64,000 nt of DNA, from contig JAEUOS010000141.1 of assembly GCA_016790695.1 (NCBI GenBank), positions 1 to 64,000 on the forward strand, read 5' to 3'. The first letter of the stretch is position 1. Every line of letters starts with the position of its first letter. Of this stretch, positions 1 to 64,000 are shown piece after piece. The notes below the pieces were generated by a model. That model worked only from the letters and a program-made list of their open reading frames with translations, had not been told where the DNA came from and made no database searches. Source of the stretch: Burkholderiales bacterium (GTDB lineage: Bacteria > Pseudomonadota > Gammaproteobacteria > Burkholderiales > JAEUOS01). Made by a program: the position numbers and the translations under genes.

Positions 1-2
1 CC

Positions 3-104
3 GCGCTGGCGCAGCGGCGCGCGCAGGCGGCTGCCGCGGCGGCCGGCGGCGGCGCCGCGGTGCCGGCGAACGGCGCCGACACGCCGGCCTTCCTGCGCGC
101 CTGA
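3..104 (+). CDS. C-terminal end of an unidentified protein (5' truncated)
   Basis: An open frame enters from the left edge and ends at a TGA at 102-104. The 33 visible residues are rich in Ala and Gly and end in DTPAFLRA. This looks like a low-complexity tail rather than a domain. It lies on the same strand as the MFS gene, 54 bp upstream of it. Nothing in it identifies a family, and in such GC-rich DNA a 33-codon open frame could be chance. Confidence 0.35.
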   Translation, partial: ALAQRRAQAAAAAAGGGAAVPANGADTPAFLRA

Positions 105-158
105 GGCCGCGGCGCGCGCCCGTCCCGGGGTGATACCCTTCGGGCCGGGAGATTTCGC

Positions 159-1448
159 ATGAACCAAGACGCGCCCGCCGCATCCGCCGGCCGCGCGGCG
201 CAGCCGTCGCCGGAAGACCTGATCGACTCGCCCTATGCCGCGCTGCGCCTGGGGGTGACGCTCATCCTCATGACCATCGGCGGCTGCGGCATGTACGTGG
301 TCGCCGTCGCGCTGCCGGCGGTGCAGGCCGAGTTCGGCGTCGCGCGCGCGGACGCGTCGCTGCCGTACACGCTGCAGATGATCGGCTTCGGCGTCGGCGG
401 CGTGCTGATGGGCCGTCTGGCCGACCGCTTCGGCATCATGGTGCCGATCATCATCGGCGGCGTCTGCCTGGGCCTGGGCTTCGTCGCCGCCGGCATGGCG
501 ACCAGCATCTGGGGCTTCATCCTCGCGCACGGCGTGCTCCTGGGCCTGCTCGGCAGCTCCGCCACCTTCGCGCCGCTGATCGCCGACACCTCGCTCTGGT
601 TCGTGCGCCGGCGCGGCATCGCGGTCGCGATCTGCGCCAGCGGCAACTACCTGGCCGGCACGGTGTGGCCGCCGATCGTCCAGCACTTCATCGCCAGCCT
701 CGGCTGGCGCGAGACCTATTTCTGGCTCGCCGGCATCTCCTGCCTCTCGATGCTGGCCCTGGCGCCGATGATGCGCAGGCGCCCGCCGATGGCGACGGTC
801 GCCGCGCCCGGGACCGCGACCCTGGCGACCCACGCCTCGGACCGCCCGTTCGGCTTCACGCCGGGGCAGGCGCAGGCGCTCCTGTGCGTCGCCGGCGTGG
901 CCTGCTGCGTGGCGATGTCGATGCCGCAGGTCCACATTGTCGCCTATTGCGGCGACCTCGGCTACGGCGCGGCGCGCGGCGCGCAGATGCTCTCGCTGAT
1001 GCTGGGCTTCGGCATCGTCAGCCGGCTCATCTCCGGCGCGATCTGCGACCGCATCGGCGGCATGCGTACCCTGCTGCTCGGCTCGGCGCTGCAGGGGGTC
1101 GCGCTCCTGTTCTTCCTGCCGTTCGACTCGCTGCTCTCGCTCTACATCGTCTCGGCGATGTTCGGCCTGTTCCAGGGCGGCATCGTGCCCGCCTACGCGA
1201 TCATCGTGCGCGAGTACTTCGCCCCGAAGGAAGCCGGCGCGCGCGTCGGCACGGTGATCATGTGCACGCTGCTCGGCATGGCGCTGGGCGGCTGGATGTC
1301 GGGCAAGGTGTTCGACCTGACCGGCTCGTACCATGCCGCCTTCGTCAACGGCGTGGTGTGGAACCTCGTCAACCTGGGCATCGTGCTGTTCCTCTTTGCG
1401 AGGGTGCGGCGACTCGGAACGAATCCGCCTTCGCCGCGGAGCGCCTGA
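159..1448 (+). CDS. MFS transporter
   Basis: A 429-residue major facilitator superfamily protein with about 12 hydrophobic segments. The motif GRLADRFG (about residues 87-94), after the second segment, is the family's motif A loop. A soluble central linker around residues 205-225 (MMRRRPPM and following) separates the two six-helix halves. The ATG follows GGGAG by about 9 bases. Substrate cannot be read from sequence; the overall form resembles the organic-anion (oxalate/formate-like) MFS branch common in Burkholderiales. The convergent Bug receptor gene ends 94 bp away. Confidence 0.85.
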   Translation: MNQDAPAASAGRAAQPSPEDLIDSPYAALRLGVTLILMTIGGCGMYVVAVALPAVQAEFGVARADASLPYTLQMIGFGVGGVLMGRLADRFGIMVPIIIGGVCLGLGFVAAGMATSIWGFILAHGVLLGLLGSSATFAPLIADTSLWFVRRRGIAVAICASGNYLAGTVWPPIVQHFIASLGWRETYFWLAGISCLSMLALAPMMRRRPPMATVAAPGTATLATHASDRPFGFTPGQAQALLCVAGVACCVAMSMPQVHIVAYCGDLGYGAARGAQMLSLMLGFGIVSRLISGAICDRIGGMRTLLLGSALQGVALLFFLPFDSLLSLYIVSAMFGLFQGGIVPAYAIIVREYFAPKEAGARVGTVIMCTLLGMALGGWMSGKVFDLTGSYHAAFVNGVVWNLVNLGIVLFLFARVRRLGTNPPSPRSA

Positions 1449-1542
1449 GGATCGTCACCTCGCTGTCGAGGAGGCTGGCGAACTGCACTTGTGCGGCCGC
1501 CGGCAGGGCTTCACCCGGGCGAGCCGCATCTGTGATTCGCGC

Positions 1543-2520
1543 CTAGTCGGACAGCGGAATCTTCGCCTTCTGCACGAAGTCGCCCCAGTATTTTTTCTGG
1601 GCGATGAGGAAGGCGCGAAACTCGTCGGGCGATGCACTGGCCGCAGCCTCGAGGCCGGTGCTGCGCAGGCGCTCTACGTATGCCGGCTCGGCGCTGATGG
1701 CGCGAATCTCGGCATTGAGGCGATTGACGATCTCGCGCGGGGTCTTCGGGGACGCCGCGATGCCGAGCCAGACGCTGGCGTCGAAGCCCGGGATGGTCTC
1801 GGCCATCGCCGGCACGTCGGGCAGGAAATCGGAACGCCGCGGCGTGGTCACCGCCAGCGCGCGCAGCTTGCCGGCCCGCACCTGAGCGAGGGGCGACGGC
1901 AACGAGTCGATGAAGAAATCCACCTGGCCGGAGAGCAGGTCGATGATCGCCGGCGCGGCGCCCTTGTAGGGCACGTGCAGCAGTTGCACGCCGGCGGACA
2001 GGGCGAAAAGCTCGCTCACCATGTAGGGACCGCTGCCCAGGCCAAATGATGCATACGACACCTTGCCCGGATTGGCCTTGGCGAAGGCGGAGACATCGGC
2101 CACGGTCCTGAACCGGCTGTTCGCGGGCACGACCATGGCGTAGGGGAACGACACGATCTGCGAGACCACCGCAAAGTCGTCGATCGGATCGAAGGGAAAC
2201 TTGCGGGCAAGGTTCGGTGAGAACGTATGCACCGTCGCCGACATCGCCAGCAGCGTGTAGCCGTCTGGCGGCGCCTGCACCACGGCCGTGGAGCCCACCT
2301 GGCCGGTCGCGCCGGCCCGGTTCTCGACCACCACCGGCTGGCCAAGGCGTGCGGCGAGGCGCTCGGCCAGATGCCGCGCGGCAATGTCCACGGTGCCCGC
2401 CGGTGTCCAGGGCACGATCAGCCGGATCGGACGAGTGGGATAGGCCTGCGCGGCGGCGGAACCCGCGGCCAGCAGTCCGGCGGCGGCGAGAATGACGGTG
2501 GCGACCTGGCGAAATTTCAT
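1543..2520 (-). CDS. Bug-family (TctC-like) periplasmic solute receptor
   Basis: A 325-residue tripartite-tricarboxylate-type extracytoplasmic binding protein. Residues 1-24 form a Sec signal peptide ending ...AGSAAAQA, followed by the family's hallmark start YPTRPIRLIVPW. The interior carries the usual GYTLL, PYKGAAPA and DLLSGQVD blocks that shape the carboxylate-binding cleft. The ATG at 2520 was chosen because it begins the signal peptide; the frame remains open upstream inside hyuB. The gene is 20 bp downstream of hyuB and is probably the last gene of the hyuA-hyuB operon, so its ligand may be the operon substrate. No TctA/TctB membrane partners lie in the window. Confidence 0.9.
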   Translation of the reverse strand: MKFRQVATVILAAAGLLAAGSAAAQAYPTRPIRLIVPWTPAGTVDIAARHLAERLAARLGQPVVVENRAGATGQVGSTAVVQAPPDGYTLLAMSATVHTFSPNLARKFPFDPIDDFAVVSQIVSFPYAMVVPANSRFRTVADVSAFAKANPGKVSYASFGLGSGPYMVSELFALSAGVQLLHVPYKGAAPAIIDLLSGQVDFFIDSLPSPLAQVRAGKLRALAVTTPRRSDFLPDVPAMAETIPGFDASVWLGIAASPKTPREIVNRLNAEIRAISAEPAYVERLRSTGLEAAASASPDEFRAFLIAQKKYWGDFVQKAKIPLSD

Positions 2521-2540
2521 GGCGCAATCTCCCTTGGTGT

Positions 2541-4214
2541 CTATGGCGCAGCGTACCCGTAGTATTGCTTGGCGTGTTCCGGGCTGATGAGCCCGTTCTT
2601 CAGGTCCATCGCGATCGCGGCGCGATCGCGTTCGCGTGGATTGCCGTAGCCTCCGCCGCCAGGGATGTGGCTGACAATGCGGTCGCCCGGCTTGACCAGC
2701 ACCTGCCGGCCGGCATCCTCTTTCGCGCCGGCGATGCTGAGAAAGCCGTTGGGTGCGGCGCCGCCGCCCAGCACACCCTCGGGCGGATGGACAAAGCGCC
2801 CGCCGCGAAAGCTCGCCAGCACGTCGCCCATCGGGCCGAGTTCGCCGTCGAGCATCCTCAGCACGTACTTCTGGCCGAAGCCGCCGCGGAACCTGCCCGG
2901 GCCGGCGGAATCCTGCCAGAGGGAGCGTTCCTCGACCAGCATCGGCACTTCGGATTCGACGATCTCCGCAGGCGTGTTGCCGACGTTGTAGGGAAATGCC
3001 AGGCAGGACACGCCGTCCTTGGTGGCGCGCGCGCCGAGGCCGCCGCTGGCGACGTTGAAGGGCGCGAAATCGGCGCCGTCGCGGCGCTTGCCGAACATGT
3101 ACTGGCCCCACATGGGGGTGGCGCCGGCGCCGCCGCAGACCCGGTCCGGCGCCGCCGGCGCGATCGCCAGGTACACCATGTCCGGCAGGAAGTTGCCGAT
3201 CGCCGTGCGCCCGAACACCGGCGCCGGGAACGTGCAGTTCAGGCAACTGCCGGGCTCGGCGATGATCCTGATCGGCCGCAGCGTGCCCTCGTTCACCGGC
3301 ACCGGCAGGTCGAGCAGGCACAGCACGCCGAAGGTGGTGTAGGCGCTGGCGTAGGTGAGGGTGCAGTTGATCGCCGCCTTCACCTGCGGCGAGGTGCCGG
3401 TGTAGTCGACGGTGATCTCGTCGTCGTCGATGGTCACCGCCGTCATGATGGTGAGCGTCTGGCCGTCGACGATGTCGATCTTGGCCTCGTGGCGGTAGAC
3501 ACCGTTCGGCAGCTTGCGGATCTCCGCGCGGGTCACCACTTCGCTGCGCGCGACGATCTCGTCGGCCAGGGGCTTCAGGCTCGCCCAGCCCATCTCGGCG
3601 CAGATCTCGCGCATGCGCTCCCCGCCGACGTGGCAGGCCGCCACCTGGGCGCTGAGATCGCCCATGACCGTCTCGTGGGAGCGCACGTTCTGCGCGATGA
3701 AGGCCATCACGTCGGTGTTCGGCTGCCCGCGCCTGTAGAACTTCAGCATCGGGATGCGCAGGCCTTCCTCGAAGTTGTCGCGGCTCTCGGTGGTGGCGCG
3801 GCGTCCGCCGATGTCGACGTGGTGGCAGCAAGTGACCACGTAGCCGACGGCGCGGCCCTGGTAGAACACCGGCAGCGCGATGGTGACGTCGTTGTGGTGG
3901 CCGGAGCCCGCCCACGGGTTGTTGCCGATCAGCATGTCGCCTTCGTCGATGGTCTCCGGCGGGATCGCCTCGAGGATCTTGCGCAGCATGTGGCCGAGCG
4001 GCCCGCACAGGCCCGGCGTGCTGTCCGGCGTCTGCGCCAGCAGCCGCGCCTGGGCATCGAAGATGGCGCAGCCGTAGTCGCCGATGTCGCGCACCACCGA
4101 CGAGAACGAGGTGCGGCGCAGCGTCGAGCCCAGCTCGCCGACGATGGAGACCAGGCGGCGCCAGAGCATTTCCAGGGTGATCGGGTCGAGATCCTGCTTC
4201 ACGGCGTGGTTCAT
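2541..4214 (-). CDS. hyuB: Hydantoinase B / oxoprolinase family protein (HyuB)
   Basis: A 557-residue cytoplasmic protein of the hydantoinase B/oxoprolinase family. These proteins work with HyuA in ATP-dependent opening of hydantoins and related rings, or carboxylation of ketones in the acetone/acetophenone carboxylase branch. Family signatures are visible: NNPWAGSGHHNDVTI near residue 100, SRDNFEEGLRIP near residue 145, GPGRFRGGFGQKY near residue 435 and GGGGYGNPRERD near the C-terminus. GGAG lies 6 bases before the ATG. The gene starts 15 bp after hyuA. The reaction and substrate cannot be told from sequence. Confidence 0.9.
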   Translation of the reverse strand: MNHAVKQDLDPITLEMLWRRLVSIVGELGSTLRRTSFSSVVRDIGDYGCAIFDAQARLLAQTPDSTPGLCGPLGHMLRKILEAIPPETIDEGDMLIGNNPWAGSGHHNDVTIALPVFYQGRAVGYVVTCCHHVDIGGRRATTESRDNFEEGLRIPMLKFYRRGQPNTDVMAFIAQNVRSHETVMGDLSAQVAACHVGGERMREICAEMGWASLKPLADEIVARSEVVTRAEIRKLPNGVYRHEAKIDIVDGQTLTIMTAVTIDDDEITVDYTGTSPQVKAAINCTLTYASAYTTFGVLCLLDLPVPVNEGTLRPIRIIAEPGSCLNCTFPAPVFGRTAIGNFLPDMVYLAIAPAAPDRVCGGAGATPMWGQYMFGKRRDGADFAPFNVASGGLGARATKDGVSCLAFPYNVGNTPAEIVESEVPMLVEERSLWQDSAGPGRFRGGFGQKYVLRMLDGELGPMGDVLASFRGGRFVHPPEGVLGGGAAPNGFLSIAGAKEDAGRQVLVKPGDRIVSHIPGGGGYGNPRERDRAAIAMDLKNGLISPEHAKQYYGYAAP

Positions 4215-4229
4215 GAGTTTCTCCTTGCT

Positions 4230-6311
4230 CTATTTCGGCGATCCGGGCAGGGTGACGATCAGGCTGCCATGTTCGTCCACCCTCGCCTTGGCGCCCGCAG
4301 GCACGATGGTGGTGGATTCATCCTCCTCGACGATGGCCGGCCCCGCCAGCGCTTCGCCGGCGGCGATGCGGTCGCGGCGGTATACGGTGAACTCCTTCCA
4401 CGCCTTTTCCCGCGGGCAGAAGGCCTGGCGCGTTCCGACCTTGCTCGCCCCGCCCACCCTGCCGATGGCGGGCGGCGCGTCCGCGACGCGGCGGCTCACG
4501 CTTGCCGACAAGCGGAAGTTCATGATCTCCAGCTGAAGATCCGCATAGATGCGGCCATAGAGCCGCGTGTAGGTCTTCTCGAAGGATGCGCGGATTGCAG
4601 CGATCGCCTCCGCCCCCGTGGCCCCTGGCGGAATCGGCGCCGCCACGTCATAGCCCTGGCCGAGATAGCGCACGTCCGCGCTCGCCTCGTGGCGCACCTG
4701 GGCGGGGTCGACGGTCTTCGGCAGGTGCCTGGCGCATTCGGCCTTCATGTCCTCCAGCACCTCGTCGATCAGCCTCGGGGTGAGGTCGCGGTAGAGGATG
4801 CGCCGCGAACGCACCGCGTCGTAGGTGACCGGCGCGACGATCATGCCGAACGCGGCCGCGACGCCGGCGCGCGGCGGCACCAGCACCGTTTCGATGCCCA
4901 GGCGCGCGGCAAGGTCGCACGCATGCACCGGTCCGGCGCCGCCGAAGGCGACCAGGGCGCAACTGCGGGAACTCACCCCTTGCTCGCTGACATAGGCCTT
5001 GGCGGCGGCGGCCATGTTCTCGTTGACGATGGCGTAGACGCCATAGGCGGCAGCCTCGACGGTCATGTGCAACGGACCCGCAAGCGAGGCGGCGATCGCC
5101 TTCTCGGCGGCGCCGCGGTCCAGCTGCATGCGGCCGCCGAGGAAATGGTCCGCGTCGAGATAGCCGAGCAGCAGGTCCGCATCCGACACCGTGGGCTCGG
5201 TGCCGCCCTGGCCGTAGCAGGCCGGGCCGGGCTGCGCGGAAGCGCTCTGCGGGCCAACCTGCAGCGTGCCCACCGGTGTGCGCCGCGCAATGCTGCCGCC
5301 GCCGGCGCCGATCTCGATCAGGTCCACCACCGGAACGCGCACCGGGATGCCGCTGCCGCGCTTGAAGCGGTGCACGTGCGCCACCTCGAAATCGTGGGTG
5401 CGCAGGGCGCGGCCGTCCTCCACCAGCGCCATCTTGGCCGTGGTGCCGCCCATGTCGAAGGCGAGCACGCGGTCCAGCTGCGCCAGCTTGGCGTAGTGCG
5501 CGGCGCCCAGGGTCCCGGCGGCGGGCCCGGACTCGATCACCTGCACCGGGAACTCGCGCGCGAACGCCACCGAGTTGATGCCGCCGCTGGAAAGCATCAT
5601 CAGGAGCTCGCCCCGGAAGTTGAGCGAGCGCATGCGCTCTTCGAGCCTGCCCAGGTAGCGCGACGCCACCGGCTTGGCATAGGCGTTGAGCACCGTGGTG
5701 GTGGTGCGCTCGTATTCCTTGATCTCCGGCAGAACGTCGCTGGAGAGCGTCACCGGCAGGGCGGGCGCTAGCTCGAGGATGAGTTCGCGCAACCGGCGTT
5801 CATGGGCGGGGTTGCGGTAGGCGTGCAGCAGGCAAACGGCGATCGACTCGACGCCTTCCTGGAGCAGCGTGGCGATCGCCTCGCGCGAGCTGCCTTCGTT
5901 CAGCGGGGCGATGACCGCGCCGGTGGCGTGCAGGCGCTCGTCCACCTCCAGCCGCAGATGCCGCGGCACGAGGGGTTCGGGGAACTGGATCTGCAGGTCG
6001 TAGGCGTCGAAGCGCTTCTCGCGGCCGATCTCGAGAACGTCACGGAAGCCGCGGGTGGTCAACAGGCCCGTCTTCGCCCCCTTGCGTTCGATGACCGCGT
6101 TGATGACCAGGGTGGTGCCATGCACCAGCACGTCGAGCGCCGACGCGTCGGTGCCGCGCCGCGCGGACAACTCCCTAACCCCGGCTTCGATCGCCTCGGA
6201 CGGATCGCCGGGCGTGGTCAAGCACTTGTATACGCCGATCCGGCCGCTGGATTCGTCCACCTCGACGAAGTCGGTGAATGTTCCGCCGATGTCGCTGCCA
6301 AGTGTGATCAC
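4230..6311 (-). CDS. hyuA: Hydantoinase A / oxoprolinase family protein (HyuA)
   Basis: A 693-residue protein with the actin-like ATPase fold of HyuA. The N-terminal GSDIGGTFTDF is the nucleotide-binding loop. VHGTTLVINAVIERKGAKTG near residue 65 and AFDMGGTTAKM near residue 285 are further family blocks. The start is a GTG preceded by AAGGAT. It is first gene of the hyuA-hyuB-Bug operon and is divergent from a LysR gene 125 bp away, which probably controls it. Family members use ATP to activate a cyclic amide or ketone substrate; the actual substrate is unknown. Length is normal for the family. Confidence 0.9.
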   Translation of the reverse strand: MITLGSDIGGTFTDFVEVDESSGRIGVYKCLTTPGDPSEAIEAGVRELSARRGTDASALDVLVHGTTLVINAVIERKGAKTGLLTTRGFRDVLEIGREKRFDAYDLQIQFPEPLVPRHLRLEVDERLHATGAVIAPLNEGSSREAIATLLQEGVESIAVCLLHAYRNPAHERRLRELILELAPALPVTLSSDVLPEIKEYERTTTTVLNAYAKPVASRYLGRLEERMRSLNFRGELLMMLSSGGINSVAFAREFPVQVIESGPAAGTLGAAHYAKLAQLDRVLAFDMGGTTAKMALVEDGRALRTHDFEVAHVHRFKRGSGIPVRVPVVDLIEIGAGGGSIARRTPVGTLQVGPQSASAQPGPACYGQGGTEPTVSDADLLLGYLDADHFLGGRMQLDRGAAEKAIAASLAGPLHMTVEAAAYGVYAIVNENMAAAAKAYVSEQGVSSRSCALVAFGGAGPVHACDLAARLGIETVLVPPRAGVAAAFGMIVAPVTYDAVRSRRILYRDLTPRLIDEVLEDMKAECARHLPKTVDPAQVRHEASADVRYLGQGYDVAAPIPPGATGAEAIAAIRASFEKTYTRLYGRIYADLQLEIMNFRLSASVSRRVADAPPAIGRVGGASKVGTRQAFCPREKAWKEFTVYRRDRIAAGEALAGPAIVEEDESTTIVPAGAKARVDEHGSLIVTLPGSPK

Positions 6312-6393
6312 GTCAAATCCTTGCCGAATGCGATTGGGCGATTGTGGGCCAGACGCGAGCCGGTCCGGAAGCGCCGGTATGGCAAGATTCGCT

Positions 6394-6408
6394 TTAATGG
6401 AATATTAA
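6394..6408. promoter_or_regulatory. Candidate LysR operator between hyuA and lysR
   Basis: TTAAT-GGAAT-ATTAA is a perfect 5-bp inverted repeat with a 5-bp spacer. It also fits the LysR T-N11-A rule. It sits in an AT-rich island in otherwise GC-rich DNA, 28 bp upstream of the LysR start and 83 bp upstream of hyuA. LysR proteins usually bind such a site in the shared promoter. Binding is inferred. Confidence 0.5.
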
Positions 6409-6435
6409 TGCCGGCACCCTTTTCGTGGAGGCGCC

Positions 6436-7431
6436 ATGGACAAGCTGCGCGCGCTGGAGTACTTCGTTGCCGCGGCGAGCGCGCGCAGCTTCTCCAAGGC
6501 CGCGCGCGCTTTGCAGGTGACCGTTCCGGCGATGACGCGCCTGGTGGGGGAACTGGAGCGCCGGCTCGGCGTGCGGCTGGTCGACCGGACCAACCGCGGC
6601 GTCTCGCTCACGCCGGACGGCGCGCGCTACTTCGAACTCTGCCGCGCGCTCCTGCTGCAATTGGCGCGCGCCGACGAGGAGATCGCGGACGCCTCCACCC
6701 GTCCGACCGGCACGCTGGTGGTCGGCGCGCCTTCCTACCTCTCGGAGCACTGTCTGGCGCCGGCGTTGCCGGCGTTTCATGCGCGGCATCCGGAAATCCA
6801 GATCGAACTGCGCAATGCGGACCGTTCGGTCCTTCCCGACGGCGGCGGCGCGGAAGTGCTGCTGCTGTTCGGCTGGCCGGATGCGATCGACTGGGTGCAG
6901 CGCCGCATCGCGCAGACCCGCCTCTTGGTCTGCGCCACCCCCGACTACTGGCGCAAGCATGGCATGCCGGCCTCGCCGAAGGAACTGGAGCGGCATGTCT
7001 GCCTCGTCTACCGGGATGCCGAAGGCACCGCCCTCGACCTGTGGACCTACGAGCGTGCAGGCGTCACCGAGACGGCGGCCGTGCAGGGCTGGCTGGTCAG
7101 CGATCATCGCGACGATCTGGTGCGCGCCGTGCTCGAGGGCGCCGGCTGCGCCCGCTTCAGCGACCTCACCGTGCACGAGCACCTGCGAACGGGGCGGCTG
7201 GAGCCGGTGCTGACGGACTGGGAAAGCAAGGAATCACCGCCGGTGAACCTGCTTCTCAGGCCCGCGCACCGGCGTCTGCCGCGCGTGCAGTTGTTTGCCG
7301 AATTCGCGGCGCAGCTTTTTGCTCGGCTCGAGCGGGAACGCCTGCCGCACCCGGCGGAGCGCTATCCCGCGGAGCGTCCGTCGTGGTACCGGCGGCGCGG
7401 TCCGCGCGCGTCGAGCGCGCGGCGGACCTGA
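6436..7431 (+). CDS. LysR-family transcriptional regulator
   Basis: A 331-residue regulator. Residues 1-60 form the winged helix-turn-helix (ALEYFVAAASARSFSKAARAL, then a recognition helix with PAMTRLVGELERRLG), followed by the LysR substrate-binding fold from about residue 90. It runs divergently from hyuA and probably regulates that operon in response to its substrate or an intermediate. The C-terminus has an Arg-rich extension (SWYRRRGPRASSARRT) past the usual ~300 residues. The ATG follows GTGGAGGCGCC. Confidence 0.9.
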   Translation: MDKLRALEYFVAAASARSFSKAARALQVTVPAMTRLVGELERRLGVRLVDRTNRGVSLTPDGARYFELCRALLLQLARADEEIADASTRPTGTLVVGAPSYLSEHCLAPALPAFHARHPEIQIELRNADRSVLPDGGGAEVLLLFGWPDAIDWVQRRIAQTRLLVCATPDYWRKHGMPASPKELERHVCLVYRDAEGTALDLWTYERAGVTETAAVQGWLVSDHRDDLVRAVLEGAGCARFSDLTVHEHLRTGRLEPVLTDWESKESPPVNLLLRPAHRRLPRVQLFAEFAAQLFARLERERLPHPAERYPAERPSWYRRRGPRASSARRT

Positions 7432-7524
7432 CCGGCGGCGGGTTCGGTGCGTCGGCTGCTCAGGTGATCGCCCATGCCGGCACGACCCGTCCGATGACGG
7501 CGGCCGCGGCCGCGAGCGCCGGCC

Positions 7525-8577
7525 TCAGGCCGCCAGCGCCGGCGGCGCCGTCGCGCGCTCGGCGGCGACGAGACGGTCGATCACCCGGCGCGCATGCGTG
7601 CCGCCGGCATCGATGTTGAGCACCAGCAGGCGTCGCGCCGGATGCGCCGAGAGGTTGCGCTGCTGGGCTTCCAGCACGGCAAGGTCCTCGGCGAAGATCT
7701 TCGCCTGGCCTTCGCGGATGGCGGCGGTCAGCGCGCGGTCGCCGGGATTGAAGTTGCGCGCCATGCCCCAGAAGTAGTGCATCGAGGTCTCGGTCTCGGG
7801 GGTGATGAAGTCCACCACGATCGAATAGGCCTTGTGTTCGGGCGCGGCCTCGTAGCCGCCGCGGCCCGCGTGCGCGACGCCGACCTCGATCATCACGTGC
7901 GAGGGCGGGGTGAAGCGGCAGATCTGCCAGCGGTCCACCGGCACGTCATCGCGGAGGCCCGCGCCGCGCAGCGCCATGCGCCAGAACGGGGGCGCCATGA
8001 TGTTGTCCATGAAGCGGCTGGTGGTGACGGCGTCGCCCTCCGCGCGCGTGCGCGGCGGCGCTTCCTCGATCTCGCGCTGGCCGATGCTGCCCGCATGGAC
8101 CCAGGTCTCGTGGGTGAGGTCCATCAGGTTGTCGATCATCAGCCGGTAGTCGCAGGCAACGTGGTAGTACCCGCCGCCGTAGGCCCATTCGGGGTTGTCG
8201 GCCCAGTCGAGGTGCGGAATGGCGGCGGCGTCGGCGAGCGCGGCGTCGCCCGGCCAGACCCAGATGAAGCCGTGGCGCTCGATGACCGGATAGGCGCGGA
8301 TGGCCGGGAACTTCTGCACCCGCTGACAGGGCATCGCCAGCGTCCTGCCGTCGGGACCCATCTCCAGCCCGTGGTAGCCGCAGACCAGACGCCCTTCGGT
8401 GACGCGTCCGAGCGAGAGCGCGGCGCCGCGGTGCGGGCAGAAGTCCTCGAGCGCCGCGACCGCGCCGCCTTCGGCGCGATAGAAGACGATGGCCTGGCCG
8501 CAGACGCGCCGGCCGAGCGGCCGGCCGTCGATCTCGTCGGCGCTGCAGGCGACATACCAGGTGTTGAGCGCGAACAT
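7525..8577 (-). CDS. Rieske 2Fe-2S aromatic oxygenase, VanA-like
   Basis: A 351-residue terminal oxygenase of the vanillate O-demethylase / phenoxybenzoate dioxygenase type. The Rieske cluster ligands are C47-x-H49 (FCPHRG) and C66-x2-H69 (CGYHG). The mononuclear iron site is carried by DNLMDLTHETWVH, with H156, H161 and nearby acids. The start at 8577 has a good AGGAGA site; the frame continues open to 8661, but the upstream residues do not resemble the family. No reductase partner (VanB) is adjacent, so electrons must come from elsewhere. Likely substrate is a methoxylated or carboxylated aromatic. A LysR gene lies divergently upstream. Confidence 0.88.
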   Translation of the reverse strand: MFALNTWYVACSADEIDGRPLGRRVCGQAIVFYRAEGGAVAALEDFCPHRGAALSLGRVTEGRLVCGYHGLEMGPDGRTLAMPCQRVQKFPAIRAYPVIERHGFIWVWPGDAALADAAAIPHLDWADNPEWAYGGGYYHVACDYRLMIDNLMDLTHETWVHAGSIGQREIEEAPPRTRAEGDAVTTSRFMDNIMAPPFWRMALRGAGLRDDVPVDRWQICRFTPPSHVMIEVGVAHAGRGGYEAAPEHKAYSIVVDFITPETETSMHYFWGMARNFNPGDRALTAAIREGQAKIFAEDLAVLEAQQRNLSAHPARRLLVLNIDAGGTHARRVIDRLVAAERATAPPALAA

Positions 8578-8638
8578 CGAGCCTCTCCTTCGCATCGGGC
8601 CGGCGCGCGGGCCGGCACCGGAGCGCGGAGTATTGGCG

Positions 8639-8653
8639 CGGATGTAATATCCG
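8639..8653. promoter_or_regulatory. Candidate LysR operator between oxygenase and lysR
   Basis: CGGAT-GTAAT-ATCCG is a perfect 5-bp inverted repeat with a 5-bp spacer in the 92-bp divergent gap. It lies 16 bp upstream of the LysR start and 61 bp upstream of the oxygenase start. Position and symmetry fit an autoregulatory LysR site; function is inferred. Confidence 0.42.
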
Positions 8654-8669
8654 TCAATCAACTGGAGAA

Positions 8670-9635
8670 ATGCAGTCCATCCGATTCATGGATATTGATC
8701 GGCTCGACCTCAACCTGCTGCGCGTGTTCGAGGCCGTGCTGCGCACCGGGCGCGTGACCGAGGCGGCCGACGCGCTCGACATGAGCCAGCCGGCGCTGTC
8801 GTTCGCGCTCGGCAAGCTGCGGCGCCACTTCGACGATCCGCTGTTCGTGCGCACCGCGGCCGGCATGCAGCCCACGCCGCTGGCGCAGGCGATGGCCGCG
8901 CCGGTGCGCGAGGCGCTCGACCTGCTGCGCACGCGCCTGGCGAAGAAGCCGGTGTTCGACCCCGCGCGCGCCGCGCGGACCTTCACCATCAGCCTGTCGG
9001 ACGCCGGCGAGATGGTGCTGCTGCCGCGGCTGCTCCGGCGCCTGCGGCGCGAGGCCCCCGGCGTGGACATCGCCTCGATCCAGCTGCCGCCGGCCGAACT
9101 CGAGGCCGCGATGGAACAGGGCGCGGTCGACCTGGCGGTCGGCTACTTTCCCGACCTGGTCAGGGAGGTGTACTACCAGCAGCGCCTGTTCTCGCAGCCC
9201 TTCGTCTGCATCATGAATGCGCGCCGCGCCCTGCCCGGCGGCAGGCTCACGATGAAGGCGTTTCTCGCCGCGTCGCATGCGGTGGTGCGCCCGCAGGGCC
9301 GCAGCCAGGAGGTGTTCGAGCGCAAGCTCGAGGAACTCGGGCTCGAGCGCCGCGTCGCCCTGTCGATCCCGCATTTCATGAGCGTGCCCTTCGTGGTGAT
9401 GGAATCCGACCTGATCGCCACCGTGCCCGAGGCGGTCGCCGAGTCGTTCGCGCGCATGGCGGGCCTGCGCGTGGCGCCGCTGCCGCTGCCGCTGGCGCGC
9501 GTCGACTTGAAGCAGCACTGGCACGCGCGCTACCACCGTGATCCGGCGAACCAGTGGCTGCGCGCGACCTTCGCCGAGGAATTCGGATCGCCGCCCGAGG
9601 CCCCCGGCCTGGCGCGACCGCGCCGCGCGCGCTGA
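8670..9635 (+). CDS. LysR-family transcriptional regulator (NodD-like)
   Basis: A 321-residue LysR regulator. The second Met (8688) opens the typical MDIDRLDLNLLRVFEAVL start. The first ATG at 8670 sits only two bases after GGAGA, so 8688 is a real alternative start. The helix-turn-helix is at GRVTEAADALDMSQPALSFALGKL, and the effector domain begins near residue 95. It is divergent from the Rieske oxygenase and is its likely regulator. The C-terminal tail is short and Arg/Pro-rich. Confidence 0.9.
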   Translation: MQSIRFMDIDRLDLNLLRVFEAVLRTGRVTEAADALDMSQPALSFALGKLRRHFDDPLFVRTAAGMQPTPLAQAMAAPVREALDLLRTRLAKKPVFDPARAARTFTISLSDAGEMVLLPRLLRRLRREAPGVDIASIQLPPAELEAAMEQGAVDLAVGYFPDLVREVYYQQRLFSQPFVCIMNARRALPGGRLTMKAFLAASHAVVRPQGRSQEVFERKLEELGLERRVALSIPHFMSVPFVVMESDLIATVPEAVAESFARMAGLRVAPLPLPLARVDLKQHWHARYHRDPANQWLRATFAEEFGSPPEAPGLARPRRAR

Positions 9636-9689
9636 TCCGCGGCCTGCCGCCGCGTGCCCGCGCGTGCCGCCGCCGGCGGCGCGGCCGGC

Positions 9690-10676
9690 TCAATCCGGCC
9701 GGATCTTGCGCTCGCGAATGATCGCCGAGTAGCGCTTGGCGTCCTCGGCCATGATCTGGGCCAGCTGTTGCGGCGACATCGGCGTCGGCTCGGCGCCGAT
9801 GGCGGCGATCGCGGTGCGCACCGCCGGCAGCGTGAGCGCGCGATTGATCTCGCGATTCAAGCGCGCGACGACGTCGGCCGGCATCGCGGCCGGCGCATAC
9901 ACCGAATGGGTGGTGCCGCCGTCGAAGCCCGGGAAGCCGGACTCGGCCAGGGTCGGCACGTCGGGGAACTGCGACGAGCGCGTCAGCATCGCCACGCCGA
10001 GCATGCGCAGCTTGCCCGAGCGCACATGCGGGAACGAGATGCCGGGGTCGAACGCGTAGTCGATCTGCCCGCCGAGCAGGTCCTGCAGCGCCGGTGCCGA
10101 GCCGCGATAGGGGATGTGCAGGCTGAACACCCCGGCCTGCGCCTTGAACATCTCGCCCACCACGTGCGGCGAGGAGCCGTTGCCCGGCGTGCCGTAGGAG
10201 AGCCTGCCCGGGTTGGCCTTGAGGTGGGCGACGAATTCCTTGAGGTTGCGCGGCGGCAGGTCGGCGCGCATGACCAGGAAGAGCCCGATGCGCGCGATCG
10301 CGGCGACCGGCTGCAGGTCGCGGTTGGGGTCGAACGACAGCTGGTTGAGGTAGGGATTGACGGAGATCACGCTGCCGGCGGTCGCGAGGATGGTGTAGCC
10401 GTCGGTGGACTTGGCCACCGCCTCGGCGCCGATCGCGCCGGCGGCGCCGGTGCGGTTCTCGATCACCACGGTCTGGCCGAGCGCGTCCTGCAGCGGCTGC
10501 GCGATCGCGCGCCCGACCACGTCCGGCGAGGACCCCGGCGGCAGGTTGATGATCATGCGCACCGGTCGCTGCGGCCAGGCGCCCTGGGCCTGGACGGCGG
10601 CGGGCGCGAGCGCGCCGAGCGCGGCGGCCGCGCCGGCGGCCGCAATGCGGCGGCGTGTCGGGGAGGGAAGGGTCAC
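9690..10676 (-). CDS. Bug-family (TctC-like) periplasmic solute receptor
   Basis: A 328-residue receptor with an N-terminal signal (SPTRRRIAAAGAAAALGALAPAAVQAQG). The triple Arg suggests possible Tat routing. The mature protein begins AWPQRPVRMIINLPPGSSPD. Ligand-cleft blocks IENRTGAAGAIGAEAVAKS, PYRGSAPALQDLLGGQIDYAFD and PTLAESGFPGFD match the family. It ends IRERKIRPD, as many Bug proteins do. It is oriented toward, but separated from, the LysR gene at 8670; no membrane component is nearby. Confidence 0.9.
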   Translation of the reverse strand: MTLPSPTRRRIAAAGAAAALGALAPAAVQAQGAWPQRPVRMIINLPPGSSPDVVGRAIAQPLQDALGQTVVIENRTGAAGAIGAEAVAKSTDGYTILATAGSVISVNPYLNQLSFDPNRDLQPVAAIARIGLFLVMRADLPPRNLKEFVAHLKANPGRLSYGTPGNGSSPHVVGEMFKAQAGVFSLHIPYRGSAPALQDLLGGQIDYAFDPGISFPHVRSGKLRMLGVAMLTRSSQFPDVPTLAESGFPGFDGGTTHSVYAPAAMPADVVARLNREINRALTLPAVRTAIAAIGAEPTPMSPQQLAQIMAEDAKRYSAIIRERKIRPD

Positions 10677-10879
10677 GGCGGGCTCCTTGGAGGCGGGTTG
10701 TCAGCGCGGATTATCGTGACATCGCGCGGCGTCGTCGCGTCCCGGGCCGGAGGGAAAACCCTGAATTCGGGGGAAACCCTCGGCACGAGGCCGCGCGGCG
10801 CACGCGTTCCGCGTCTTCGCGGCGCGCCGCGTCGGGGGCGGGGCCTTGCCGTCATCGGGTCGGGTGCGCGCGCGGCGCC

Positions 10880-11788
10880 TCAGCCGAGGTCGGTGCCGGT
10901 GGGGCTGAAGTAGCCGGGGTTCGCGACGCGGCGCGCGCGCCACGGCACGCTGACCTCGTCCATCGCCTCGTCGTCGCCGGGCCGCGGCACCTGGGCGACG
11001 AGCGTGCCCTCGATGCTGTCGCCGCGCACCCGGCCGGCGCAGCTCATGCCGATGTAGCCCGCCCCGGGCAGCGTCATGCGCAGCGCGAACTGCAGCGCGT
11101 CGCCGCGCAGCACGACGTGCTGCAGGATCTCGCGCCGGTTGCCGACGCGCACCACGCCCTCGGCGTGCTGCATGCGCTGCTCGAACAGCGCGCTGAACCG
11201 GTAGGTGTTCGCGCCGATGGTCGCGTCCCACTGCCAGCCGCCCTCGATGCGGGCCGGCACGACCCAGCGCCGGATCGGGCTCGCGCCGCCGCCGGGATCG
11301 TCCACCGCGTCCGCGGGCCAGGTGCCGAGGTCCCAGGTGGCGGCGACCACGCGCGTGCCCGGCCGCGCCTGCGCCAGGATCTTGGGCCGCAGCAGGCGCA
11401 TCAGTTCCGGGAACAGCCACATGAAGATCACGTCGACCTTCGCGAGGTCGGCATCGAATGCATTCTGGTGCAGGAACCGCGCGCGGTCCGCGAGACCGCG
11501 CTGCTGCGCGGCGGCGTTCGCACGGTGCACGAGGTCCGCGTTGATGTCGACGCCGACCCCGCGCACGTCCGGCCGCGATTGCAGCGCGGCGAACACGATG
11601 CGGCCGTCGCCGGAGCCGAGGTCGATCACGTTGTCGCCGGCGCGCAGCGCGGCGATCTCGACCATGCGGCGGACGTTGTCGGGGTTGCTGCCGACGAACG
11701 GGGAGAAGCGCTCCTGGGCGCCGGCATCGAGCGCGCGCCATGCGGCGGCGCTCGCGACGAGGGAGAGGAAATGGCGTCGGGTGGTCAT
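10880..11788 (-). CDS. Exported class I SAM-dependent methyltransferase-like protein
   Basis: A 302-residue protein. The N-terminus MTTRRHFLSLVASAAAW has a twin-arginine motif followed by a hydrophobic stretch ending ALDAGAQE. Residues ~50-110 hold a class I methyltransferase core: VIDLGSGDGRI (SAM loop), GVGVDINADLV (acidic end of strand 2) and DVIFMWLFPELM. The C-terminal ~150 residues form an extra beta-rich region without a clear family, with repeated charged and aromatic positions. It resembles the two Tat-signal methyltransferase-like genes at 24171-25357. It lies 79 bp after a Bug gene and may be the last gene of that run. Substrate unknown. Confidence 0.75.
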   Translation of the reverse strand: MTTRRHFLSLVASAAAWRALDAGAQERFSPFVGSNPDNVRRMVEIAALRAGDNVIDLGSGDGRIVFAALQSRPDVRGVGVDINADLVHRANAAAQQRGLADRARFLHQNAFDADLAKVDVIFMWLFPELMRLLRPKILAQARPGTRVVAATWDLGTWPADAVDDPGGGASPIRRWVVPARIEGGWQWDATIGANTYRFSALFEQRMQHAEGVVRVGNRREILQHVVLRGDALQFALRMTLPGAGYIGMSCAGRVRGDSIEGTLVAQVPRPGDDEAMDEVSVPWRARRVANPGYFSPTGTDLG

Positions 11789-11867
11789 TCGGAGTCGGGA
11801 AGGTTGGGCGCGCCGACGCGGCGGTCGGGACGCGGGACGGAATGCTGCATCGACGGGTGCGGACCGC

Positions 11868-12857
11868 CTAGTCGACCTTGGCGCCCGATCGCCGGACGAT
11901 CGGAACCCACTTCGCCAGGTCGTCGGCGATCAGCCGGCCGAAGGCCGCCGGCGGTGCCGCCGCGGCGACGTCGAATCCCTGCTGCGCGAGGTTCTCGCGC
12001 ACGTCCGGCCGCGCGAGGATCCGGGCGATCTCCGCGTTCAGGCGATTGACGATCTCGGCCGGCAGCGTGGCGGGACCGACCCAGCCGAACCAGGTGTTGA
12101 CCTCGTATCCCTTGACGCCCTTCTCGTCCAGCGTCGGGACGTCGGGCAGCAGCGGCGAGCGCGCGAGGCTCGTCACCGCGAGCGCGCGCAGCTTGCCGCC
12201 GCGGATCTGGCTGATCACCGTGGGCGTGTTGAAGAAGCCCATCGCCACCTCGCCCGCCATCACCGCCTGGATCCCCTGCGGCGCGCCCTTGTACGGCACG
12301 TGCACCAGGTCCGTGCCGGTGAGCTGCGCGAACAGCACGCCGGAGAGGTGGTGCGAGGTGCCGCTGCCGCCGGAGGAGAAGGTGAGCACGCCGGGCCGCG
12401 CCCGGGCCGCCTCGATCACCGCGCGCGGCTCGCGCGCCTCGGCGTTGGGCGGCACGATCATCACGTTGGAGACGCCGCCGGTGAGCCCGATCGGCGCCAG
12501 ATCCTTGAGCGAGTCGTAGCCCGGCTTCGAATAGAGCGCCTGGTTGAACACCAGCGTGCCCTGCGAGGCGAAGCCGATGGTGTGGCCGTCGGGCGCGGCG
12601 CGCGCCATCTCGGCGGTGGCGATGGTGCCGCCGGCGCCGGGCTTGTTCTCCACCACCACCGGCTGCCCGAGCGACTTGGCGAGCTCGTTGCCGACCAGGC
12701 GCGAGATGATGTCGGCGGTGCTGCCGGCGGCCAGCGGCACCAGCAGCTTGATCTGCTTGGACGGCCAGGCCTGTGCGAACACCGGCGGCGCCGCCGCGAG
12801 GCAGGCGAGCGCGAGGGCGCCGAGGGCGCCACGGGTGCGGGGGGAGAACGGTCTCAT
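11868..12857 (-). CDS. Bug-family (TctC-like) periplasmic solute receptor
   Basis: A 329-residue receptor. The signal peptide MRPFSPRTRGALGALALACLAAAPPVFAQA is followed by WPSKQIKLLVPLAAGSTADI. The blocks VENKPGAGGTIATAEMA, PYKGAPQGIQAVMAGEVAMGF and LPDVPTLDEKGVKGYEVN are typical. AGGAA lies 6 bases before the ATG. It is downstream of the crotonase gene by 78 bp on the same strand, so it may bind the acid that the CoA-transferase/crotonase pair degrades. Confidence 0.9.
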   Translation of the reverse strand: MRPFSPRTRGALGALALACLAAAPPVFAQAWPSKQIKLLVPLAAGSTADIISRLVGNELAKSLGQPVVVENKPGAGGTIATAEMARAAPDGHTIGFASQGTLVFNQALYSKPGYDSLKDLAPIGLTGGVSNVMIVPPNAEAREPRAVIEAARARPGVLTFSSGGSGTSHHLSGVLFAQLTGTDLVHVPYKGAPQGIQAVMAGEVAMGFFNTPTVISQIRGGKLRALAVTSLARSPLLPDVPTLDEKGVKGYEVNTWFGWVGPATLPAEIVNRLNAEIARILARPDVRENLAQQGFDVAAAAPPAAFGRLIADDLAKWVPIVRRSGAKVD

Positions 12858-12935
12858 GCGGGTTCCTGACGGCGGGTTGGATCGGTTCGGGACGGGCCGA
12901 CGGGTGCGGCAGCACGTTGGCGCGGTGCCGCGCCC

Positions 12936-13733
12936 TCAGCGGCCGGTGAAGCGCGGCTTGCGCTTCTCGTTGAACGCGGCGATGCCCTCGCGCCGGTCCT
13001 CGGTGTCGAGCAGGCGGTAGTAGGCCTCGAGCTCGAGCCGGTAGCCGGTGCGCAGGTCGGTCTGCAGGCCGAAGTGGATCGACTTCTTGGCCTGGCGCAC
13101 CGACAGCGGCGCGCAGTCGGCGATGCGCTGCGCGGCGGCGAGCGCCTCGGCCACCACCGTGCCCGGCTCGCACAGCTGGTTGACCATGCCCCAGGCGTGC
13201 GCCTCGACGGCGGTGAACGGACGCGCCGACAGGATCAGCTCCTTGGCGCGGCGCTCGCCGACCGCGCGCGGCAGGTTCTGCGTGCCCATCGCGCCGGGCA
13301 TGATGCCGATGCGGCATTCGGTCTGCGCGAACTTCGCGTCGCGGTCGGCATAGATGAAGTCGCAGGTGAGCGCGGCCTCGAGGCCGCCGGCGTAGCAGAT
13401 GCCGTTGACCGCGGCGATCCACGGCACCGGGCTCTCGACGCGCAGCTCCGAGGAGCGCTCGGCGATCTCGTGCTGGATGGTCCAGTCGCGGATCGACTGC
13501 GTGTTGCGCACCTTGAGGTCGCCGCCGGCGGAGAACGCGCGGCCGGCGCCGGTGAGCACGACGCAGCGCACCCAGTCGGGGTCATGGTGCAGGCGCGTGA
13601 GCAGTTCGTGCGTGGCCACGCCCATCTCCATGTTCATCGCGTTGAGCACCTCGGGGCGGTTCATCGTCACCAGGAGGACATGCTCGCCGACCTTTTCGCA
13701 GGTCAGGACATCGCTCTTCGGGGGGTCGAACAT
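12936..13733 (-). CDS. Enoyl-CoA hydratase/isomerase (crotonase) family
   Basis: A 265-residue crotonase-fold enzyme. The oxyanion-hole blocks are GAGRAFSAGGDLK near residue 62 and NGICYAGGLEAALTCD near residue 110. Both catalytic Glu positions appear conserved: the Glu in AGGLEAAL and the Glu in TECRIGIMPG. It therefore probably hydrates an enoyl-CoA. The RBS GAGGAG overlaps the stop codon region of the upstream CoA-transferase gene 9 bp away, showing coupled expression. Likely role: beta-oxidation-like breakdown of the acid activated by that transferase. Confidence 0.88.
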   Translation of the reverse strand: MFDPPKSDVLTCEKVGEHVLLVTMNRPEVLNAMNMEMGVATHELLTRLHHDPDWVRCVVLTGAGRAFSAGGDLKVRNTQSIRDWTIQHEIAERSSELRVESPVPWIAAVNGICYAGGLEAALTCDFIYADRDAKFAQTECRIGIMPGAMGTQNLPRAVGERRAKELILSARPFTAVEAHAWGMVNQLCEPGTVVAEALAAAQRIADCAPLSVRQAKKSIHFGLQTDLRTGYRLELEAYYRLLDTEDRREGIAAFNEKRKPRFTGR

Positions 13734-13742
13734 GCGGGCTCC

Positions 13743-14957
13743 TCAGTCGGCCTTGGGCGTGTGCGCGCGCGCGGCGCCGGCGGCGATCATCCGGTCGATC
13801 TCGGCGTCGGCGAAGCCGGCTTCGGCGAGCACCGCGCGGGTCTGCTCGCCGAGGTGCGGCGCCGGCGACCAGTCGGCGCGCGCGCCCTCGGAAAGCGTGT
13901 TCGCGGGCATCAGGTCGAGGATGGTGCCCTCGGTCGGGTGCTCGCGCTCGCGGATGAAGCCGACGTCGGCCAGGTGCGGATCGTCGATCAGCGACTCGAG
14001 CGTGTGGTAGGGCCCGGCCGGGATGTCGTGTTCGCGGCACAGCGCCATCCAGAACGCCGTGGTGTGCTTCTTCATGCCCTCGGCGCGCAGCGCGAAGTAT
14101 TCCTTGACGTTGGCGAAGCGCGCGGCGACGCTGTCGAAGCGCGGGTCGGTCTTGAGATGCGCCAGGCCCATCGCGTCGAACAGCGGAAACACCTGGGCGT
14201 TGGTGTTGGCGGTGATCGAGATGTAGCCGTCGGCGGTCTTCATCGGCGTGTAGTAGGGGCTGACCAGGCGCGGGTCGCCGGCCTCGCCCAGCGGCGGGAC
14301 GTAGGTGCGGTTGTAGAGGTGCTCGGTCAGCACCTGGGTCGCCATGTTCTCGAACATCGGCACCTCGATCGACTGGCCGCGGCCGGTGCGTTCGCGGTGG
14401 AACAGCGCCATCGCGATCATCTGCACGGCGATCAGCCCGCCGGTGCGGTCGGCCAGCACGTAGGGCACGAAGCGCGGCTCGCCGAAGGCCTTCTCGATCA
14501 GGCCGGCGACGCCGCCGGCGCCCTGCACCACCGGGTCGTAGGCCGCCACCTTGGCGTAGCGGCCCTTCTGGCCGAAGCCGAACATGCCGCAATAGATGAT
14601 GTCGGGCCGGACCGCGCGCACCTCGTCGTAGGAGAGCTTCATGCGCGCCATCGAGTCGGGGCGCACGTTCCAGGTCATCACGTCGGCGTCCGCGAGCAGG
14701 CGCAGCAGCGCCTGGTGGCCGAGCGGATGCTTGAGGTCCAGGCAGATCGAGCGCTTGTTGCGGTTCAGGTGCAGGAACTTCGGCGCCATGCCCGGGGTGC
14801 GTCCGCGCCCGCCGAGGTGGCGGCCGACGTCGCCCTCGAAGCTCTCGACCTTGATCACCTCGGCGCCATGGTCGGCGAGGATCTGCGTGCACAGCGGGCC
14901 GATGACCACCGAGGTCAGGTCGACGACCTTGACGCCTTCGAGCATGCCGCCGGCCAT
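13743..14957 (-). CDS. Class III CoA-transferase (CaiB/BaiF family)
   Basis: A 404-residue CoA-transferase. N-terminal VVDLTSVVIGPLCTQILADHGAEVIKVE and LNRNKRSICLDLKHPLG are family signatures. The Asp in AAYDPVVQGAGG (about residue 145) corresponds to the catalytic Asp that forms the acyl anhydride. The start at 14957 lies 2 bp after the upstream Bug gene's stop; an internal ATG at 14945 is an alternative. The order Bug receptor, CoA-transferase, crotonase suggests uptake, CoA activation and hydration of an organic acid. The acid is unknown. Confidence 0.88.
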   Translation of the reverse strand: MAGGMLEGVKVVDLTSVVIGPLCTQILADHGAEVIKVESFEGDVGRHLGGRGRTPGMAPKFLHLNRNKRSICLDLKHPLGHQALLRLLADADVMTWNVRPDSMARMKLSYDEVRAVRPDIIYCGMFGFGQKGRYAKVAAYDPVVQGAGGVAGLIEKAFGEPRFVPYVLADRTGGLIAVQMIAMALFHRERTGRGQSIEVPMFENMATQVLTEHLYNRTYVPPLGEAGDPRLVSPYYTPMKTADGYISITANTNAQVFPLFDAMGLAHLKTDPRFDSVAARFANVKEYFALRAEGMKKHTTAFWMALCREHDIPAGPYHTLESLIDDPHLADVGFIREREHPTEGTILDLMPANTLSEGARADWSPAPHLGEQTRAVLAEAGFADAEIDRMIAAGAARAHTPKAD

Positions 14958-14959
14958 GG

Positions 14960-15940
14960 CTACTCGGGCTCCATGCCGGCGGCGCGCGTCACGCGTGCCC
15001 ACATCGCGGTGTCGCGCGCCTGCAGCGCGGCGAATTCCGCCGGCGAGAGCAGCTGCAGCTCGCCGCCGGTGTTCTCGTGCGCGGCGGCGTCGGCGCGCGC
15101 GGCGGCGTGCATCAGCGCATTCAGGCGCGCGACGATCTCCGGCGGCGTCCGCGCCGGCGCGTAGGCGCCGACCCAGTTGGTCAGCTCGTAGTCGGGATAG
15201 CCCTGCTCGATCATGGTCGGGATCGCCGGATACAGCGCCAGGCGCTTCCTGCCCGTGACCGCCAGCGCCTTCAGCTTGCCGCCCTGGACCAGCGGCATGC
15301 CGGTGCGCAGGTCGGTCCACATCATCGAGATCTGGCCGCCCATCAGGTCGGTCAGCGCCTGCGGCGCGCCCTTGTACGGCACGTGCAGCAGGTTGGTGCC
15401 GCTCATCATCTTGAACATCTCGCCGCCGATGCGCGACGGCGCGTTGCCGCTGGCGAAGCTGTACTTGCCGGGGTTGGCCCGGGCCAGCGCGGCGAGGTCG
15501 GCGACGCTGTTCGCCGGGAACGACGGCGCGACCACCAGCACGAAGGCGTTGTTGGAGAACGAGGTGATCGGGACGAAGTCCTTCACCGGGTCGTAGGGCA
15601 GCTTCCGGAACAGCGCCGGGTTGGCCGCATGGGTGGTGCCGGTGGTCACGAGGAGGGTGTAGCCGTCGGGCGGCGCCTTCGCCACCGCCTCGCAGGCGAT
15701 GAAGCCGTTGGCGCCGCCGCGGTTGTCGACCACCACCCCCTGGCCGGTCGCCCGGGTGATCTGCGGCGCGATCAGGCGCGCGACCTGGTCGGTGGCGCTG
15801 CCGGCGGGGAACGAGACGATGAAGCGGATCTGGCGGTTCGGAAAGGCCTCGGCCTGCGCGCGCGCGCGCGACGGCAGGGCGACCAGGAACGCGCCGGCCG
15901 CGGCGAGGCGGCGGCGCGCAGGGTCGGGAACGCGTCTCAT
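14960..15940 (-). CDS. Bug-family (TctC-like) periplasmic solute receptor
   Basis: A 326-residue receptor, first gene of the run reading down to 11868 or further. The signal peptide MRRVPDPARRRLAAAGAFLVAL ends near RARAQA, then FPNRQIRFIVSFPAGSATDQ. The blocks VDNRGGANGFIACEAVAKA, PYKGAPQALTDLMGGQISM and IPTMIEQGYPDYE are typical. GAGGAG lies 8 bases before the chosen ATG; the frame is open further upstream without signal-peptide character. It is divergent from the sulfatase gene, 142 bp away. Confidence 0.9.
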   Translation of the reverse strand: MRRVPDPARRRLAAAGAFLVALPSRARAQAEAFPNRQIRFIVSFPAGSATDQVARLIAPQITRATGQGVVVDNRGGANGFIACEAVAKAPPDGYTLLVTTGTTHAANPALFRKLPYDPVKDFVPITSFSNNAFVLVVAPSFPANSVADLAALARANPGKYSFASGNAPSRIGGEMFKMMSGTNLLHVPYKGAPQALTDLMGGQISMMWTDLRTGMPLVQGGKLKALAVTGRKRLALYPAIPTMIEQGYPDYELTNWVGAYAPARTPPEIVARLNALMHAAARADAAAHENTGGELQLLSPAEFAALQARDTAMWARVTRAAGMEPE

Positions 15941-16082
15941 GCGAAGTCTCCTCGGTGGTCCGTCGCGTGTCCGGGGCGAGCGGCCGGATCGTGTAGTCTC
16001 CCGGGGTGAACAGGATAGCAGCGCCCGCAGGCCGCTGCAGCCGTGCTGCCCGTCCGCCATCGAATCGAAGGAACGTCGTCCC

Positions 16083-17480
16083 ATGAAGCCGCGTGCGAAG
16101 CCCAACCTGCTGGTGATCCTCGTCGACGACCTGCGCCACGACGAGTTCGGCGCCGGCGGCCACCCGTACATGAAGACGCCGCACATCGACCGCCTCGCGG
16201 CCGAGGGGGCGCTGTTCGAGCGCGCGTTCCACACCACGCCGATCTGCTCGCCGAACCGCGCCTCGATCGTCACCGGGCAGTACGCGAGCCGCCACGGCAT
16301 CATCGACAACGTCGCGCGCGACGCGATGAGCCATCGCCTGCCGAACTACCACCTGGAGCTGCAGAAGCGCGGCTACCGCACCGCGCACATCGGCAAGTGG
16401 CACATGGGCAACGAGGGCGGGCCGCGTCCCGGCTACGACTACTGGGTGAGCTACGACGGCCACGGACGCATCGTCGACCCGCGCCTCAACCACGACGGCA
16501 GGTACGTGCAGCACCGGGGCTACATCACCGACATCATGAACACCCTGGCGGTGCAGTTCCTCGAGGACCACCACAAGTCGCGGTCGCGCAAGCCGTTCTC
16601 GCTGTTCTTCGCGCACAAGGCCGTGCACCCCGACGCCGAGCAGGCCGCCGACGGCACCTTCCGGGTCGACGGCTACGTCGCCGCGGAGCGCCACCGCGAC
16701 CTCTATCGCGGGTGCGTGTTCCCGAAGAAGCCCAACATGCTCTCGCCCGCGGAGGTCGTCAGGCAGAAGCCGGCCTGGGCCGAGTGCTTCGACATCAAGG
16801 CCACCGACCCCAGGGCGAAGCCGGTGCTCGCGGCGGTGCACTCGGGCGAGCAGGAGGAGGTGCGCCTGCGCGCGGCGATGATGGCGTCGGTCGACGAGGG
16901 GGTCGGGATGATTCTCGCGACGCTCGAGGCGCAGGGCAGGCTCGACGACACCTGCATCGTCTTTCTCGGCGACAACGGCTATTTCTTCGGCGAGCACGGC
17001 CTCGGGCCCGAGCGGCGCTTCGCCTACGAGGAGGGCATACGCTCGCCGTTCGTCGTGCGCTATCCGTCGAAGGTGAAGGCCGGCGCGCGCCTCCGCGACC
17101 TCGTCATCTGCCAGGACCTGGCGCCGACGTTCATCGAGCTGGCCGGCGGCCAGCCCGGCCCGCAGATCCAGGGGCGCTCGCTGCTGCCGCTGTTCGCCGG
17201 CCGGCGCGCCGGGTGGCGCAAGTCGCTGCTCGTCGAGTACTGGGCGGAGAACGCCATGCCCTGGCTCGTCGGCATGACCTACAAGGCGGTGCGCACCGAC
17301 CGCTACAAGCTCATCCACTGGGTCAACCGCGGCCGCGCCGGCGAGCTCGACGAGCTCTACGACCTCGAGCGCGATCCCCACGAGCTCCGGAACCTGATCG
17401 GCAGCCGCGCCGCCGCGCCGGTGCGCGCGAAGCTCTACCGCGAACTGCGCAAGCTCGCCGTCGAGGCGCTCGGCCTGTAG
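16083..17480 (+). CDS. Sulfatase (formylglycine-dependent, Cys type)
   Basis: A 465-residue sulfatase. C55-S-P-N-R59 followed by ASIVTG is the formylglycine motif (C-x-P-x-R), so it needs a formylglycine-generating enzyme. Metal ligands D15-D16 (VILVDDLRHD) and the LGDNGYFFGEHG block near residue 300 are present. There is no signal peptide, so it is likely cytoplasmic, unlike many periplasmic sulfatases. The start has AAGGAA upstream. The substrate, a sulfate ester or possibly a phosphonate ester, is unknown. No sulfate or maturase genes are adjacent. Confidence 0.88.
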   Translation: MKPRAKPNLLVILVDDLRHDEFGAGGHPYMKTPHIDRLAAEGALFERAFHTTPICSPNRASIVTGQYASRHGIIDNVARDAMSHRLPNYHLELQKRGYRTAHIGKWHMGNEGGPRPGYDYWVSYDGHGRIVDPRLNHDGRYVQHRGYITDIMNTLAVQFLEDHHKSRSRKPFSLFFAHKAVHPDAEQAADGTFRVDGYVAAERHRDLYRGCVFPKKPNMLSPAEVVRQKPAWAECFDIKATDPRAKPVLAAVHSGEQEEVRLRAAMMASVDEGVGMILATLEAQGRLDDTCIVFLGDNGYFFGEHGLGPERRFAYEEGIRSPFVVRYPSKVKAGARLRDLVICQDLAPTFIELAGGQPGPQIQGRSLLPLFAGRRAGWRKSLLVEYWAENAMPWLVGMTYKAVRTDRYKLIHWVNRGRAGELDELYDLERDPHELRNLIGSRAAAPVRAKLYRELRKLAVEALGL

Positions 17481-17488
17481 GCGTGCGG

Positions 17489-17881
17489 CTACTGCTGCGC
17501 GCCGGCCAGCGCGGCGGCCATCTTCTGGTGCAGCAGGTTGATCGCCTTCAGCGGGCGCACCATCACCTTGAACTCGACGATGCGGCCGTCGGCGCCCCAG
17601 CGGATCATGTCGACGCCGTTGATGCGGATGCCGTCGACCTCGGTCTCGAACTCGAGCACCGCCGAGTCCGGCGCGCGCCATTCGCCGAGGTAGCGGAAGC
17701 CGGCGTTGCCGAGCACCTGCAGCGCGGCGCCGAGGTAGGCGCGGGTGAGCGCGCGTCCCGCCTGCGGCGCGTGCACCACCGGCGAGATGAACACCACGGC
17801 GGGGTCGAGCAGCGCGTCGAGTGCGGCGAGGTCGCGGCGGGCGACCACCGCATGCCAGCGCGCGATGGTGTCGGGTGTCAT
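17489..17881 (-). CDS. SnoaL/NTF2-like small protein
   Basis: A 130-residue protein with the cone-shaped NTF2/ketosteroid-isomerase-like fold: TIARWHAVVARRDLAALDALLDPAVVFISPVVH, then VLEFETEVDGIRINGVDMIRWGADGRIVEFKVMVRP. This pattern is typical of nuclear transport factor 2 family proteins that act as isomerases, hydrolases or ligand binders. Its ATG overlaps the TGA of the formate/nitrite channel gene (ATGA at 17878-17881), so the two are translationally coupled, an unusual pairing. It converges on the sulfatase gene with an 8-bp gap. Confidence 0.75.
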   Translation of the reverse strand: MTPDTIARWHAVVARRDLAALDALLDPAVVFISPVVHAPQAGRALTRAYLGAALQVLGNAGFRYLGEWRAPDSAVLEFETEVDGIRINGVDMIRWGADGRIVEFKVMVRPLKAINLLHQKMAAALAGAQQ

Positions 17882-18705
17882 GCGGCTTTCCTCCAGACGA
17901 TCCAGTAGACGCCCGCGACCAGGACCGCGCCGCCCGCCAGGTTGCCGAGGATCACCGGCACGAGGTTGGACGCGAGGCCGGTCAGGTCGAGCGCGGCACC
18001 CGGCGGCACCGCGGTGCCCGAGGTGGCCAGCAGCATCGCCAGCGGGATGAAGTAGAAGTTGGCGATGCTGTGCTCGAAGCCGGCCGCGACGAAGGCCGAG
18101 ATCGGGAACACCACGGCCAGCGTCTTGTCGGTGACGCTGCGTCCCGCCATCGCGATCCACACCGCCATGCACACCAGGATGTTGCACATCACGCCGCGGA
18201 AGAACGCCTCGGCGAACGGCATCGCGGTCTTGGCCGCGGCGATCGCCATTGTCTGCGACGCGATGCGGCCGCCGGCCATGCCGGTGTGGCCCGACATCCA
18301 GACCAGCCAGGCGAGGCCGGCGGCGCCGACCGCGTTGGCGGCGAGCACCACCGCCCAGTTGCGCAGGACCTCGGCCGTGGTGACCTTGCCCTCGGCCCAT
18401 GCCATCACGATCAGGTTGTTGCCGGTGAACAGCTCGGCGCCGGCGATGACCACCAGCACCAGGCCGAGCGAGAACACCAGCCCGCCGAGCAGGCGCGCGG
18501 CGGCGAAGCCCAGCCCGGGGTCGGCGACGACGATCGTGAAGTACATCGCGCCCAGGCCGATGAATGCGCCGGCCAGGAGCCCCAGCACCGCGAGCTTCAC
18601 CAATGGCATGCGCGCCTTGGTGACGCCGGCGGCCTCGATGCGGTCGGCGATCTCGGCCGGGGTGTAGAGGTCGATGCCCAGCGCGGGCGGCTTCGGGGTG
18701 TCCAT
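17878..18705 (-). CDS. Formate/nitrite transporter family (FocA/NirC)
   Basis: A 275-residue inner-membrane channel of the FNT family with six hydrophobic segments. The signatures AGAELFTGNNLIVMAW, FFRGVMCNILVCMAVW and the pore block GFEHSIANFYFIP, with the conserved central His, are present. The start at 18705 was chosen because the family homology begins there; the frame stays open to 18858, over the FNR-like site. Likely role: transport of formate, nitrite or a related small anion under low oxygen. A coupled NTF2-like gene follows, and a hemerythrin gene is divergent. Confidence 0.9.
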   Translation of the reverse strand: MDTPKPPALGIDLYTPAEIADRIEAAGVTKARMPLVKLAVLGLLAGAFIGLGAMYFTIVVADPGLGFAAARLLGGLVFSLGLVLVVIAGAELFTGNNLIVMAWAEGKVTTAEVLRNWAVVLAANAVGAAGLAWLVWMSGHTGMAGGRIASQTMAIAAAKTAMPFAEAFFRGVMCNILVCMAVWIAMAGRSVTDKTLAVVFPISAFVAAGFEHSIANFYFIPLAMLLATSGTAVPPGAALDLTGLASNLVPVILGNLAGGAVLVAGVYWIVWRKAA

Positions 18706-18781
18706 GGCGGCGGGTCGGAAGGTCGGGCGGCGGCTATTGTCGCCGGCTTCGGGCCGGGCGCGCGGCGCAGGCCGGATTTTC

Positions 18782-18795
18782 TTGCGCTGGATCAA
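18782..18795. promoter_or_regulatory. FNR/ANR-like box
   Basis: TTGCG-CTGG-ATCAA compares with the FNR consensus TTGAT-N4-ATCAA: one half-site is perfect and the other matches 3 of 5. It sits in the divergent gap, 76 bp upstream of the FNT gene and 61 bp upstream of the hemerythrin gene. Both targets fit oxygen- or NO-responsive control. No experimental support. Confidence 0.5.
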
Positions 18796-18856
18796 ACGCG
18801 GCGGGCGGGGATTGCACCAGACTTGCGCTGGCACCCATCGGCAGGGGGATTTCGGC

Positions 18857-19423
18857 ATGAGCGGTCAGATCGCGGCCTGGCACGCGGAGCACCTCAACTT
18901 CGCGCGGCTGCTCAGGCTCCTCGAGGGCGAGGTCGCGCGGTTCGCCGCCGGCGAGACGCCGGACTACGACCTCATGCGCGACATCGTGTACTACCTGCTG
19001 CACTTTCCCGACGTGCACCACCATCGCTACGAGAACGAGGTGTTCACGCGCGTCGCCGCACGCGACCATGCGCTCAAGCCGCTGGTGACGCGCCTGCTGC
19101 AGGAACACCGGGTGATCGCCGCGTCCGGCGAGCGCCTGCACGCGCTGATCGAGGCGGTGGTCGGCGGCGCGCTCGCGACGCGCGCGGAACTCGAGGCCGC
19201 CGCGGCCACCTACCTCGTCTACTACCGCGCCCACCTGGCCGCCGAGGAGGGCAAGATGCTGCCGCGGGTGGCGGAGATGATGAGCGCATCGGACTGGGCG
19301 GCGGTCGCCGCCGCGGTCGCCGAACACTCGCGCGGGGATCCGCTGTTCGGGCCGGCCGCCGAGGCGCGCTTCCGCGGCCTGCGCCTGGCGATCGAGCGCG
19401 AAGCCGCGGCGCTGGCGCGCTAG
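18857..19423 (+). CDS. Hemerythrin-like (HHE domain) protein
   Basis: A 188-residue all-helical protein with the spaced His/Glu pattern of hemerythrin cation-binding domains: AAWHAEHLNF near residue 9, FPDVHHHRYENEVF near residue 55, LQEHRVIAASGERLHALIE near residue 80 and YYRAHLAAEEGKMLPR near residue 125. These supply ligands for a non-haem di-iron site. Such proteins bind oxygen or NO or protect iron-sulfur clusters. It is divergent from the FNT channel across an FNR-like box, which fits a microaerobic/nitrosative role. The ATG is the first that gives the family N-terminus. Confidence 0.85.
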   Translation: MSGQIAAWHAEHLNFARLLRLLEGEVARFAAGETPDYDLMRDIVYYLLHFPDVHHHRYENEVFTRVAARDHALKPLVTRLLQEHRVIAASGERLHALIEAVVGGALATRAELEAAAATYLVYYRAHLAAEEGKMLPRVAEMMSASDWAAVAAAVAEHSRGDPLFGPAAEARFRGLRLAIEREAAALAR

Positions 19424-19489
19424 CAGGGCGGGCGGCGGGGGACCGGGGGCGGGCGCGGCCGGGCGGCGCGGCGGACGGAGGGAGACGGG

Positions 19490-20266
19490 ATGAGCGAAAC
19501 GACGACGGCGGCGGGGGCCTCCGCGGGGGGCGGCGTGCCGCAGGTGCGCCGCGTCGGTGTCGGCGCGCCGTTCGCGTGGCTGGCGCGCGGGTTCGCCGAC
19601 ATGCGCGCGACGCGCTTCGCCGGCACGTTCTACGGCGCGCTGTTCGCCGCGATGGGGCTCGCGATCCACACGATCTATGCGGTCAAGTGGCAGCTCACCA
19701 TGGGGCTGACGGCGGGGTTCTTCCTGATCGGGCCGTTCGTGTGCTGCGGCATCTACGGCCTGTCGCGGCAGCGCGCCGCCGGCGAGCGGCCGAGCCTCGC
19801 GGCCTCGCTCGTCTGCTGGCGCCGCAATCCCGCCGGGATCGGCTTCTTCGCCGCCATCGTCACCTTCGCGATGATCGTCTGGGCCCGGGTGTCGGTCGTG
19901 ATCTTCGCGCTGTTCTCGACGCGCGACTTCCCGACCCTGCAGGGGGTGATCGCGCAGATCTTCGCCTTCTCCAACCTGCCGTTCGTCGCGGCCTGGTTCG
20001 GCGTCGGGTTCGTGTTCGCGACCCTGGTGTTCGCGATCTCGGTGGTGTCGGTGCCGATGCTGCTGGATCGCAACAGCGACACCATGATGTCGATCTTCGC
20101 CAGCGTGCGCGCGCTGTGGGTCAATCCCGGCGCCCTGTACCTATGGGCGGCGCTGATCGTCGCGATCATCGGCGCGAGCCTGGTCTTCGGCATGGTCGCG
20201 CTGGTGATCACCGCGCCGCTGGTCGGCCACGCCACCTGGCATGCGTACCGCGATCTGGTAGTCTGA
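19490..20266 (+). CDS. DUF2189 integral membrane protein
   Basis: A 258-residue membrane protein with about six hydrophobic segments. The N-terminal VPQVRRVGVGAPFAWLARGFADM and the GFFLIGPFVCCGIYGLSRQ block match the uncharacterised DUF2189 family of proteobacteria. No catalytic motif is visible. GGAGGGAGA precedes the ATG. The gene lies 66 bp after the hemerythrin gene and 67 bp before a glutaredoxin-like gene on the same strand. Function unknown. Confidence 0.75.
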   Translation: MSETTTAAGASAGGGVPQVRRVGVGAPFAWLARGFADMRATRFAGTFYGALFAAMGLAIHTIYAVKWQLTMGLTAGFFLIGPFVCCGIYGLSRQRAAGERPSLAASLVCWRRNPAGIGFFAAIVTFAMIVWARVSVVIFALFSTRDFPTLQGVIAQIFAFSNLPFVAAWFGVGFVFATLVFAISVVSVPMLLDRNSDTMMSIFASVRALWVNPGALYLWAALIVAIIGASLVFGMVALVITAPLVGHATWHAYRDLVV

Positions 20267-20333
20267 TCGCGGCGGGCGGCACGCGGTCCCGTGGCCGCGC
20301 CCGCGTGCCGCATCCCGCCCACCGGAGAGTGCC

Positions 20334-20732
20334 ATGCCGCGCAGCATCCTGCCCGAAGACCGCATCCATCCCGCCATCCGCGACACCGTCGCCGGCCTGC
20401 ATGCCGACGTCGTGCGCGAGGTCGCGGCCGCGGTCGCCGCCGACGACATCGTCATCGTCGGCATGGCGATCAACCCCTTCCCGCGCCGCGCGCGCCGCCT
20501 GCTCGACGCGGCCGGTATCGCCTACCGCTACCTCGAGTACGGCAGCTATGCGGGCCAGTGGCGGCGCCGCAACGCGCTGAAGATGTGGACCGGCTGGCCG
20601 ACCTTTCCGATGGTGTTCGTCCGGGGCGTGCTGGTCGGCGGCGCGGCCGAGCTCGCGCGGCTGCACCGCGCCGGCGAACTGGCGCGCCTGCTCGCCGCCC
20701 CGCGCCCGGACGCGGCTGCATCCGCCGCGTAG
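20334..20732 (+). CDS. Glutaredoxin-like protein lacking all cysteines
   Basis: A 132-residue protein with a glutaredoxin fold but no Cys at all. N47-P-F-P50 stands where C-P-[YF]-C should be, followed by the usual RRARRLLDAAGI helix. The cis-Pro block GWPTFPMVFV and the glycine pair in VLVGGAAEL, used for glutathione contact, are kept. Thiol chemistry is therefore impossible; a structural, binding or iron-sulfur-independent regulatory role is possible. GGAG lies before the ATG. Homologues in related bacteria may share the altered motif, which I cannot check here. Confidence 0.75.
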   Translation: MPRSILPEDRIHPAIRDTVAGLHADVVREVAAAVAADDIVIVGMAINPFPRRARRLLDAAGIAYRYLEYGSYAGQWRRRNALKMWTGWPTFPMVFVRGVLVGGAAELARLHRAGELARLLAAPRPDAAASAA

Positions 20733-20840
20733 AATCCGGCGTAAGGGGAGTTTCCCCGCACTGGAGCTCGCTGCAGCCGCTGCCGCCCCGTTCGCGCCCT
20801 CCGGCCGCCGCCCGGCGGCAGGCGTGGCGCCTGCCCGACG

Positions 20841-21323
20841 ATGTCCGTGTCCTCCGCCCCTTCGCAACCGCCCGTCCCGCCCGAGCTGCCCGTCCTCGAC
20901 GACGCCGACTGCGCGCGCCTGCTCGCGGCGATTCCCGCGCGCACGCCGCCCGCCGGGCTGCGCGCGCGCGTGCTCGGGCAGACCGCCGCGCGCGCGGCGA
21001 TCACCACGGTGCCGGCGAGCGCGGCCGGCTGGGCCGAGCTGCTGCCGCGGGTGTTCGCCAAGCGCCTGCACAGCGACGGCACGGCCGAATCCTGGCTGGT
21101 GCGCCTGCTGCCGGGCGCGCGCGCGCCCGCGCATGACCATCCGGGCGCCGAGGAATGCCTGGTGCTCGAGGGCGCGATCCGCTACGAGGGCGGTTCGCGC
21201 CTGGCGGCGGGCGACTTCGAGGCGGTGGCCGCCGGCGGTCACCACCCCGAACTGGTGTCCGACGAGGGCGCGCTGGTGTTCCTGCGCTACGCGCTGCCGC
21301 TGGACCGCTACATCCGGCTCTGA
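20841..21323 (+). CDS. Cupin-domain protein, ChrR-like
   Basis: A 160-residue protein. A short N-terminal helical region (residues ~15-50) is followed by a single cupin barrel: AESWLVRLLPGARAPAHDHPGAEECLVLEGAIRY carries the H-x-H-x5-E metal motif. Later AGDFEAVAAGGHHPEL supplies the second His motif. The arrangement resembles the C-terminal cupin of ChrR anti-sigma factors, but the N-terminal zinc anti-sigma domain and an adjacent ECF sigma gene are absent. It may be a stand-alone metal-bound sensor or enzyme. No strong ribosome site is visible before the ATG. Confidence 0.7.
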   Translation: MSVSSAPSQPPVPPELPVLDDADCARLLAAIPARTPPAGLRARVLGQTAARAAITTVPASAAGWAELLPRVFAKRLHSDGTAESWLVRLLPGARAPAHDHPGAEECLVLEGAIRYEGGSRLAAGDFEAVAAGGHHPELVSDEGALVFLRYALPLDRYIRL

Positions 21324-21436
21324 GCGGTGCCGCGCGGGTCGCCGGCGGTGCCGGGACGCCGCGGGCGCTATGATCCGCACTTGCGCCGCCGGCCCGCCAT
21401 CGCGACCGGGCGCGTTGCCATCCAGGGGAGTTCGCC

Positions 21437-22276
21437 ATGTTTCCGATCACGCCTGCCGTCATCGCCGCCGCCGTCCTCGCCGCGCTCGTCGGCCCGGCGC
21501 AGGGCGAGACCCGCGTCGAGCGCGGCCGCTACCTGACCGAATCGATCGTCGCCTGCGGCAATTGCCACACGCCGCAGGGGCCCGACGGCCCGCTGCCGGG
21601 CATGGCGCTCGCCGGCGGGCTGAAGATCGAGGACAAGCCATTCACCGCCTACGCGTCCAACATCACGCCCGACAAGGCCACCGGCATCGGCCGCTGGACC
21701 GATGCGCAGATCATCGCGGCGATCCGCGAGGGCCGCCGGCCCGACGGCTCGATCATCGGCCCGCCGATGCCGATCGGGCTGTACCGCGACCTGTCCGACA
21801 GCGACGTGCGCGCCATCGTCGCCTACCTGCGCACGGTCAAGCCGGTGCGCAACCAGGTGCAGAAGTCGGCGTACCGGATGCCGCTGCCGCCGTCCTACGG
21901 GCCGCCCGTGGGCAAGGTGCCGGACGTGCCGCGCGCCGACAAGGTGGCCTATGGCCGCTATCTCGCCGGCCCCGCGGGGCATTGCGTCGAATGCCATTCG
22001 CCGCCGGGACCGAACGGCGCGCCGGACCTCGCCAACAAGCTCGGCGCGGGCGGCTTCAGCTTCTACGGCCCCTGGGGCACCAGCGTCTCGACCAACATCA
22101 CCCCGGCCGGGATCGGCCGGCTCTCGGACGCGGAGCTGAAGAAGGTGATCACCACCGGGGTCCGGCCCGACGGCAGCCGCCTCAAGCCGCCGATGGGCGT
22201 GTCGTACTACGCGCGGATGCGCAGCGAGGACCTCGACGCGGTCGTCGCCTACCTGCGCAGCCTGCCGGTGCGCTAG
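21437..22276 (+). CDS. Dihaem cytochrome c, periplasmic
   Basis: A 279-residue secreted protein with a signal peptide (residues 1-23) and two cytochrome c domains: C40-GN-C43-H44 and C183-VE-C186-H187. Met axial ligands are probably in IGPPMPIGLY and LKPPMGVSYY. The domains resemble those in cytochrome subunits of membrane alcohol and sugar dehydrogenases, where they pass electrons from the periplasm to the respiratory chain. No dehydrogenase subunit is adjacent, so the partner is unknown. GGGGAG lies 6 bases before the ATG. Confidence 0.88.
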   Translation: MFPITPAVIAAAVLAALVGPAQGETRVERGRYLTESIVACGNCHTPQGPDGPLPGMALAGGLKIEDKPFTAYASNITPDKATGIGRWTDAQIIAAIREGRRPDGSIIGPPMPIGLYRDLSDSDVRAIVAYLRTVKPVRNQVQKSAYRMPLPPSYGPPVGKVPDVPRADKVAYGRYLAGPAGHCVECHSPPGPNGAPDLANKLGAGGFSFYGPWGTSVSTNITPAGIGRLSDAELKKVITTGVRPDGSRLKPPMGVSYYARMRSEDLDAVVAYLRSLPVR

Positions 22277-22345
22277 CACGATGCGGCGAGCGCCGACGCT
22301 GAGCCCGGCGCGCGCCGCGCCCGGGCGGCGCGGCCGGCGGCGGCC

Positions 22346-23647
22346 ATGGGCCTGATCGACTGGTTCGTTCCCGCGGCGGTCCGCGCCGACCCGGTGCGGC
22401 GCGACCGCCACCGCGGCATCGCCAAGTCGCTGCTCGCCATTTCGGCGACGGTGGCCCTGCTGCTGCTGGTGTACCTGCCGGTGCGTCACGCGCCGAGCGC
22501 CGCGGAGTTCCTGCTCTTCGCCGCCGGGATCGTGATTCCGGTCGCCGGGGCGCTGCTGATCCGGCTCACCGGCCGCATCGTCCACGGGCTGGTGCTGACC
22601 AACCTGGCCGGCGTCCTCCTGGTCGCGAGCTGGGCCTACCTCACCGGCGGCATCCTGTCGGTGGCGCTGCCGTGGATGCTGGCCAACCTGTCGCTGCTCG
22701 CGACCTTCGGCAACATGGTCCTGCTCGGCGTCTCGGCGGGCGCGGTCGGCGTCGCGGTCGTCGCGCTCTACCTGCTGTCGATCCGCGGCTGGATGCCGTC
22801 CAGCCTGGTGCCGCCGTCGCTGACCCACGAGCTGATGCTGCTGTCGATGCTCTCGGCGGTGGCGGTGGTGGTGTCGGCGGCCGCGCTGGTGATGCGCGAG
22901 CGCGCCGAGTCCAAGGCGCGCCTGCGCGCGGCGCGCGACGCGGCGGAGGCGGCCAACCGCGCGAAATCGGTGTTCCTGTCCTCGGTCAGCCACGAGCTGC
23001 GCACGCCGCTGTCGACGGTGATCGGCTTCGCCGAGGTGCTCAAGCTCGACGAGTCGAGCCGGCTGTCGGCGGAGCAGGCCGGGCACGTCGAGCGCATCCT
23101 CAACGCGGGCGACCACCTGCTCGCGCTGGTGAACCAGGTCATCGACATGAGCCGCATCGAGTCCGGCGACATCGAGCTGCGGGTCGAGCAGGTGCGGGTC
23201 GGCGACGTCGTCGCCTCGTCGCTCGCGATGGTCGAGCTCGCCGCGCGCGCGCGCGGGATCCGCATCGCCAACCGCGCCGCCGGCGCGGCCGGCACCCTGG
23301 TGCAGGCGGATGCGACGCGGCTGAAGCAGGTCGTCCTCACTCTGCTGTCGAACGCCATCAAGTACAACCGCGACAACGGCAGCATCGCGATCGAGGCGAA
23401 GCCGGCCGGCGGCGGCTACCTGCGCCTGAGCGTCGCCGACACCGGCCGCGGCATCCCGCTGCAGCGGCAGGGGGAGCTGTTCCAGTCGTTCGCGCGCCTG
23501 GGCGAGGAGTCGGGGGCGGTCCCGGGCAGCGGCCTCGGGCTCGCGATCGCGCGCCGGCTGGTCGAGATGATGCGGGGCCGCATCGGCTTCGAATCCGTCG
23601 AAGGGGAGGGCAGCACCTTCTGGATCGAATTGCCCTTGGAGGCCTAG
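22346..23647 (+). CDS. Membrane sensor histidine kinase
   Basis: A 433-residue kinase. Residues 25-185 contain about six hydrophobic helices forming a membrane sensor with short loops. Then comes a coiled linker (RAESKARLRAARDAAEAANRAK), the HisKA dimerisation domain with phosphorylated H216 in SVSHELRTPLS, and the HATPase domain with the N box (TLLSNAIKYN), G1 (VADTGRGIP) and G2 (GSGLGLAIARRLVEMM). No receiver domain and no response regulator gene is adjacent, so it is an orphan kinase. It starts 69 bp after the cytochrome gene. Confidence 0.9.
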   Translation: MGLIDWFVPAAVRADPVRRDRHRGIAKSLLAISATVALLLLVYLPVRHAPSAAEFLLFAAGIVIPVAGALLIRLTGRIVHGLVLTNLAGVLLVASWAYLTGGILSVALPWMLANLSLLATFGNMVLLGVSAGAVGVAVVALYLLSIRGWMPSSLVPPSLTHELMLLSMLSAVAVVVSAAALVMRERAESKARLRAARDAAEAANRAKSVFLSSVSHELRTPLSTVIGFAEVLKLDESSRLSAEQAGHVERILNAGDHLLALVNQVIDMSRIESGDIELRVEQVRVGDVVASSLAMVELAARARGIRIANRAAGAAGTLVQADATRLKQVVLTLLSNAIKYNRDNGSIAIEAKPAGGGYLRLSVADTGRGIPLQRQGELFQSFARLGEESGAVPGSGLGLAIARRLVEMMRGRIGFESVEGEGSTFWIELPLEA

Positions 23648-23665
23648 CCCGGCGCCGCCGCGACC

Positions 23666-24133
23666 TCAGAGCCGGCCCTCGCTCGCCAGGCGCCGGATGG
23701 TGCGGATGACGTCGCGGTCGGCCTCGACGTAGGCCTGCTTGACGAAGCCTTCGAGCCGCGGGTCCGGCGGCGCGGCCCCCGCGACCGGGCGGGTGTCGTA
23801 CTCGAAGCGCACGAACAGCTGCAGCGCGTCGGGCGCCTCGATGGTGGTCCACAGCGTCGCCGCGGGCACCTCGCCGGACGGCTCGATGTCCTGGCGCATG
23901 CGGTCCGGCGGCAGGAAGGTGATGGTGTCGCGGATCACGGTGCGCCCGAAGCGCAGCTCGCGCCGCACCGACGTGCCGGTGTCGGCGAGCAGGGTGCAGG
24001 CGTCGAGCGCGTAGACGAAGGGCAGCGGGTCGCGCGCCTTCATCACCAGCCCGCGCCAGAGCTGGTCGGGCGTGAGCGGCTCGATCAGCGGCTGCAGCGG
24101 GTCGTTGACCTGGACCAGATGATGGAACTTCAT
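23666..24133 (-). CDS. SRPBCC (START-like) family protein, DUF1857-like
   Basis: A 155-residue protein starting MKFHHLVQVND with LTPDQLWRGLVMKARDP. This is the start of the helix-grip SRPBCC fold found in DUF1857/AtaL-like proteins. These bind a hydrophobic ligand; no catalytic residue can be assigned. It converges on the histidine kinase with an 18-bp gap. The same-strand methyltransferase gene at 24171 lies upstream of it by 37 bp, so the two may be co-transcribed. Confidence 0.75.
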   Translation of the reverse strand: MKFHHLVQVNDPLQPLIEPLTPDQLWRGLVMKARDPLPFVYALDACTLLADTGTSVRRELRFGRTVIRDTITFLPPDRMRQDIEPSGEVPAATLWTTIEAPDALQLFVRFEYDTRPVAGAAPPDPRLEGFVKQAYVEADRDVIRTIRRLASEGRL

Positions 24134-24170
24134 GCGTGCGCCTCGCGGGCCGGCCGGGCGGACGCGCGCC

Positions 24171-24749
24171 TCAGGCGCGCTTGTGCTCCGGCCGGATGGT
24201 CCAGAGGTAGGCGCGGCGGTAGCGCGTCGGCACCTCGAAGGTGCGGTCGGGCTGCCAGTCGCCCATGTCGAAGGCGTTCGACACCACGCGCGCGCCGACC
24301 GCGAGCTCCTTCCACAGCTTGGGGCGGACCCGGAGGTTGAGCTCGGGCAGCAGGTACAGCGTGACCACGGTCGCTCGCGAGAGGTCGGCGGTGAACAGGT
24401 CGCGCACCTCGAACCGCACGCGCTCGTCGACGCGCTCGGCGAGCGCGTTGGCCTGCGCCCACTCGACCAGGTTGACGTTGAGGTCGAAGCCGACGCCGGT
24501 CGCGCCGCGCCGGGCGGCCGCGACCAGGAAGCGTCCGTCGCCGCAGCCCAGGTCGAACACGACGTCGCGCGGGCCGACGGCGGCCGCGGCGATCAGGGTG
24601 TCGACCACCGCGAGCGGCGTCGGCTCGTAGACCACGTCGGCGGTGCGCGGCGGCACGCAGGGCGGCGCACCGGTCTGGGCGGAAGCGGCACCGGCGGCGA
24701 GCGCGGCGCCGGCCGGCATGGCGGTGCGAAGGAAGTTGCGGCGGTTCAT
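24171..24749 (-). CDS. Tat-signal class I methyltransferase-like protein (paralogue 2)
   Basis: A 192-residue protein. MNRRNFLRTAMPAGAALAAGAASAQ is a strong twin-arginine signal (NRRNFLR). The mature part keeps a class I SAM fold: VVFDLGCGDGRFLVAA, GVGFDLNVNLVEWA, RFEVRDLFTADLS and VVTLYLLPELNLRVRPKLWKEL. It lies directly downstream of a close paralogue (24770-25357); the two share the VVYEPTP block, the core and the C-terminal PTRYRRAYLWTIRPEHK region. GGAG precedes the ATG. How a periplasmic protein would get SAM is unclear; it may be a non-enzymatic or ligand-binding relative. Confidence 0.78.
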   Translation of the reverse strand: MNRRNFLRTAMPAGAALAAGAASAQTGAPPCVPPRTADVVYEPTPLAVVDTLIAAAAVGPRDVVFDLGCGDGRFLVAAARRGATGVGFDLNVNLVEWAQANALAERVDERVRFEVRDLFTADLSRATVVTLYLLPELNLRVRPKLWKELAVGARVVSNAFDMGDWQPDRTFEVPTRYRRAYLWTIRPEHKRA

Positions 24750-24769
24750 CGGGCTCTCCTGCGGCACGC

Positions 24770-25357
24770 TCAGGCGGCGGCCTTGTGCTCGGGTTGGACG
24801 GTGTAGAGGTAGGCGTGGCGGTAGCGCGTCGGCACCTCGACGACGCGCTCGGGCGTCCATCCGGGCACGCCGAAGCCGTTGGCGACCACGCGCGCGCCGG
24901 GGGCGAGCTCGCGCCAGAGCTTCGGGCGCAGGCGCCGGTTCATCTCGGGCAGGATGTACAGCGCGACCACGCTCGCGCCGGACAGGTCGGACGCGAACAG
25001 GTCCTGGTTGTCGATCCGCACGCCCGCGTCGAGGCCTTCGGCGCGGACGTTGGCCCGCGCCCACTCGACCAGCCGCGGATCGATCTCGATGCCGACGCCG
25101 CCGGCGCCGCGGCGCGCCGCGGCGACCACGATGCGGCCGTCGCCGCAGCCGAGGTCGTAGACCACGTCGCCGGGACCGACGCGCGCCAGGTCGAGCAGGA
25201 CCTCGACCACCGCGCGCGGGGTGGGCTCGTAGACGACGTCGGCCGGCCGCAGGTAGGCGCAGGCCGGCAGGTCGGTCGACTGCGCGGCGGCGCGTCCGGC
25301 GCGCCCCAGGCCGGCGCAGGCCAGGCCCGCGGCCGGGACGAAGGTTCGGCGATTCAT
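24770..25357 (-). CDS. Tat-signal class I methyltransferase-like protein (paralogue 1)
   Basis: A 195-residue protein starting MNRRTFVPAAGLACAGLGRAGRAAAQ, another twin-arginine signal. The core includes DVVYDLGCGDGRIVVAAARRG, GVGIEIDPRLVEWARAN and VVALYILPEMNRRLRPKLWREL. It precedes its paralogue at 24171 by 20 bp on the same strand and arose by tandem duplication followed by considerable divergence. It shares the Tat signal design with the gene at 10880. It is divergent from the radical SAM gene, 87 bp away. Function unknown. Confidence 0.78.
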   Translation of the reverse strand: MNRRTFVPAAGLACAGLGRAGRAAAQSTDLPACAYLRPADVVYEPTPRAVVEVLLDLARVGPGDVVYDLGCGDGRIVVAAARRGAGGVGIEIDPRLVEWARANVRAEGLDAGVRIDNQDLFASDLSGASVVALYILPEMNRRLRPKLWRELAPGARVVANGFGVPGWTPERVVEVPTRYRHAYLYTVQPEHKAAA

Positions 25358-25415
25358 GGTGTGCAGGGCGATGCGGCGACACCGATTACAGCACGAGTGG
25401 CGCGCGGGCGCGGCG

Positions 25416-25421
25416 TAGAAT
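25416..25421 (+). promoter_or_regulatory. Candidate -10 element of radical SAM gene
   Basis: TAGAAT matches 5 of 6 bases of the sigma-70 -10 consensus, 23 bp before the ATG at 25445. No clear -35 was found. Confidence 0.3.
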
Positions 25422-25444
25422 GCCGTTCCCGTCCGCGAGGTCCG

Positions 25445-26989
25445 ATGTCCGCCATCCTGCTCTGCACGCTCAACGCACGCTATTCGCACGCGTCGCTGGG
25501 CCTGCGCTGCCTGCGCGCCAACATGGGCGACCTGGCCGCGCAGACGCACATCGAGGAGTTCGTGCTCGGCGTGAAGACCGAGGCCGCGGTCGAGCAGCTG
25601 CTCGAGCGCGCGCCGCGCATCGTCGGCTTCGGCGTCTACATCTGGAACGTCGAGGAGACCACCCGCATCGTCGCGATGCTGAAGACGGTCGCGCCGCACG
25701 TGGTCGTGGTGCTCGGCGGCCCGGAGGTGAGCCACGAGGTCGAGGCGCAGCGCATCTGCGCGCTCGCCGACCACGTCGTCACCGGCTGGGGCGACGTCAC
25801 CTTTCCGAAGCTGTGCCGCGCGCTTCTGCACGGGCCGCGGCCGCTCGCCAAGGTGCACGCGGGCGAGCAGCCGCCGCTCGCGCAGATCGCGCTGCCGTAT
25901 GCCGAGTACACCGACCGCGACATCGCGCAGCGCCACCTGTACGTCGAGGCCTCGCGCGGCTGCCCGTTCAAGTGCGAGTTCTGCCTGTCCGCGCTCGACA
26001 AGACCGCCTGGCCGTTCGACCGCGACGCCTTCCTCGCCCAGATGGCGGTCCTCCATGCGCGCGGCGCGCGGCAGTTCCGCTTCGTCGACCGCACCTTCAA
26101 CCTGCACGCGGCGACCGGCGCGGCGATCCTGTCGTTCTTCCTCGAGCGCATCGAGGCGCGCCCCGACGACCCCGTGTTCGTGCACTTCGAGGTGGTGCCG
26201 GACCACCTGCCGGACGCGCTCAAGGCCCTGATCGCGCGCTTCCCTCCGGGCACGCTGCAGTTCGAGATCGGCATCCAGACCTTCGACCCCGAGGTGCAGC
26301 GCCTGATCTCGCGGCGCCAGGACAACGCGCGCGCCGCGGCGAACCTGGAGTGGCTGCGCCGGCACTCGCACGCGCACCTGCACGTCGACCTGATCGCCGG
26401 CCTCCCGGGCGAGACGCTCGAGAGCTTCGGCGCCGGCTTCGATCGCCTCGCCGCGCTCGATCCGCACGAGATCCAGGTCGGGATCCTCAAGCGCCTGCGC
26501 GGCGCGCCGATCATCCGGCACACCGCCGCGCGCGGCATGCGCTACAACCCGGATCCGCCGTACAACGTGCTGGCGACCGACCAGCTCGACTTCGCGACCG
26601 TCCAGCGCCTGGCGCGGTTCGCGCGCTACTGGGACATGTTCGCCAACTCGGGCAGGTTCCGCCGCGCGCTGCCGCTGCTGCTGCGCGGCGACGCCGGCGC
26701 GTCGGTGTTCGCCGCGTTTCTCGCGTTCTCCGACTGGCTCTACGCGGCGACCCGGCAGACCCACCAGCTGGCGATGGAGCGGCAGTTCGAACTCCTGCAT
26801 CGCTACCTCGTCGAGGTGCGCGCGCTCGCGGCGGCAGCGGTCGCCGAGGCGCTGGCCGACGACTACGCGCGCACCGGCGCGAAGGGCCGGCTCGCGTTCG
26901 CCGGCGCGCCGGCGCCGGAGGCGCGCGCGCGCCGCGCGCCCGGTGCCGGCAACGCGCCGCCGCGCCAGGCGCGCCACCTGCACGCATGA
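25445..26989 (+). CDS. B12-binding radical SAM protein (DUF4080 type)
   Basis: A 514-residue protein. Residues 1-130 form a cobalamin-binding-like Rossmann domain (LCTLNARYSHASLGLRCLRANMGDL, then VVVLGGPEVSHE). The radical SAM barrel follows, with the cluster motif C173-PFK-C177-EF-C180 (SRGCPFKCEFC). FEIGIQTFDPEVQRLISR and VDLIAGLPGETLESF are typical barrel blocks. A C-terminal DUF4080-like region follows. The start at 25445 begins the B12 domain, although the frame is open further upstream. A TAGAAT element at 25416-25421 is a candidate -10. Substrate unknown; members modify nucleic acids, lipids or cofactors. Confidence 0.85.
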   Translation: MSAILLCTLNARYSHASLGLRCLRANMGDLAAQTHIEEFVLGVKTEAAVEQLLERAPRIVGFGVYIWNVEETTRIVAMLKTVAPHVVVVLGGPEVSHEVEAQRICALADHVVTGWGDVTFPKLCRALLHGPRPLAKVHAGEQPPLAQIALPYAEYTDRDIAQRHLYVEASRGCPFKCEFCLSALDKTAWPFDRDAFLAQMAVLHARGARQFRFVDRTFNLHAATGAAILSFFLERIEARPDDPVFVHFEVVPDHLPDALKALIARFPPGTLQFEIGIQTFDPEVQRLISRRQDNARAAANLEWLRRHSHAHLHVDLIAGLPGETLESFGAGFDRLAALDPHEIQVGILKRLRGAPIIRHTAARGMRYNPDPPYNVLATDQLDFATVQRLARFARYWDMFANSGRFRRALPLLLRGDAGASVFAAFLAFSDWLYAATRQTHQLAMERQFELLHRYLVEVRALAAAAVAEALADDYARTGAKGRLAFAGAPAPEARARRAPGAGNAPPRQARHLHA

Positions 26990-27037
26990 CACGCCGCGCG
27001 CGGCAGCACCGCCTCCAACCGCCATCCGGGGTCCGCC

Positions 27038-28228
27038 ATGCATGAACCGTTCAAGATCCTGCTGCTCAACCAGATTTCGGCGGTCGGCCTGAAGCGCCTG
27101 CCGGCCGAGCGCTACACCACCGCCAAGACGCTCGCGCTGCCCGACGCGATCCTGGTGCGCTCGCACGACATGCACGCGATGGAGATCCCCGCGAGCGTGC
27201 TCGCGATCGGGCGTGCCGGCGCCGGCACCAACAACATCCCGGTCAAGGCGCTGTCCGCGCGCGGGGTGCCGGTGTTCAATGCGCCGGGAGGCAACGCCAA
27301 CGCGGTCAAGGAACTGGTGCTCGCCGGCATGCTCCTGGCGGCGCGCAACCTGGTGCCGGCGCTCGATTTCACCGCCGGCCTGCGCACCGCGGGCGACGCG
27401 CTCGACCGCGAGGTCGAGGACGGCAAGAAGCAGTTCGCCGGCTTCGAGCTCTCCGGGCACACGCTCGGGGTGATCGGCCTCGGGCGGGTCGGCTGCCTGG
27501 TGGCGGACGCCGCGATCAAGCTCGGCATGCAGGTGGTCGGCTACGACCCGGAGATCACCGTCGACGCCGCCTGGAGCCTGCCCGCGCAGGTGCGGCGCGC
27601 GCACAGCATCGACGAGGTGCTCAAGGCCGCGCACTTCGTCACCCTGCACGTGCCGCTCGTCGAGGCCACGCGCGGCCTGGTCGGCGCGCGCAACGTCGAC
27701 CTGCTGCGCCACGGCGCGGTGCTGCTCAACTTCTCGCGCGACGGCATCGTCGCCGAGGAGGCGGTGCTCGCGGCGCTCGCCGCCGGCAGGCTCAAGGCCT
27801 ACGTGAGCGACTTCCCGAGCGCGGCCGCGCGCGGCCGTGCGGGCGTCGTGGCGCTGCCGCACCTGGGCGCCTCCACCCGCGAAGCCGAGGACAACTGCGC
27901 GGTGATGGTCGCCGAGGCGCTGCGCGAGTATCTCGAGCACGGCAACGTGCGCAACGCGGTCAACTTCCCCGAGGTGTCGATGGCGCGCGAGTCGCCCTAC
28001 CGGGTCGGCATCGCCAACGCCAACGTGCCCAACATGCTGGGCCAGATCTCCACCGCGATGGCGCGCGCGGGCCTCAACATCCACAACATGCTCAACAAGT
28101 CGCGCGGCGAGATGGCCTACACCCTGGTCGACGTCGACAGCCCGGTGCCGGCGGCGACCATCGCCACCCTGCGCGCGATCGCCGGCGTGCTCGCCGTGCG
28201 TTACCTGCCGCTGGCCGACGCCACCTGA
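27038..28228 (+). CDS. serA: D-3-phosphoglycerate dehydrogenase
   Basis: A 396-residue NAD-dependent dehydrogenase of the first step of serine synthesis. The NAD-binding loop is GVIGLGRVGCLVADAAIKLGM near residue 150. RDGIVAEEAVLAAL and LPHLGASTREAEDNCA, with the catalytic His, follow. A C-terminal ACT domain (YRVGIANANVPNMLGQISTAMARAGLNIHNM, residues ~325-396) is the usual serine-binding regulatory part. Some short members of this form are annotated as hydroxypyruvate or other 2-hydroxyacid dehydrogenases, but ACT plus sequence favours SerA. It starts 48 bp after the radical SAM gene. Confidence 0.85.
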   Translation: MHEPFKILLLNQISAVGLKRLPAERYTTAKTLALPDAILVRSHDMHAMEIPASVLAIGRAGAGTNNIPVKALSARGVPVFNAPGGNANAVKELVLAGMLLAARNLVPALDFTAGLRTAGDALDREVEDGKKQFAGFELSGHTLGVIGLGRVGCLVADAAIKLGMQVVGYDPEITVDAAWSLPAQVRRAHSIDEVLKAAHFVTLHVPLVEATRGLVGARNVDLLRHGAVLLNFSRDGIVAEEAVLAALAAGRLKAYVSDFPSAAARGRAGVVALPHLGASTREAEDNCAVMVAEALREYLEHGNVRNAVNFPEVSMARESPYRVGIANANVPNMLGQISTAMARAGLNIHNMLNKSRGEMAYTLVDVDSPVPAATIATLRAIAGVLAVRYLPLADAT

Positions 28229-28614
28229 TACCGCGCGGCGTCCGGCCGCAAGGGACAGATCGGCATCGCCATCCGCCAACGCGGCGGGCGGAGCGCCGTG
28301 CAACGCCGGCAGGGCCCGACCGTGCATTTCGCGAGGCGGACCGGCTGCGGGTGGCCATGCGGCGGAGACGCATCGAAACGTGCGGAGCCGGCGGAACCAA
28401 TCCAGCACAGGCGGGTCTATGACGATAGGCGCAGTCGGTGCTCGCGTCCAGTTCCGGAAGCTGCTTCTCCGCCACCGCGATCGGAGAATGGAGCGACCTA
28501 CTTCCGTACTCGTTGCAACGGGACCGCGCGAGATGCCGCGGGACCGCTTCTGTTGCGTGCCTGGCAGGTGCTTGCGGGATTCTCGGATTGCGGAAGGGGA
28601 GAGGGTTGCCAGGC
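28229..28614. other. 386-bp gap upstream of the Kef-type antiporter gene
   Basis: This is the longest stretch without a convincing gene. It looks slightly less GC-biased than its neighbours, and its open frames have no family resemblance. I see no tRNA, repeat, insertion sequence end or clear terminator. It probably holds the promoter of the antiporter operon. It marks a border between serA and the ion transport cluster. Confidence 0.4.
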
Positions 28615-30258
28615 GTGTTCGGAGAGTTCGCCCTGCTGTTGCTGATGTCGGCGGCCGCAGGCGCGGCGTCGCTGTGGCTGCGCCAGCCGGTGCTGATTGC
28701 GTACATCGTCATCGGGATCGTCGCCGGGCCGGCCGTGCTCGGGCTCGTCAGGGCGCAAGACCAGATCGACCTCCTTGCCCAGGTCGGCGTGGCGGTGCTG
28801 CTCTTCCTGGTCGGCCTCAAGCTCGACCTGCAGCATGTCCGGCATGTCGGTCCGGTCGCGCTCGCGACCGGACTCGGACAGCTCGCGTTCACCGTCGTCA
28901 TCGGATTTCTGATCATCCTGGCCCTGGGCAAGGACTGGCTGGAGGCGCTCTACGTTGCCGTCGCGCTGACGTTCTCCAGCACCATCATCATCGTCAAGCT
29001 GCTGTCCGACAAGCGCGAGCTCGACTCGCTGCATGGGCGCATCGCGGTCGGATTCCTGATCGTCCAGGATCTGGCCGTGGTGATCGCCATGATGATCATG
29101 AGCGCCCTGCGCGGCGACGGCGGCGGTTCGCTCCTGGCCCTGGGCGGCTCGCTCGCCCTGCGCATCGGGGTCGCGGCGGCCGCCCTCTACGTGCTGATGC
29201 GCTACCTGTTGCCGAGGATCGTCGAGCGCATCGCCCGCTCGCAGGAACTGCTGCTGATCTTCGCCATCGCCTGGGGCACGAGCCTCGCGGCGCTCGGCGA
29301 CTGGGCCGGATTCTCGAAGGAAGCCGGTGCTTTCCTCGCCGGCTTCTCGCTCGCCTCGACCCACTACCGCGATGCGATCAACGCGCGCCTGACCGGCATT
29401 CGCGATTTCCTCCTGCTGTTCTTCTTCATCGACCTGGGCGCCAAGCTGGACTTTTCCACGCTCGGCGGAGAGCTCTGGTCAGGCCTGGCGCTGTCGCTGT
29501 TCGTGCTTGTCGGCAATCCGCTGATCGTCATGGCCATCATGGGCTACATGGGGTATCGCAAGCGCACGGGATTCCTGTGCGGCCTGACCGTCGCGCAGAT
29601 CAGCGAGTTCTCGATCATCTTCATTGCCATGGGCATCGCGCTGGGCCATGTCGACCAGGGCGCGCTGGCCCTCACCACGCTGGTCGGCCTGGTGACGATA
29701 TCGCTGTCGACCTACATGATCCTCTATTCGCATCCGCTCTACGAGAGGTTGTCGCCCTGGTTCGGGGTATTCGAGCGCAGGCGCCCCTTTCGCGAACTCG
29801 CCGTAGGGACGGAGCGCCAGGCGTCCGGCAAGACCGATGTGATCGTGCTCGGCCTGGGGCGCTACGGCAGCCATCTGGCGCGCGGACTGCGCGCGACGGG
29901 GCTCCAGGTGCTCGGGGTCGAGTTCGATCCCGAGGTGGCGCGCGAGCTGCGGCGCGAGGGCCTGCCGGTTCGCTTCGGCGACAGCACCGCGAGCGAGATC
30001 CTCGAGGGCCTGCCGCTCGGTGAAGCGCGCTGGGTGGTCAGCACGCTGCCCGACATGGCGTCGAATCGCGACCTGCTGCGCGGCCTGAGGGAGCTGCACT
30101 TCGACGGCAATGTCGCGGTCGTCGCCCGCGACGATGCCAGCGACGCGATGCTGCGCGGGCTGCGTGTGCGAACCATTCTCCAGCCGATGCGCGACGCGGT
30201 CGACCGCGCCGTCGAGACGCTGACCCGGATCATCAACGGTAAGGAGGACACACGATGA
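28615..30258 (+). CDS. Kef-type cation:proton antiporter (CPA2) with RCK/TrkA-N domain
   Basis: A ~547-residue inner-membrane antiporter. The CPA2 exchanger domain has about 12 helices: LIAYIVIGIVAGPAVLGL, GVAVLLFLVGLKLD, TFSSTIIIVKLLSDK and the ion-site region AGAFLAGFSLAS. The C-terminal RCK domain (DVIVLGLGRYGSHLARGL, from about residue 408) binds NAD(H). GTG at 28615 is chosen as start because it opens the first helix, about 10 bases after a GGAGAGG site. TTG at 28606 and ATG at 28438 are alternatives. The stop overlaps the ATG of the Usp gene (ATGA), so the three-gene ion-stress operon is coupled. Confidence 0.82.
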   Translation: MFGEFALLLLMSAAAGAASLWLRQPVLIAYIVIGIVAGPAVLGLVRAQDQIDLLAQVGVAVLLFLVGLKLDLQHVRHVGPVALATGLGQLAFTVVIGFLIILALGKDWLEALYVAVALTFSSTIIIVKLLSDKRELDSLHGRIAVGFLIVQDLAVVIAMMIMSALRGDGGGSLLALGGSLALRIGVAAAALYVLMRYLLPRIVERIARSQELLLIFAIAWGTSLAALGDWAGFSKEAGAFLAGFSLASTHYRDAINARLTGIRDFLLLFFFIDLGAKLDFSTLGGELWSGLALSLFVLVGNPLIVMAIMGYMGYRKRTGFLCGLTVAQISEFSIIFIAMGIALGHVDQGALALTTLVGLVTISLSTYMILYSHPLYERLSPWFGVFERRRPFRELAVGTERQASGKTDVIVLGLGRYGSHLARGLRATGLQVLGVEFDPEVARELRREGLPVRFGDSTASEILEGLPLGEARWVVSTLPDMASNRDLLRGLRELHFDGNVAVVARDDASDAMLRGLRVRTILQPMRDAVDRAVETLTRIINGKEDTR

Positions 30259-31181
30259 AACCACGCGAGTGCATCGTCGCTGCCACGGATCTGTCCGCGC
30301 CTGCGCGCCACGCGGTGAAGCGGGCGGTCCGTCTCGCCGCCCGGACCCGCGGCGAACTGCATGTGCTCCACGCGCTGGAACTCGACGCGCTCGACAGCCT
30401 GCGCGACCTCCTGGGCGCCGACCTGTCCGCCACGAAGGCCGCGCTCGAAGCCGAGGCCCGGCAGCGGCTGGAGCGGCTGGTCGCCGATCACGCGCGCCAT
30501 CCCGACACCGCAGCGCTGGCGCGGATCGTCACCGGGGCGCCGCTCGCCGTCCTCGCCAGAGAGATCGAGGCGCTCGACGCCGGCCTCGTGGTGCTTGGCG
30601 CGCGCGGCGACTCCTTTCTGCGGCACGCCACGCTCGGCTCGACCGCTGCGCGTCTGCTGCGCAAGGCGGTGCGATGTCCGGTGCTGGTGGTCAAGCAGGT
30701 GCCCCACGACGACTACCGCACCGTCCTGGTCGCGGTGGACTTCTCGCCGGCAGCGGCGCTGGCAATCCGCGCCGCGAGGCGCTGGGCGCCAGGCGCCGAG
30801 CTCGTCCTGCTGCACGCGTTCGAACTGCCCTTCGAGGGCAAGCTGAGCTTCGCGGGCGTCGACGAACGGACGATCCGCCGGTACGTCCGCAGCGGTGTGG
30901 AGACACGGCGCGACCAGCTCCATGCGCTCGCCAGGAGCGCCGGACTGAAATCTGCCGACTATTCGGCGCGGGTCGTGCGCGGCGATCCGGCCCAGCAGAT
31001 CATCGCCATGGAGCAGGAGTACGACGTCGACCTCATCGCCGTCGGCAAGCACGGCACCCATCTCGCAGAGGAGATGCTGCTGGGCAGCGTGACGAAGCAT
31101 GTGCTGGCCGAAGCGCAGGGCGACGTCATGGTCGTCGTGGATTCCCGCGTTGCGCAAGATGCCCAGGTTCCGGCCGCATGA
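30255..31181 (+). CDS. Tandem universal stress protein (UspA family)
   Basis: A 308-residue cytoplasmic protein of two Usp domains. Each has the nucleotide-binding pattern G-x2-G-x9-G-[ST]: VLGARGDSFLRHATLGST in domain 1 and AVGKHGTHLAEEMLLGS in domain 2. A perfect AAGGAGG lies at 30241-30247. The ATG overlaps the antiporter stop. It probably modulates the neighbouring antiporter or ATPase, or acts as a general stress factor; Usp domains commonly accompany ion transporters. Confidence 0.88.
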   Translation: MKPRECIVAATDLSAPARHAVKRAVRLAARTRGELHVLHALELDALDSLRDLLGADLSATKAALEAEARQRLERLVADHARHPDTAALARIVTGAPLAVLAREIEALDAGLVVLGARGDSFLRHATLGSTAARLLRKAVRCPVLVVKQVPHDDYRTVLVAVDFSPAAALAIRAARRWAPGAELVLLHAFELPFEGKLSFAGVDERTIRRYVRSGVETRRDQLHALARSAGLKSADYSARVVRGDPAQQIIAMEQEYDVDLIAVGKHGTHLAEEMLLGSVTKHVLAEAQGDVMVVVDSRVAQDAQVPAA

Positions 31182-31206
31182 TGGCGCAGCCCGGGGGCCG
31201 ACGCGC

Positions 31207-33936
31207 ATGCCCGATCTGACCATGCGCGCAGGCGTCGCGGCAGCGGACGCGCAAGGCTGGCATGCCCGCTCGGCGGACGCGGTGCTTGCCGATCTGAAGG
31301 CGACCCCGGCCGGTCTGGACCCGGAAGAGGCGCGGGCACGGCTCGGGATCCATGGTCCGAACCGACTGCCCGAGCCGCCGAGGCGAAGCGCGCTGGCGCG
31401 CTTCCTCATGCAATTCCACAACATCCTGATCTACGTGCTGCTGGGATCGGCCGTCGTCACCTTGGCTCTTGGCCATCTGGCGGACTCGGTGGTGATCCTC
31501 GCGGTGGTGATCGCGAACGCAATCATCGGATTCGTGCAGGAAGGCAAGGCCGAAAGGGCCATGGACGCGATTCGGAAGATGCTCGCGCCGCGCGCCTCCG
31601 TGCTGCGCGGAGGCGAGCGGCTCACGGTGGACGGCGCCGCCCTCGTGCCCGGCGACATCGTCCTGCTGGAGGCCGGCGACAAGGTGCCCGCGGATCTGCG
31701 GCTGATCCTGGCGCGCGGCGCACAGGCCCAGGAAGCGGTGTTGACCGGCGAGTCGCTGCCGGTGGAGAAGGACGTCGAGCCGGTCGCGGCGGACGCCGCG
31801 CTGGGTGATCGTGCCTGCATGGCATTCAGCGGCACGCTCGTGACATCCGGGCACTGCCAGGGCGTCGTGGTCGCCACCGGAGCGATGACGGAGCTTGGGC
31901 GCATCAGCGGAATGCTGTCCGCCGTCGAAACCCTGTCGACGCCTCTGGTCCGGCAGATGGACGTGTTCGCGCGCTGGCTGACGGTGCTGATCCTGCTGAT
32001 CGCCGCTCTGCTGCTGGCCTTCGGCCACTTCGTGCGGCACTTTCCCTTCACCGAGATGTTCATGGTGGTGGTCGGACTGTCGGTAGCCGCGATACCGGAA
32101 GGGCTGCCGGCCGTGCTTACCATCACGCTGGCCATCGGCGTGCACGCCATGGCGCGCCGCAATGCCATCGTCCGGCGCCTGCCGGCGATCGAAACGCTGG
32201 GATCGGTATCGGTGATCTGCACCGACAAGACAGGCACGCTCACGCGCAACGAGATGGCGGTGGCATGTGTCGCAACCGCCAGGGGCCTCTACGCCGTCCA
32301 GGACGCCGGTTACGCACCGGTCGGGGAGATCGCGCTGGCGGGACGTTCGATCGCTCCGGACGAGCATCCGCCGCTGGCTGAACTGGGCCGCGCGGCCGCC
32401 CTGTGCGGCGATGCCGCGCTGCGCGAGCGCGAAGGCGAGTGGACCGCCGAGGGCGACCCGATGGAGGGCGCGCTGCTCGCGTTCGCGGGCAAGGCCGGCG
32501 TCGAGTGGCGCAGCGAGCGCAGCGCATGGCCGCGCACCGATGCCATTCCCTTCGATGCGAGGCATCGCTTCATGGCCACGTTGCATCACGACCACGAGGG
32601 GCACGCGTTCGTGTTCGTCAAGGGCGCGCCAGAGCGGGTTATCGCGATGAGCCGGGCGCAGCGTTCGGCCGAGGGCGGGACGCAGCCGCTCGATGCGGCC
32701 TACTGGCACCGCGCCGCCGATGGCATCGCGGCCCGGGGCCAGCGCGTGCTCGCCCTCGCTTCGTTGGCGGCGCGGCCCGAGCGTACCGTGCTGGAGCACT
32801 CGGACGTCGAGGGTGCGCTCACGCTGCTCGGCCTGGTCGGCCTGGCCGATCCGCCGCGCCACGAGGCGATCGCGGCCGTCGCGGAGTGCCGCAGCGCGGG
32901 CATCCGCGTGAAGATGATCACCGGCGATCACGCGGGCACGGCAAGCGCGATCGCGCGGCAGATCGGCCTGCGCAACCCGGACGACGTGCTCACCGGCACC
33001 GACATGGAGGCGATGGACAACGCGAGGCTCGCAGCCGCCGTCCTGGAGACCGACGTCTTCGCGCGCACCAGTCCCGAACACAAGTTGCGGCTGGTGATGG
33101 CGCTGCAGTCGCATGGCATCACCGTCGCGATGACGGGCGACGGGGTGAACGACGCGCCGGCCCTGAAGCGCGCCGACGCGGGCATCGCCATGGGCAGGAA
33201 GGGTACCGAGGCCGCCAAGGAGGCGGCGGAACTGGTTCTGGCCGACGACAATTTCGCTTCCATCGTCGCCGCCGTACGCGAGGGCAGGACGGTCTACGAC
33301 AACATCAAGAAGGTCATCAGCTGGACCTTGCCCACCAACGCAGGGGAGGCCATGACCATCGTCGCGGCCCTGCTGCTGGGCATGGCGTTGCCGGTCACTC
33401 CCGTGCAGATCCTGTGGGTCAACCTGATCACTGCGGTGACGCTCGGCATCGCGCTGGCGTTCGAGCCGACCGAGGAGGGAACCATGCGCCGGCCACCGCG
33501 CGCCCGCAACGCCCCGCTGCTCAGCGGCGAGCTGGTATGGCACATCGTCGTGGTGGCAGCGTTGTTTGTCTGCGGGGTGTTCGGCATCTACGCCTACGCG
33601 ATGGACCGCGGCTACTCCGTGGAGCTGGCGCGCACCATGGCCGTCAACACCCTCGTCGTCATGGAGATCTTCCATCTGTTCTTCATTCGGAACATCTACG
33701 GGACGTCGCTCACGTGGAAGGCGGTGCGCGGCACGCGCATGGTGTGGCTGACGGTCGGCATCATCACCGCCGCGCAGTTCGCGATCACATACCTCGCGCC
33801 GTTGCAGGCGATCTTCGGTACCGAGGCGGTGCCGTTTGCGGACGGGCTGCTCATCGTCGGGGTCGGCGTCGCGCTGTTCGCGCTTGTCGAGATCGAGAAG
33901 CAGATCCGGCTGCGTGTGCATGCGATGCGCGCGTGA
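31207..33936 (+). CDS. Cation-transporting P-type ATPase (P2, Ca2+/CtpF-like)
   Basis: A 909-residue P-type ATPase. An N-terminal cation ATPase domain, the actuator TGES (LTGESLP, residues ~180-186), IPEGLPAVLTI in M4, the phosphorylated D340 in DKTGTLT, and the hinge GDGVNDAPALK are all intact. M6 reads VNLITAVTLGIALAFEPTEEGTMRRPPR, like mycobacterial CtpF-type pumps. The substrate is probably Ca2+, Mn2+ or Na+/K+, not heavy metals, since no CPC motif or heavy-metal domain exists. It starts 25 bp after the Usp gene. There is no terminator-like hairpin before the nitrile hydratase genes 196 bp on. Confidence 0.88.
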   Translation: MPDLTMRAGVAAADAQGWHARSADAVLADLKATPAGLDPEEARARLGIHGPNRLPEPPRRSALARFLMQFHNILIYVLLGSAVVTLALGHLADSVVILAVVIANAIIGFVQEGKAERAMDAIRKMLAPRASVLRGGERLTVDGAALVPGDIVLLEAGDKVPADLRLILARGAQAQEAVLTGESLPVEKDVEPVAADAALGDRACMAFSGTLVTSGHCQGVVVATGAMTELGRISGMLSAVETLSTPLVRQMDVFARWLTVLILLIAALLLAFGHFVRHFPFTEMFMVVVGLSVAAIPEGLPAVLTITLAIGVHAMARRNAIVRRLPAIETLGSVSVICTDKTGTLTRNEMAVACVATARGLYAVQDAGYAPVGEIALAGRSIAPDEHPPLAELGRAAALCGDAALREREGEWTAEGDPMEGALLAFAGKAGVEWRSERSAWPRTDAIPFDARHRFMATLHHDHEGHAFVFVKGAPERVIAMSRAQRSAEGGTQPLDAAYWHRAADGIAARGQRVLALASLAARPERTVLEHSDVEGALTLLGLVGLADPPRHEAIAAVAECRSAGIRVKMITGDHAGTASAIARQIGLRNPDDVLTGTDMEAMDNARLAAAVLETDVFARTSPEHKLRLVMALQSHGITVAMTGDGVNDAPALKRADAGIAMGRKGTEAAKEAAELVLADDNFASIVAAVREGRTVYDNIKKVISWTLPTNAGEAMTIVAALLLGMALPVTPVQILWVNLITAVTLGIALAFEPTEEGTMRRPPRARNAPLLSGELVWHIVVVAALFVCGVFGIYAYAMDRGYSVELARTMAVNTLVVMEIFHLFFIRNIYGTSLTWKAVRGTRMVWLTVGIITAAQFAITYLAPLQAIFGTEAVPFADGLLIVGVGVALFALVEIEKQIRLRVHAMRA

Positions 33937-34132
33937 TGTCGGGGGCCTTCGCGCTGTCCGCGCGACCCGACGCCGGCGCGGGGCGGTGCAGGCGGGCAGT
34001 CAGCGATCGGCGTGCCGCGGACACTCCGCCGCCGGGGCGGCTGGCGCCGGAGCGGGCCGCCCGGACTGGTCGATCCGCGGCCGCCCGAGCAAGCCGCCGG
34101 TCGCACCGGTGATTCTCTAGTAGCATTGCGCA

Positions 34133-34777
34133 ATGGCGCATGCTCGCGACGACCACGATCACCACGACGATCACGACCACAGCGCGCTCGACGAGACCGA
34201 GCTGCGCGTGCGCGCGCTGGAGACGGTGCTGGTGCAGAAGGGCTATGTCGACCCTGCGGCGCTCGATGCGCTGATCGACACCTACACCACGCGGATCGGG
34301 CCGCAGAACGGCGCGCGGGTGGTGGCGCGCGCCTGGGTCGACCCCGACTATCGCGCGCGCCTGCTCGCCGATGCCACCGCGGCGATCGCCGAGCTGGGCT
34401 ACAGCGGCCGGCAGGGCGAGCACATGGTGGCGGTCGAGAACACGCCGGCGCGGCACAACGTCGTGGTCTGCACGCTGTGCAGCTGCTATCCGTGGCCCGT
34501 GCTCGGCCTGCCGCCCACCTGGTACAAGAGCGCGCCCTACCGGTCGCGCGTGGTCCGCGACCCGCGCGGCGTGCTCGCGGAGTTCGGCGTGGTCCTGCCG
34601 CCGGAGACCGAGATCCGGGTCTGGGACTCGACCGCGGAGGTGCGCTATCTCGTGATCCCGCAGCGCCCCGCCGGCACCGCGGCGCTGAGCGAGGCGCAGC
34701 TGGCCGACCTGGTCTCGCGCGACGCGATGATCGGCACGGCGCTGGTCGGCACCACCCCGGTGCGGCGCGGCGCATGA
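34133..34777 (+). CDS. nthA: Nitrile hydratase subunit alpha, cobalt type
   Basis: A 214-residue catalytic subunit hydrating nitriles to amides. The metal claw is C113-T-L-C116-S117-C118 (VCTLCSC); Thr after the first Cys marks the cobalt type (Ser in iron types). C116 and S117-C118 provide the modified sulfinate/sulfenate and amide ligands. Also seen: [28 protein letters not shown]. The first 16 residues are unusually His/Asp-rich ([14 protein letters not shown]), a possible metal-collecting tail. Its stop overlaps the beta ATG. Operon order: alpha, beta, activator. Confidence 0.93.
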
Positions 34778-35433
34778 GTTACGTCACCCGCGCCGACCTC
34801 GGCGGGCAGGAAGGGCACGGCGCCGTCGTCCCCGAGCCCGAGGGCGAACTGTTCCACGCGGACTGGGAGCCGCGCGCGCTCGCGCTCACGCTCGCGATGG
34901 GCGCGACCGGCTGCTGGAACCTCGACCAGAGCCGGGCGGCGCGCGAGACGCTGCCCGACTATGCGCGCCTGACCTACTACCAGATCTGGATCGCGGCCCT
35001 CGAGCGCCTGCTCGCGGAGCGCGGGCTCGCCGGCGCGGACGAGATCGCCGCCGGGCGCGCGCTGCACGCGCCGGCGCGCGTGCCGCGGGTGCTCGGCGCC
35101 GATCAGGTCGCCGCCGCGCTCGCGCGCGGCGCGCCGACCGCGCGGCCGGTCGCGGCGCCGGCGCGCTTCGCCGTCGGCCAGCGCGTGCGCACGACGGCGG
35201 CGGTGCCGGATCACCACACCCGCCTGCCGGGCTACCTGCGCGGCCGGGTCGGGACGGTCGAGAGCGTGCACGGCGCCCATGTGTTCGCCGATGCCCACGC
35301 GCGCGGCGCCGGCGAGGATCCGCGCTGGCTGTACACCGTGGTGTTCGACGCCCGCGCGCTGTGGGGCCCGGGCGCGGATCCCCGGCATCGCGTGTCGTTC
35401 GATGCCTGGGAGCCCTACCTGGAGAGCGCGTGA
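34774..35433 (+). CDS. nthB: Nitrile hydratase subunit beta
   Basis: A 219-residue structural subunit. N-terminal [33 protein letters not shown] and [13 protein letters not shown] are family marks. The C-terminal SH3-like barrel ([32 protein letters not shown], then [13 protein letters not shown]) closes over the alpha active site. ATG at 34774 overlaps the alpha TGA, and its own TGA overlaps the GTG of the activator gene, so the three proteins are made in step. Confidence 0.92.
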
Positions 35434-35798
35434 GCGCCGTCGACCTCGACGCGCTGCCGCGCCTGCCGCGCGATGCCGAGGGGCCGGTGTTCCGGGCGCC
35501 CTGGGAAGCCCAGGCGTTCGCGATGACCCTCTCGCTGCATCAGCGCGGCGTGTTCACCTGGCCGGAATGGGCGGCCGCGCTCGCGCGCGAGATCGCCGCG
35601 GCGCAGGCGGCCGGGGACGCCGACCTCGGGGACACCTACTACCGGCACTGGCTCGGCGCGCTGGAACGCCTGGTCGACGAGAAGCGGCTGTCGAGCCGCG
35701 CCGAGCTCGCGCGCTACCGCGACGCCTGGGACCGCGCGGCCGACCGCACGCCGCACGGGCAGCCGATCGAATTGCGCGCCGCCGATTTCGACCACTGA
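35430..35798 (+). CDS. Nitrile hydratase activator / accessory protein
   Basis: A 122-residue protein starting at a GTG that overlaps the beta-subunit stop (GTGA). It resembles the N-terminal half of the beta subunit (VFRAPWEAQAFAMTLSLHQRGVFTWPEWAAAL, then YYRHWLGALERLV). Such small beta-like proteins load cobalt through subunit swapping with alpha. The frame is open upstream in the beta gene, but homology begins at the GTG. No P47K/CobW-type activator is nearby. Confidence 0.85.
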   Translation: MSAVDLDALPRLPRDAEGPVFRAPWEAQAFAMTLSLHQRGVFTWPEWAAALAREIAAAQAAGDADLGDTYYRHWLGALERLVDEKRLSSRAELARYRDAWDRAADRTPHGQPIELRAADFDH

Positions 35799-35835
35799 TC
35801 GCGCCGCGCGCGCGCCGCATCCCGCAGGAGACAAC

Positions 35836-36774
35836 GTGGCAGACGACAGCACACTGGGATTCATCGGGCTCGGCGTCATGGGCGAGCCGATCTGCCGCAA
35901 CCTGGCCCGCAAGAGCGGCCGGATGGTGCGCGCCCACGACCGCGATCCGGCGCGGCCGGCGCGCCTGGCCGCGCACGGCGTCGCCGCCGTCGACTCCGCA
36001 GGCGAGCTGGCCGCGCAGGCCGGGATCGTGTTCCTGTGCCTGCCCTCCGGCAGCCACGTCGAGTCGCTGTGCGACGGCCCCGCGGGCCTGGTGGCGCGGG
36101 CGCGTCCGGGCCAGGTCTTTGTGGACCTCGGCACGTCGCCGGTGCGCCTGGCGCGCCGCCTGGCGGGCGACTTCGCGGCGCGCGGCGCCGCGTTCGCCGA
36201 CGCGCCGATCGCGCGCACGCGCGAGGCGGCGCAGCAGGGCACGCTGTCGGTGATGGTGGGCGCCGACCCGGCGGTGTACGAGCGCCTGCTGCCGCTGATC
36301 GAGACCTTCGCCAGCGACGTCACGCACTGTGGCCCGGCGGGAGCGGGGCAGGCGCTGAAGATCCTGAACAACATGGTGCTGACCCAGACCGTCAACGCGC
36401 TCGCGGAGGCGCTGGCGATGGGGCGGCGGCTGGGGATCGCGCCCGCGCTGCTGTTCGACACGCTGGCCAAGGGGTCGGCCGACAGCTTCGCGCTGCGCAA
36501 CCACGGCATGAAGGCGATGTTGCCGGGCACCTATCCGGAGCAGGCGTTCTCGACCGAGTACATGCAGAAGGACATCCGGTATGCGCTCGAGCTCGCGCGC
36601 GACACCGGCGTCGCGGCGCCCGGCGCGCAGCTCGGCGCCGACGTGCTGCAGCAGGCGATCGACGCCGGATTCGGCGCGCAGTACTGGCCCGTGATCGCCC
36701 GCGTGGTCGACCGCGCCGGCGACGAGGTATCCGGGACGCGCGGCGCCGGGCCGACCGCGACGCGCGGCGTCTAG
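35836..36774 (+). CDS. NAD(P)-dependent 3-hydroxyisobutyrate-dehydrogenase family
   Basis: A 312-residue beta-hydroxyacid dehydrogenase. The N-terminal GFIGLGVMGEPICRNLARKSG is the Rossmann loop. FADAPIARTREAAQQGTLSVMVGAD gives substrate binding, and the catalytic Lys is in GAGQALKILNNMVL. GTG start with AGGAG 5 bases before. It follows the nitrile hydratase genes by 37 bp and may belong to the same operon, acting on a hydroxy acid derived from the nitrile. Its TAG shares the CTAG at 36771-36774 with the stop of the convergent GMC gene. Confidence 0.87.
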   Translation: MADDSTLGFIGLGVMGEPICRNLARKSGRMVRAHDRDPARPARLAAHGVAAVDSAGELAAQAGIVFLCLPSGSHVESLCDGPAGLVARARPGQVFVDLGTSPVRLARRLAGDFAARGAAFADAPIARTREAAQQGTLSVMVGADPAVYERLLPLIETFASDVTHCGPAGAGQALKILNNMVLTQTVNALAEALAMGRRLGIAPALLFDTLAKGSADSFALRNHGMKAMLPGTYPEQAFSTEYMQKDIRYALELARDTGVAAPGAQLGADVLQQAIDAGFGAQYWPVIARVVDRAGDEVSGTRGAGPTATRGV

Positions 36775-38348
36775 GAAGCCAGAACCATCGCCGCGCCCTT
36801 CTCGGCGATCATGTAGGTGGCGGCGTTGGTGTTGGCCGAGATCACGGCCGGCATCACCGAGGCATCGATCACGCGCAGGCGCTCGACGCCGCGCACGCGC
36901 AGCTGCGGATCGACGACGGCGCGTTCGTCGCCGCCCATGCGGCAGGTCGAGGTCGGGTGGAACACCGTGCCGCCGCGGGTGCGCGCGAACTCCCACAGGT
37001 CGGGCCGCGCCGGCAGGGTCTCCTCGACCCAGAGGTCGCGGAACGCCGGCTGCGCGTAGATCTCGCGCAGCATCTCGAGCCCGGAGACGATGACCTTGCG
37101 GTCGTGCGGCGCGGAGAAATAGCGCGGCTCGATGCGCGGGGCGTCGAACGGGTCGGACGAGCGGATCGTGAGCCGGCCGCGCGAATCCGGGCGGCACTGG
37201 CAGGCCGAGGCGCTGAAGCCGGAGTAGGTGTGCAGCGGGTCGCCGGGCTTGTCGACCGACAGCGGCATGACGTTGAACTGGACATCGGCGCGGGCGTCGC
37301 GCGCGTGCGGGGTGCGCGCGAAGCCGCCGACCTGGCCGGCGCCGACGGTGAGCGGGCCGCGGTCGAACAGCAGCCACTGCAGTCCCATCTTCGCCAGCGA
37401 GAGCGGGTTGCGCACCTGGTCGTTCAGCGACATCCGGCGCTTCAGGCGCACGATCACCCGCGCCTGGTAGTGGTCCTGCAGGTTCTCGCCGACCTCGGGC
37501 GCATCGGCGATGACCGGGATGCCGTGCTGGCGCAGCAGCGCGGCCGGGCCGATCCCCGAGAGCTGCAGCAGCTGCGGCGACTGCAGGGCGCCGGCGGCGA
37601 GGATGACCTCGCGCGCGGCGCGCGCGCGGCGCAGCGCGCCGCCCTCGATCCATTCGACGCCGGTCGCGGTCGTGCCCTCGAACAGGACGCGCGCGGCCTG
37701 CGCATGCAGGATCAGGGTCAGGTTGGCGCGTTGCAGCGCCGGGCGCAGGAAGCAGCGCGCGGCCGAGGCGCGCCAGCCGCCGCGCAGCGTCAGCTGGTAG
37801 GCGCCGACGCCGTAGTCGGTGGCGGCGTTGAAGTCGGGATTGCGCGGCAGCCCGAGCTGTTGCGCCGCCTCGAGCCAGGCGGCGCAGTACGGGTGGTCGT
37901 TCCGCAGGTCGGAGACGCCGAGCTCGCCCGCGGCGCCGTGGTAGGCGTTCGCGCCGCCGGCGTAGGCTTCCGAGCGCTTGAAGTCGGGCAGCACCGACGC
38001 GTAGTCCCAGCCGGTGGCGCCGGCCGCGGCCCAGTCGTCGTAGTCGGCGTGCTGGCCGCGGATGTAGATCAGCCCGTTGACCGAGGAAGAGCCGCCGAGG
38101 ACGCGGCCGCGCGGCCAGACCACGTTGCGCCCGCCGCTGCCCTCGTCGGGCTCGGTGTCGAACTGCCGCGTGAAGCGCGGATCGACCATGGTCCTGAAAT
38201 AGCCGACCGGCAGGTGGATCCAGAAGTTGCGATCCGGACCGCCGGCCTCGAGCAGGAGCACGCGCCGCCCGGCGGCGGTCAGGCGATTGGCGAGCAGGCA
38301 GCCGGCCGAGCCGGCGCCGACGACGATGTGGTCGTAGTCGGCCGTCAC
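36771..38348 (-). CDS. GMC-family FAD oxidoreductase (choline/alcohol dehydrogenase-like)
   Basis: A 525-residue flavoenzyme. N-terminal YDHIVVGAGSAGCLLANRL is the FAD loop. GRVLGGSSSVNGLIYIRGQ and GALQSPQLLQLSGIGP are the two GMC signatures. HPTSTCRMG near the C-terminus carries the catalytic His region. The GTG start overlaps the TGA of the upstream ABC receptor gene (GTGA at 38345-38348), so it is translated with the importer. The likely substrate is an alcohol or polyether imported by that system. It is soluble or peripheral; electron acceptor unknown. Confidence 0.88.
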   Translation of the reverse strand: MTADYDHIVVGAGSAGCLLANRLTAAGRRVLLLEAGGPDRNFWIHLPVGYFRTMVDPRFTRQFDTEPDEGSGGRNVVWPRGRVLGGSSSVNGLIYIRGQHADYDDWAAAGATGWDYASVLPDFKRSEAYAGGANAYHGAAGELGVSDLRNDHPYCAAWLEAAQQLGLPRNPDFNAATDYGVGAYQLTLRGGWRASAARCFLRPALQRANLTLILHAQAARVLFEGTTATGVEWIEGGALRRARAAREVILAAGALQSPQLLQLSGIGPAALLRQHGIPVIADAPEVGENLQDHYQARVIVRLKRRMSLNDQVRNPLSLAKMGLQWLLFDRGPLTVGAGQVGGFARTPHARDARADVQFNVMPLSVDKPGDPLHTYSGFSASACQCRPDSRGRLTIRSSDPFDAPRIEPRYFSAPHDRKVIVSGLEMLREIYAQPAFRDLWVEETLPARPDLWEFARTRGGTVFHPTSTCRMGGDERAVVDPQLRVRGVERLRVIDASVMPAVISANTNAATYMIAEKGAAMVLAS

Positions 38349-39358
38349 GCCTTGATCGTGTCCATGTAGAGCCGCGCGTCGAAATAGGTGGCGGCCGGCA
38401 CCGGGTTCTGGATGTTGCCGAAGCGCACGAAGAAGTCGGTCACCTGCTGCTGCCAGCGCGTCGCGGTGCCGTCGGCGTAGAGCTTGCGCCACTCGGCCGA
38501 CGAGTAGTAGCGCGAGGCCTTGAACTGCTCCTGCAGGTCGCCCAGCGGCACCTGCGGGTAGTTGTTCTTCTGGATCACCGGGAGGATCTCTGCCGCGTTC
38601 TTCATCAGGTCGTCGTTCGCGGCCGCCCAGGCGCGCACCACGCGCGCGCAGATGTCGCGGTTCTTCTCGTAGTAGTCGCCGCGCGCGGCCCAGCCGCCGA
38701 CGATCGCCGCCTTCGGGAAGTACGCGGAAGCGTCGACCAGCATCCGCGCGCCGGGGACCTTGTCGCGCACGGTGATGTTGAACGGCACCCACAGCGCGAC
38801 CGCCGGCACGGCGCCGGAGATGAACGAGGTCACCGCGGTGGGCATGCCCTGGTTGACCAGCTCGATGTCCTTGACGGGGTCGATGCCGTTGGCGCGCAGC
38901 GCGGTGTCGAGGAAGACGTGCGCGGTGGTGCCGGCCGTGGTCGAGATCTTCTTGCCCTTCAGGTCGGCCCAGGTCTTGACCCCCATGTCCTCGCGCACCC
39001 AGAGCTGCGCGGTGGCGAACTCGACGTTGTTGAGCAGGAACACCCTGCCCTGGCCGCGTGCCGGGAAGTTCGACAGCACCGCGCCGGTCGAGAGCATGTC
39101 GAGGCTGCCGCCGATCATGGCGTTGAACAGCTCCAGCCCGGTGGAGAACATGGTGGTCTCGAGCTCGAGGCCTTCCTTCGCCCAGTGGCCGCGGTGGACG
39201 CCGGTCCAGATCTGGCCGTTGACGGCCAGCGTGTTGACGTAGCCGACGCGCAGCCGGGTGCGCTGCTGCGCGATCGCCGGGAAGCCGGCGAGGGCGCCGG
39301 CGGCGCCGGCCGCCTTGACGAATGTCCTGCGGGCGATGTTCGTGCTGCGCTTGCTCAT
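38345..39358 (-). CDS. ABC transporter substrate-binding protein (SsuA/TauA/NMT1-like)
   Basis: A 337-residue periplasmic receptor. MSKRSTNIARRTFVKAAGAAGALAGFPAIAQ is a twin-arginine signal. The mature domain (LRVGYVNTLAVNGQIWTGVHRGHWAKEGLELE) and the block DLKGKKISTTAGTTAHVFLDTAL belong to the nitrate/sulfonate/taurine-type binding proteins. It is third gene of permease, ATPase, receptor, GMC oxidoreductase. GGAGGAGA precedes the ATG. Ligand is unknown; the coupled oxidoreductase suggests an oxidisable organic compound. Confidence 0.87.
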   Translation of the reverse strand: MSKRSTNIARRTFVKAAGAAGALAGFPAIAQQRTRLRVGYVNTLAVNGQIWTGVHRGHWAKEGLELETTMFSTGLELFNAMIGGSLDMLSTGAVLSNFPARGQGRVFLLNNVEFATAQLWVREDMGVKTWADLKGKKISTTAGTTAHVFLDTALRANGIDPVKDIELVNQGMPTAVTSFISGAVPAVALWVPFNITVRDKVPGARMLVDASAYFPKAAIVGGWAARGDYYEKNRDICARVVRAWAAANDDLMKNAAEILPVIQKNNYPQVPLGDLQEQFKASRYYSSAEWRKLYADGTATRWQQQVTDFFVRFGNIQNPVPAATYFDARLYMDTIKA

Positions 39359-39377
39359 GCTTGTCTCCTCCAGGTTG

Positions 39378-40208
39378 TCAGCCCGGGCGCCGCGCCGGAT
39401 CGGCGGACACCTGGCGCTGTTGCGCCGCGTATTCTTTCATGACCAGGTCGCGGATGTGCGAGCGCAGCTCGCCGAACTCGGGACGTTCGTGCAGCGACTC
39501 GTCGCGCGGATAGGGGAACGGCACCGCGATGACGCTGCGGATGCGCGACGGGCGCGCCGTCACCACGATGATCTTCGAGGAGAGGTAGATCGCCTCCTCG
39601 ACCGAATGGGTGATCAGCATCACCGTCTTGCCCTCGGCGGCGAGCACCTCGAGCAGCAGGTCCTGCATGTGCGAGCGGGTCTGCGCGTCGAGCGCGCCGA
39701 ACGGCTCGTCCATCAGCAGGAACTGCGGCCGCACGGCGTAGGCGCGCGCGATCGCGAGGCGCTGCCGCATGCCGCCCGAGAGCGTCTTCGGATAGGCGCG
39801 CGCGAAGTCCGCGAGGCCCATCAGGCGCATGTAGCGCTGCACGACCTCGCGCTTCTCGGCCGCGGACATGCGGTTGGCGGCCAGGTTCAGGCCGAACGCG
39901 ATGTTCTCCTCGACCGTCAGCCACGGGAAGACGCCGTACTCCTGGAAGATCACGCCGCGCTCGGGACCGGGGCCGCCGACCGGCTTGCCGTCGAGCGTGA
40001 CGCTGCCGGCGGTGGGCGCGACGAATCCCGCGACGATGTTCATCATGGTCGTCTTGCCGCACCCCGACGGCCCGATGATGGAAACGAACTCGCGGTCGGC
40101 GACGGTGAAGGAGACGTCCTCGACCACCTGCAGCGGGCCGTGCGCGGTCGCGAAGCGCACCGACACGCGGTCGAAGGCGATGCGCGGCGCGGGCGCGGCG
40201 GCGCTCAT
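39378..40208 (-). CDS. ABC transporter ATP-binding protein (SsuB/TauB-like)
   Basis: A 276-residue ATPase. Walker A GPSGCGKTT, Q-loop IFQEYGVFPWLTVEENIAFGL, signature LSGGMRQRLAIARAYAV, Walker B LLMDEPFGALD and the switch His (LITHSVEEAI) are intact. The ATG overlaps the permease stop (ATGA at 40205-40208). It powers the importer made with the permease at 40205 and the receptor at 38345. Confidence 0.92.
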   Translation of the reverse strand: MSAAAPAPRIAFDRVSVRFATAHGPLQVVEDVSFTVADREFVSIIGPSGCGKTTMMNIVAGFVAPTAGSVTLDGKPVGGPGPERGVIFQEYGVFPWLTVEENIAFGLNLAANRMSAAEKREVVQRYMRLMGLADFARAYPKTLSGGMRQRLAIARAYAVRPQFLLMDEPFGALDAQTRSHMQDLLLEVLAAEGKTVMLITHSVEEAIYLSSKIIVVTARPSRIRSVIAVPFPYPRDESLHERPEFGELRSHIRDLVMKEYAAQQRQVSADPARRPG

Positions 40209-40957
40209 GCGCCGATCCTGTCCTGCCACGCGACCAGGCGCCGGCTCGCCGTGCGCAGCGCCAGGTCCATCGCCAGCGCGATGAAGCCGATGCAGATGAT
40301 GCCGACGTAGATGATGTCGAGCTGGAAGAACGACCCCGCGTTCTGGATCAGCGCGCCCAGCCCCTGCTGCGCCGCGATCAGCTCGGAGGCCACGAGCGTC
40401 GCCCACGCCACGCCGAGCGCGACGCGCAGCGCGGTGAGGATGTGCGGCACCGTCAGCGGCACGATCACCTTGCGGAAGATCTCCATGTCGGTCGCGCCGA
40501 GGGTGCGGGCGACGCGCACGAAGATCGGGCTGATCTGCGCGATGCCCTCGTACATGACGATGACGCCGGCGAAGAACGCCGCGTAGAAGAGGATGATCAC
40601 CTTGGCCGGCTCGCCGATGCCGAAGTAGATCACCACCAGCGGAATCAGCGCGATCGGCGGCAGCGCGCGGAAGAAGTTGATCAGCGGGTCGACGAAGCGG
40701 CGCACCTCGCGATACCAGCCCAGGAGGAACCCGACCGGCACGGCGAGCAGGATGCCTAGCGCCACGCCGAGAAAGACGCGCTGGGTCGACATCCAGATGT
40801 CCCGCGGCAGCCGCCCGCCCAGGAGCTCGTGCATGCGCAGCGCCACCTGGTGCGGCGTCGGCATCAGCGACGGGTTGACCAGACCGGAATAGGCGACCGC
40901 GTACCACAGGAGGATCAGCAACAGCCAGGGGGCGAGGATCAGTGCGGTGCGGCGCAA
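40205..40957 (-). CDS. ABC transporter permease (SsuC/TauC-like)
   Basis: A 250-residue inner-membrane permease with about six helices. The EAA-type loop is ARTLGATDMEIFRKVIVPLTVPHILTALRVALG. VGFLLGWYREVRRFVDPLINFFRALPPIALIPL matches the nitrate/sulfonate family. First gene of the four-gene operon permease, ATPase, receptor, GMC oxidoreductase. It lies 190 bp downstream of the selenoprotein gene on the same strand, so read-through is possible but not shown. Confidence 0.9.
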   Translation of the reverse strand: MRRTALILAPWLLLILLWYAVAYSGLVNPSLMPTPHQVALRMHELLGGRLPRDIWMSTQRVFLGVALGILLAVPVGFLLGWYREVRRFVDPLINFFRALPPIALIPLVVIYFGIGEPAKVIILFYAAFFAGVIVMYEGIAQISPIFVRVARTLGATDMEIFRKVIVPLTVPHILTALRVALGVAWATLVASELIAAQQGLGALIQNAGSFFQLDIIYVGIICIGFIALAMDLALRTASRRLVAWQDRIGA

Positions 40958-41147
40958 GCGGGGCTCCAGGTCGGTGGCCGGGGACGGCGGCCCGCGAAAG
41001 TTACTGGAAAGCGACGGGCCTCACAATCCCCGCGCGGTCCGCGGGGCGCTGCGGCACACGGCATCGCGACGGCGCGGCGCGACGACGCGGCGGCCGACGC
41101 GGCGCGACGATCGCTGCGGCCGGCGCGCGCCCGCCGCGGCACACGGG

Positions 41148-41675
41148 TCACGCGGGCGCGGTCAGGAGCGCGAGCGCGGCCTCGACGGCATCGTCGGCGA
41201 TGCGGTCGAGTTCCGCGGCCGTGCGGTTCTGGATCGGATGCGGGACGTAGACGATCGCCGGCTCGAAGCCGAGCGCCTGCGACTGCGTGGCGACCGCGTC
41301 GGTGAAGCCGGTGGTGACCACGGAGACGCCGGGGACGCCGCGCGCGTCCAGGTTCATGAGGTCGTGCAGACTGCACGACGTGCAGGAACCTCAGTCGGAG
41401 AGCCCGATCAGCACGACGTCGGCCTCCTCGGCGACCTTCTGCAGCGTCTCCGGGGTGGCGATCTTGGCGTTCGTGGGCTTGCCGGCACGCATGGTGCGGA
41501 TGTTGCGCTCGGCGAGGCGCATCTCGACGCGATCGAGGAATTCGCGGGTGCGCGTCTTGCCGATGTCGAACAGGCACACCGTGCGGCCCTCGAGCGAGGG
41601 CGGCGGCGCCAGGCGCGCGCGCTTCAGCGGCGAGGTCTCGGGAGTGGGGTCGCGCATCCAGGTGAGGGCGCTCAT
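41148..41675 (-). CDS. UGSC-family selenoprotein (in-frame UGA = selenocysteine)
   Basis: A 175-residue protein read through one in-frame TGA (41391-41393) at codon 95, giving ...GLSD-Sec95-GS-C98-TS-C101-SL. The frame is continuous on both sides: 94 codons before and 80 after, with uniform composition and a hydrophobic strand (EEADVVLIGLSD) leading into the motif. The Sec-Gly-Ser-Cys signature matches what I recall as the UGSC (seleno)protein family. A hairpin at 41361-41379 fits a bacterial SECIS. The ATG overlaps the thioredoxin-like gene's TGA. Sec with C98 probably makes a redox pair. If UGA is read as stop, a 94-residue fragment results. selA/B/C/D are not in the window. Biochemical function unknown. 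Confidence 0.85.
41357..41393 (-). promoter_or_regulatory. Bacterial SECIS-like hairpin
   Basis: Counting U of the UGA as 1, nucleotides 15-22 (GTCGTGCA) pair perfectly with 26-33 (TGCACGAC), closing a GUC loop at 23-25. Nucleotides 1-4 (UGAG) can also pair with 34-37 (CUCA), closing a lower stem with a 5' bulge. Loop bases G and U fall at 23 and 24, the same positions I recall as essential in the E. coli fdhF SECIS. A bulged U17 is not evident; position 17 is a paired C. Confidence 0.75.
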
Positions 41676-43111
41676 GGCTTGATCTCCTTGGTGACGGGTT
41701 GCAGCTCGAGATGGTTGCGCCCGGCGATCCAGCCGGGCAGGATGGCCGAGAACAGTCCGGCCGGACCGCCGGCGCGCACGATCATCAGGCCGCCGGGGTT
41801 GAACTTCGGCAGCGCCTCGTCGGCCAGCGCCGCCGGCATGCCCTCGCCGACGCCGTGCGCGCCGGCGACGAGGTCGCGGCCCGGGCGCAGCGTGGCGGCG
41901 TCGATCGCGGCCTCGATGCGGCGGCGGTCCCAGCCGGCCTCGGCGAAGATCGCGTGATGCTCGGGCGAGAGCACCAGGATCGCGCGCTGCGACTGCACCA
42001 TCTTCGGGTGGCCGATCGCGTTCAGGCCCATCGCCAGCGAGCGCGCCAGGTCCTCCGGGGTGCGCGACTTCTGGTCGACGAAGCCCTGCACGCCCTCGCC
42101 CTGGAACAACGTCACCGTGGAGCTGCCGGGCGCGAAGCCGCGCGACACCGAGAGCGGCTCCCAGCGCGGATCCGACTCGTCCTCGGCGAAGCAGAACGTG
42201 TACTTGCCGGGCCCGCCCAGGGTGGCGCGGTCGACCTCGCCGGGGCGGCCGCCGCCGATGTTGCGCACGATCAACTGCAGCGCGCGGCCGATGGTGGCGT
42301 TGGCGCGATTGCCCTGGCCGAGCGCGTTCATGCCGCTGTTCATGCCGATGCGGCGCGCGACCGGACCGTTGACGACGATGATCGGGCCCGAGAAGTAGGT
42401 CGTCGCCAGCAGGCCGTGCAGCGTGAATTCCGGCTCCAGCGCGGCCTCGACCGCGGCGAGCACCACCGGCAGGTACTCGGGCTTGCACCCGGCCATCACC
42501 GCGTTGATGGCGACCTTCTCGACCGTGCATTCGGCGAGGTTGGGCGGGATCCGCCCCACCACCTCGTCCGGCGCGCGCGTGGTGCCGGCGAGCATGCGCA
42601 GCACCCGCACGTCGGTCGGCGGCACGACCGGCAAGCCGTCGGTCCAGCCGCGCTCGAAGCAGATCTCGATCTCGTCGTCGTAGGGGCCGAAGTCGATGCG
42701 GCGCGCGCGGATGCCGGGTTCGCCGAAGCGCACCCGCAGGTAGTCGGCGAGGCCCGGCTCGACCGACTTCGAGCCGCAGCCGGGGCGCAGGCCCGGCAGG
42801 CCCGCGCCGAGGTCGGCGACGCCGGTCAGGCGCCGCCATTCGGCCGCGTCCCAGCCTTCGGTGCGCGCGACCTCGACGCCGTCCTCGAAGCGGACCAGCG
42901 TGGGGACGATCTCGACCCGATGCCGGAACGAATGCGCGAGCTCGCGGTCGTCGACCACGCCGTCGAGCCGGTCGGGGAAGGCGGGGTCGTCCTGGGAGTA
43001 GACCGTGAGCGCCGCGCCGCGTTCCGCCAGGCCGCGCAACACCGGCGCGATCAGTTCGCAGGTCGGGCAATCGCGCTTGGCGAACACCGCCAGCGAGGCG
43101 TGGACTGTCAT
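41672..43111 (-). CDS. Thioredoxin-domain protein paired with the UGSC selenoprotein
   Basis: A 479-residue protein in two parts. Residues 1-90 form a thioredoxin-like domain with the redox motif CPTC (FAKRDCPTCELIAPVL) and the cis-Pro region EIVPTLVRFEDG. The remaining ~380 residues are a large domain I cannot name, with CGSK near residue 115, GWTDGLPVVPPTDVRVLRML, AGCKPEYLPVVLAAVEA, and Gly-rich stretches (GMNSGMNALGQGNRANATIGRA). No signal peptide. ATG at 43111 has GGAG at good spacing; an upstream in-frame ATG at 43165 is less likely. Its stop overlaps the selenoprotein start, so the two probably work as a redox couple: the CPTC disulfide could recycle the Sec-Cys bond. That role is inference. 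Confidence 0.8.
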   Translation of the reverse strand: MTVHASLAVFAKRDCPTCELIAPVLRGLAERGAALTVYSQDDPAFPDRLDGVVDDRELAHSFRHRVEIVPTLVRFEDGVEVARTEGWDAAEWRRLTGVADLGAGLPGLRPGCGSKSVEPGLADYLRVRFGEPGIRARRIDFGPYDDEIEICFERGWTDGLPVVPPTDVRVLRMLAGTTRAPDEVVGRIPPNLAECTVEKVAINAVMAGCKPEYLPVVLAAVEAALEPEFTLHGLLATTYFSGPIIVVNGPVARRIGMNSGMNALGQGNRANATIGRALQLIVRNIGGGRPGEVDRATLGGPGKYTFCFAEDESDPRWEPLSVSRGFAPGSSTVTLFQGEGVQGFVDQKSRTPEDLARSLAMGLNAIGHPKMVQSQRAILVLSPEHHAIFAEAGWDRRRIEAAIDAATLRPGRDLVAGAHGVGEGMPAALADEALPKFNPGGLMIVRAGGPAGLFSAILPGWIAGRNHLELQPVTKEIKP

Positions 43112-43186
43112 GACGGCTCCGGGGAGGGGCGCGCCGCCGCTCGCGGCAACCGTGCCGCCGGCCATGCGACGCGCGCATCGGCACGC

Positions 43187-43192
43187 ACTATA
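43187..43192 (-). promoter_or_regulatory. Candidate -10 for the thioredoxin/selenoprotein operon
   Basis: On the minus strand TATAGT stands in the divergent gap, 75 bp before the ATG at 43111. It is an AT-rich spot in GC-rich DNA. The expected -35 region is weak. Confidence 0.33.
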
Positions 43193-43244
43193 TACCGCGC
43201 GCGGGCCGGCGTCCGCGGTGCCGGGTCGCGCCCGCGCGACGCGT

Positions 43245-43250
43245 TATAGT
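43245..43250 (+). promoter_or_regulatory. Candidate -10 for the FAD monooxygenase operon
   Basis: TATAGT, followed by CGGGCCGGTG, stands 113 bp before the ATG at 43364. The same downstream string follows the murJ -10 at 57860. No good -35 seen. Confidence 0.3.
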
Positions 43251-43363
43251 CGGGCCGGTGATCCGCGGGCGGCGGCGCGCATGCCGGCCCCGCGGCACGC
43301 TCCTTGCATCGCTCCTCGCATCGATGCGGGGCAGACGGACTGGATCGCAGGCGGAGTGCAACG

Positions 43364-44557
43364 ATGAAGATCGTGATTGTCGGTGCGGGTGTCGCAGGGT
43401 GCATCGTCGCGCGCGCGCTCGCGGCGCGTCCCGGGGTGGAGGTGACGTGCCTGGAGCGCGTCGCGGCGAGCGATCATTCGGAGTCCGGCACCGGGCTCAA
43501 CGTCGGTCCGAACGCCGTCAAGGCCCTGGCCGCGCACGACCGGCGCCTCGGCGAGGCGGTCCTCGCGCGCAGCTTTCCGTGGAAGAGCTGGCGCGTCTCG
43601 CTGACCGACGGCACGGTGCTGTTCGACCTGCCGCTGGCCCGGGTCGCGGACAACGACGGCATCCGCATCCGCTGGTCCGAGCTCTACGCGGCCCTGCGCG
43701 GCGAGGCGGCGGGCCTGATCCGCTACGGTGCGCAGGTCGTCCGCATCGCCTACGCGGAGGCAGGGCGCCTGTGCATCGAGTACGACGAGCACGGCGCGCG
43801 GCGCCGCCTCGACGGGGTCGACCTGCTGGTCGCGGCCGACGGGCGCTACTCGGTCACGCGCGAGCAGCTTGCCGGCGCGCCGCAGATGCGCCAGCACGGC
43901 GTCGCGATCTACCGGCTGCTGGTGCCGGACACCGCCGGCGGGCTGATCGACGACTACGAGCAATGGTTCAACGGACCGAACCGGCTGCTGGCCTTCCGCG
44001 TGCCGGGCGACGCGATCTACGTCGCCGGCACCTTTCCGATCGCGCCGGGCGCCGAGATCGCCGAGGACGCCAGGCGCGCGCCGTTCCTGCGCGCGCTCTA
44101 CACCCCGGCGCACGGCGCGCCGTCGCCGCAGTGCCGCTGGCTGATCGACACCATCTGCGCCAACGTCGGTTCGATCCACTGGGCGCGGCTGCAGGAGTCG
44201 CCGCCGCTGTACCGGGACGCCCGCGGGCGGGTCCTGTTCCTCGGCGACGCCTCGCACGGCATGGTGCCGACGCTGGGCCAGGGCGCGACCCAGGCGGTCG
44301 AGGACGCCTGCGTCGCCGCCGACCTGCTCGTCAAGCACCATCGGGCGGGCGCGCTGGACAGCGACGCGGTGCCGGCGCTGCTCGAGGAGTTCGAGCGCCT
44401 GCGCGCGGCGCGCGTGCGCTTCGTGATGGACTTCTCGCGCGAGGCCAGCGACACCCTCATGGCCGGCGCCGACCCCGTGGCCGGCACGCGCCGCAAGCTC
44501 GAGGCGCCGTTCCAGGCGCAGCTGGCGCGCCTGTACCGCGACATCACGACGGTGTGA
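43364..44557 (+). CDS. FAD-dependent monooxygenase (aromatic hydroxylase type)
   Basis: A 397-residue group A flavoprotein hydroxylase. KIVIVGAGVAGCIVARALAARPG is the N-terminal FAD loop. A DG-type block DGVDLLVAADGRYSVTREQL (about residue 155) and RVLFLGDASHGMVPTLGQGATQAVEDA (the GD motif, about residue 287) complete the fold. It probably hydroxylates an aromatic or N-heterocyclic ring with NAD(P)H. GCGGAG lies 7 bases before the ATG. Its stop overlaps a possible GTG start of the ring-opening amidohydrolase, so the two likely act in sequence. Confidence 0.88.
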   Translation: MKIVIVGAGVAGCIVARALAARPGVEVTCLERVAASDHSESGTGLNVGPNAVKALAAHDRRLGEAVLARSFPWKSWRVSLTDGTVLFDLPLARVADNDGIRIRWSELYAALRGEAAGLIRYGAQVVRIAYAEAGRLCIEYDEHGARRRLDGVDLLVAADGRYSVTREQLAGAPQMRQHGVAIYRLLVPDTAGGLIDDYEQWFNGPNRLLAFRVPGDAIYVAGTFPIAPGAEIAEDARRAPFLRALYTPAHGAPSPQCRWLIDTICANVGSIHWARLQESPPLYRDARGRVLFLGDASHGMVPTLGQGATQAVEDACVAADLLVKHHRAGALDSDAVPALLEEFERLRAARVRFVMDFSREASDTLMAGADPVAGTRRKLEAPFQAQLARLYRDITTV

Positions 44558-44562
44558 CCGCG

Positions 44563-45669
44563 ATGCGCGCGACCGTCCACCGCTTCACCATGCGCGACCC
44601 CGGCGACGTCTCGCAGCTGGCCGACGCGATCGAGGCGGGCACGGTCGATCCCGCGACCATCGTCGCGGTGATCGGCAAGACCGAGGGCAACGGCCTGGTC
44701 AACGACTTCACGCGCGGCTACCTCGTGCTGTCGCTAAAGCTGCTGCTGGCCGCGCGGCTCGGCGTCGCGCCCGACGCGGTCGCGCGCGCGGTGATCTTCG
44801 TCTTCTCGGGCGGCACCGAGGGCGTGCTCACGCCGCACTACACGGTGTTCTGCGTTGATCGCACTGCTGCGCCGCCGGCCTCGAGTGAAAAGCGCCTGGC
44901 GATCGGACGCGCGTTCACGCCGGTGCCCGCGCCCGAGCAGATCGGCACGCGCGCCCACGTGGCGATGGTGGCCGACGCGGTGCGGCGCGCGATGGCCGAG
45001 GCCGGCATCGTCGACGCGGCCGACGTGCAGTTCGTGCAGGTCAAGGGCGGGTGCGTGACCACCGAGGCGGCGCAGGCGGCGCTCGCGCGCGGCGCCCGGC
45101 TCGCGAGCAGCGATCCGAACAAGTCGATGGCGTACACGCGCGTCGCCGGGGCCTTCGGCGTGATGCAGGCGCTCGGTGAAATCGCGGCTGATGCGGTCGA
45201 CGAGGCCGCGTTCTTCGCGCGGCCGGACCTCTGGTGCGGGCGCGCCAGCGTCTCCTCCGGCATCGAGGTCGCCGAGAACGAGGTGGTGGTGTTCGGCAAC
45301 GCGCCCGGCTGGTCGAGCCGGTTCGTCATCGCCCAGCACACCATGGACGACGCGCTCGACATCAACGGCGTCTATGCGTGCCTGGACAAGCTCGGCATCG
45401 CCGCGCGCGGCGACAGCCGCGCGCCCGGGCTCGAGCGTGTCGCCTGCGCGCTGGTCAAGTGCGAGCCCGACGCGCGCGGCCTGGTGCGCGGCCAGCGCCA
45501 CACCATGTGGCAGGACGGCGACATCAACGCCCAGCGCCACATCCGCGGCGCCGTCGGCGGCCTGGTGGCGGGCGTGCTCGGCGACACCCGCATCTTCGTC
45601 TCCGGCGGCGCCGAGCACCAGGGTCCCCCGGGCGGCGGCCTGGTGGCGCTGATCGCGCGCACCGACTGA
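44563..45669 (+). CDS. Ring-opening amidohydrolase (barbiturase / cyanuric acid hydrolase family)
   Basis: A 368-residue enzyme of the family (AtzD/TrzD/barbiturase) that hydrolyses cyclic imides through three Ser-Lys sites in a threefold-related fold. Seen: VIGKTEGNGLVNDFTR (Lys, repeat 1), VFSGGTEGVLTPHY (Ser, repeat 1), QFVQVKGGCVTTE and VSSGIEV (repeat 2), VACALVKCEPD and SGGAEHQGPPGGG (repeat 3). QVKGGC differs from the usual VKCP, so the substrate may not be cyanuric acid or barbiturate. GTG at 44554, overlapping the monooxygenase stop, is an alternative start. Likely step: opening the ring made by the upstream monooxygenase. Confidence 0.85.
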   Translation: MRATVHRFTMRDPGDVSQLADAIEAGTVDPATIVAVIGKTEGNGLVNDFTRGYLVLSLKLLLAARLGVAPDAVARAVIFVFSGGTEGVLTPHYTVFCVDRTAAPPASSEKRLAIGRAFTPVPAPEQIGTRAHVAMVADAVRRAMAEAGIVDAADVQFVQVKGGCVTTEAAQAALARGARLASSDPNKSMAYTRVAGAFGVMQALGEIAADAVDEAAFFARPDLWCGRASVSSGIEVAENEVVVFGNAPGWSSRFVIAQHTMDDALDINGVYACLDKLGIAARGDSRAPGLERVACALVKCEPDARGLVRGQRHTMWQDGDINAQRHIRGAVGGLVAGVLGDTRIFVSGGAEHQGPPGGGLVALIARTD

Positions 45670-45680
45670 GCGCCGGCACC

Positions 45681-45700
45681 GGCCCGCAGCCGCGCGGGCC
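45681..45700. terminator. GC-rich hairpin after the ring-opening gene (weak terminator)
   Basis: GGCCCGC and GCGGGCC form a perfect 7-bp stem with a 6-base loop, 11 bp past the stop. No T-run follows, so intrinsic termination is uncertain. A second imperfect pairing, GCGGCGA with TCGCCGC, follows at 45701-45726. Confidence 0.28.
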
Positions 45701-45775
45701 GCGGCGAATTGCGCGAAAATCGCCGCGCGCCCGGCGCCCGCGTTCCCACCTCCTCCCCCAAACGAGACCCGCCTC

Positions 45776-46957
45776 ATGCCCCACATTCCCGCTTCGTCCG
45801 CCCTTGCCAATCTGCGCATCCTCGACCTCACGCGGGTGCGCGCCGGCCCCACCTGCGTGAAGCAGTTCGCCGACTTCGGGGCCGACGTGATCAAGATCGA
45901 GTCGCCGGAGCCGGACACGATGAGCGGCCCGCGCCACGGCTTCGACATGCAGAACCTGCATCGCAACAAGCGCTCGCTCACCCTCGACATGAAGGCGCCG
46001 GAGGGCAAGGAGATCCTGATGAAGCTGGTCAGGACGGCCGACGTCGTCGTCGAGAACTTCCGCCCCGACGTGAAGTTCCGCCTCGGCATCGACTACGAAT
46101 CGCTGCGCGCGGTGAACAAGCGCATCATCCTGGCCTCGATCTCCGGGTTCGGCCAGGACGGCCCGTACGGCACGCGCCCGGGATTCGACCAGATCGCGCA
46201 GGGCATGGGCGGCTTCATGTCGGTGACCGGGTTTCCGGGCGGCGGCCCGGTGCGCGCGGGCACCGCGATCGCCGACCTCTCGGGCGGCATGTTCGCGGCG
46301 CTGGGCATCTTCACCGCGCTGTGGGAGCGCCAGACCTCGGGCGAGGGGCAATGGGTGCAGTCGAGCCTCCTGATGGCGCAGATCGCGCTGATGGACTTCC
46401 AGGCCGCGCGCTACCTGATGAAGGGCGAGGTGCCGGGACAGGCCGGCAACGACCACCCGACCTCGATGCCGACCTCCGCCTACAAGACCAGGGACGGCTA
46501 CGTCAACATCGCCGCCTCGGGGCAGGTGATGTGGAAGCGCCTGTGCGAGGTGATGGGGCGGCCCGAACTGTTCGCCCAGGCCGAGTTCAAGGACGAGCCG
46601 TCGCGCTCGAAGAATCGCGTCGCGCTCAACGAGGAGATCACCAGGGCGACGGTGACGCGCAACACCGCCGAATGGGTCGAGACCCTGAACGAGGCGGGCG
46701 TGCCGTGCGGGCCGATCTACACCGTCGACCAGGTGTTCGCCGACCCGCAGGTCAAGCACCTCGGCGCGGCCGCGCCGGTGCAGCACCCGAAGCTCGGCGA
46801 GATCCGCCTGGTCAACCAGGCCGTCAAGCTCTCGCGCACGCCGGCGACGATGGCGCGCGCGACGCCGGAGCACAGCGAGCACACGGCGGAGATCCTGAAG
46901 GAGATCGGGTACGACGACGCGCAGATCGCGGACCTGAAGGCGCGCAAGGTGGTGTAG
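45776..46957 (+). CDS. Class III CoA-transferase (CaiB/BaiF family)
   Basis: A 393-residue CoA-transferase. ILDLTRVRAGPTCVKQFADFGADVIKIESPEPD and HRNKRSLTLDMKAPEGKEIL are family starts. The catalytic Asp is in RPGFDQIAQGMGGFMSVTG (about residue 138). It follows the ring-opening amidohydrolase by 106 bp on the same strand and could activate the released dicarboxylate or carbamoyl acid as a CoA ester. It is only distantly similar to the transferase at 13743. It converges on a MmgE/PrpD gene with a 31-bp gap. Confidence 0.88.
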   Translation: MPHIPASSALANLRILDLTRVRAGPTCVKQFADFGADVIKIESPEPDTMSGPRHGFDMQNLHRNKRSLTLDMKAPEGKEILMKLVRTADVVVENFRPDVKFRLGIDYESLRAVNKRIILASISGFGQDGPYGTRPGFDQIAQGMGGFMSVTGFPGGGPVRAGTAIADLSGGMFAALGIFTALWERQTSGEGQWVQSSLLMAQIALMDFQAARYLMKGEVPGQAGNDHPTSMPTSAYKTRDGYVNIAASGQVMWKRLCEVMGRPELFAQAEFKDEPSRSKNRVALNEEITRATVTRNTAEWVETLNEAGVPCGPIYTVDQVFADPQVKHLGAAAPVQHPKLGEIRLVNQAVKLSRTPATMARATPEHSEHTAEILKEIGYDDAQIADLKARKVV

Positions 46958-46988
46958 GTTCGCCTGCGGTTCCGTCGCAGGCCCTCGA

Positions 46989-48392
46989 TCAGGGCGGGGC
47001 GAAGAAGTCGGCGATCCACGCGCTGCAGGCAGGCAGGCTGGCGGCTTGTGCGATCGCTTCGCGCAATGTCACCACCGCCGCCTCGAGCCCCGGCGCATCG
47101 CGCGCCGAGAGTTCGCGGATCTTCCGCAGCACGCGCGCGGCGTCGAGCGGCCGCGCCGGGCTGCCGAGCGCGGCCTCGCACTCGGCCGTCAGCGCGCTGC
47201 CGTCCTCGAGTTCGAGCGTGACCCGTGCCGGGCGGTCCAGCGGCCAGGGCTTGACCGCGGGCAGCGGCGCCATCGCGACGCGCTTGCGCAGCGCGATGAT
47301 GTCTGCGTCGGCGAGGCTCGGGTCGAGGAAGTTGCGCGGGTCGTCGGCGCCGTGCGCCAGGGTCGCGGCGAGCGCGTGCGGGATCGAGAACTTGGCGCCC
47401 AGCGTGGTCTGCGGCGCGGCGTTGTCGAAGTTCATCGCCATCGGCGAGCCTTCCATCAGCACGCGCCTGACCTGGCGGCCGCCGCGCAGGTCCGGGCGCC
47501 GCGCGAGGATCGACTCGATCGCCTCCATCGCCGCATGCGAATGGTGGCAGGCGCCGTAGAGCTTGTGGTAGCCGTCGCAGATGGTCCAGTCGGTGCCGAG
47601 GCCGTCGGTGAGTTCGGACGGCACGGCCGGCGCGCCCAGCCCGCGGGTGTAGACGTCGTACGGCCCGCCGGGTGTCCCCGCCACGCCGAGCCGCGCCATG
47701 TCGCAGGCAAAGGCGCCGAGCCACGCGCCGGCGGCCGGCCAGGCGTTGCGCACCAGCGCGCCTTCGATCGGATGGCTGTACGGTCCGGGTGCGACCAGGG
47801 TGGCGGCGGCGGTCAGGGTGCGCAGCAGTTGCGCGGCGTCGTAGCCGCGCAGCAGCGCCAGCCCGGCAGCGGCGCAGATGGTGTTGTAGACGCCATGTGG
47901 GTGCAGGCGCGGCAGGGTGCCGGGCCAGGCGCGCGCGAAGCGGGTGCCGATCTCGTAGGCGCCGACCACCGCGCGCAGGGTGTCGGCCATCGGCAGGTGG
48001 CCAGCCTCGGCGGCGGCCAGGATCAGCGGCTGCGAGAGCGCGCCCGGATGCACGGCGGTGCGGGTGTAGCCGTCGTCGAGTTCGTTCCAGGTCGATGCGA
48101 GGCCGTTGCCGACGGCGGCGTCGAGCAGCGCGACCTTCGGTGCGCCAGCGCGCAGCAGCGTCGCCTGCGCCGGCCCGCCGTTGCCGATCAGCTGCTCGTG
48201 ATAGGCGTGCAGTTCGGGCTCGTCGGCCGCCGAGAGCGCGGCGGCGATGTTGTCGCCGAGGATCAGCACCGCCTGCGACTGCACGCGCGCGGGGATGTCG
48301 GCGGCGCGCAGGCCGGCGGCCCAGCGGCACAGGGCCGCGAGTTCGCGCTCGACCGCGGCGCGGGCGGCGGCGTCGCCGGCAGGCTGCGACAT
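46989..48392 (-). CDS. MmgE/PrpD family protein
   Basis: A 467-residue protein of the 2-methylcitrate dehydratase/iminodisuccinate-epimerase-like fold. Seen: [24 protein letters not shown] (with the HPG block), [33 protein letters not shown] and [16 protein letters not shown]. Members dehydrate, epimerise or decarboxylate small polycarboxylates such as methylcitrate, cis-aconitate or iminodisuccinate. It follows the molybdenum hydroxylase gene by 17 bp and is probably in its operon. The exact acid is unknown. Confidence 0.83.
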
Positions 48393-48409
48393 GGGGGGAG
48401 CGGCGGGGG

Positions 48410-50800
48410 TCAGGCGCGGGCCGCGCGGATCGCGCGCCACACCTTGTCCGGGGTGAAGGGCATCGCCAGTCCGGTGACGCCGAGCGGCTCGAGGGCGTCG
48501 CGCATGGCGCTGGTGATCGCGGCCGGCGCGCCGATGGTGCCGGACTCGCCGCAGCCCTTCACGCCGAGCGGGTTGTGGGTGCAGGGCTGCGACTCGTCGG
48601 TCTCCGAGACGATCGCCGGCAGGTTCTCGGCGCGCGGCATCGCGTAGTCCATGAACGAGCCGGTGTAGAGCTGGCCGCTCTCGCGGTCGTAGACCGCGGC
48701 CTCGAACAGCGCCTGGCCGATGCCCTGGGCGATCGCGCCGTGCACCTGGCCGTCGACGACCATCGGGTTGACCACGGTGCCGATGTCGTCGACGCCGATG
48801 TACGACACGAGCCGGGTCACGCCGGTGGCCGGGTCGATCTCGACCTCGCAGGCCTGGGCGCCGTTGGACCAGGTGAGGTTGGTCGGATCGAAGAAGGCGT
48901 TCTCGTGCAGCACCGGCTCCATGCCGGGCGGCAGGTTGTGGGCGTAGGTGACCGCGCGCGCGACCTCGGCCCAGGTGACCTTGCGGTCGGTGCCGGCGAT
49001 GCCGAACTCGCCGGCACCGTCGACGATGCGGTGCTCGACGTCGGCCTCGGCGGCCTCGAGCATGTGCGCGGCCAGCTTCTTCGCCTTGGCGAGCAGCTTG
49101 TCGGCCGCCATCACGATCGCCGAGCCGGCGATGACCATCGAGCGCGAGCCGAAGGTGCCGGTGCCGTAGGGAACGCGGCCGGTGTCGCCTTCGACCAGCT
49201 CGATCATCGCGAGCGGCACGCCGATGCGCGAGGCCAGCACCTGCGGAAAGGTGGTCGCGTGCGCCTGGCCATGGCTGTGGGTGCCGCACATGACGAGCAG
49301 GCTGCCGTCGGCGGCGACGCGGATGTCGGCCGAGTCGAAGAAGCCGGCGCGCGCGCCGAAGGCGCCCGCGTACTTCGACGGCGCCACCCCCGAACTCTCG
49401 ACGAAATAGCAGACGCCGAAGCCGCGGATCAGGCCCTTGGCCGCCGCCGCGGCGCGGCGCGCGGGAAAGCCCGCGTAGTCGGCCAGCACCAGCGCGCGCT
49501 CGAACAGGCGGATGAAGTCGCCGGTGTCGTAGGTCGGGCCGACCGGCGTGGCGTAGGGCATCGCGCCGACCGGGATGAAGTTGCGCCGCCGCAGTTCCAT
49601 GCGGTCGATGCCGGTGCGCCGCGCCGCCTCCTCGACCAGGCGCTCGAGGACGAAGCAGGCTTCCGGGCGCCCCGCGCCGCGGTAGGCGTCGGTCGGCACG
49701 GTGTTGGTGAAGGTCGCGCGCACCTCGGCGAAGATCGCCGGGATGCGGTAGGGCCCGGAGAGCACCGCGGTGTAGACGGTCGTCGGCACGGCGGCGCCGA
49801 CGGTCGAGACATAGGCGCCGACCGCCGCCAGCGTCTGCACGCGCAGCCCCAGGAAGCGGCCGTCGGCGTCGAGCGCGAGCTCGGCGTGGGTGGCGTGGTC
49901 GCGCGCGTGGTAGTCGCTGACGAAGGCCTCGCTGCGCGTCGACACCCACTTGAGCGGGCGCCCCAGCTTGCGCGCCGCCCAGGCGAGGACGATCTCCTCG
50001 GGGTAGTGCTTGCCCTTGGTGCCGAAGCCGCCGCCGACGTCGGGCGCGATCACGCGCACGGCGTTCTCCGGCAGGTCGAGCTGCTCGGCGACGAACTTGC
50101 GGATGTGATGCGGCACCTGGGTCGCCGACCAGATCGTCACCGCGTGGCCGTCGAGTCCGCGCGTGGGGGAGGGCATCGCGATCACCGCGCGCGGCTCGAG
50201 CGCGGCGCAGATGATGCGGTGGTTGATGATGTCGACGGCCACGGTGTGGGTGGCGCGCGCGAACGCCGCATCGACCGGCGCGCGGCTGCCGCGCTCGAAG
50301 CGCACGCACAGGTTGCCGGGCGCCTCGGGGTGCAGCTGGGCCGCTTCCGGACGCGCCGCGTCGCGCACGTCGACCGTCGCCGGCAGGATCTCCCAGTCGA
50401 TCGCGACGGCTTCGGCGGCGTCGATGGCGGCGTGGCGCGTGGTCGCGACCACCATCGCGACGGCCTCGCCGACATGGCGCACGGTGCCGCGCGCGAGCGC
50501 CCAGCGCGGCGGCTCGTTCATGGTGCTGCCGTCGGCGCCGGGAATGCGCCACAGCGGCGTCATCGGCCCGACGTTGTCCGCGGCCATGTCGGCACCGGTG
50601 CAGACCGCGACCACCCCGGGACAGGCGGCCGCGGGCGCGGTGTCGATCGCGCGGATGCGCGCATGCGCGTGCGGCGCGCGCACGAACGCGCAGTGCAGCT
50701 GGCCTTCGAGGACGAGATCGGCGACGTACTGGCCGCGGCCGGTGAGGAAGCGGCGGTCTTCGCGGCGCCGGACCGGCGCGCCTATGCCTTCGGGATGCAT
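48410..50800 (-). CDS. Molybdenum hydroxylase large subunit (xanthine dehydrogenase/CoxL-like)
   Basis: A 796-residue molybdopterin-cytosine-dinucleotide-type catalytic subunit. [23 protein letters not shown] is the usual N-terminus. [15 protein letters not shown] (about residues 265-279), AYRGAGR (372-378) and [11 protein letters not shown] near the C-terminus, with the catalytic Glu, are conserved. AYRGAGR, not AYxCSFR, marks form II enzymes, which hydroxylate N-heterocycles or aldehydes rather than CO. No FAD or 2Fe-2S subunit is adjacent, so it must use partners coded elsewhere or be an orphan. A MmgE/PrpD gene follows; an ABC importer is divergent. Confidence 0.87.
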
Positions 50801-51108
50801 GTGGAACCTGTCGACAGTGATCGGCCGGCGGAGCGGCGTGGGCGCGGGCAGTGTAAGTCACCGTGCGGGCAAAAGCAAAGCGATGCGCGCCGCACCGCGG
50901 CAGTGCGCCGGTGCGCGCTGACGCCGGGCGCCGGGGCGCGGACGGCAGGCGCGCGCCGTCGCGGCCGCAGCCAAGCGGACTGGCCCGGAATTTGCAACCC
51001 CGTGGATACCCGGGTGGAAGGCTGTCGGACTCCTCCGGCATCATGCGGTACTATCTTGTCCGGACAAATCGCGCCCGCCCCGCAACCCCCTTCTTCCAGA
51101 GGAACTCC
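50801..51108. promoter_or_regulatory. Divergent control region between Mo-hydroxylase and ABC importer
   Basis: A 308-bp gap with no convincing gene. It holds the perfect 12-bp palindrome TTGTCCGGACAA at 51056-51067, directly after a -10-like TACTAT at 51049-51054. The palindrome resembles GntR/FadR-subfamily operators. It lies 41 bp upstream of the receptor ATG, where bound repressor would block the promoter. No regulator gene is in this cluster. Confidence 0.5.
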
Positions 51109-52077
51109 ATGCGCACGATCAAGACCATCGCCGCCCTGGCCATCACCGCCGGCAGCGTCGCCATGAGCCCCGCCTTCGCCCAGGACAAGGTGAAGATGGG
51201 ACTGTTCATCGCCTCGTCGGCAATGCCCTACTTCATCGCCAAGGAGCGCGGCTACTTCGCCGCCGAGAACCTCGACGTCGAGGGCATCCCGCTGGCGACC
51301 CATCCGCTGATCGTGCAGGGCCTGGTCAAGGGCGACCTCGACACCGCCTCCAACCTGCTCTCGCTCGAGGGGGCCAACATCAACGCGCTGCGGCCGAACA
51401 CGCTGCAGTACTTCTCGATCAACTGCCAGAACGTCAAGTACCAGCTCGAGGCCTACGTGGTGCCGGCGTCGAACACGACGATCAAGACGCTCGCCGACCT
51501 CAAGGGCAAGCGCATCATGTCGGCGCCCGGGCCCGGCAACCTGTTCGTCGCCAAGGGCGTGCTCAAGGCGGCCGGCCTCGACGAGAAGGACTACACCATG
51601 CAGGAGCAGCAGATGAGCGTCCACATGGGCGCCATCCAGAGCGGCCAGTTCGACGCCGCCTACACGCTCGAGCCGATCGTCAGCATGATGGTCGCGCAGG
51701 GCATCGGCCGCAAGCTCGAAGGCGGGCTGATCGCCAAGTACATGCTCGGGCGCCCCGACGCCTGCGCGGTGCTCGCCGGCGGCGTGATGAGCGTGAAGTT
51801 CATGCAGGAGCGCCCGCAGGTCGCCGAGCGCCTGGCGCGCGCGTGGGCCAAGGCGCTCAACGACGGCAACAACGACCCGAAGGCGCGCGAACTGCTCACC
51901 AAGCACATGAACACCGCGGCCGCGGTCGCGCCGACGGTGCCGCTGTCCTACTACAACATGGTGCGCAACCTGAAGCCGGCCGAGATCGCGGACTTCCAGA
52001 ACCTCGTCGACCAGGCCACGGCCTACGGCCTGGTGAAGTCGAAGATCGACGTCAAGACGATGCTCAAGACCTACTGA
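51109..52077 (+). CDS. ABC transporter substrate-binding protein (NMT1/SsuA-like)
   Basis: A 322-residue periplasmic receptor. The signal peptide MRTIKTIAALAITAGSVAMSPAFAQ precedes DKVKMGLFIASSAMPYFIAKERGYFAAENLDVE. DLKGKRIMSAPGPGNLFVAKGVLKAAGL and IQSGQFDAAYTLEP are typical of the NMT1/THI5-like class, which binds pyrimidines, thiamine precursors, sulfonates or aromatic acids. AGAGGA precedes the ATG. First gene of receptor, permease, ATPase. The neighbouring ring-opening and Mo-hydroxylase genes hint at an N-heterocycle ligand. Confidence 0.87.
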   Translation: MRTIKTIAALAITAGSVAMSPAFAQDKVKMGLFIASSAMPYFIAKERGYFAAENLDVEGIPLATHPLIVQGLVKGDLDTASNLLSLEGANINALRPNTLQYFSINCQNVKYQLEAYVVPASNTTIKTLADLKGKRIMSAPGPGNLFVAKGVLKAAGLDEKDYTMQEQQMSVHMGAIQSGQFDAAYTLEPIVSMMVAQGIGRKLEGGLIAKYMLGRPDACAVLAGGVMSVKFMQERPQVAERLARAWAKALNDGNNDPKARELLTKHMNTAAAVAPTVPLSYYNMVRNLKPAEIADFQNLVDQATAYGLVKSKIDVKTMLKTY

Positions 52078-52087
52078 TCGCGAGGTC

Positions 52088-52864
52088 GTGTTGAACGGAA
52101 CGTTCGGGGGGCGCCTGGCCAACGCGCTCACCCCGGCGGTGGGTGCGGTCGGGTTCGTGCTGCTCTGGTGGTTCGTCACCTGGCTGAAGTGGATCGACCC
52201 GGTGCTGCTGCCGTCGCCGCAGGCGTCGGCGCGCGCGATCTGGGACGGCTTCATCGGCGGCAACCTGGTCAAGGACCTGGTCATCACGATCCGGCGCACC
52301 CTGCTCGCCTTCGGCATCGCGGTCGGCGTCTGCGTGCCGCTGGGGCTGATGCTGGGCTCGTCGGTGCGGGTATACCGGTCGCTGGAGTTCGTGATCGACT
52401 TCTTCCGCTCGACGCCGGCGTCGGCGCTGTTTCCGCTGTTCCTCGTCATCCTCGGCGTGGGGGAGAGCACCAAGATCGCGGTCGCCGCGTTCGGCGCCGG
52501 GCTCCTGATCCTGTTCAACACCGCCTACGGGGTGATGAACGCGCGCAAGACGCGCCAGGCGGCGGCGCGCGTCATGGGCGCCTCGCCGTTGCGCGTGATG
52601 ATGGGCGTCACGCTGCTCGAGTCGCTGCCGCAGACCTTCGTCGGCATGCGTTCGGGGGTCTCGTTCGCGCTGGTGATCGTGATCGTCGCCGAGATGTTCA
52701 TCGGCTCGACCGACGGGCTGGGCCAGCGCGTGATCAACGCGCAGATGATCTTCAACATGCCCGAGATGTACGCGACCATCTTCGGCGCGGGCGTGCTCGG
52801 CTACGGGCTGAACCTGATCTTCATCGTCATCGAGCGCCGCTTCGTCCACTGGGGCGGGAAATGA
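52088..52864 (+). CDS. ABC transporter permease (SsuC-like)
   Basis: A 258-residue inner-membrane permease with about six helices. The EAA-type loop ARVMGASPLRVMMGVTLLESLPQTFVGMRSG contacts the ATPase. FFRSTPASALFPLFLVILGVGESTKI is typical of this family. GTG start 11 bp after the receptor stop, with GAGG nearby. Second gene of the importer. Confidence 0.9.
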   Translation: MLNGTFGGRLANALTPAVGAVGFVLLWWFVTWLKWIDPVLLPSPQASARAIWDGFIGGNLVKDLVITIRRTLLAFGIAVGVCVPLGLMLGSSVRVYRSLEFVIDFFRSTPASALFPLFLVILGVGESTKIAVAAFGAGLLILFNTAYGVMNARKTRQAAARVMGASPLRVMMGVTLLESLPQTFVGMRSGVSFALVIVIVAEMFIGSTDGLGQRVINAQMIFNMPEMYATIFGAGVLGYGLNLIFIVIERRFVHWGGK

Positions 52865-52874
52865 GGACGGACGC

Positions 52875-53654
52875 ATGAACGCCCCGGCGCCCGGCACCCA
52901 CATCACCATCCGCGGCCTGACCAAGAGCTTCGCCGGCCAGCCGCTCTACACCGGCTTCGACCTCGACATCCCGAAGGGCCGGATCACCTCGATCTTCGGG
53001 CCGAACGGCTGCGGCAAGTCGACCATGATCAACATGGTCTCGGGCCTGCTGCCGATGGACGCCGGCGAGGTGCGGTTCGACGGCAAGCCGCTCGCCGACA
53101 CGGTGATCGGCTACGTGTTCCAGAACTACCGCGACGCGCTATTCCCCTGGAAGCGCGCGATCGACAACATCAAGTACCCGCTGCGGATCGCGGGCAAGTC
53201 CAAGGGCGAGTGCGACGCGCGCGCCGACGAGCTGGTGCAGTCGTTCGACATCCGCTTCGACCTCAACCATTATCCGTACGAGCTGTCGGGCGGGCAGCAG
53301 CAGCTGGTGTCGATCATGCGCTCGCTGGCGCTGCATCCCGAGGTGCTGTTCCTCGACGAGCCGTTCTCGGCGCTCGACTACGAGATGACGCTGTTCATGC
53401 GCGACAAGCTGCAGGACGTCTTCGAGGCGACGCGGACGACGATGATCCTGGTCTCGCACGACCTCGACGAGGCGGTGTACCTGGCCGACGAGGTGCTGAT
53501 GCTGACGCGGCGGCCGACGCGCATCGCCGAGGTGGTGCGCTTCGACGCGCCGCGGCCGCGCCACCCGGAGACCCTCACCTCGGATGCCTTCACGCGCGCG
53601 AAGGCGCAGTGCCTCGAGGTGTTCCAGCGCGAGGTGCGCGCGCGCGAAGCCTAG
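52875..53654 (+). CDS. ABC transporter ATP-binding protein
   Basis: A 259-residue ATPase. Walker A GPNGCGKST, Q-loop VFQNYRDALFPWKRAIDNIKY, signature LSGGQQQLVSIMRSLAL, Walker B LFLDEPFSALD and switch LVSHDLDEAVYLADEV are all intact. It follows the permease by 10 bp. Third gene of the receptor-permease-ATPase importer. It converges on the alpha/beta hydrolase gene with a 40-bp gap. Confidence 0.92.
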   Translation: MNAPAPGTHITIRGLTKSFAGQPLYTGFDLDIPKGRITSIFGPNGCGKSTMINMVSGLLPMDAGEVRFDGKPLADTVIGYVFQNYRDALFPWKRAIDNIKYPLRIAGKSKGECDARADELVQSFDIRFDLNHYPYELSGGQQQLVSIMRSLALHPEVLFLDEPFSALDYEMTLFMRDKLQDVFEATRTTMILVSHDLDEAVYLADEVLMLTRRPTRIAEVVRFDAPRPRHPETLTSDAFTRAKAQCLEVFQREVRAREA

Positions 53655-53694
53655 CGGGCGGTCGCGCGCGGCGCGCCGTCGCGGCGCCGCCCCA

Positions 53695-54576
53695 CTACTT
53701 GCGGAAGCCGAGGATGCCCGCGGAGGTCGAGCGCGCGTCGCGCCCGGTCCAGCGGCCCGCGTCGACCCGGGTGAAGAAGTCGAGCAGCGCGCGATTGAAC
53801 GGTTCCGGGTCCTCGAGATTGATGGTGTGGCCCGCCTGCGGCAGCACCACCAGGCCGGACGTGGCGATGGCCCGCTTCATCAGCAGCGCCGGCTCCAGGC
53901 AGGGGTCGTCCTCGTCGCCGGTGACGATGAGCGCGGGCACGCGGATCGACCGCATGCGCTCCTCGAGTTCCCACAGCGACGGGCGCTTCATCTGCACGCC
54001 GCGCATGGTGTGGGCCTGCCCCTGCCAGTCGTGCTCGGTCAGCTGCGTGGCGAATTCGTCCCAGCCGCGCGGATCCTTGTTCTGGTACTGCACCCGGGTC
54101 GGGCCGATCGCGTACTGGCGCGCGGCCTCGACGCCGGCGGTCTCGAACCGGCGCGCGGCCGCCTCGCATTCCTGGCGGAACGTCTCCTTGTCGGCGGGCG
54201 CGGCACCGTAGCCGCAGCCGGCGATGACCAGCGAGCGCGCGCGCTCGGGGTAGGCCATGCCGACGTGCAGGGTCGCGAAGCCGCCCATCGAGAGGCCGGC
54301 GATGTGCGCGCGGTCGATGCCGAGGTGGTCGAGGATGGCGACGACGTCGTCGCGCGCGTGGTCCTGCGAGTACTGCGCGGGGTCGGCCGGGATCGACGAC
54401 GGCTTGAAGCCGCGCGCGCTGTAGGTGATGGCGCGGTAGTAGCGCGAGAAGAACCGCATCTGCGGCTCCCAGCTGCGCCAGTCGCCGGCGAACTCGTGGA
54501 CGAACACCAGCGGGATCCCGCTGCCGGCCTCCTCGTAGTAGAGGCGGACGCCGTCGCGGGTGGTGGCATGGGGCAT
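53695..54576 (-). CDS. Alpha/beta hydrolase
   Basis: A 293-residue alpha/beta-fold hydrolase. The nucleophile elbow is GLSMGG (Ser, about residue 96). The Asp is in VTGDEDDPCLEP and the His in AGHTINLEDPEPFN. The oxyanion region is VFVHEFAGDWRSWEPQM. No signal peptide. The family includes ring-fission product hydrolases, esterases and enol-lactonases. It is 30 bp downstream of a VOC-family gene on the same strand, so a dioxygenase plus hydrolase pair is possible. GGAGAT precedes the ATG. Confidence 0.87.
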   Translation of the reverse strand: MPHATTRDGVRLYYEEAGSGIPLVFVHEFAGDWRSWEPQMRFFSRYYRAITYSARGFKPSSIPADPAQYSQDHARDDVVAILDHLGIDRAHIAGLSMGGFATLHVGMAYPERARSLVIAGCGYGAAPADKETFRQECEAAARRFETAGVEAARQYAIGPTRVQYQNKDPRGWDEFATQLTEHDWQGQAHTMRGVQMKRPSLWELEERMRSIRVPALIVTGDEDDPCLEPALLMKRAIATSGLVVLPQAGHTINLEDPEPFNRALLDFFTRVDAGRWTGRDARSTSAGILGFRK

Positions 54577-54606
54577 GGCGGATCTCCTTTCGGGGCGCGG
54601 CCGCGC

Positions 54607-55101
54607 TCAGGCGCGCGCGAGCCGGGGGTAGCTGGCAGGGTCGAAGAAACTCGAGCCGGCGACGTAGGCGCGCCCCGGCGACATGTCGGGCGGCGCGCCG
54701 CTCTCGGCGCTGCCTTCGAAGGTCAGTTCGAGCTGCACGCCGCTCGGGTCGTAGACGAACAGCTGCCACAGCGTGGTGCCGGGGACCAGGAACTCGCGGT
54801 AGTCGAGCCCCAGCGCGATGAAGCGCGCGCGGAACTGGTGATACCCGGAGCACGACAGCGAGACATGGTCGATCGCGGCCGAACCGACCGGCGCGCGGCC
54901 GTCGCTGCCGAGCGCGGGGCCGCCGGCGTAGACGTGGATGATCGCCTGGCCGCCGGGCAGCGGACAGGCGATCCATGCGCCGGGAAAGCCGAAATCGGGC
55001 CGGAACACCTCCTTGAGACCGAGCGCGTCGCAGTAGAACGCCCGCGTCGCGGCGAGGTCGTTGGTCTTGATGGCGATGTGGAACAGGCCATGGATGATCA
55101 T
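54607..55101 (-). CDS. VOC superfamily protein (glyoxalase / extradiol-dioxygenase fold)
   Basis: A 164-residue protein of paired beta-alpha-beta3 modules. The likely metal ligands are the first His (GLFHIAIKTND), the second His (AAIDHVSLSCSGYHQF) and the Glu of GVQLELTFEG. ATG at 55101 has GGAGAG nearby; the frame is open to 55164. It precedes the alpha/beta hydrolase. It may be an isomerase, lyase or ring-cleaving dioxygenase; single-unit length favours a glyoxalase-type protein. Confidence 0.8.
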   Translation of the reverse strand: MIIHGLFHIAIKTNDLAATRAFYCDALGLKEVFRPDFGFPGAWIACPLPGGQAIIHVYAGGPALGSDGRAPVGSAAIDHVSLSCSGYHQFRARFIALGLDYREFLVPGTTLWQLFVYDPSGVQLELTFEGSAESGAPPDMSPGRAYVAGSSFFDPASYPRLARA

Positions 55102-55144
55102 GTCGGGCTCTCCTTGCCGGGGTTGGTCTGCTGCCGGGGGGGTC

Positions 55145-56185
55145 TCAGGCGTGCGCGAGGCCATGCAGCGCTGCCGCCGCCTCGCCCACGAGTTGCGGGC
55201 CGCGGTAGATCAGCCCGGTGTAGAACTGCACCAGGCTCGCGCCCGCCTCGATCTTGGCCCGCGCGTCGGCGCCGCTCATGATGCCGCCGACGCCGATGAT
55301 GGGCAGGGCGCCGTCGAGGTGGCGCGCGAGCGCGCGGATCACGCGGTTGGACGCCTCGAACACCGGCGCCCCGGACAGGCCGCCGGTCTCGTCGGCATGC
55401 GGCAGGCCGGTCACGAGGTCGCGGGCGACGGTGGTGTTGGTCGCGGTGATGCCGTCGATGCCATGGCGGATCGCGAGCCGGGCGATCGACGCGATCTGGG
55501 CATCGTCGAGATCCGGCGCGATCTTGACGAGCAGCGGCACGTGGCGTCCGTGGCGGTCGGCGAGGCGACGCTGCTCGTCCTTCATGCGCGCGAGTATCGG
55601 CCCGAGGTCGTCCTCGCCCTGCAGCTGGCGCAGGTTCTTGGTGTTCGGCGAGGAGATGTTGACGGTCGCGAAGGCCGCATGGGGGTAGACGCGCGCGTAG
55701 CAGAACGCATAGTCGTCGGCGGCGCGCTCCAGCGGCGTGTCGAGGTTCTTGCCGAGATTGACGCCGATGACGCCGCGGTACGAATGGCGCTGCAGGCGCT
55801 CGACCAGATGGTCGACGCCGAGATTGTTGAACCCCAGGCGGTTGATGATCGCGCGCGCCGCCGGCAGGCGGAACACCCGGGGCGCGGGGTTGCCCGGCTG
55901 CGGCCGCGGGGTCACGCCGCCGAGCTCGAGGAAGCCGAAGCCGAGGCTGCCGAACCCGTCGATGCATTCGCCGTTCTTGTCGGCGCCGGCGGCCAGCCCG
56001 ACCGGATTGGGGAAGTCGATGCCCATGACCCGTCGCGGGTCGGGGCGCGGCAGGCCGCACAGCAGGCGGCTCGCGCCGCTGGCGGCCATCGCGTTCAGCG
56101 CCTTCATCGTGAGCGCGTGCGCGGCTTCGGGCTCGAGCCGGAACAGCGCGCCGCGCGCGAGCGGATAGGCGAGGCCGGCGATCAC
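55145..56185 (-). CDS. pyrD: Dihydroorotate dehydrogenase (quinone), class 2
   Basis: A 346-residue FMN enzyme of pyrimidine synthesis, passing electrons to quinone. [43 protein letters not shown] is the FMN/orotate region (residues ~51-93). [15 protein letters not shown] carries the catalytic Ser typical of class 2. TNTTVARD and [30 protein letters not shown] complete the barrel. An N-terminal helical part (residues 1-45) provides membrane attachment. It begins 19 bp after the LOG-family gene on the same strand. Confidence 0.95.
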
Positions 56186-56204
56186 CGGGAATCTCGCGCA
56201 GCGG

Positions 56205-56774
56205 TCAGATCCACTTCGATACCGCCTGCGCAGGGGAGAAGCGCGCGAGGCCGTCGAGCACGGTCGCCGGTTCGGCGCCGACCACGAGCCAGTCCTTCTG
56301 CCCGGCCGGCAGGAAGGCGTCGGCGACCATGCGGTCGAACATCGCCAGCAGCGGGTCGTAGAAGCCGCGCGTGTTGACGATGCCGATCGGCTTGCGCAGG
56401 TCGCCGAGCTGGGCGCGCGACCACATGTCGCTCATTTCCTCGAGCGTGCCGATGCCGCCGCCGAGCACGACGAACGCGTCGGCCAGGTCGGCGAAGCGGT
56501 GCTTGCGCTCGGCCATGTCGGCGACGACGTCGCAGCGCTGGATGCGCGTGTGCTGGAGCTCGCGCGACTTGAGGTATTCGGTGATCACGCCATGGACCTG
56601 GCCGCCAGCGGCGAGCGCGGCATCGGCGGTGACGCCCATGAGGCCGCGATGGCCGCCGCCGTAGACCAGGAGCAGGCCGCGCGCGGCGATCAGGCGGCCG
56701 GTGGCGGCCGCGGCCTGCGCGAACGCCGGGTCGGTGCCCGTGTTGGAACCGCAGAAGACGGCGACGGATTTCAT
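56205..56774 (-). CDS. LOG-family protein (TIGR00730 Rossmann fold)
   Basis: A 189-residue nucleotide phosphoribohydrolase-like protein (cytokinin-activating LOG or nucleotide 5'-monophosphate nucleosidase group). [15 protein letters not shown] and [19 protein letters not shown] are family blocks. The active-site signature, normally PGGxGTxxE, reads GGGIGTLEE here with Pro replaced by Gly. The catalytic Arg and Glu positions ([21 protein letters not shown]) are kept. It is upstream of pyrD on the same strand. Confidence 0.85.
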
Positions 56775-56860
56775 GAAGGGGATGCGGGGAGGGGAGCCGC
56801 GATTCTACCGTCGGTGCGCGCGCGAACCGCCGCGCGCGCGGCGGGCACGACGCGCTGGGC

Positions 56861-56866
56861 TACAAT
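56861..56866 (+). promoter_or_regulatory. Candidate -10 for the DUF3579 gene
   Basis: TACAAT matches 5 of 6 -10 bases, 120 bp before the ATG at 56987. No strong -35 upstream. Confidence 0.3.
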
Positions 56867-56986
56867 CGGCGCCCAGCCTCGGTGACCGTCGCCTCCTCTG
56901 GCCAGCGCGGGCGCGGCCGGCGTGCGCGCCGCGCCAAACACCCGCGGCGTGCGCGCCGCCACGAAAGACCGCCCCCCTCCCACGCC

Positions 56987-57310
56987 ATGTCGGTCGACTC
57001 CAAGGAATTCGTGATCATGGGGATCACCCTGGACGGCAAGCCGTTCCGGCCGAGCGACTGGGCGGAACGGCTGGCCGGCGTGATGTCGTCGTTCGGCGGC
57101 GGGCGCCTCGGCTATTCGCCGTACTGCTATCCGATCACGTCGAACAACGTCAAGAGCGTGGTCGTGCACGCGGACCTGTACGAGATCGAGCCGATGGCGC
57201 ACAAGTTCCTGCTCAACTTCGCGCGCGACAACGAACTGCAGGTGCGCAAGGGGCGCGACCAGCCGCGCGATGCGGGCGCGGGCAGGGACGGCGGGGGCGG
57301 CGAGCGCTGA
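56987..57310 (+). CDS. DUF3579 family protein
   Basis: A 107-residue small cytoplasmic protein: KEFVIMGITLDGKPFRPSDWAERLAGVMSSFGGGRLGYSPYCYPITSNNVKSVVVHADLYEIEPMAHKFLLNFARDNELQV. This matches the uncharacterised DUF3579 family, common in Betaproteobacteria. The C-terminal 20 residues are a variable Gly/Arg/Asp tail. The ATG is the first Met that gives the family start. It converges on rpsT across a strong terminator. Confidence 0.83.
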   Translation: MSVDSKEFVIMGITLDGKPFRPSDWAERLAGVMSSFGGGRLGYSPYCYPITSNNVKSVVVHADLYEIEPMAHKFLLNFARDNELQVRKGRDQPRDAGAGRDGGGGER

Positions 57311-57358
57311 CGGGGCGACGGGCGCCGCAGCGCCGGTGCCCGGATACCGCCGGGAAAC

Positions 57359-57387
57359 GACAAGGCCGCCCTGCGGGCGGCCTTGTC
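57359..57387. terminator. Bidirectional terminator between DUF3579 and rpsT
   Basis: GACAAGGCCGCC pairs perfectly with GGCGGCCTTGTC: a 12-bp stem and a 5-base loop. It lies 48 bp past the DUF3579 stop and 22 bp past the rpsT stop, in a convergent gap, so it can serve both. A short AT-rich string flanks the left side. Confidence 0.75.
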
Positions 57388-57409
57388 GGCGCGGCGCGTT
57401 GCGCTGCCG

Positions 57410-57703
57410 TCAGGCCATCGCCTTGATGGCGGCCACCAGGCGGCTCTTGTCGCGCGCGGCCTTGTTCTTGTGCACGATCTTCTTGTCGGCCGTGCTGTCG
57501 ATGATCTGCTGCGCGCTCTGGTAGGTCGCGGTCGCCGCGGCCTTGTCGCCGCCGGAGACGGCCTTGCGCACGGCCTTGATGGCGGTGCGCAGGCGCGAAC
57601 GCAGGCTCGAGTTGTGCGCGTTCTCCTTGATGCCCTGACGCGCGCGCTTGAGGCCGGAAGCGGTGCGCACCGTCTTTTTCTTTGCTTTGGAAGCGGTTGC
57701 CAT
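57410..57703 (-). CDS. rpsT: 30S ribosomal protein S20
   Basis: A 97-residue basic protein of the small ribosomal subunit, binding 16S r[51 protein letters not shown] is a characteristic S20 start, and the C-terminus ends [19 protein letters not shown]. The start is the ATG at 57703 (family Met-Ala-Thr); the frame remains open upstream without homology. A promoter is seen 78 bp upstream, divergent from murJ. Confidence 0.96.
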
Positions 57704-57780
57704 GGATGTCCTGACGATGTCCTGAAGGGGTTGGCGCGGTGTCGGCGCGGCCGCCAGCGCGAGAATCGGGTAAGCCAGCA

Positions 57781-57810
57781 AGTATAGCAAATTCAATGCC
57801 TTGCACGCAA
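57781..57810 (-). promoter_or_regulatory. rpsT promoter
   Basis: On the minus strand TATACT (57781-57786) follows TTGCGT (57805-57810) by 18 bp. The -10 matches 5 of 6 consensus bases, and the spacer is AT-rich relative to surroundings. It lies 78 bp before the S20 ATG. Confidence 0.55.
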
Positions 57811-57859
57811 GTCCGCGGCGCGGGCGCGCCGGCCCGCGAACCGCGGCGGGGGGCGACGG

Positions 57860-57873
57860 TATACTCGGGCCGG
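57860..57873 (+). promoter_or_regulatory. murJ -10 element; possible leaderless start
   Basis: TATACT (57860-57865) is followed after seven bases by the GTG start of murJ at 57873. A transcript from this -10 would start at or within a base of the GTG, so the mRNA could be leaderless. No ribosome site is visible before the GTG. Confidence 0.42.
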
Positions 57874-59414
57874 TGAATCTCCTGGGCGCCCTTGCGAAGG
57901 TCAGCGGTTTCACGCTGGCTTCGCGGATCACCGGTCTCGTCCGCGAGTTCCTGATCGCCCGCGCCTTCGGGGCCTCGGCCTACACCGACGCGTTCTTCGT
58001 CGCGTTCCGCCTTCCCAACCTGCTGCGTCGCCTGTTCGCCGAGGGGGCGTTCTCGCAGGCGTTCGTGCCGATCCTCGCGGAGACGAAGCACCGCGAGGGC
58101 GAGGCGGCGACGCGCTCGCTGATCGACCATGCCGCCGGCACGCTGGCCGCCGTGCTGCTCGCCGTCTCCGCGCTGGGCGTCGCCGCCGCGCCGCTCCTGA
58201 TCTACGTCACCGCGCCGGGCTTCGCCGCCGACGCCGACAAGTTCGCGGTGACCGTGGACATGCTGCGCATCACCTTTCCCTACATCCTGTTCATGGGGCT
58301 GACCGCGCTCGCGGGCGCCATGCTCAACACCTGGGGGCGCTTCTCGGTGCCCGCGTTCACGCCGGTGCTGTTGAACCTGTCGTTCATCGCCTGCGCGCTG
58401 TGGCTGGCGCCGCACGTCGATCCGCCGGCGATGGCCCTGGCCTGGGCGGTGCTCGCGGGCGGGATCCTGCAGCTGGGGCTGCAATGCGCCGCGCTGGCGC
58501 GCCTGGGGCTGCTGCCGCGGCCGTCGGTCGCCTTCGGCCATCCCGGCGTGCGGCGCATCCTCAAGGGCATGGCCCCGGCCCTGCTCGGGGTGTCGGTGGC
58601 GCAGGTGAGCCTGCTGCTCAACACCATCATCGCCTCGTTCCTCGAGAGCGGCAGCGTGTCCTGGCTCTATTACGCCGACCGGCTCATGGAGTTCCCGACC
58701 GGCATGCTGGGCGTCGCGCTCGGAACGATCCTGCTGCCGAGCCTTGCCAAGGCCGCCGCCGACGGCGACACCGCGCGCTATTCCGGTCTGCTCGACTGGG
58801 GGCTGCGCCTGACCATCCTGCTGGCGCTGCCCGCGGCCGCGGCGCTCGCGGTGCTGGCGACGCCGCTGGTCAGCACGCTCTACCACTACGGCGCGTTCGG
58901 CGCGGCCGACGTGGCGGCGACGCGCGCGGCCCTGCATGGCTATGCGGTCGGGCTCCTCGGGCTGATCCTGGTCAAGGTGCTCGCGCCGGGCTTCTATGCG
59001 CGGCAGGACATCGCCACGCCGGTGCGCTATGCGATCGTCGCGCTCGTCGCCACGCAGGCCATGAACGCGGCGTTCGTCTGGCCGCTGGGGCATGCCGGGC
59101 TGGCCCTTGCGATCGGCCTGGCCGCCTGCCTGAACGCGCTGCTGCTCTGGCGCGGCCTGCGCGCGCGCCGCATCTACGTGGCCGCCGCCGGCTGGCCGGC
59201 CTTCCTGGCGAAGGTGGGCGCGGCGACGCTGTTGATGGCGGCGGCATTGCTGTGGCTGTCGCCGCCGGAGGCGCGCTGGCTCGCCCTCGGCGGCGCGCCG
59301 CTGATCCGGGTCGCGCACCTCGCGGGCCTGGTCGCCGTTGGCGCGCTCGCGTATTTCGCCGCGCTCGCGGTCCTCGGCTTTCGACCGGCGCACTTCCGCC
59401 GGCACGACGCATGA
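57873..59414 (+). CDS. murJ: Lipid II flippase MurJ (MviN)
   Basis: A 513-residue inner-membrane protein with about 14 helices, exporting lipid II for peptidoglycan synthesis. The N-terminus ([58 protein letters not shown]) is diagnostic. The MATE-like second half includes [31 protein letters not shown]. Start GTG is chosen by homology and by the upstream -10. The stop overlaps the next gene's ATG (ATGA). Confidence 0.94.
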
Positions 59415-60253
59415 GCGACGGGCACCTGGCGCGATTCCGGGATGCGGTGGCGCCGGAGCGGCCGCGCATCAACCTCGCCGAGGCGGCGCTGCTGTGCGCC
59501 CAGGATGTGTATCCGGACCTGGACGTGGCGGGCACGATGGCCGAGATCGATGCGCTCGGGACCACGCTGGCGCGGCGCCTGCCGGCCGATTTCTCGGTCA
59601 CGCACCGGATCATCGCGCTCAACAATTACCTGTTTCGCGAGCTTGGCTTCAGCGGCAACGTCGAGTCGTACTACGATCCGCGCAACAGCTTCCTCAACGA
59701 CGTGCTGGCGCGGCGGACCGGCATCCCGATCACGCTGTCGATCCTCTACATGGCCGTCGGCGAGCGGCTCGGCCTGAAGCTCAAGGGGGTGTCGTTCCCC
59801 GGCCATTTCCTCGTCAAGGTGCGGGTCAACGGCGGCGAGCTGGTGCTCGATCCGTTCGCCGGCGGCGCGTCGCTCGCCGAGGACGAGCTGCGCGAACGCC
59901 TGGCGCGGGTCGCGGGCGAGGAGGCCGCGCGTTCGCTGCCGCTCGAGGACTTCCTCGAGCCGGCCGCGCCGCGACAGATCCTCGGACGGCTGCTGCGCAA
60001 CCTGAAATCGATCTACCTCGAGGCCGGCGAGCGCGAGCGCGCGCTGGCGGTGCTCAACCGCCTCGTGATCCTGCTGCCCGACGCCGCCGAGGAGCGCCGC
60101 GACCGCGGGCGCCTGTTCCTCGAGCTCGAATGCCCGCGCGCGGCGCAGGAGGACCTGGGGTTCTACATGTCGCGCCGCCCGAACGCGCAGGACGCGGACG
60201 CCGTCGCGGCCGAACTGGCGAGCTGCGCGATCGCCGCCGCGCGGCTGAACTGA
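59411..60253 (+). CDS. SirB1-like transglutaminase-fold / TPR protein
   Basis: A 280-residue protein. RIIALNNYLFRELGFSGNVESYYDPRNSFLNDVLARRTGIPITLSILYMAVGERLGLKLKGVSFPGHFLVKV (about residues 66-137) is the SirB1/transglutaminase-like core. The usual catalytic Cys is absent (NSFLNDVL region). The C-terminal part (LRNLKSIYLEAGERERALAVLNRLVILLPD) is a tetratricopeptide-like repeat. ATG overlaps the murJ stop. Function is unsettled; SirB1 proteins are linked to regulation. It converges on ggt with a 12-bp gap. Confidence 0.83.
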   Translation: MSDGHLARFRDAVAPERPRINLAEAALLCAQDVYPDLDVAGTMAEIDALGTTLARRLPADFSVTHRIIALNNYLFRELGFSGNVESYYDPRNSFLNDVLARRTGIPITLSILYMAVGERLGLKLKGVSFPGHFLVKVRVNGGELVLDPFAGGASLAEDELRERLARVAGEEAARSLPLEDFLEPAAPRQILGRLLRNLKSIYLEAGERERALAVLNRLVILLPDAAEERRDRGRLFLELECPRAAQEDLGFYMSRRPNAQDADAVAAELASCAIAAARLN

Positions 60254-60265
60254 CCCGCCGGCGCG

Positions 60266-62119
60266 CTAGCGCCCGCGCGCCTGGCCGTCGCGCCGGGGAT
60301 CGGCCGCGCCCGCCCACTGGCAGCGCGCGCGCCGCGGCGCCGCGGCCGGCTCGCAGATCCGCTCGATCGCATGCACGCCGCTTTCGATCGCCAGCGGCAC
60401 CACGTCGTGGCCGAGGGCGCGCAGCCCGTCCGCGACGTCGGCCGGGAAGCGATTGCGCTCGAGCTCGAGCGTGCCTTTCGCGCCGAGGTTGCGGCTGCCG
60501 AAATTCGGCATCTCGAGGACGTCCTTGAGCGGCATGTTCCAGTCGAGGCTGCCGACCAGGACCTTGGCGACGAAATTGATGATGACGCTCCCGCCCGGCG
60601 ACCCCGCGACCAGGCGCAGCGCGCCGCGGCCGCCGTCGTCGCGCCGCTCGAACACGAGCACCGGCGACATCGAGCTGCGCGGCCGCTTGCCGGGCTCGAC
60701 GCGATTGGCCACGGGCAGCCCGTCCTGCTCCGGCACAAACGAGAAGTCGGTCAGCTGGTTGTTGAGGATGAAGCCGTTGACCATCAGATGCGCGCCGAAG
60801 ATGGTCTCGATGGTGGTGGTCATCGACACCGCGTTGCCGCGCGCGTCGACGATCGAAAGATGCGATGTCGACGGCAGCTCGGGCGAGCGGTCGTCGGCGC
60901 GCGAGAGCCGCACGCCCGGCGGATTGCCGGGCTTGGCCAGGCCGGAGGCGGCCGGGCCGATGTCGCGCGAGCGTTCGGCGAGATAGGCGCGGTCGGTGAG
61001 CCCGCCCGGGACGAAGGTGAAGTCGGCGTCGGCGACGTAGCGGTTGCGGTCGGCGAAGGCACGCTTGGCGGCCTCGGAGAACTGGTGGACCGCCGCCACC
61101 GAGAGCGGCGGCAGGCTGGCGAAATCGGTGTTCTCGAGCATGCCCAGCATCTGCGCGAGCGCGATGCCGCCCGAGGACGGCGGCGGCATCGAGCAGATCT
61201 CGAAGCGCCGGTAGGCGAAGCACAGCGGGTCGCGCCGCTTGGCCTCGTAGTTCTTCAGGTCCTCGATCGACAGGTCGCCGGGGTTGGTGCCGTGGGCGCG
61301 CACCTCCGCCACCATCGCGCGCGCGTTCGCGCCCAGGTAGAAGCGGTCGGCGCCGTGATGGGCGATCTCGCGCAGCAGGCTCGCATAGGCCGGGTTGCGG
61401 ATGATCGACCCGGCCGGCTTGCTCGCGCCGTCCTCCTCGAAATAGAGCGCACGGGCCTCGGGGTCGCGCTTCAGGCTGACGTCGGCGGCGAGCCAGCGCG
61501 CAAGCTGCGGGCCGATCGGATAGCCGCGCTCGGCGAGCCGGATCGCGGGGCCGAACAGGATGTGCCACGCAAGCCGCCCGTGTCGGCGATGCGCCATCTC
61601 GGCCATGCGCAGCACGCCCGGCACGCCGACCGAGCGCCCGCCGACCAGCGCCTCGCGGAACTGCATCGGCTTCTTGCTGCCGTCGAGGAACAGGCCGGGG
61701 CCGACGGCGGTGGGCGCGGTCTCGCGGCCGTCGTAGGCATCGACCGCGGCGCTCTTCGCGTCGTAGTGCAGCAGGAAGGCGCCGCCGCCGATGCCCGAGG
61801 AGTGCGGCTCGACCAGGCCGAGCACGAGCTGGACGGCGATCGCGGCGTCGACCGCGCTGCCGCCCTTTCTCAGCATGTCGACGCCGGCGTCGGTGGCCAG
61901 CGGATGCGCGGCCGACACCATGAAGCCGGGCGAGTACGCGGTGGGCTTCTGCTCGAACCGGCCGCCGATCGGGAACTGGCCGACGCCGAGCGGCTGTGCC
62001 GAGACGGCGCCGGACAGGAGGCCGGCCAGCGCCAGCGCCGCAAGCGCCGCCCGCCCGCCAGGCGCCGGCATCGGCCGGCCGCCGGCGCGCACCGCCGGTG
62101 CGTGCTTCGGATGGTCCAC
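60266..62119 (-). CDS. ggt: Gamma-glutamyltransferase precursor
   Basis: A 617-residue secreted enzyme that is cleaved into two subunits by its own catalytic Thr. The N-terminal signal is in residues ~15-42 (MPAPGGRAALAALALAGLLSGAVSAQ), so translation may start at that internal Met. LRKGGSAVDAAIAVQLVLGLVEPHSSGIGGGAFLLHYD is the family block. The small subunit begins at the Thr of TSHLSIVDARGNAVSMTTTIE; GSPGGSVIINFVAKVL follows. It degrades glutathione or transfers its glutamyl group in the periplasm. It is 20 bp downstream of a short-chain dehydrogenase gene. Confidence 0.93.
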   Translation of the reverse strand: MDHPKHAPAVRAGGRPMPAPGGRAALAALALAGLLSGAVSAQPLGVGQFPIGGRFEQKPTAYSPGFMVSAAHPLATDAGVDMLRKGGSAVDAAIAVQLVLGLVEPHSSGIGGGAFLLHYDAKSAAVDAYDGRETAPTAVGPGLFLDGSKKPMQFREALVGGRSVGVPGVLRMAEMAHRRHGRLAWHILFGPAIRLAERGYPIGPQLARWLAADVSLKRDPEARALYFEEDGASKPAGSIIRNPAYASLLREIAHHGADRFYLGANARAMVAEVRAHGTNPGDLSIEDLKNYEAKRRDPLCFAYRRFEICSMPPPSSGGIALAQMLGMLENTDFASLPPLSVAAVHQFSEAAKRAFADRNRYVADADFTFVPGGLTDRAYLAERSRDIGPAASGLAKPGNPPGVRLSRADDRSPELPSTSHLSIVDARGNAVSMTTTIETIFGAHLMVNGFILNNQLTDFSFVPEQDGLPVANRVEPGKRPRSSMSPVLVFERRDDGGRGALRLVAGSPGGSVIINFVAKVLVGSLDWNMPLKDVLEMPNFGSRNLGAKGTLELERNRFPADVADGLRALGHDVVPLAIESGVHAIERICEPAAAPRRARCQWAGAADPRRDGQARGR

Positions 62120-62139
62120 GCGCCTACCCGCTGCCGGCG

Positions 62140-62901
62140 CTAGCGCGGCGCCATCCGGATCGCGCCGTCGAGGCGGATGGTCTCGCCGTTGAGCATCGCG
62201 TTCTCGATGATGTGGCGCGCGAGCGCCGCGTATTCCTCGGGGCGGCCGAGGCGCGGCGGGAACGGCACCTGCTTGCCGAGCGAGTCCTGGGCCTCGGGCG
62301 GCAGGCCCATCAGCAGCGGCGTGAGGAACAGCCCCGGGGCGATGGTGACGACGCGGATGCCGTCGCGCGACAGATCGCGCGCGATCGGCAGGGTCATGCC
62401 GACGATGCCGCCCTTGGACGCCGAGTAGGCAGCCTGGCCGATCTGGCCGTCATAGGCCGCGACCGAGGCGGTGTTGATGATGACGCCGCGCTCGCCGCCC
62501 GCGTTGGCCGCGCCCTTGGACATCGGCTCGGCGGCCAGCCGAATCATGTTGAACGTGCCGATCAGGTTCACGTTGATGACGCGGGTGAACATGTCGAGCC
62601 GATGCGGGCCGGTCTTGCCCACGGTCTTCTCGGCGCCGCCGATGCCGGCGCAGTTGACGAGCCCGTGCACCGCGCCGTGCGCCGCGAGCGTGTCGGCGAC
62701 GACGGCCTTGCCGTCGGCCTCGGACGACACGTCGCACTTGACGAAGCGGCCGCCGATCTCGGCGGCGACCTTGGCGCCGCGCTCGGCATTCATGTCCGCG
62801 ATGACGACCTTGCCGCCGGCGCCCGCGAGCATGCGCGCGGTGGCCTCGCCCAGGCCGGAGGCCCCGCCGGTGACGATGAAGACGCTGTTGCTGATTTCCA
62901 T
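62140..62901 (-). CDS. Short-chain dehydrogenase (type II 3-hydroxyacyl-CoA dehydrogenase-like)
   Basis: A 253-residue NAD(H)-dependent [36 protein letters not shown] gives the cofactor loop TGxxxGxG and an Asp (favouring NAD). [10 protein letters not shown], the catalytic Ser in [18 protein letters not shown], and YSASKGG (Tyr-x3-Lys) are present. The long loop [23 protein letters not shown] resembles 3-hydroxyacyl-CoA dehydrogenase type 2. The start follows CAGGGAGAG-type context; a terminator separates it from hppA upstream. Confidence 0.88.
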
Positions 62902-62947
62902 GATGGGATTCCCAGGGAGAGTTGACGGCCGCCTTGCAGGCGGCGGA

Positions 62948-62983
62948 AAGAAAAGCGGCCCGGCGCTTGTCGGCGCGGGCCGC
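62948..62983 (-). terminator. Intrinsic terminator after hppA
   Basis: On the minus strand GCGGCCCG pairs with CGGGCCGC (8-bp stem; an inner GCGC/GCGC pairing extends it) followed by TTTTCTTT. It lies 25 bp past the pyrophosphatase stop and ends that transcript before the dehydrogenase gene. Confidence 0.75.
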
Positions 62984-63008
62984 GTTCGCTGGCAGACCGG
63001 GGCCGCGC

Positions 63009-64000
63009 CTACAGCAGCGGCACCATCAGCAGCGCCACGATGTTGATGATCTTGATCAGCGGGTTGACCGCCGGGCCGGCGGTGTCCTTGTAGGGGTCGC
63101 CGACGGTGTCGCCGGTGACCGCCGCCTTGTGCGCATCGGAGCCCTTGCCGCCGTGGTTGCCTTCCTCGATGTACTTCTTGGCGTTGTCCCACGCGCCGCC
63201 GCCGGTGCACATCGAGATCGCGACGAACAGGCCGGTGACGATGGTGCCCATCAGCACGCCGCCGAGCGCCTTCGGACCGAGGATCAGGCCGACGAGCACC
63301 GGCACCAGGACCGGCAGCAGCGACGGGATCATCATCTCCTTGATCGCGGCGGTGGTCAGCATGTCGACCGCCCGGCTGTACTCGGGCTTGGCGGTGCCCT
63401 CCATGATGCCCTTGATCTCGCGGAACTGGCGGCGCACTTCCTCGACCACCGCGCCGGCCGAGCGGCCCACCGCTTCCATCGCCATGGCGCCGAACAGGTA
63501 GGGGATGAGGCCGCCGATGAACAGGCCGATGATGACGTTGTGGTCGGACAGGTCGAACGCGGTCTTGACGTGCTTGACGCCCTCGAGCGCGTGCGTGTAG
63601 TCGGCGAACAGCACCAGCGCCGCCAGACCCGCCGAGCCGATCGCGTACCCCTTGGTGACCGCCTTGGTCGTGTTGCCGACCGCATCCAGCGGATCGGTGA
63701 TGTCGCGCACCGACTTGGGCAGTTCGCTCATCTCCGCGATCCCGCCCGCGTTGTCGGTGATCGGCCCGTAGGCGTCGAGGGCGACGATGATGCCGGCCAT
63801 CGACAGCATCGAGGTGGCGGCGATCGCGATGCCGTAGAGGCCGGCGAGCGCGTAGGCCGAGTAGATCGCCAGGCAGATGACGATCAGCGGCCAGCCGGTC
63901 GACTTCATCGACACGGCGATGCCGGCGATGATGTTGGTCGCATGACCCTTGGTCGAGGCCTCGGCGACGTACTTGACCGGATGGAAGTCGGTGCCCGTGT
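63009..64000 (-). CDS. hppA: Membrane-bound proton-translocating pyrophosphatase, C-terminal part
   Basis: The visible 330 codons (N-terminal part lies beyond the right edge) are the C-terminal half of an H+-translocating inorganic pyrophosphatase. It couples PPi hydrolysis to proton pumping at the inner membrane. [85 protein letters not shown]-like later helices and [51 protein letters not shown] are present. Lys in GNTTKA marks the K+-independent class. The stop is followed by an intrinsic terminator. Confidence 0.93.

Follow-up and report, generated by a model that had tools for sequence, protein, structure and literature searches.

GrdB and PrdB are selenium enzymes of anaerobic bacteria which cut amino acids by reductive cleavage. 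Details of these reactions are in part summarised in PMC13188914. A further family, UGSC, was described together with its use of selenocysteine (Sec) in 2008 (PMC2398784) and is also treated in PMC13188914. In addition, the 2008 paper notes the fusion of UGSC to a conserved domain termed Unknown_1. In Geodermatophilaceae, the Sec of UGSC genes is encoded by UAG (PMC5330540 and its reference 56). UGSC constitutes a major environmental selenoprotein family which has been functionally undescribed for almost two decades. A search of openly available literature returned no statement of a fixed partner, of a relation to PrdB or GrdB or of genomes with many copies. The UGSC gene considered here lies in a stretch of 64,000 nucleotides from a Burkholderiales bacterium (contig JAEUOS010000141.1), the whole of which is called the window.

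The UGSC gene and its probable selenocysteine codon

On the minus strand of the window, a frame of 175 codons running from 41675 to 41148 is interrupted by a single TGA (Table 1). Reading through this codon yields the product ...EEADVVLIGLSD-U-GSCTSCSLHD..., which matches PF24696 (UGSC) at 2e-37 with 129.4 bits against a Pfam cut-off of 25. With NF041046 the protein reaches 124.7 bits and falls short of the NCBIfam cut-off of 125 by 0.3 bit. The fixed Sec/Cys position of the family, followed by G-S-C, is present, and on these matches the gene is clearly assignable to the UGSC family. The sequence-only reading had joined two open reading frames of the same frame, split by one TGA, into a protein of 175 residues with the motif Sec95-Gly-Ser-Cys98-Thr-Ser-Cys101, and both points were confirmed on the sequence. 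Its mention of a family named UGSC is borne out by the PF24696 match, and its placement of the redox residue right after a beta strand agrees with the predicted model, in which residue 95 sits between a strand (87-93) and a helix starting at 96. The description as unannotatable by default does not hold, since the family is catalogued as PF24696 and NF041046, was described in PMC2398784 and can be annotated today.

Table 1. Positions of the features of the UGSC locus within the window.
Feature	Position	Strand	Remarks
Partner gene, 497 aa	41672..43165	-	Directly upstream; stop overlaps the UGSC start (ATGA)
Thioredoxin-like domain at the N-terminus of the partner, CPTC at residues 33-36 (43058-43069)	42840..43105 (approximate borders)	-	Thioredoxin_2, E 5e-4
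Partner domain, about 325 aa, C-terminal	41720..42688	-	Without Pfam or NCBIfam name; nearly invariant Cys227 (42485-42487) in MAGC
UGSC family selenoprotein gene	41148..41675	-	175 residues and TGA stop; ATG at 41675-41673; PF24696, 129 bits
In-frame UGA, putative Sec95, motif U-G-S-C-T-S-C	41391..41393	-	From the frame and the codons of homologues
Likely ribosome-binding site of the UGSC gene, AAGGAG	41684..41689	-	From the sequence; within the end of the upstream gene
SECIS core hairpin, 7 bp GUCGUGC/GCACGAC, loop AGUCU	41361..41379	-	Outer pairs extend the fold to about 41351-41391

The draft genome of the window (91% complete and 3.75% contaminated according to tool estimates), which its nearest named relatives mark as betaproteobacterium-like, contains a tRNA-Sec (selC) with the anticodon UCA, selA adjoining selB, and selD. 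It carries nine UGSC genes, eight of them outside this locus, each with exactly one internal TGA, and the copy in the window shares 23-33% identity with its paralogues. Six genomes of relatives from the same order feature 14-24 UGSC genes over cut-off each, with one TGA in all but one gene. UGSC genes with TGA number 24, 23 and 19 in the draft genomes G055, G140 and G005 of this order, where a single Sec family accounts for a large selenoproteome. A second Sec family in the genome of the window is represented by a PrdB-like gene with an in-frame TGA (VAM-U-PVCHQ; L102:1099-1695, contig C219), and further PrdB-like genes of this kind occur in the order relatives.

In a first alignment of 61 UGSC genes, all 58 TGAs fell into one column, in which the remaining three genes have Cys. 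Together with 70 genes from named genomes, this gives a set of 131, with TGA at the Sec site in 124, TAG in two and TGC in five. The TAG codons (L147:7677-7679 and L175:7650-7652) belong to UGSC genes of Blastococcus massiliensis and Geodermatophilus obscurus; the tRNA-Sec of both genomes has the anticodon CUA and fits the tRNA-Sec model with 64-65 bits, while ARAGORN names it tRNA-Pyl from the anticodon. In two named genomes with Cys at the site (L115 and L138), tRNA-Ser was seen and tRNA-Sec was not. A Cys homologue also occurs in a genome of the taxonomic family to which the window belongs, and this genome has tRNA-Sec and selA. One paralogue (L086:11571-12068) reads UGSS, keeping Sec with Ser in place of Cys98, so that Cys98 is not essential in every member. 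The paralogue neighbouring this gene (7810-8313) reads CGTS and has no TGA.

The perfect 7-bp stem of the SECIS hairpin starts 11 nt past the UGA, and the 45-nt fold reaches -20.8 kcal/mol, whereas shuffled sequences average -10.1 (z = -4.2). Among the 126 genes with TGA or TAG at the Sec site, 94% retain six or seven of the seven core stem pairs vs 31% after synonymous recoding, and the core folds at -11.4 kcal/mol on average compared to -6.2 kcal/mol in the recoded sequences. Three of the five Cys genes fold at -2.7 to -4.6 kcal/mol over the same region, a fourth at -7.8 and the fifth at -11.8 kcal/mol, which makes the loss of the hairpin in Cys genes a trend and not an absolute rule. An Rfam scan of the window at gathering thresholds returned no match.

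Comparison of the window gene with four relatives revealed dN/dS values after the TGA of 0.17 (L054), 0.10 (L106), 0.23 (L107) and 0.16 (L111), with similar values before it and substitutions mainly at third positions. Purifying selection acts on both sides of the TGA with similar strength. A more distant Cys homologue (L084) showed higher dN/dS on both sides of the site. Among 200 genomes of the order, selA was found in 16 of the 18 with TGA-containing UGSC genes vs 39 of the 182 others (p = 2e-8, an optimistic value as it ignores the relatedness of the genomes). Both TGA-UGSC genomes without detected selA are draft assemblies, and one of them, G103, has a tRNA-Sec. Moreover, selA directly flanks the locus of UGSC and partner in ten named genomes.

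The in-frame TGA of the window gene is thus very probably read as selenocysteine, as judged from these comparisons of sequences. What the sequence-only reading had tied this claim to was found throughout: selA, selB, selC and selD are each present in the same genome, position 95 is occupied in homologues by Cys or by Sec, the latter encoded by TGA or, where the tRNA matches, by TAG, and the codons downstream of the TGA are constrained (dN/dS about 0.10-0.23 in four comparisons). The SECIS element it had proposed proved sound in its 7-bp stem, its z-score of -4.2 and the pairing kept across Sec homologues. A pseudogene, which it had considered less likely, is indeed unlikely in view of this constraint, the homologous codon column and the SECIS. 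Its statement that selenoprotein genes are rare in this type of genome failed, as nine TGA-UGSC genes and at least one PrdB-like TGA gene occur here and such genes are common in the relatives, too.

The partner gene and the surroundings of the locus

The ATGA overlap between the stop of the upstream gene and the start of the UGSC gene suggests translational coupling. The sequence-only reading had overlooked this upstream gene as a fixed partner. Searches of the upstream product, the partner, against Pfam and NCBIfam identified no family except for the weak thioredoxin-like match at its N-terminus, which lies below the Pfam cut-off, with the CPTC domain being poorly modelled. Of 80 relatives compared with the 497-aa protein, 70 have a CxxC motif at the N-terminus. 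Named genomes with near-full-length relatives of the partner number at least 80 (563 matching stretches) and come from Alpha-, Beta-, Gamma- and Deltaproteobacteria, Acidobacteria, Actinobacteria, Chloroflexi, Hydrogenedentota and Myxococcota.

Most of the named partner loci have a UGSC gene nearby, and several are without one. Pseudonocardia bannensis is, like Geodermatophilus obscurus, among the cultured hosts of both genes. At 59 of 61 loci, the partner domain and UGSC lie on the same strand and are adjacent or fused (33 upstream, 26 downstream; 16 fused), and one of the two unlinked loci sits at a contig end. Among the 200 genomes sampled from the order, the 19 with UGSC over its cut-off are precisely those with the partner. 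A partner-domain gene without UGSC (L034:9388-10635) shows that the association is not absolute. Two fused UGSC-partner paralogues in the genome of the window have a thioredoxin-reductase-like gene alongside (L035:6412-7329). When the 80 named loci were compared all against all, the only conserved neighbours to emerge were the partner and UGSC, joined at some loci by selA-selB. The domain Unknown_1 of PMC2398784 is probably the partner domain described here. In a fold search, the predicted model of the partner gave no convincing match: its best Z of 5.0 covered about 94 residues, and fumarate hydratase and chorismate mutase scored similarly low. Searches of solved structures with UGSC, PrdB-like and partner profiles gave no match, and neither did a search of plasmids.

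Directly downstream of the UGSC gene, at a distance of 191 bases, genes of a nitrate/taurine-type ABC transporter and a GMC oxidoreductase are located on the minus strand (36771-40957). The transporter was not taken as a clue to the substrate. No counterpart of these genes was seen next to those closest relatives whose flanks are long, apart from moderate permease and ATPase matches in L084. Binding proteins of the tripartite-tricarboxylate (TctC) type near several UGSC genes were discarded, because their proximity is expected by chance in a genome with at least 150 TctC-type solute-binding proteins. Besides, the plus strand of the window holds a gene of the cyanuric acid amidohydrolase family (44590-45669; NF052395 over cut-off), followed by a gene of CoA-transferase family III (45776-46957). 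At the loci compared, the surroundings do not give the substrate.

Relation to GrdB and PrdB, and a proposed mechanism

Apart from UGSC itself, the families which UGSC proteins match most often comprise the Sec subunits of the reductases for glycine, sarcosine, betaine and D-proline, and the GrdB model is the runner-up match for 29 of 45 UGSC proteins. Alignment of UGSC with a PrdB-like alignment in HHalign resulted in a probability of 91.9% (E 7e-7) with Sec placed on Sec, while the unrelated partner profile, serving as control, gave 1.0%. The similarity spans about 85 columns, with individual scores far below the cut-offs of GrdB and PrdB; the UGSC protein of the window reaches 18.7 bits vs a cut-off of 602 for TIGR01917 and has no PF07355 match at E 1. 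The PF07355 matches to PrdB-like genes stop just before their TGA. The Sec domain of UGSC is a distant relative of GrdB and PrdB with Sec in the same column. Pfam and NCBIfam searches of the partner for a pyruvoyl-type family match of the GrdE/PrdA kind found none, which gives no ground for assuming the carbonyl chemistry that glycine reductase uses.

The AlphaFold2 model of UGSC (pLDDT 94) features an alpha/beta domain of flavodoxin- or Rossmann-type appearance. Among solved structures, flavodoxin-, TIR-, PurE- and CheY-like folds come nearest to it; a thioredoxin fold is absent from these matches and may still apply. As these are common folds, the structural matches say nothing about function.

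The Sec coding evidence, the linkage to the partner, the CPTC domain and the Sec-on-Sec homology to PrdB and GrdB are already established, and they lead to a concrete, testable enzyme hypothesis for UGSC. From them, we infer for UGSC and its partner a physical complex, an electron route, a reaction and a type of substrate. The reading towards which we lean, with slight preference, is a two-component, Sec-dependent reductase that is fed by thioredoxin and acts on small organic substrates with an attack like that of GrdB and PrdB. The ribosome very probably inserts Sec at the UGA of codon 95, directed by the downstream hairpin and the SelA, SelB, SelC and SelD of the genome, and the UGSC protein would form the catalytic half of the enzyme. 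The other half would be the product of the upstream gene, combining the thioredoxin-like CPTC domain with the partner domain of about 325 aa, which may hold a small organic substrate. The selenolate of Sec95 would attack this substrate as in the reductive cleavage by GrdB and PrdB, and Cys98 and Cys101 could resolve the resulting selenide-sulfide or selenium-substrate bond, with reduction supplied by the thioredoxin-like domain and thioredoxin reductase. The many UGSC paralogues may each serve a different substrate. A broader proposal, which we put forward tentatively and would not yet favour, is that UGSC and partner represent a large, diversified class of two-subunit Sec reductases which split small organic molecules with GrdB/PrdB-like chemistry and thioredoxin as donor, spread over betaproteobacteria and many further phyla with 9-24 paralogues per genome for different substrates.

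Rather unlikely, but the strongest of the rival explanations, is that the same selenoprotein and partner serve in thiol or peroxide redox defence, as an oxidoreductase of the thioredoxin or peroxiredoxin kind, and not in substrate catabolism. The U-x-x-C-x-x-C motif, the CPTC domain and the thioredoxin-reductase-like neighbours would suit such a role, and PMC2398784 assumed a thioredoxin-like fold and a thiol redox function for UGSC; the confident UGSC model, however, is nearest to flavodoxin/Rossmann-type alpha/beta folds, the homology leads to PrdB and GrdB, and the 9-24 diverged copies of a genome, of which the one in the window shares 23-33% identity with its paralogues, are hard to fit with a housekeeping peroxidase. 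That UGSC and partner handle metals, metalloids or organometallic compounds, the Sec acting as a soft ligand, seems quite improbable. PMC13188914 cites the proposal of an organometallic system which is assisted by Sec and has an ABC transporter of its own, and the ABC genes of the window weakly match the SaoA and SaoP models. Yet these matches reach 226 bits where 360 are required and 138 where 295 are, far under cut-off and similar to or weaker than those to nitrate/taurine transporters; the closest relatives do not retain the transporter at their loci, and a MerB-like gene was not seen among the neighbours. That the TGA is a real stop, as the standard code reads it, leaving a 94-residue protein or a decaying gene, is scarcely credible and already contradicted by the comparative data, namely TGA in the same column of 124 genes, TAG where tRNA-Sec reads UAG, the SECIS and the constraint past the TGA in four comparisons.

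Comparison with described systems

The UGSC family, its use of Sec and the encoding of Sec by UAG are already known, and the gene of the window is one further member. The linkage to the partner, the relation to GrdB and PrdB and the up to 24 UGSC selenoprotein genes per relative are added here; such a number of Sec copies of one family in betaproteobacterial relatives stands against the usual one or few per family. With the catalogued family (PF24696/NF041046), the window gene has in common a full-length match, a SECIS, the UGSC motif and a site taken by Sec or Cys, and it differs by the linked thioredoxin-partner gene and by nine copies in one genome. The selenoproteins of Geodermatophilaceae belong to the same family and have Sec at the same place, although it is encoded by UAG instead of UGA and read by tRNA-Sec(CUA); in Blastococcus massiliensis and Geodermatophilus obscurus, the same partner gene lies upstream, as in the window. 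GrdB, GrdF, GrdH and PrdB (PF07355/TIGR01917/TIGR04483) resemble UGSC in presenting Sec in a strand-UxxC-helix context, whereas UGSC, with about 175 aa, matches their C-terminal Sec region only (profile positions 332-418 of 431).
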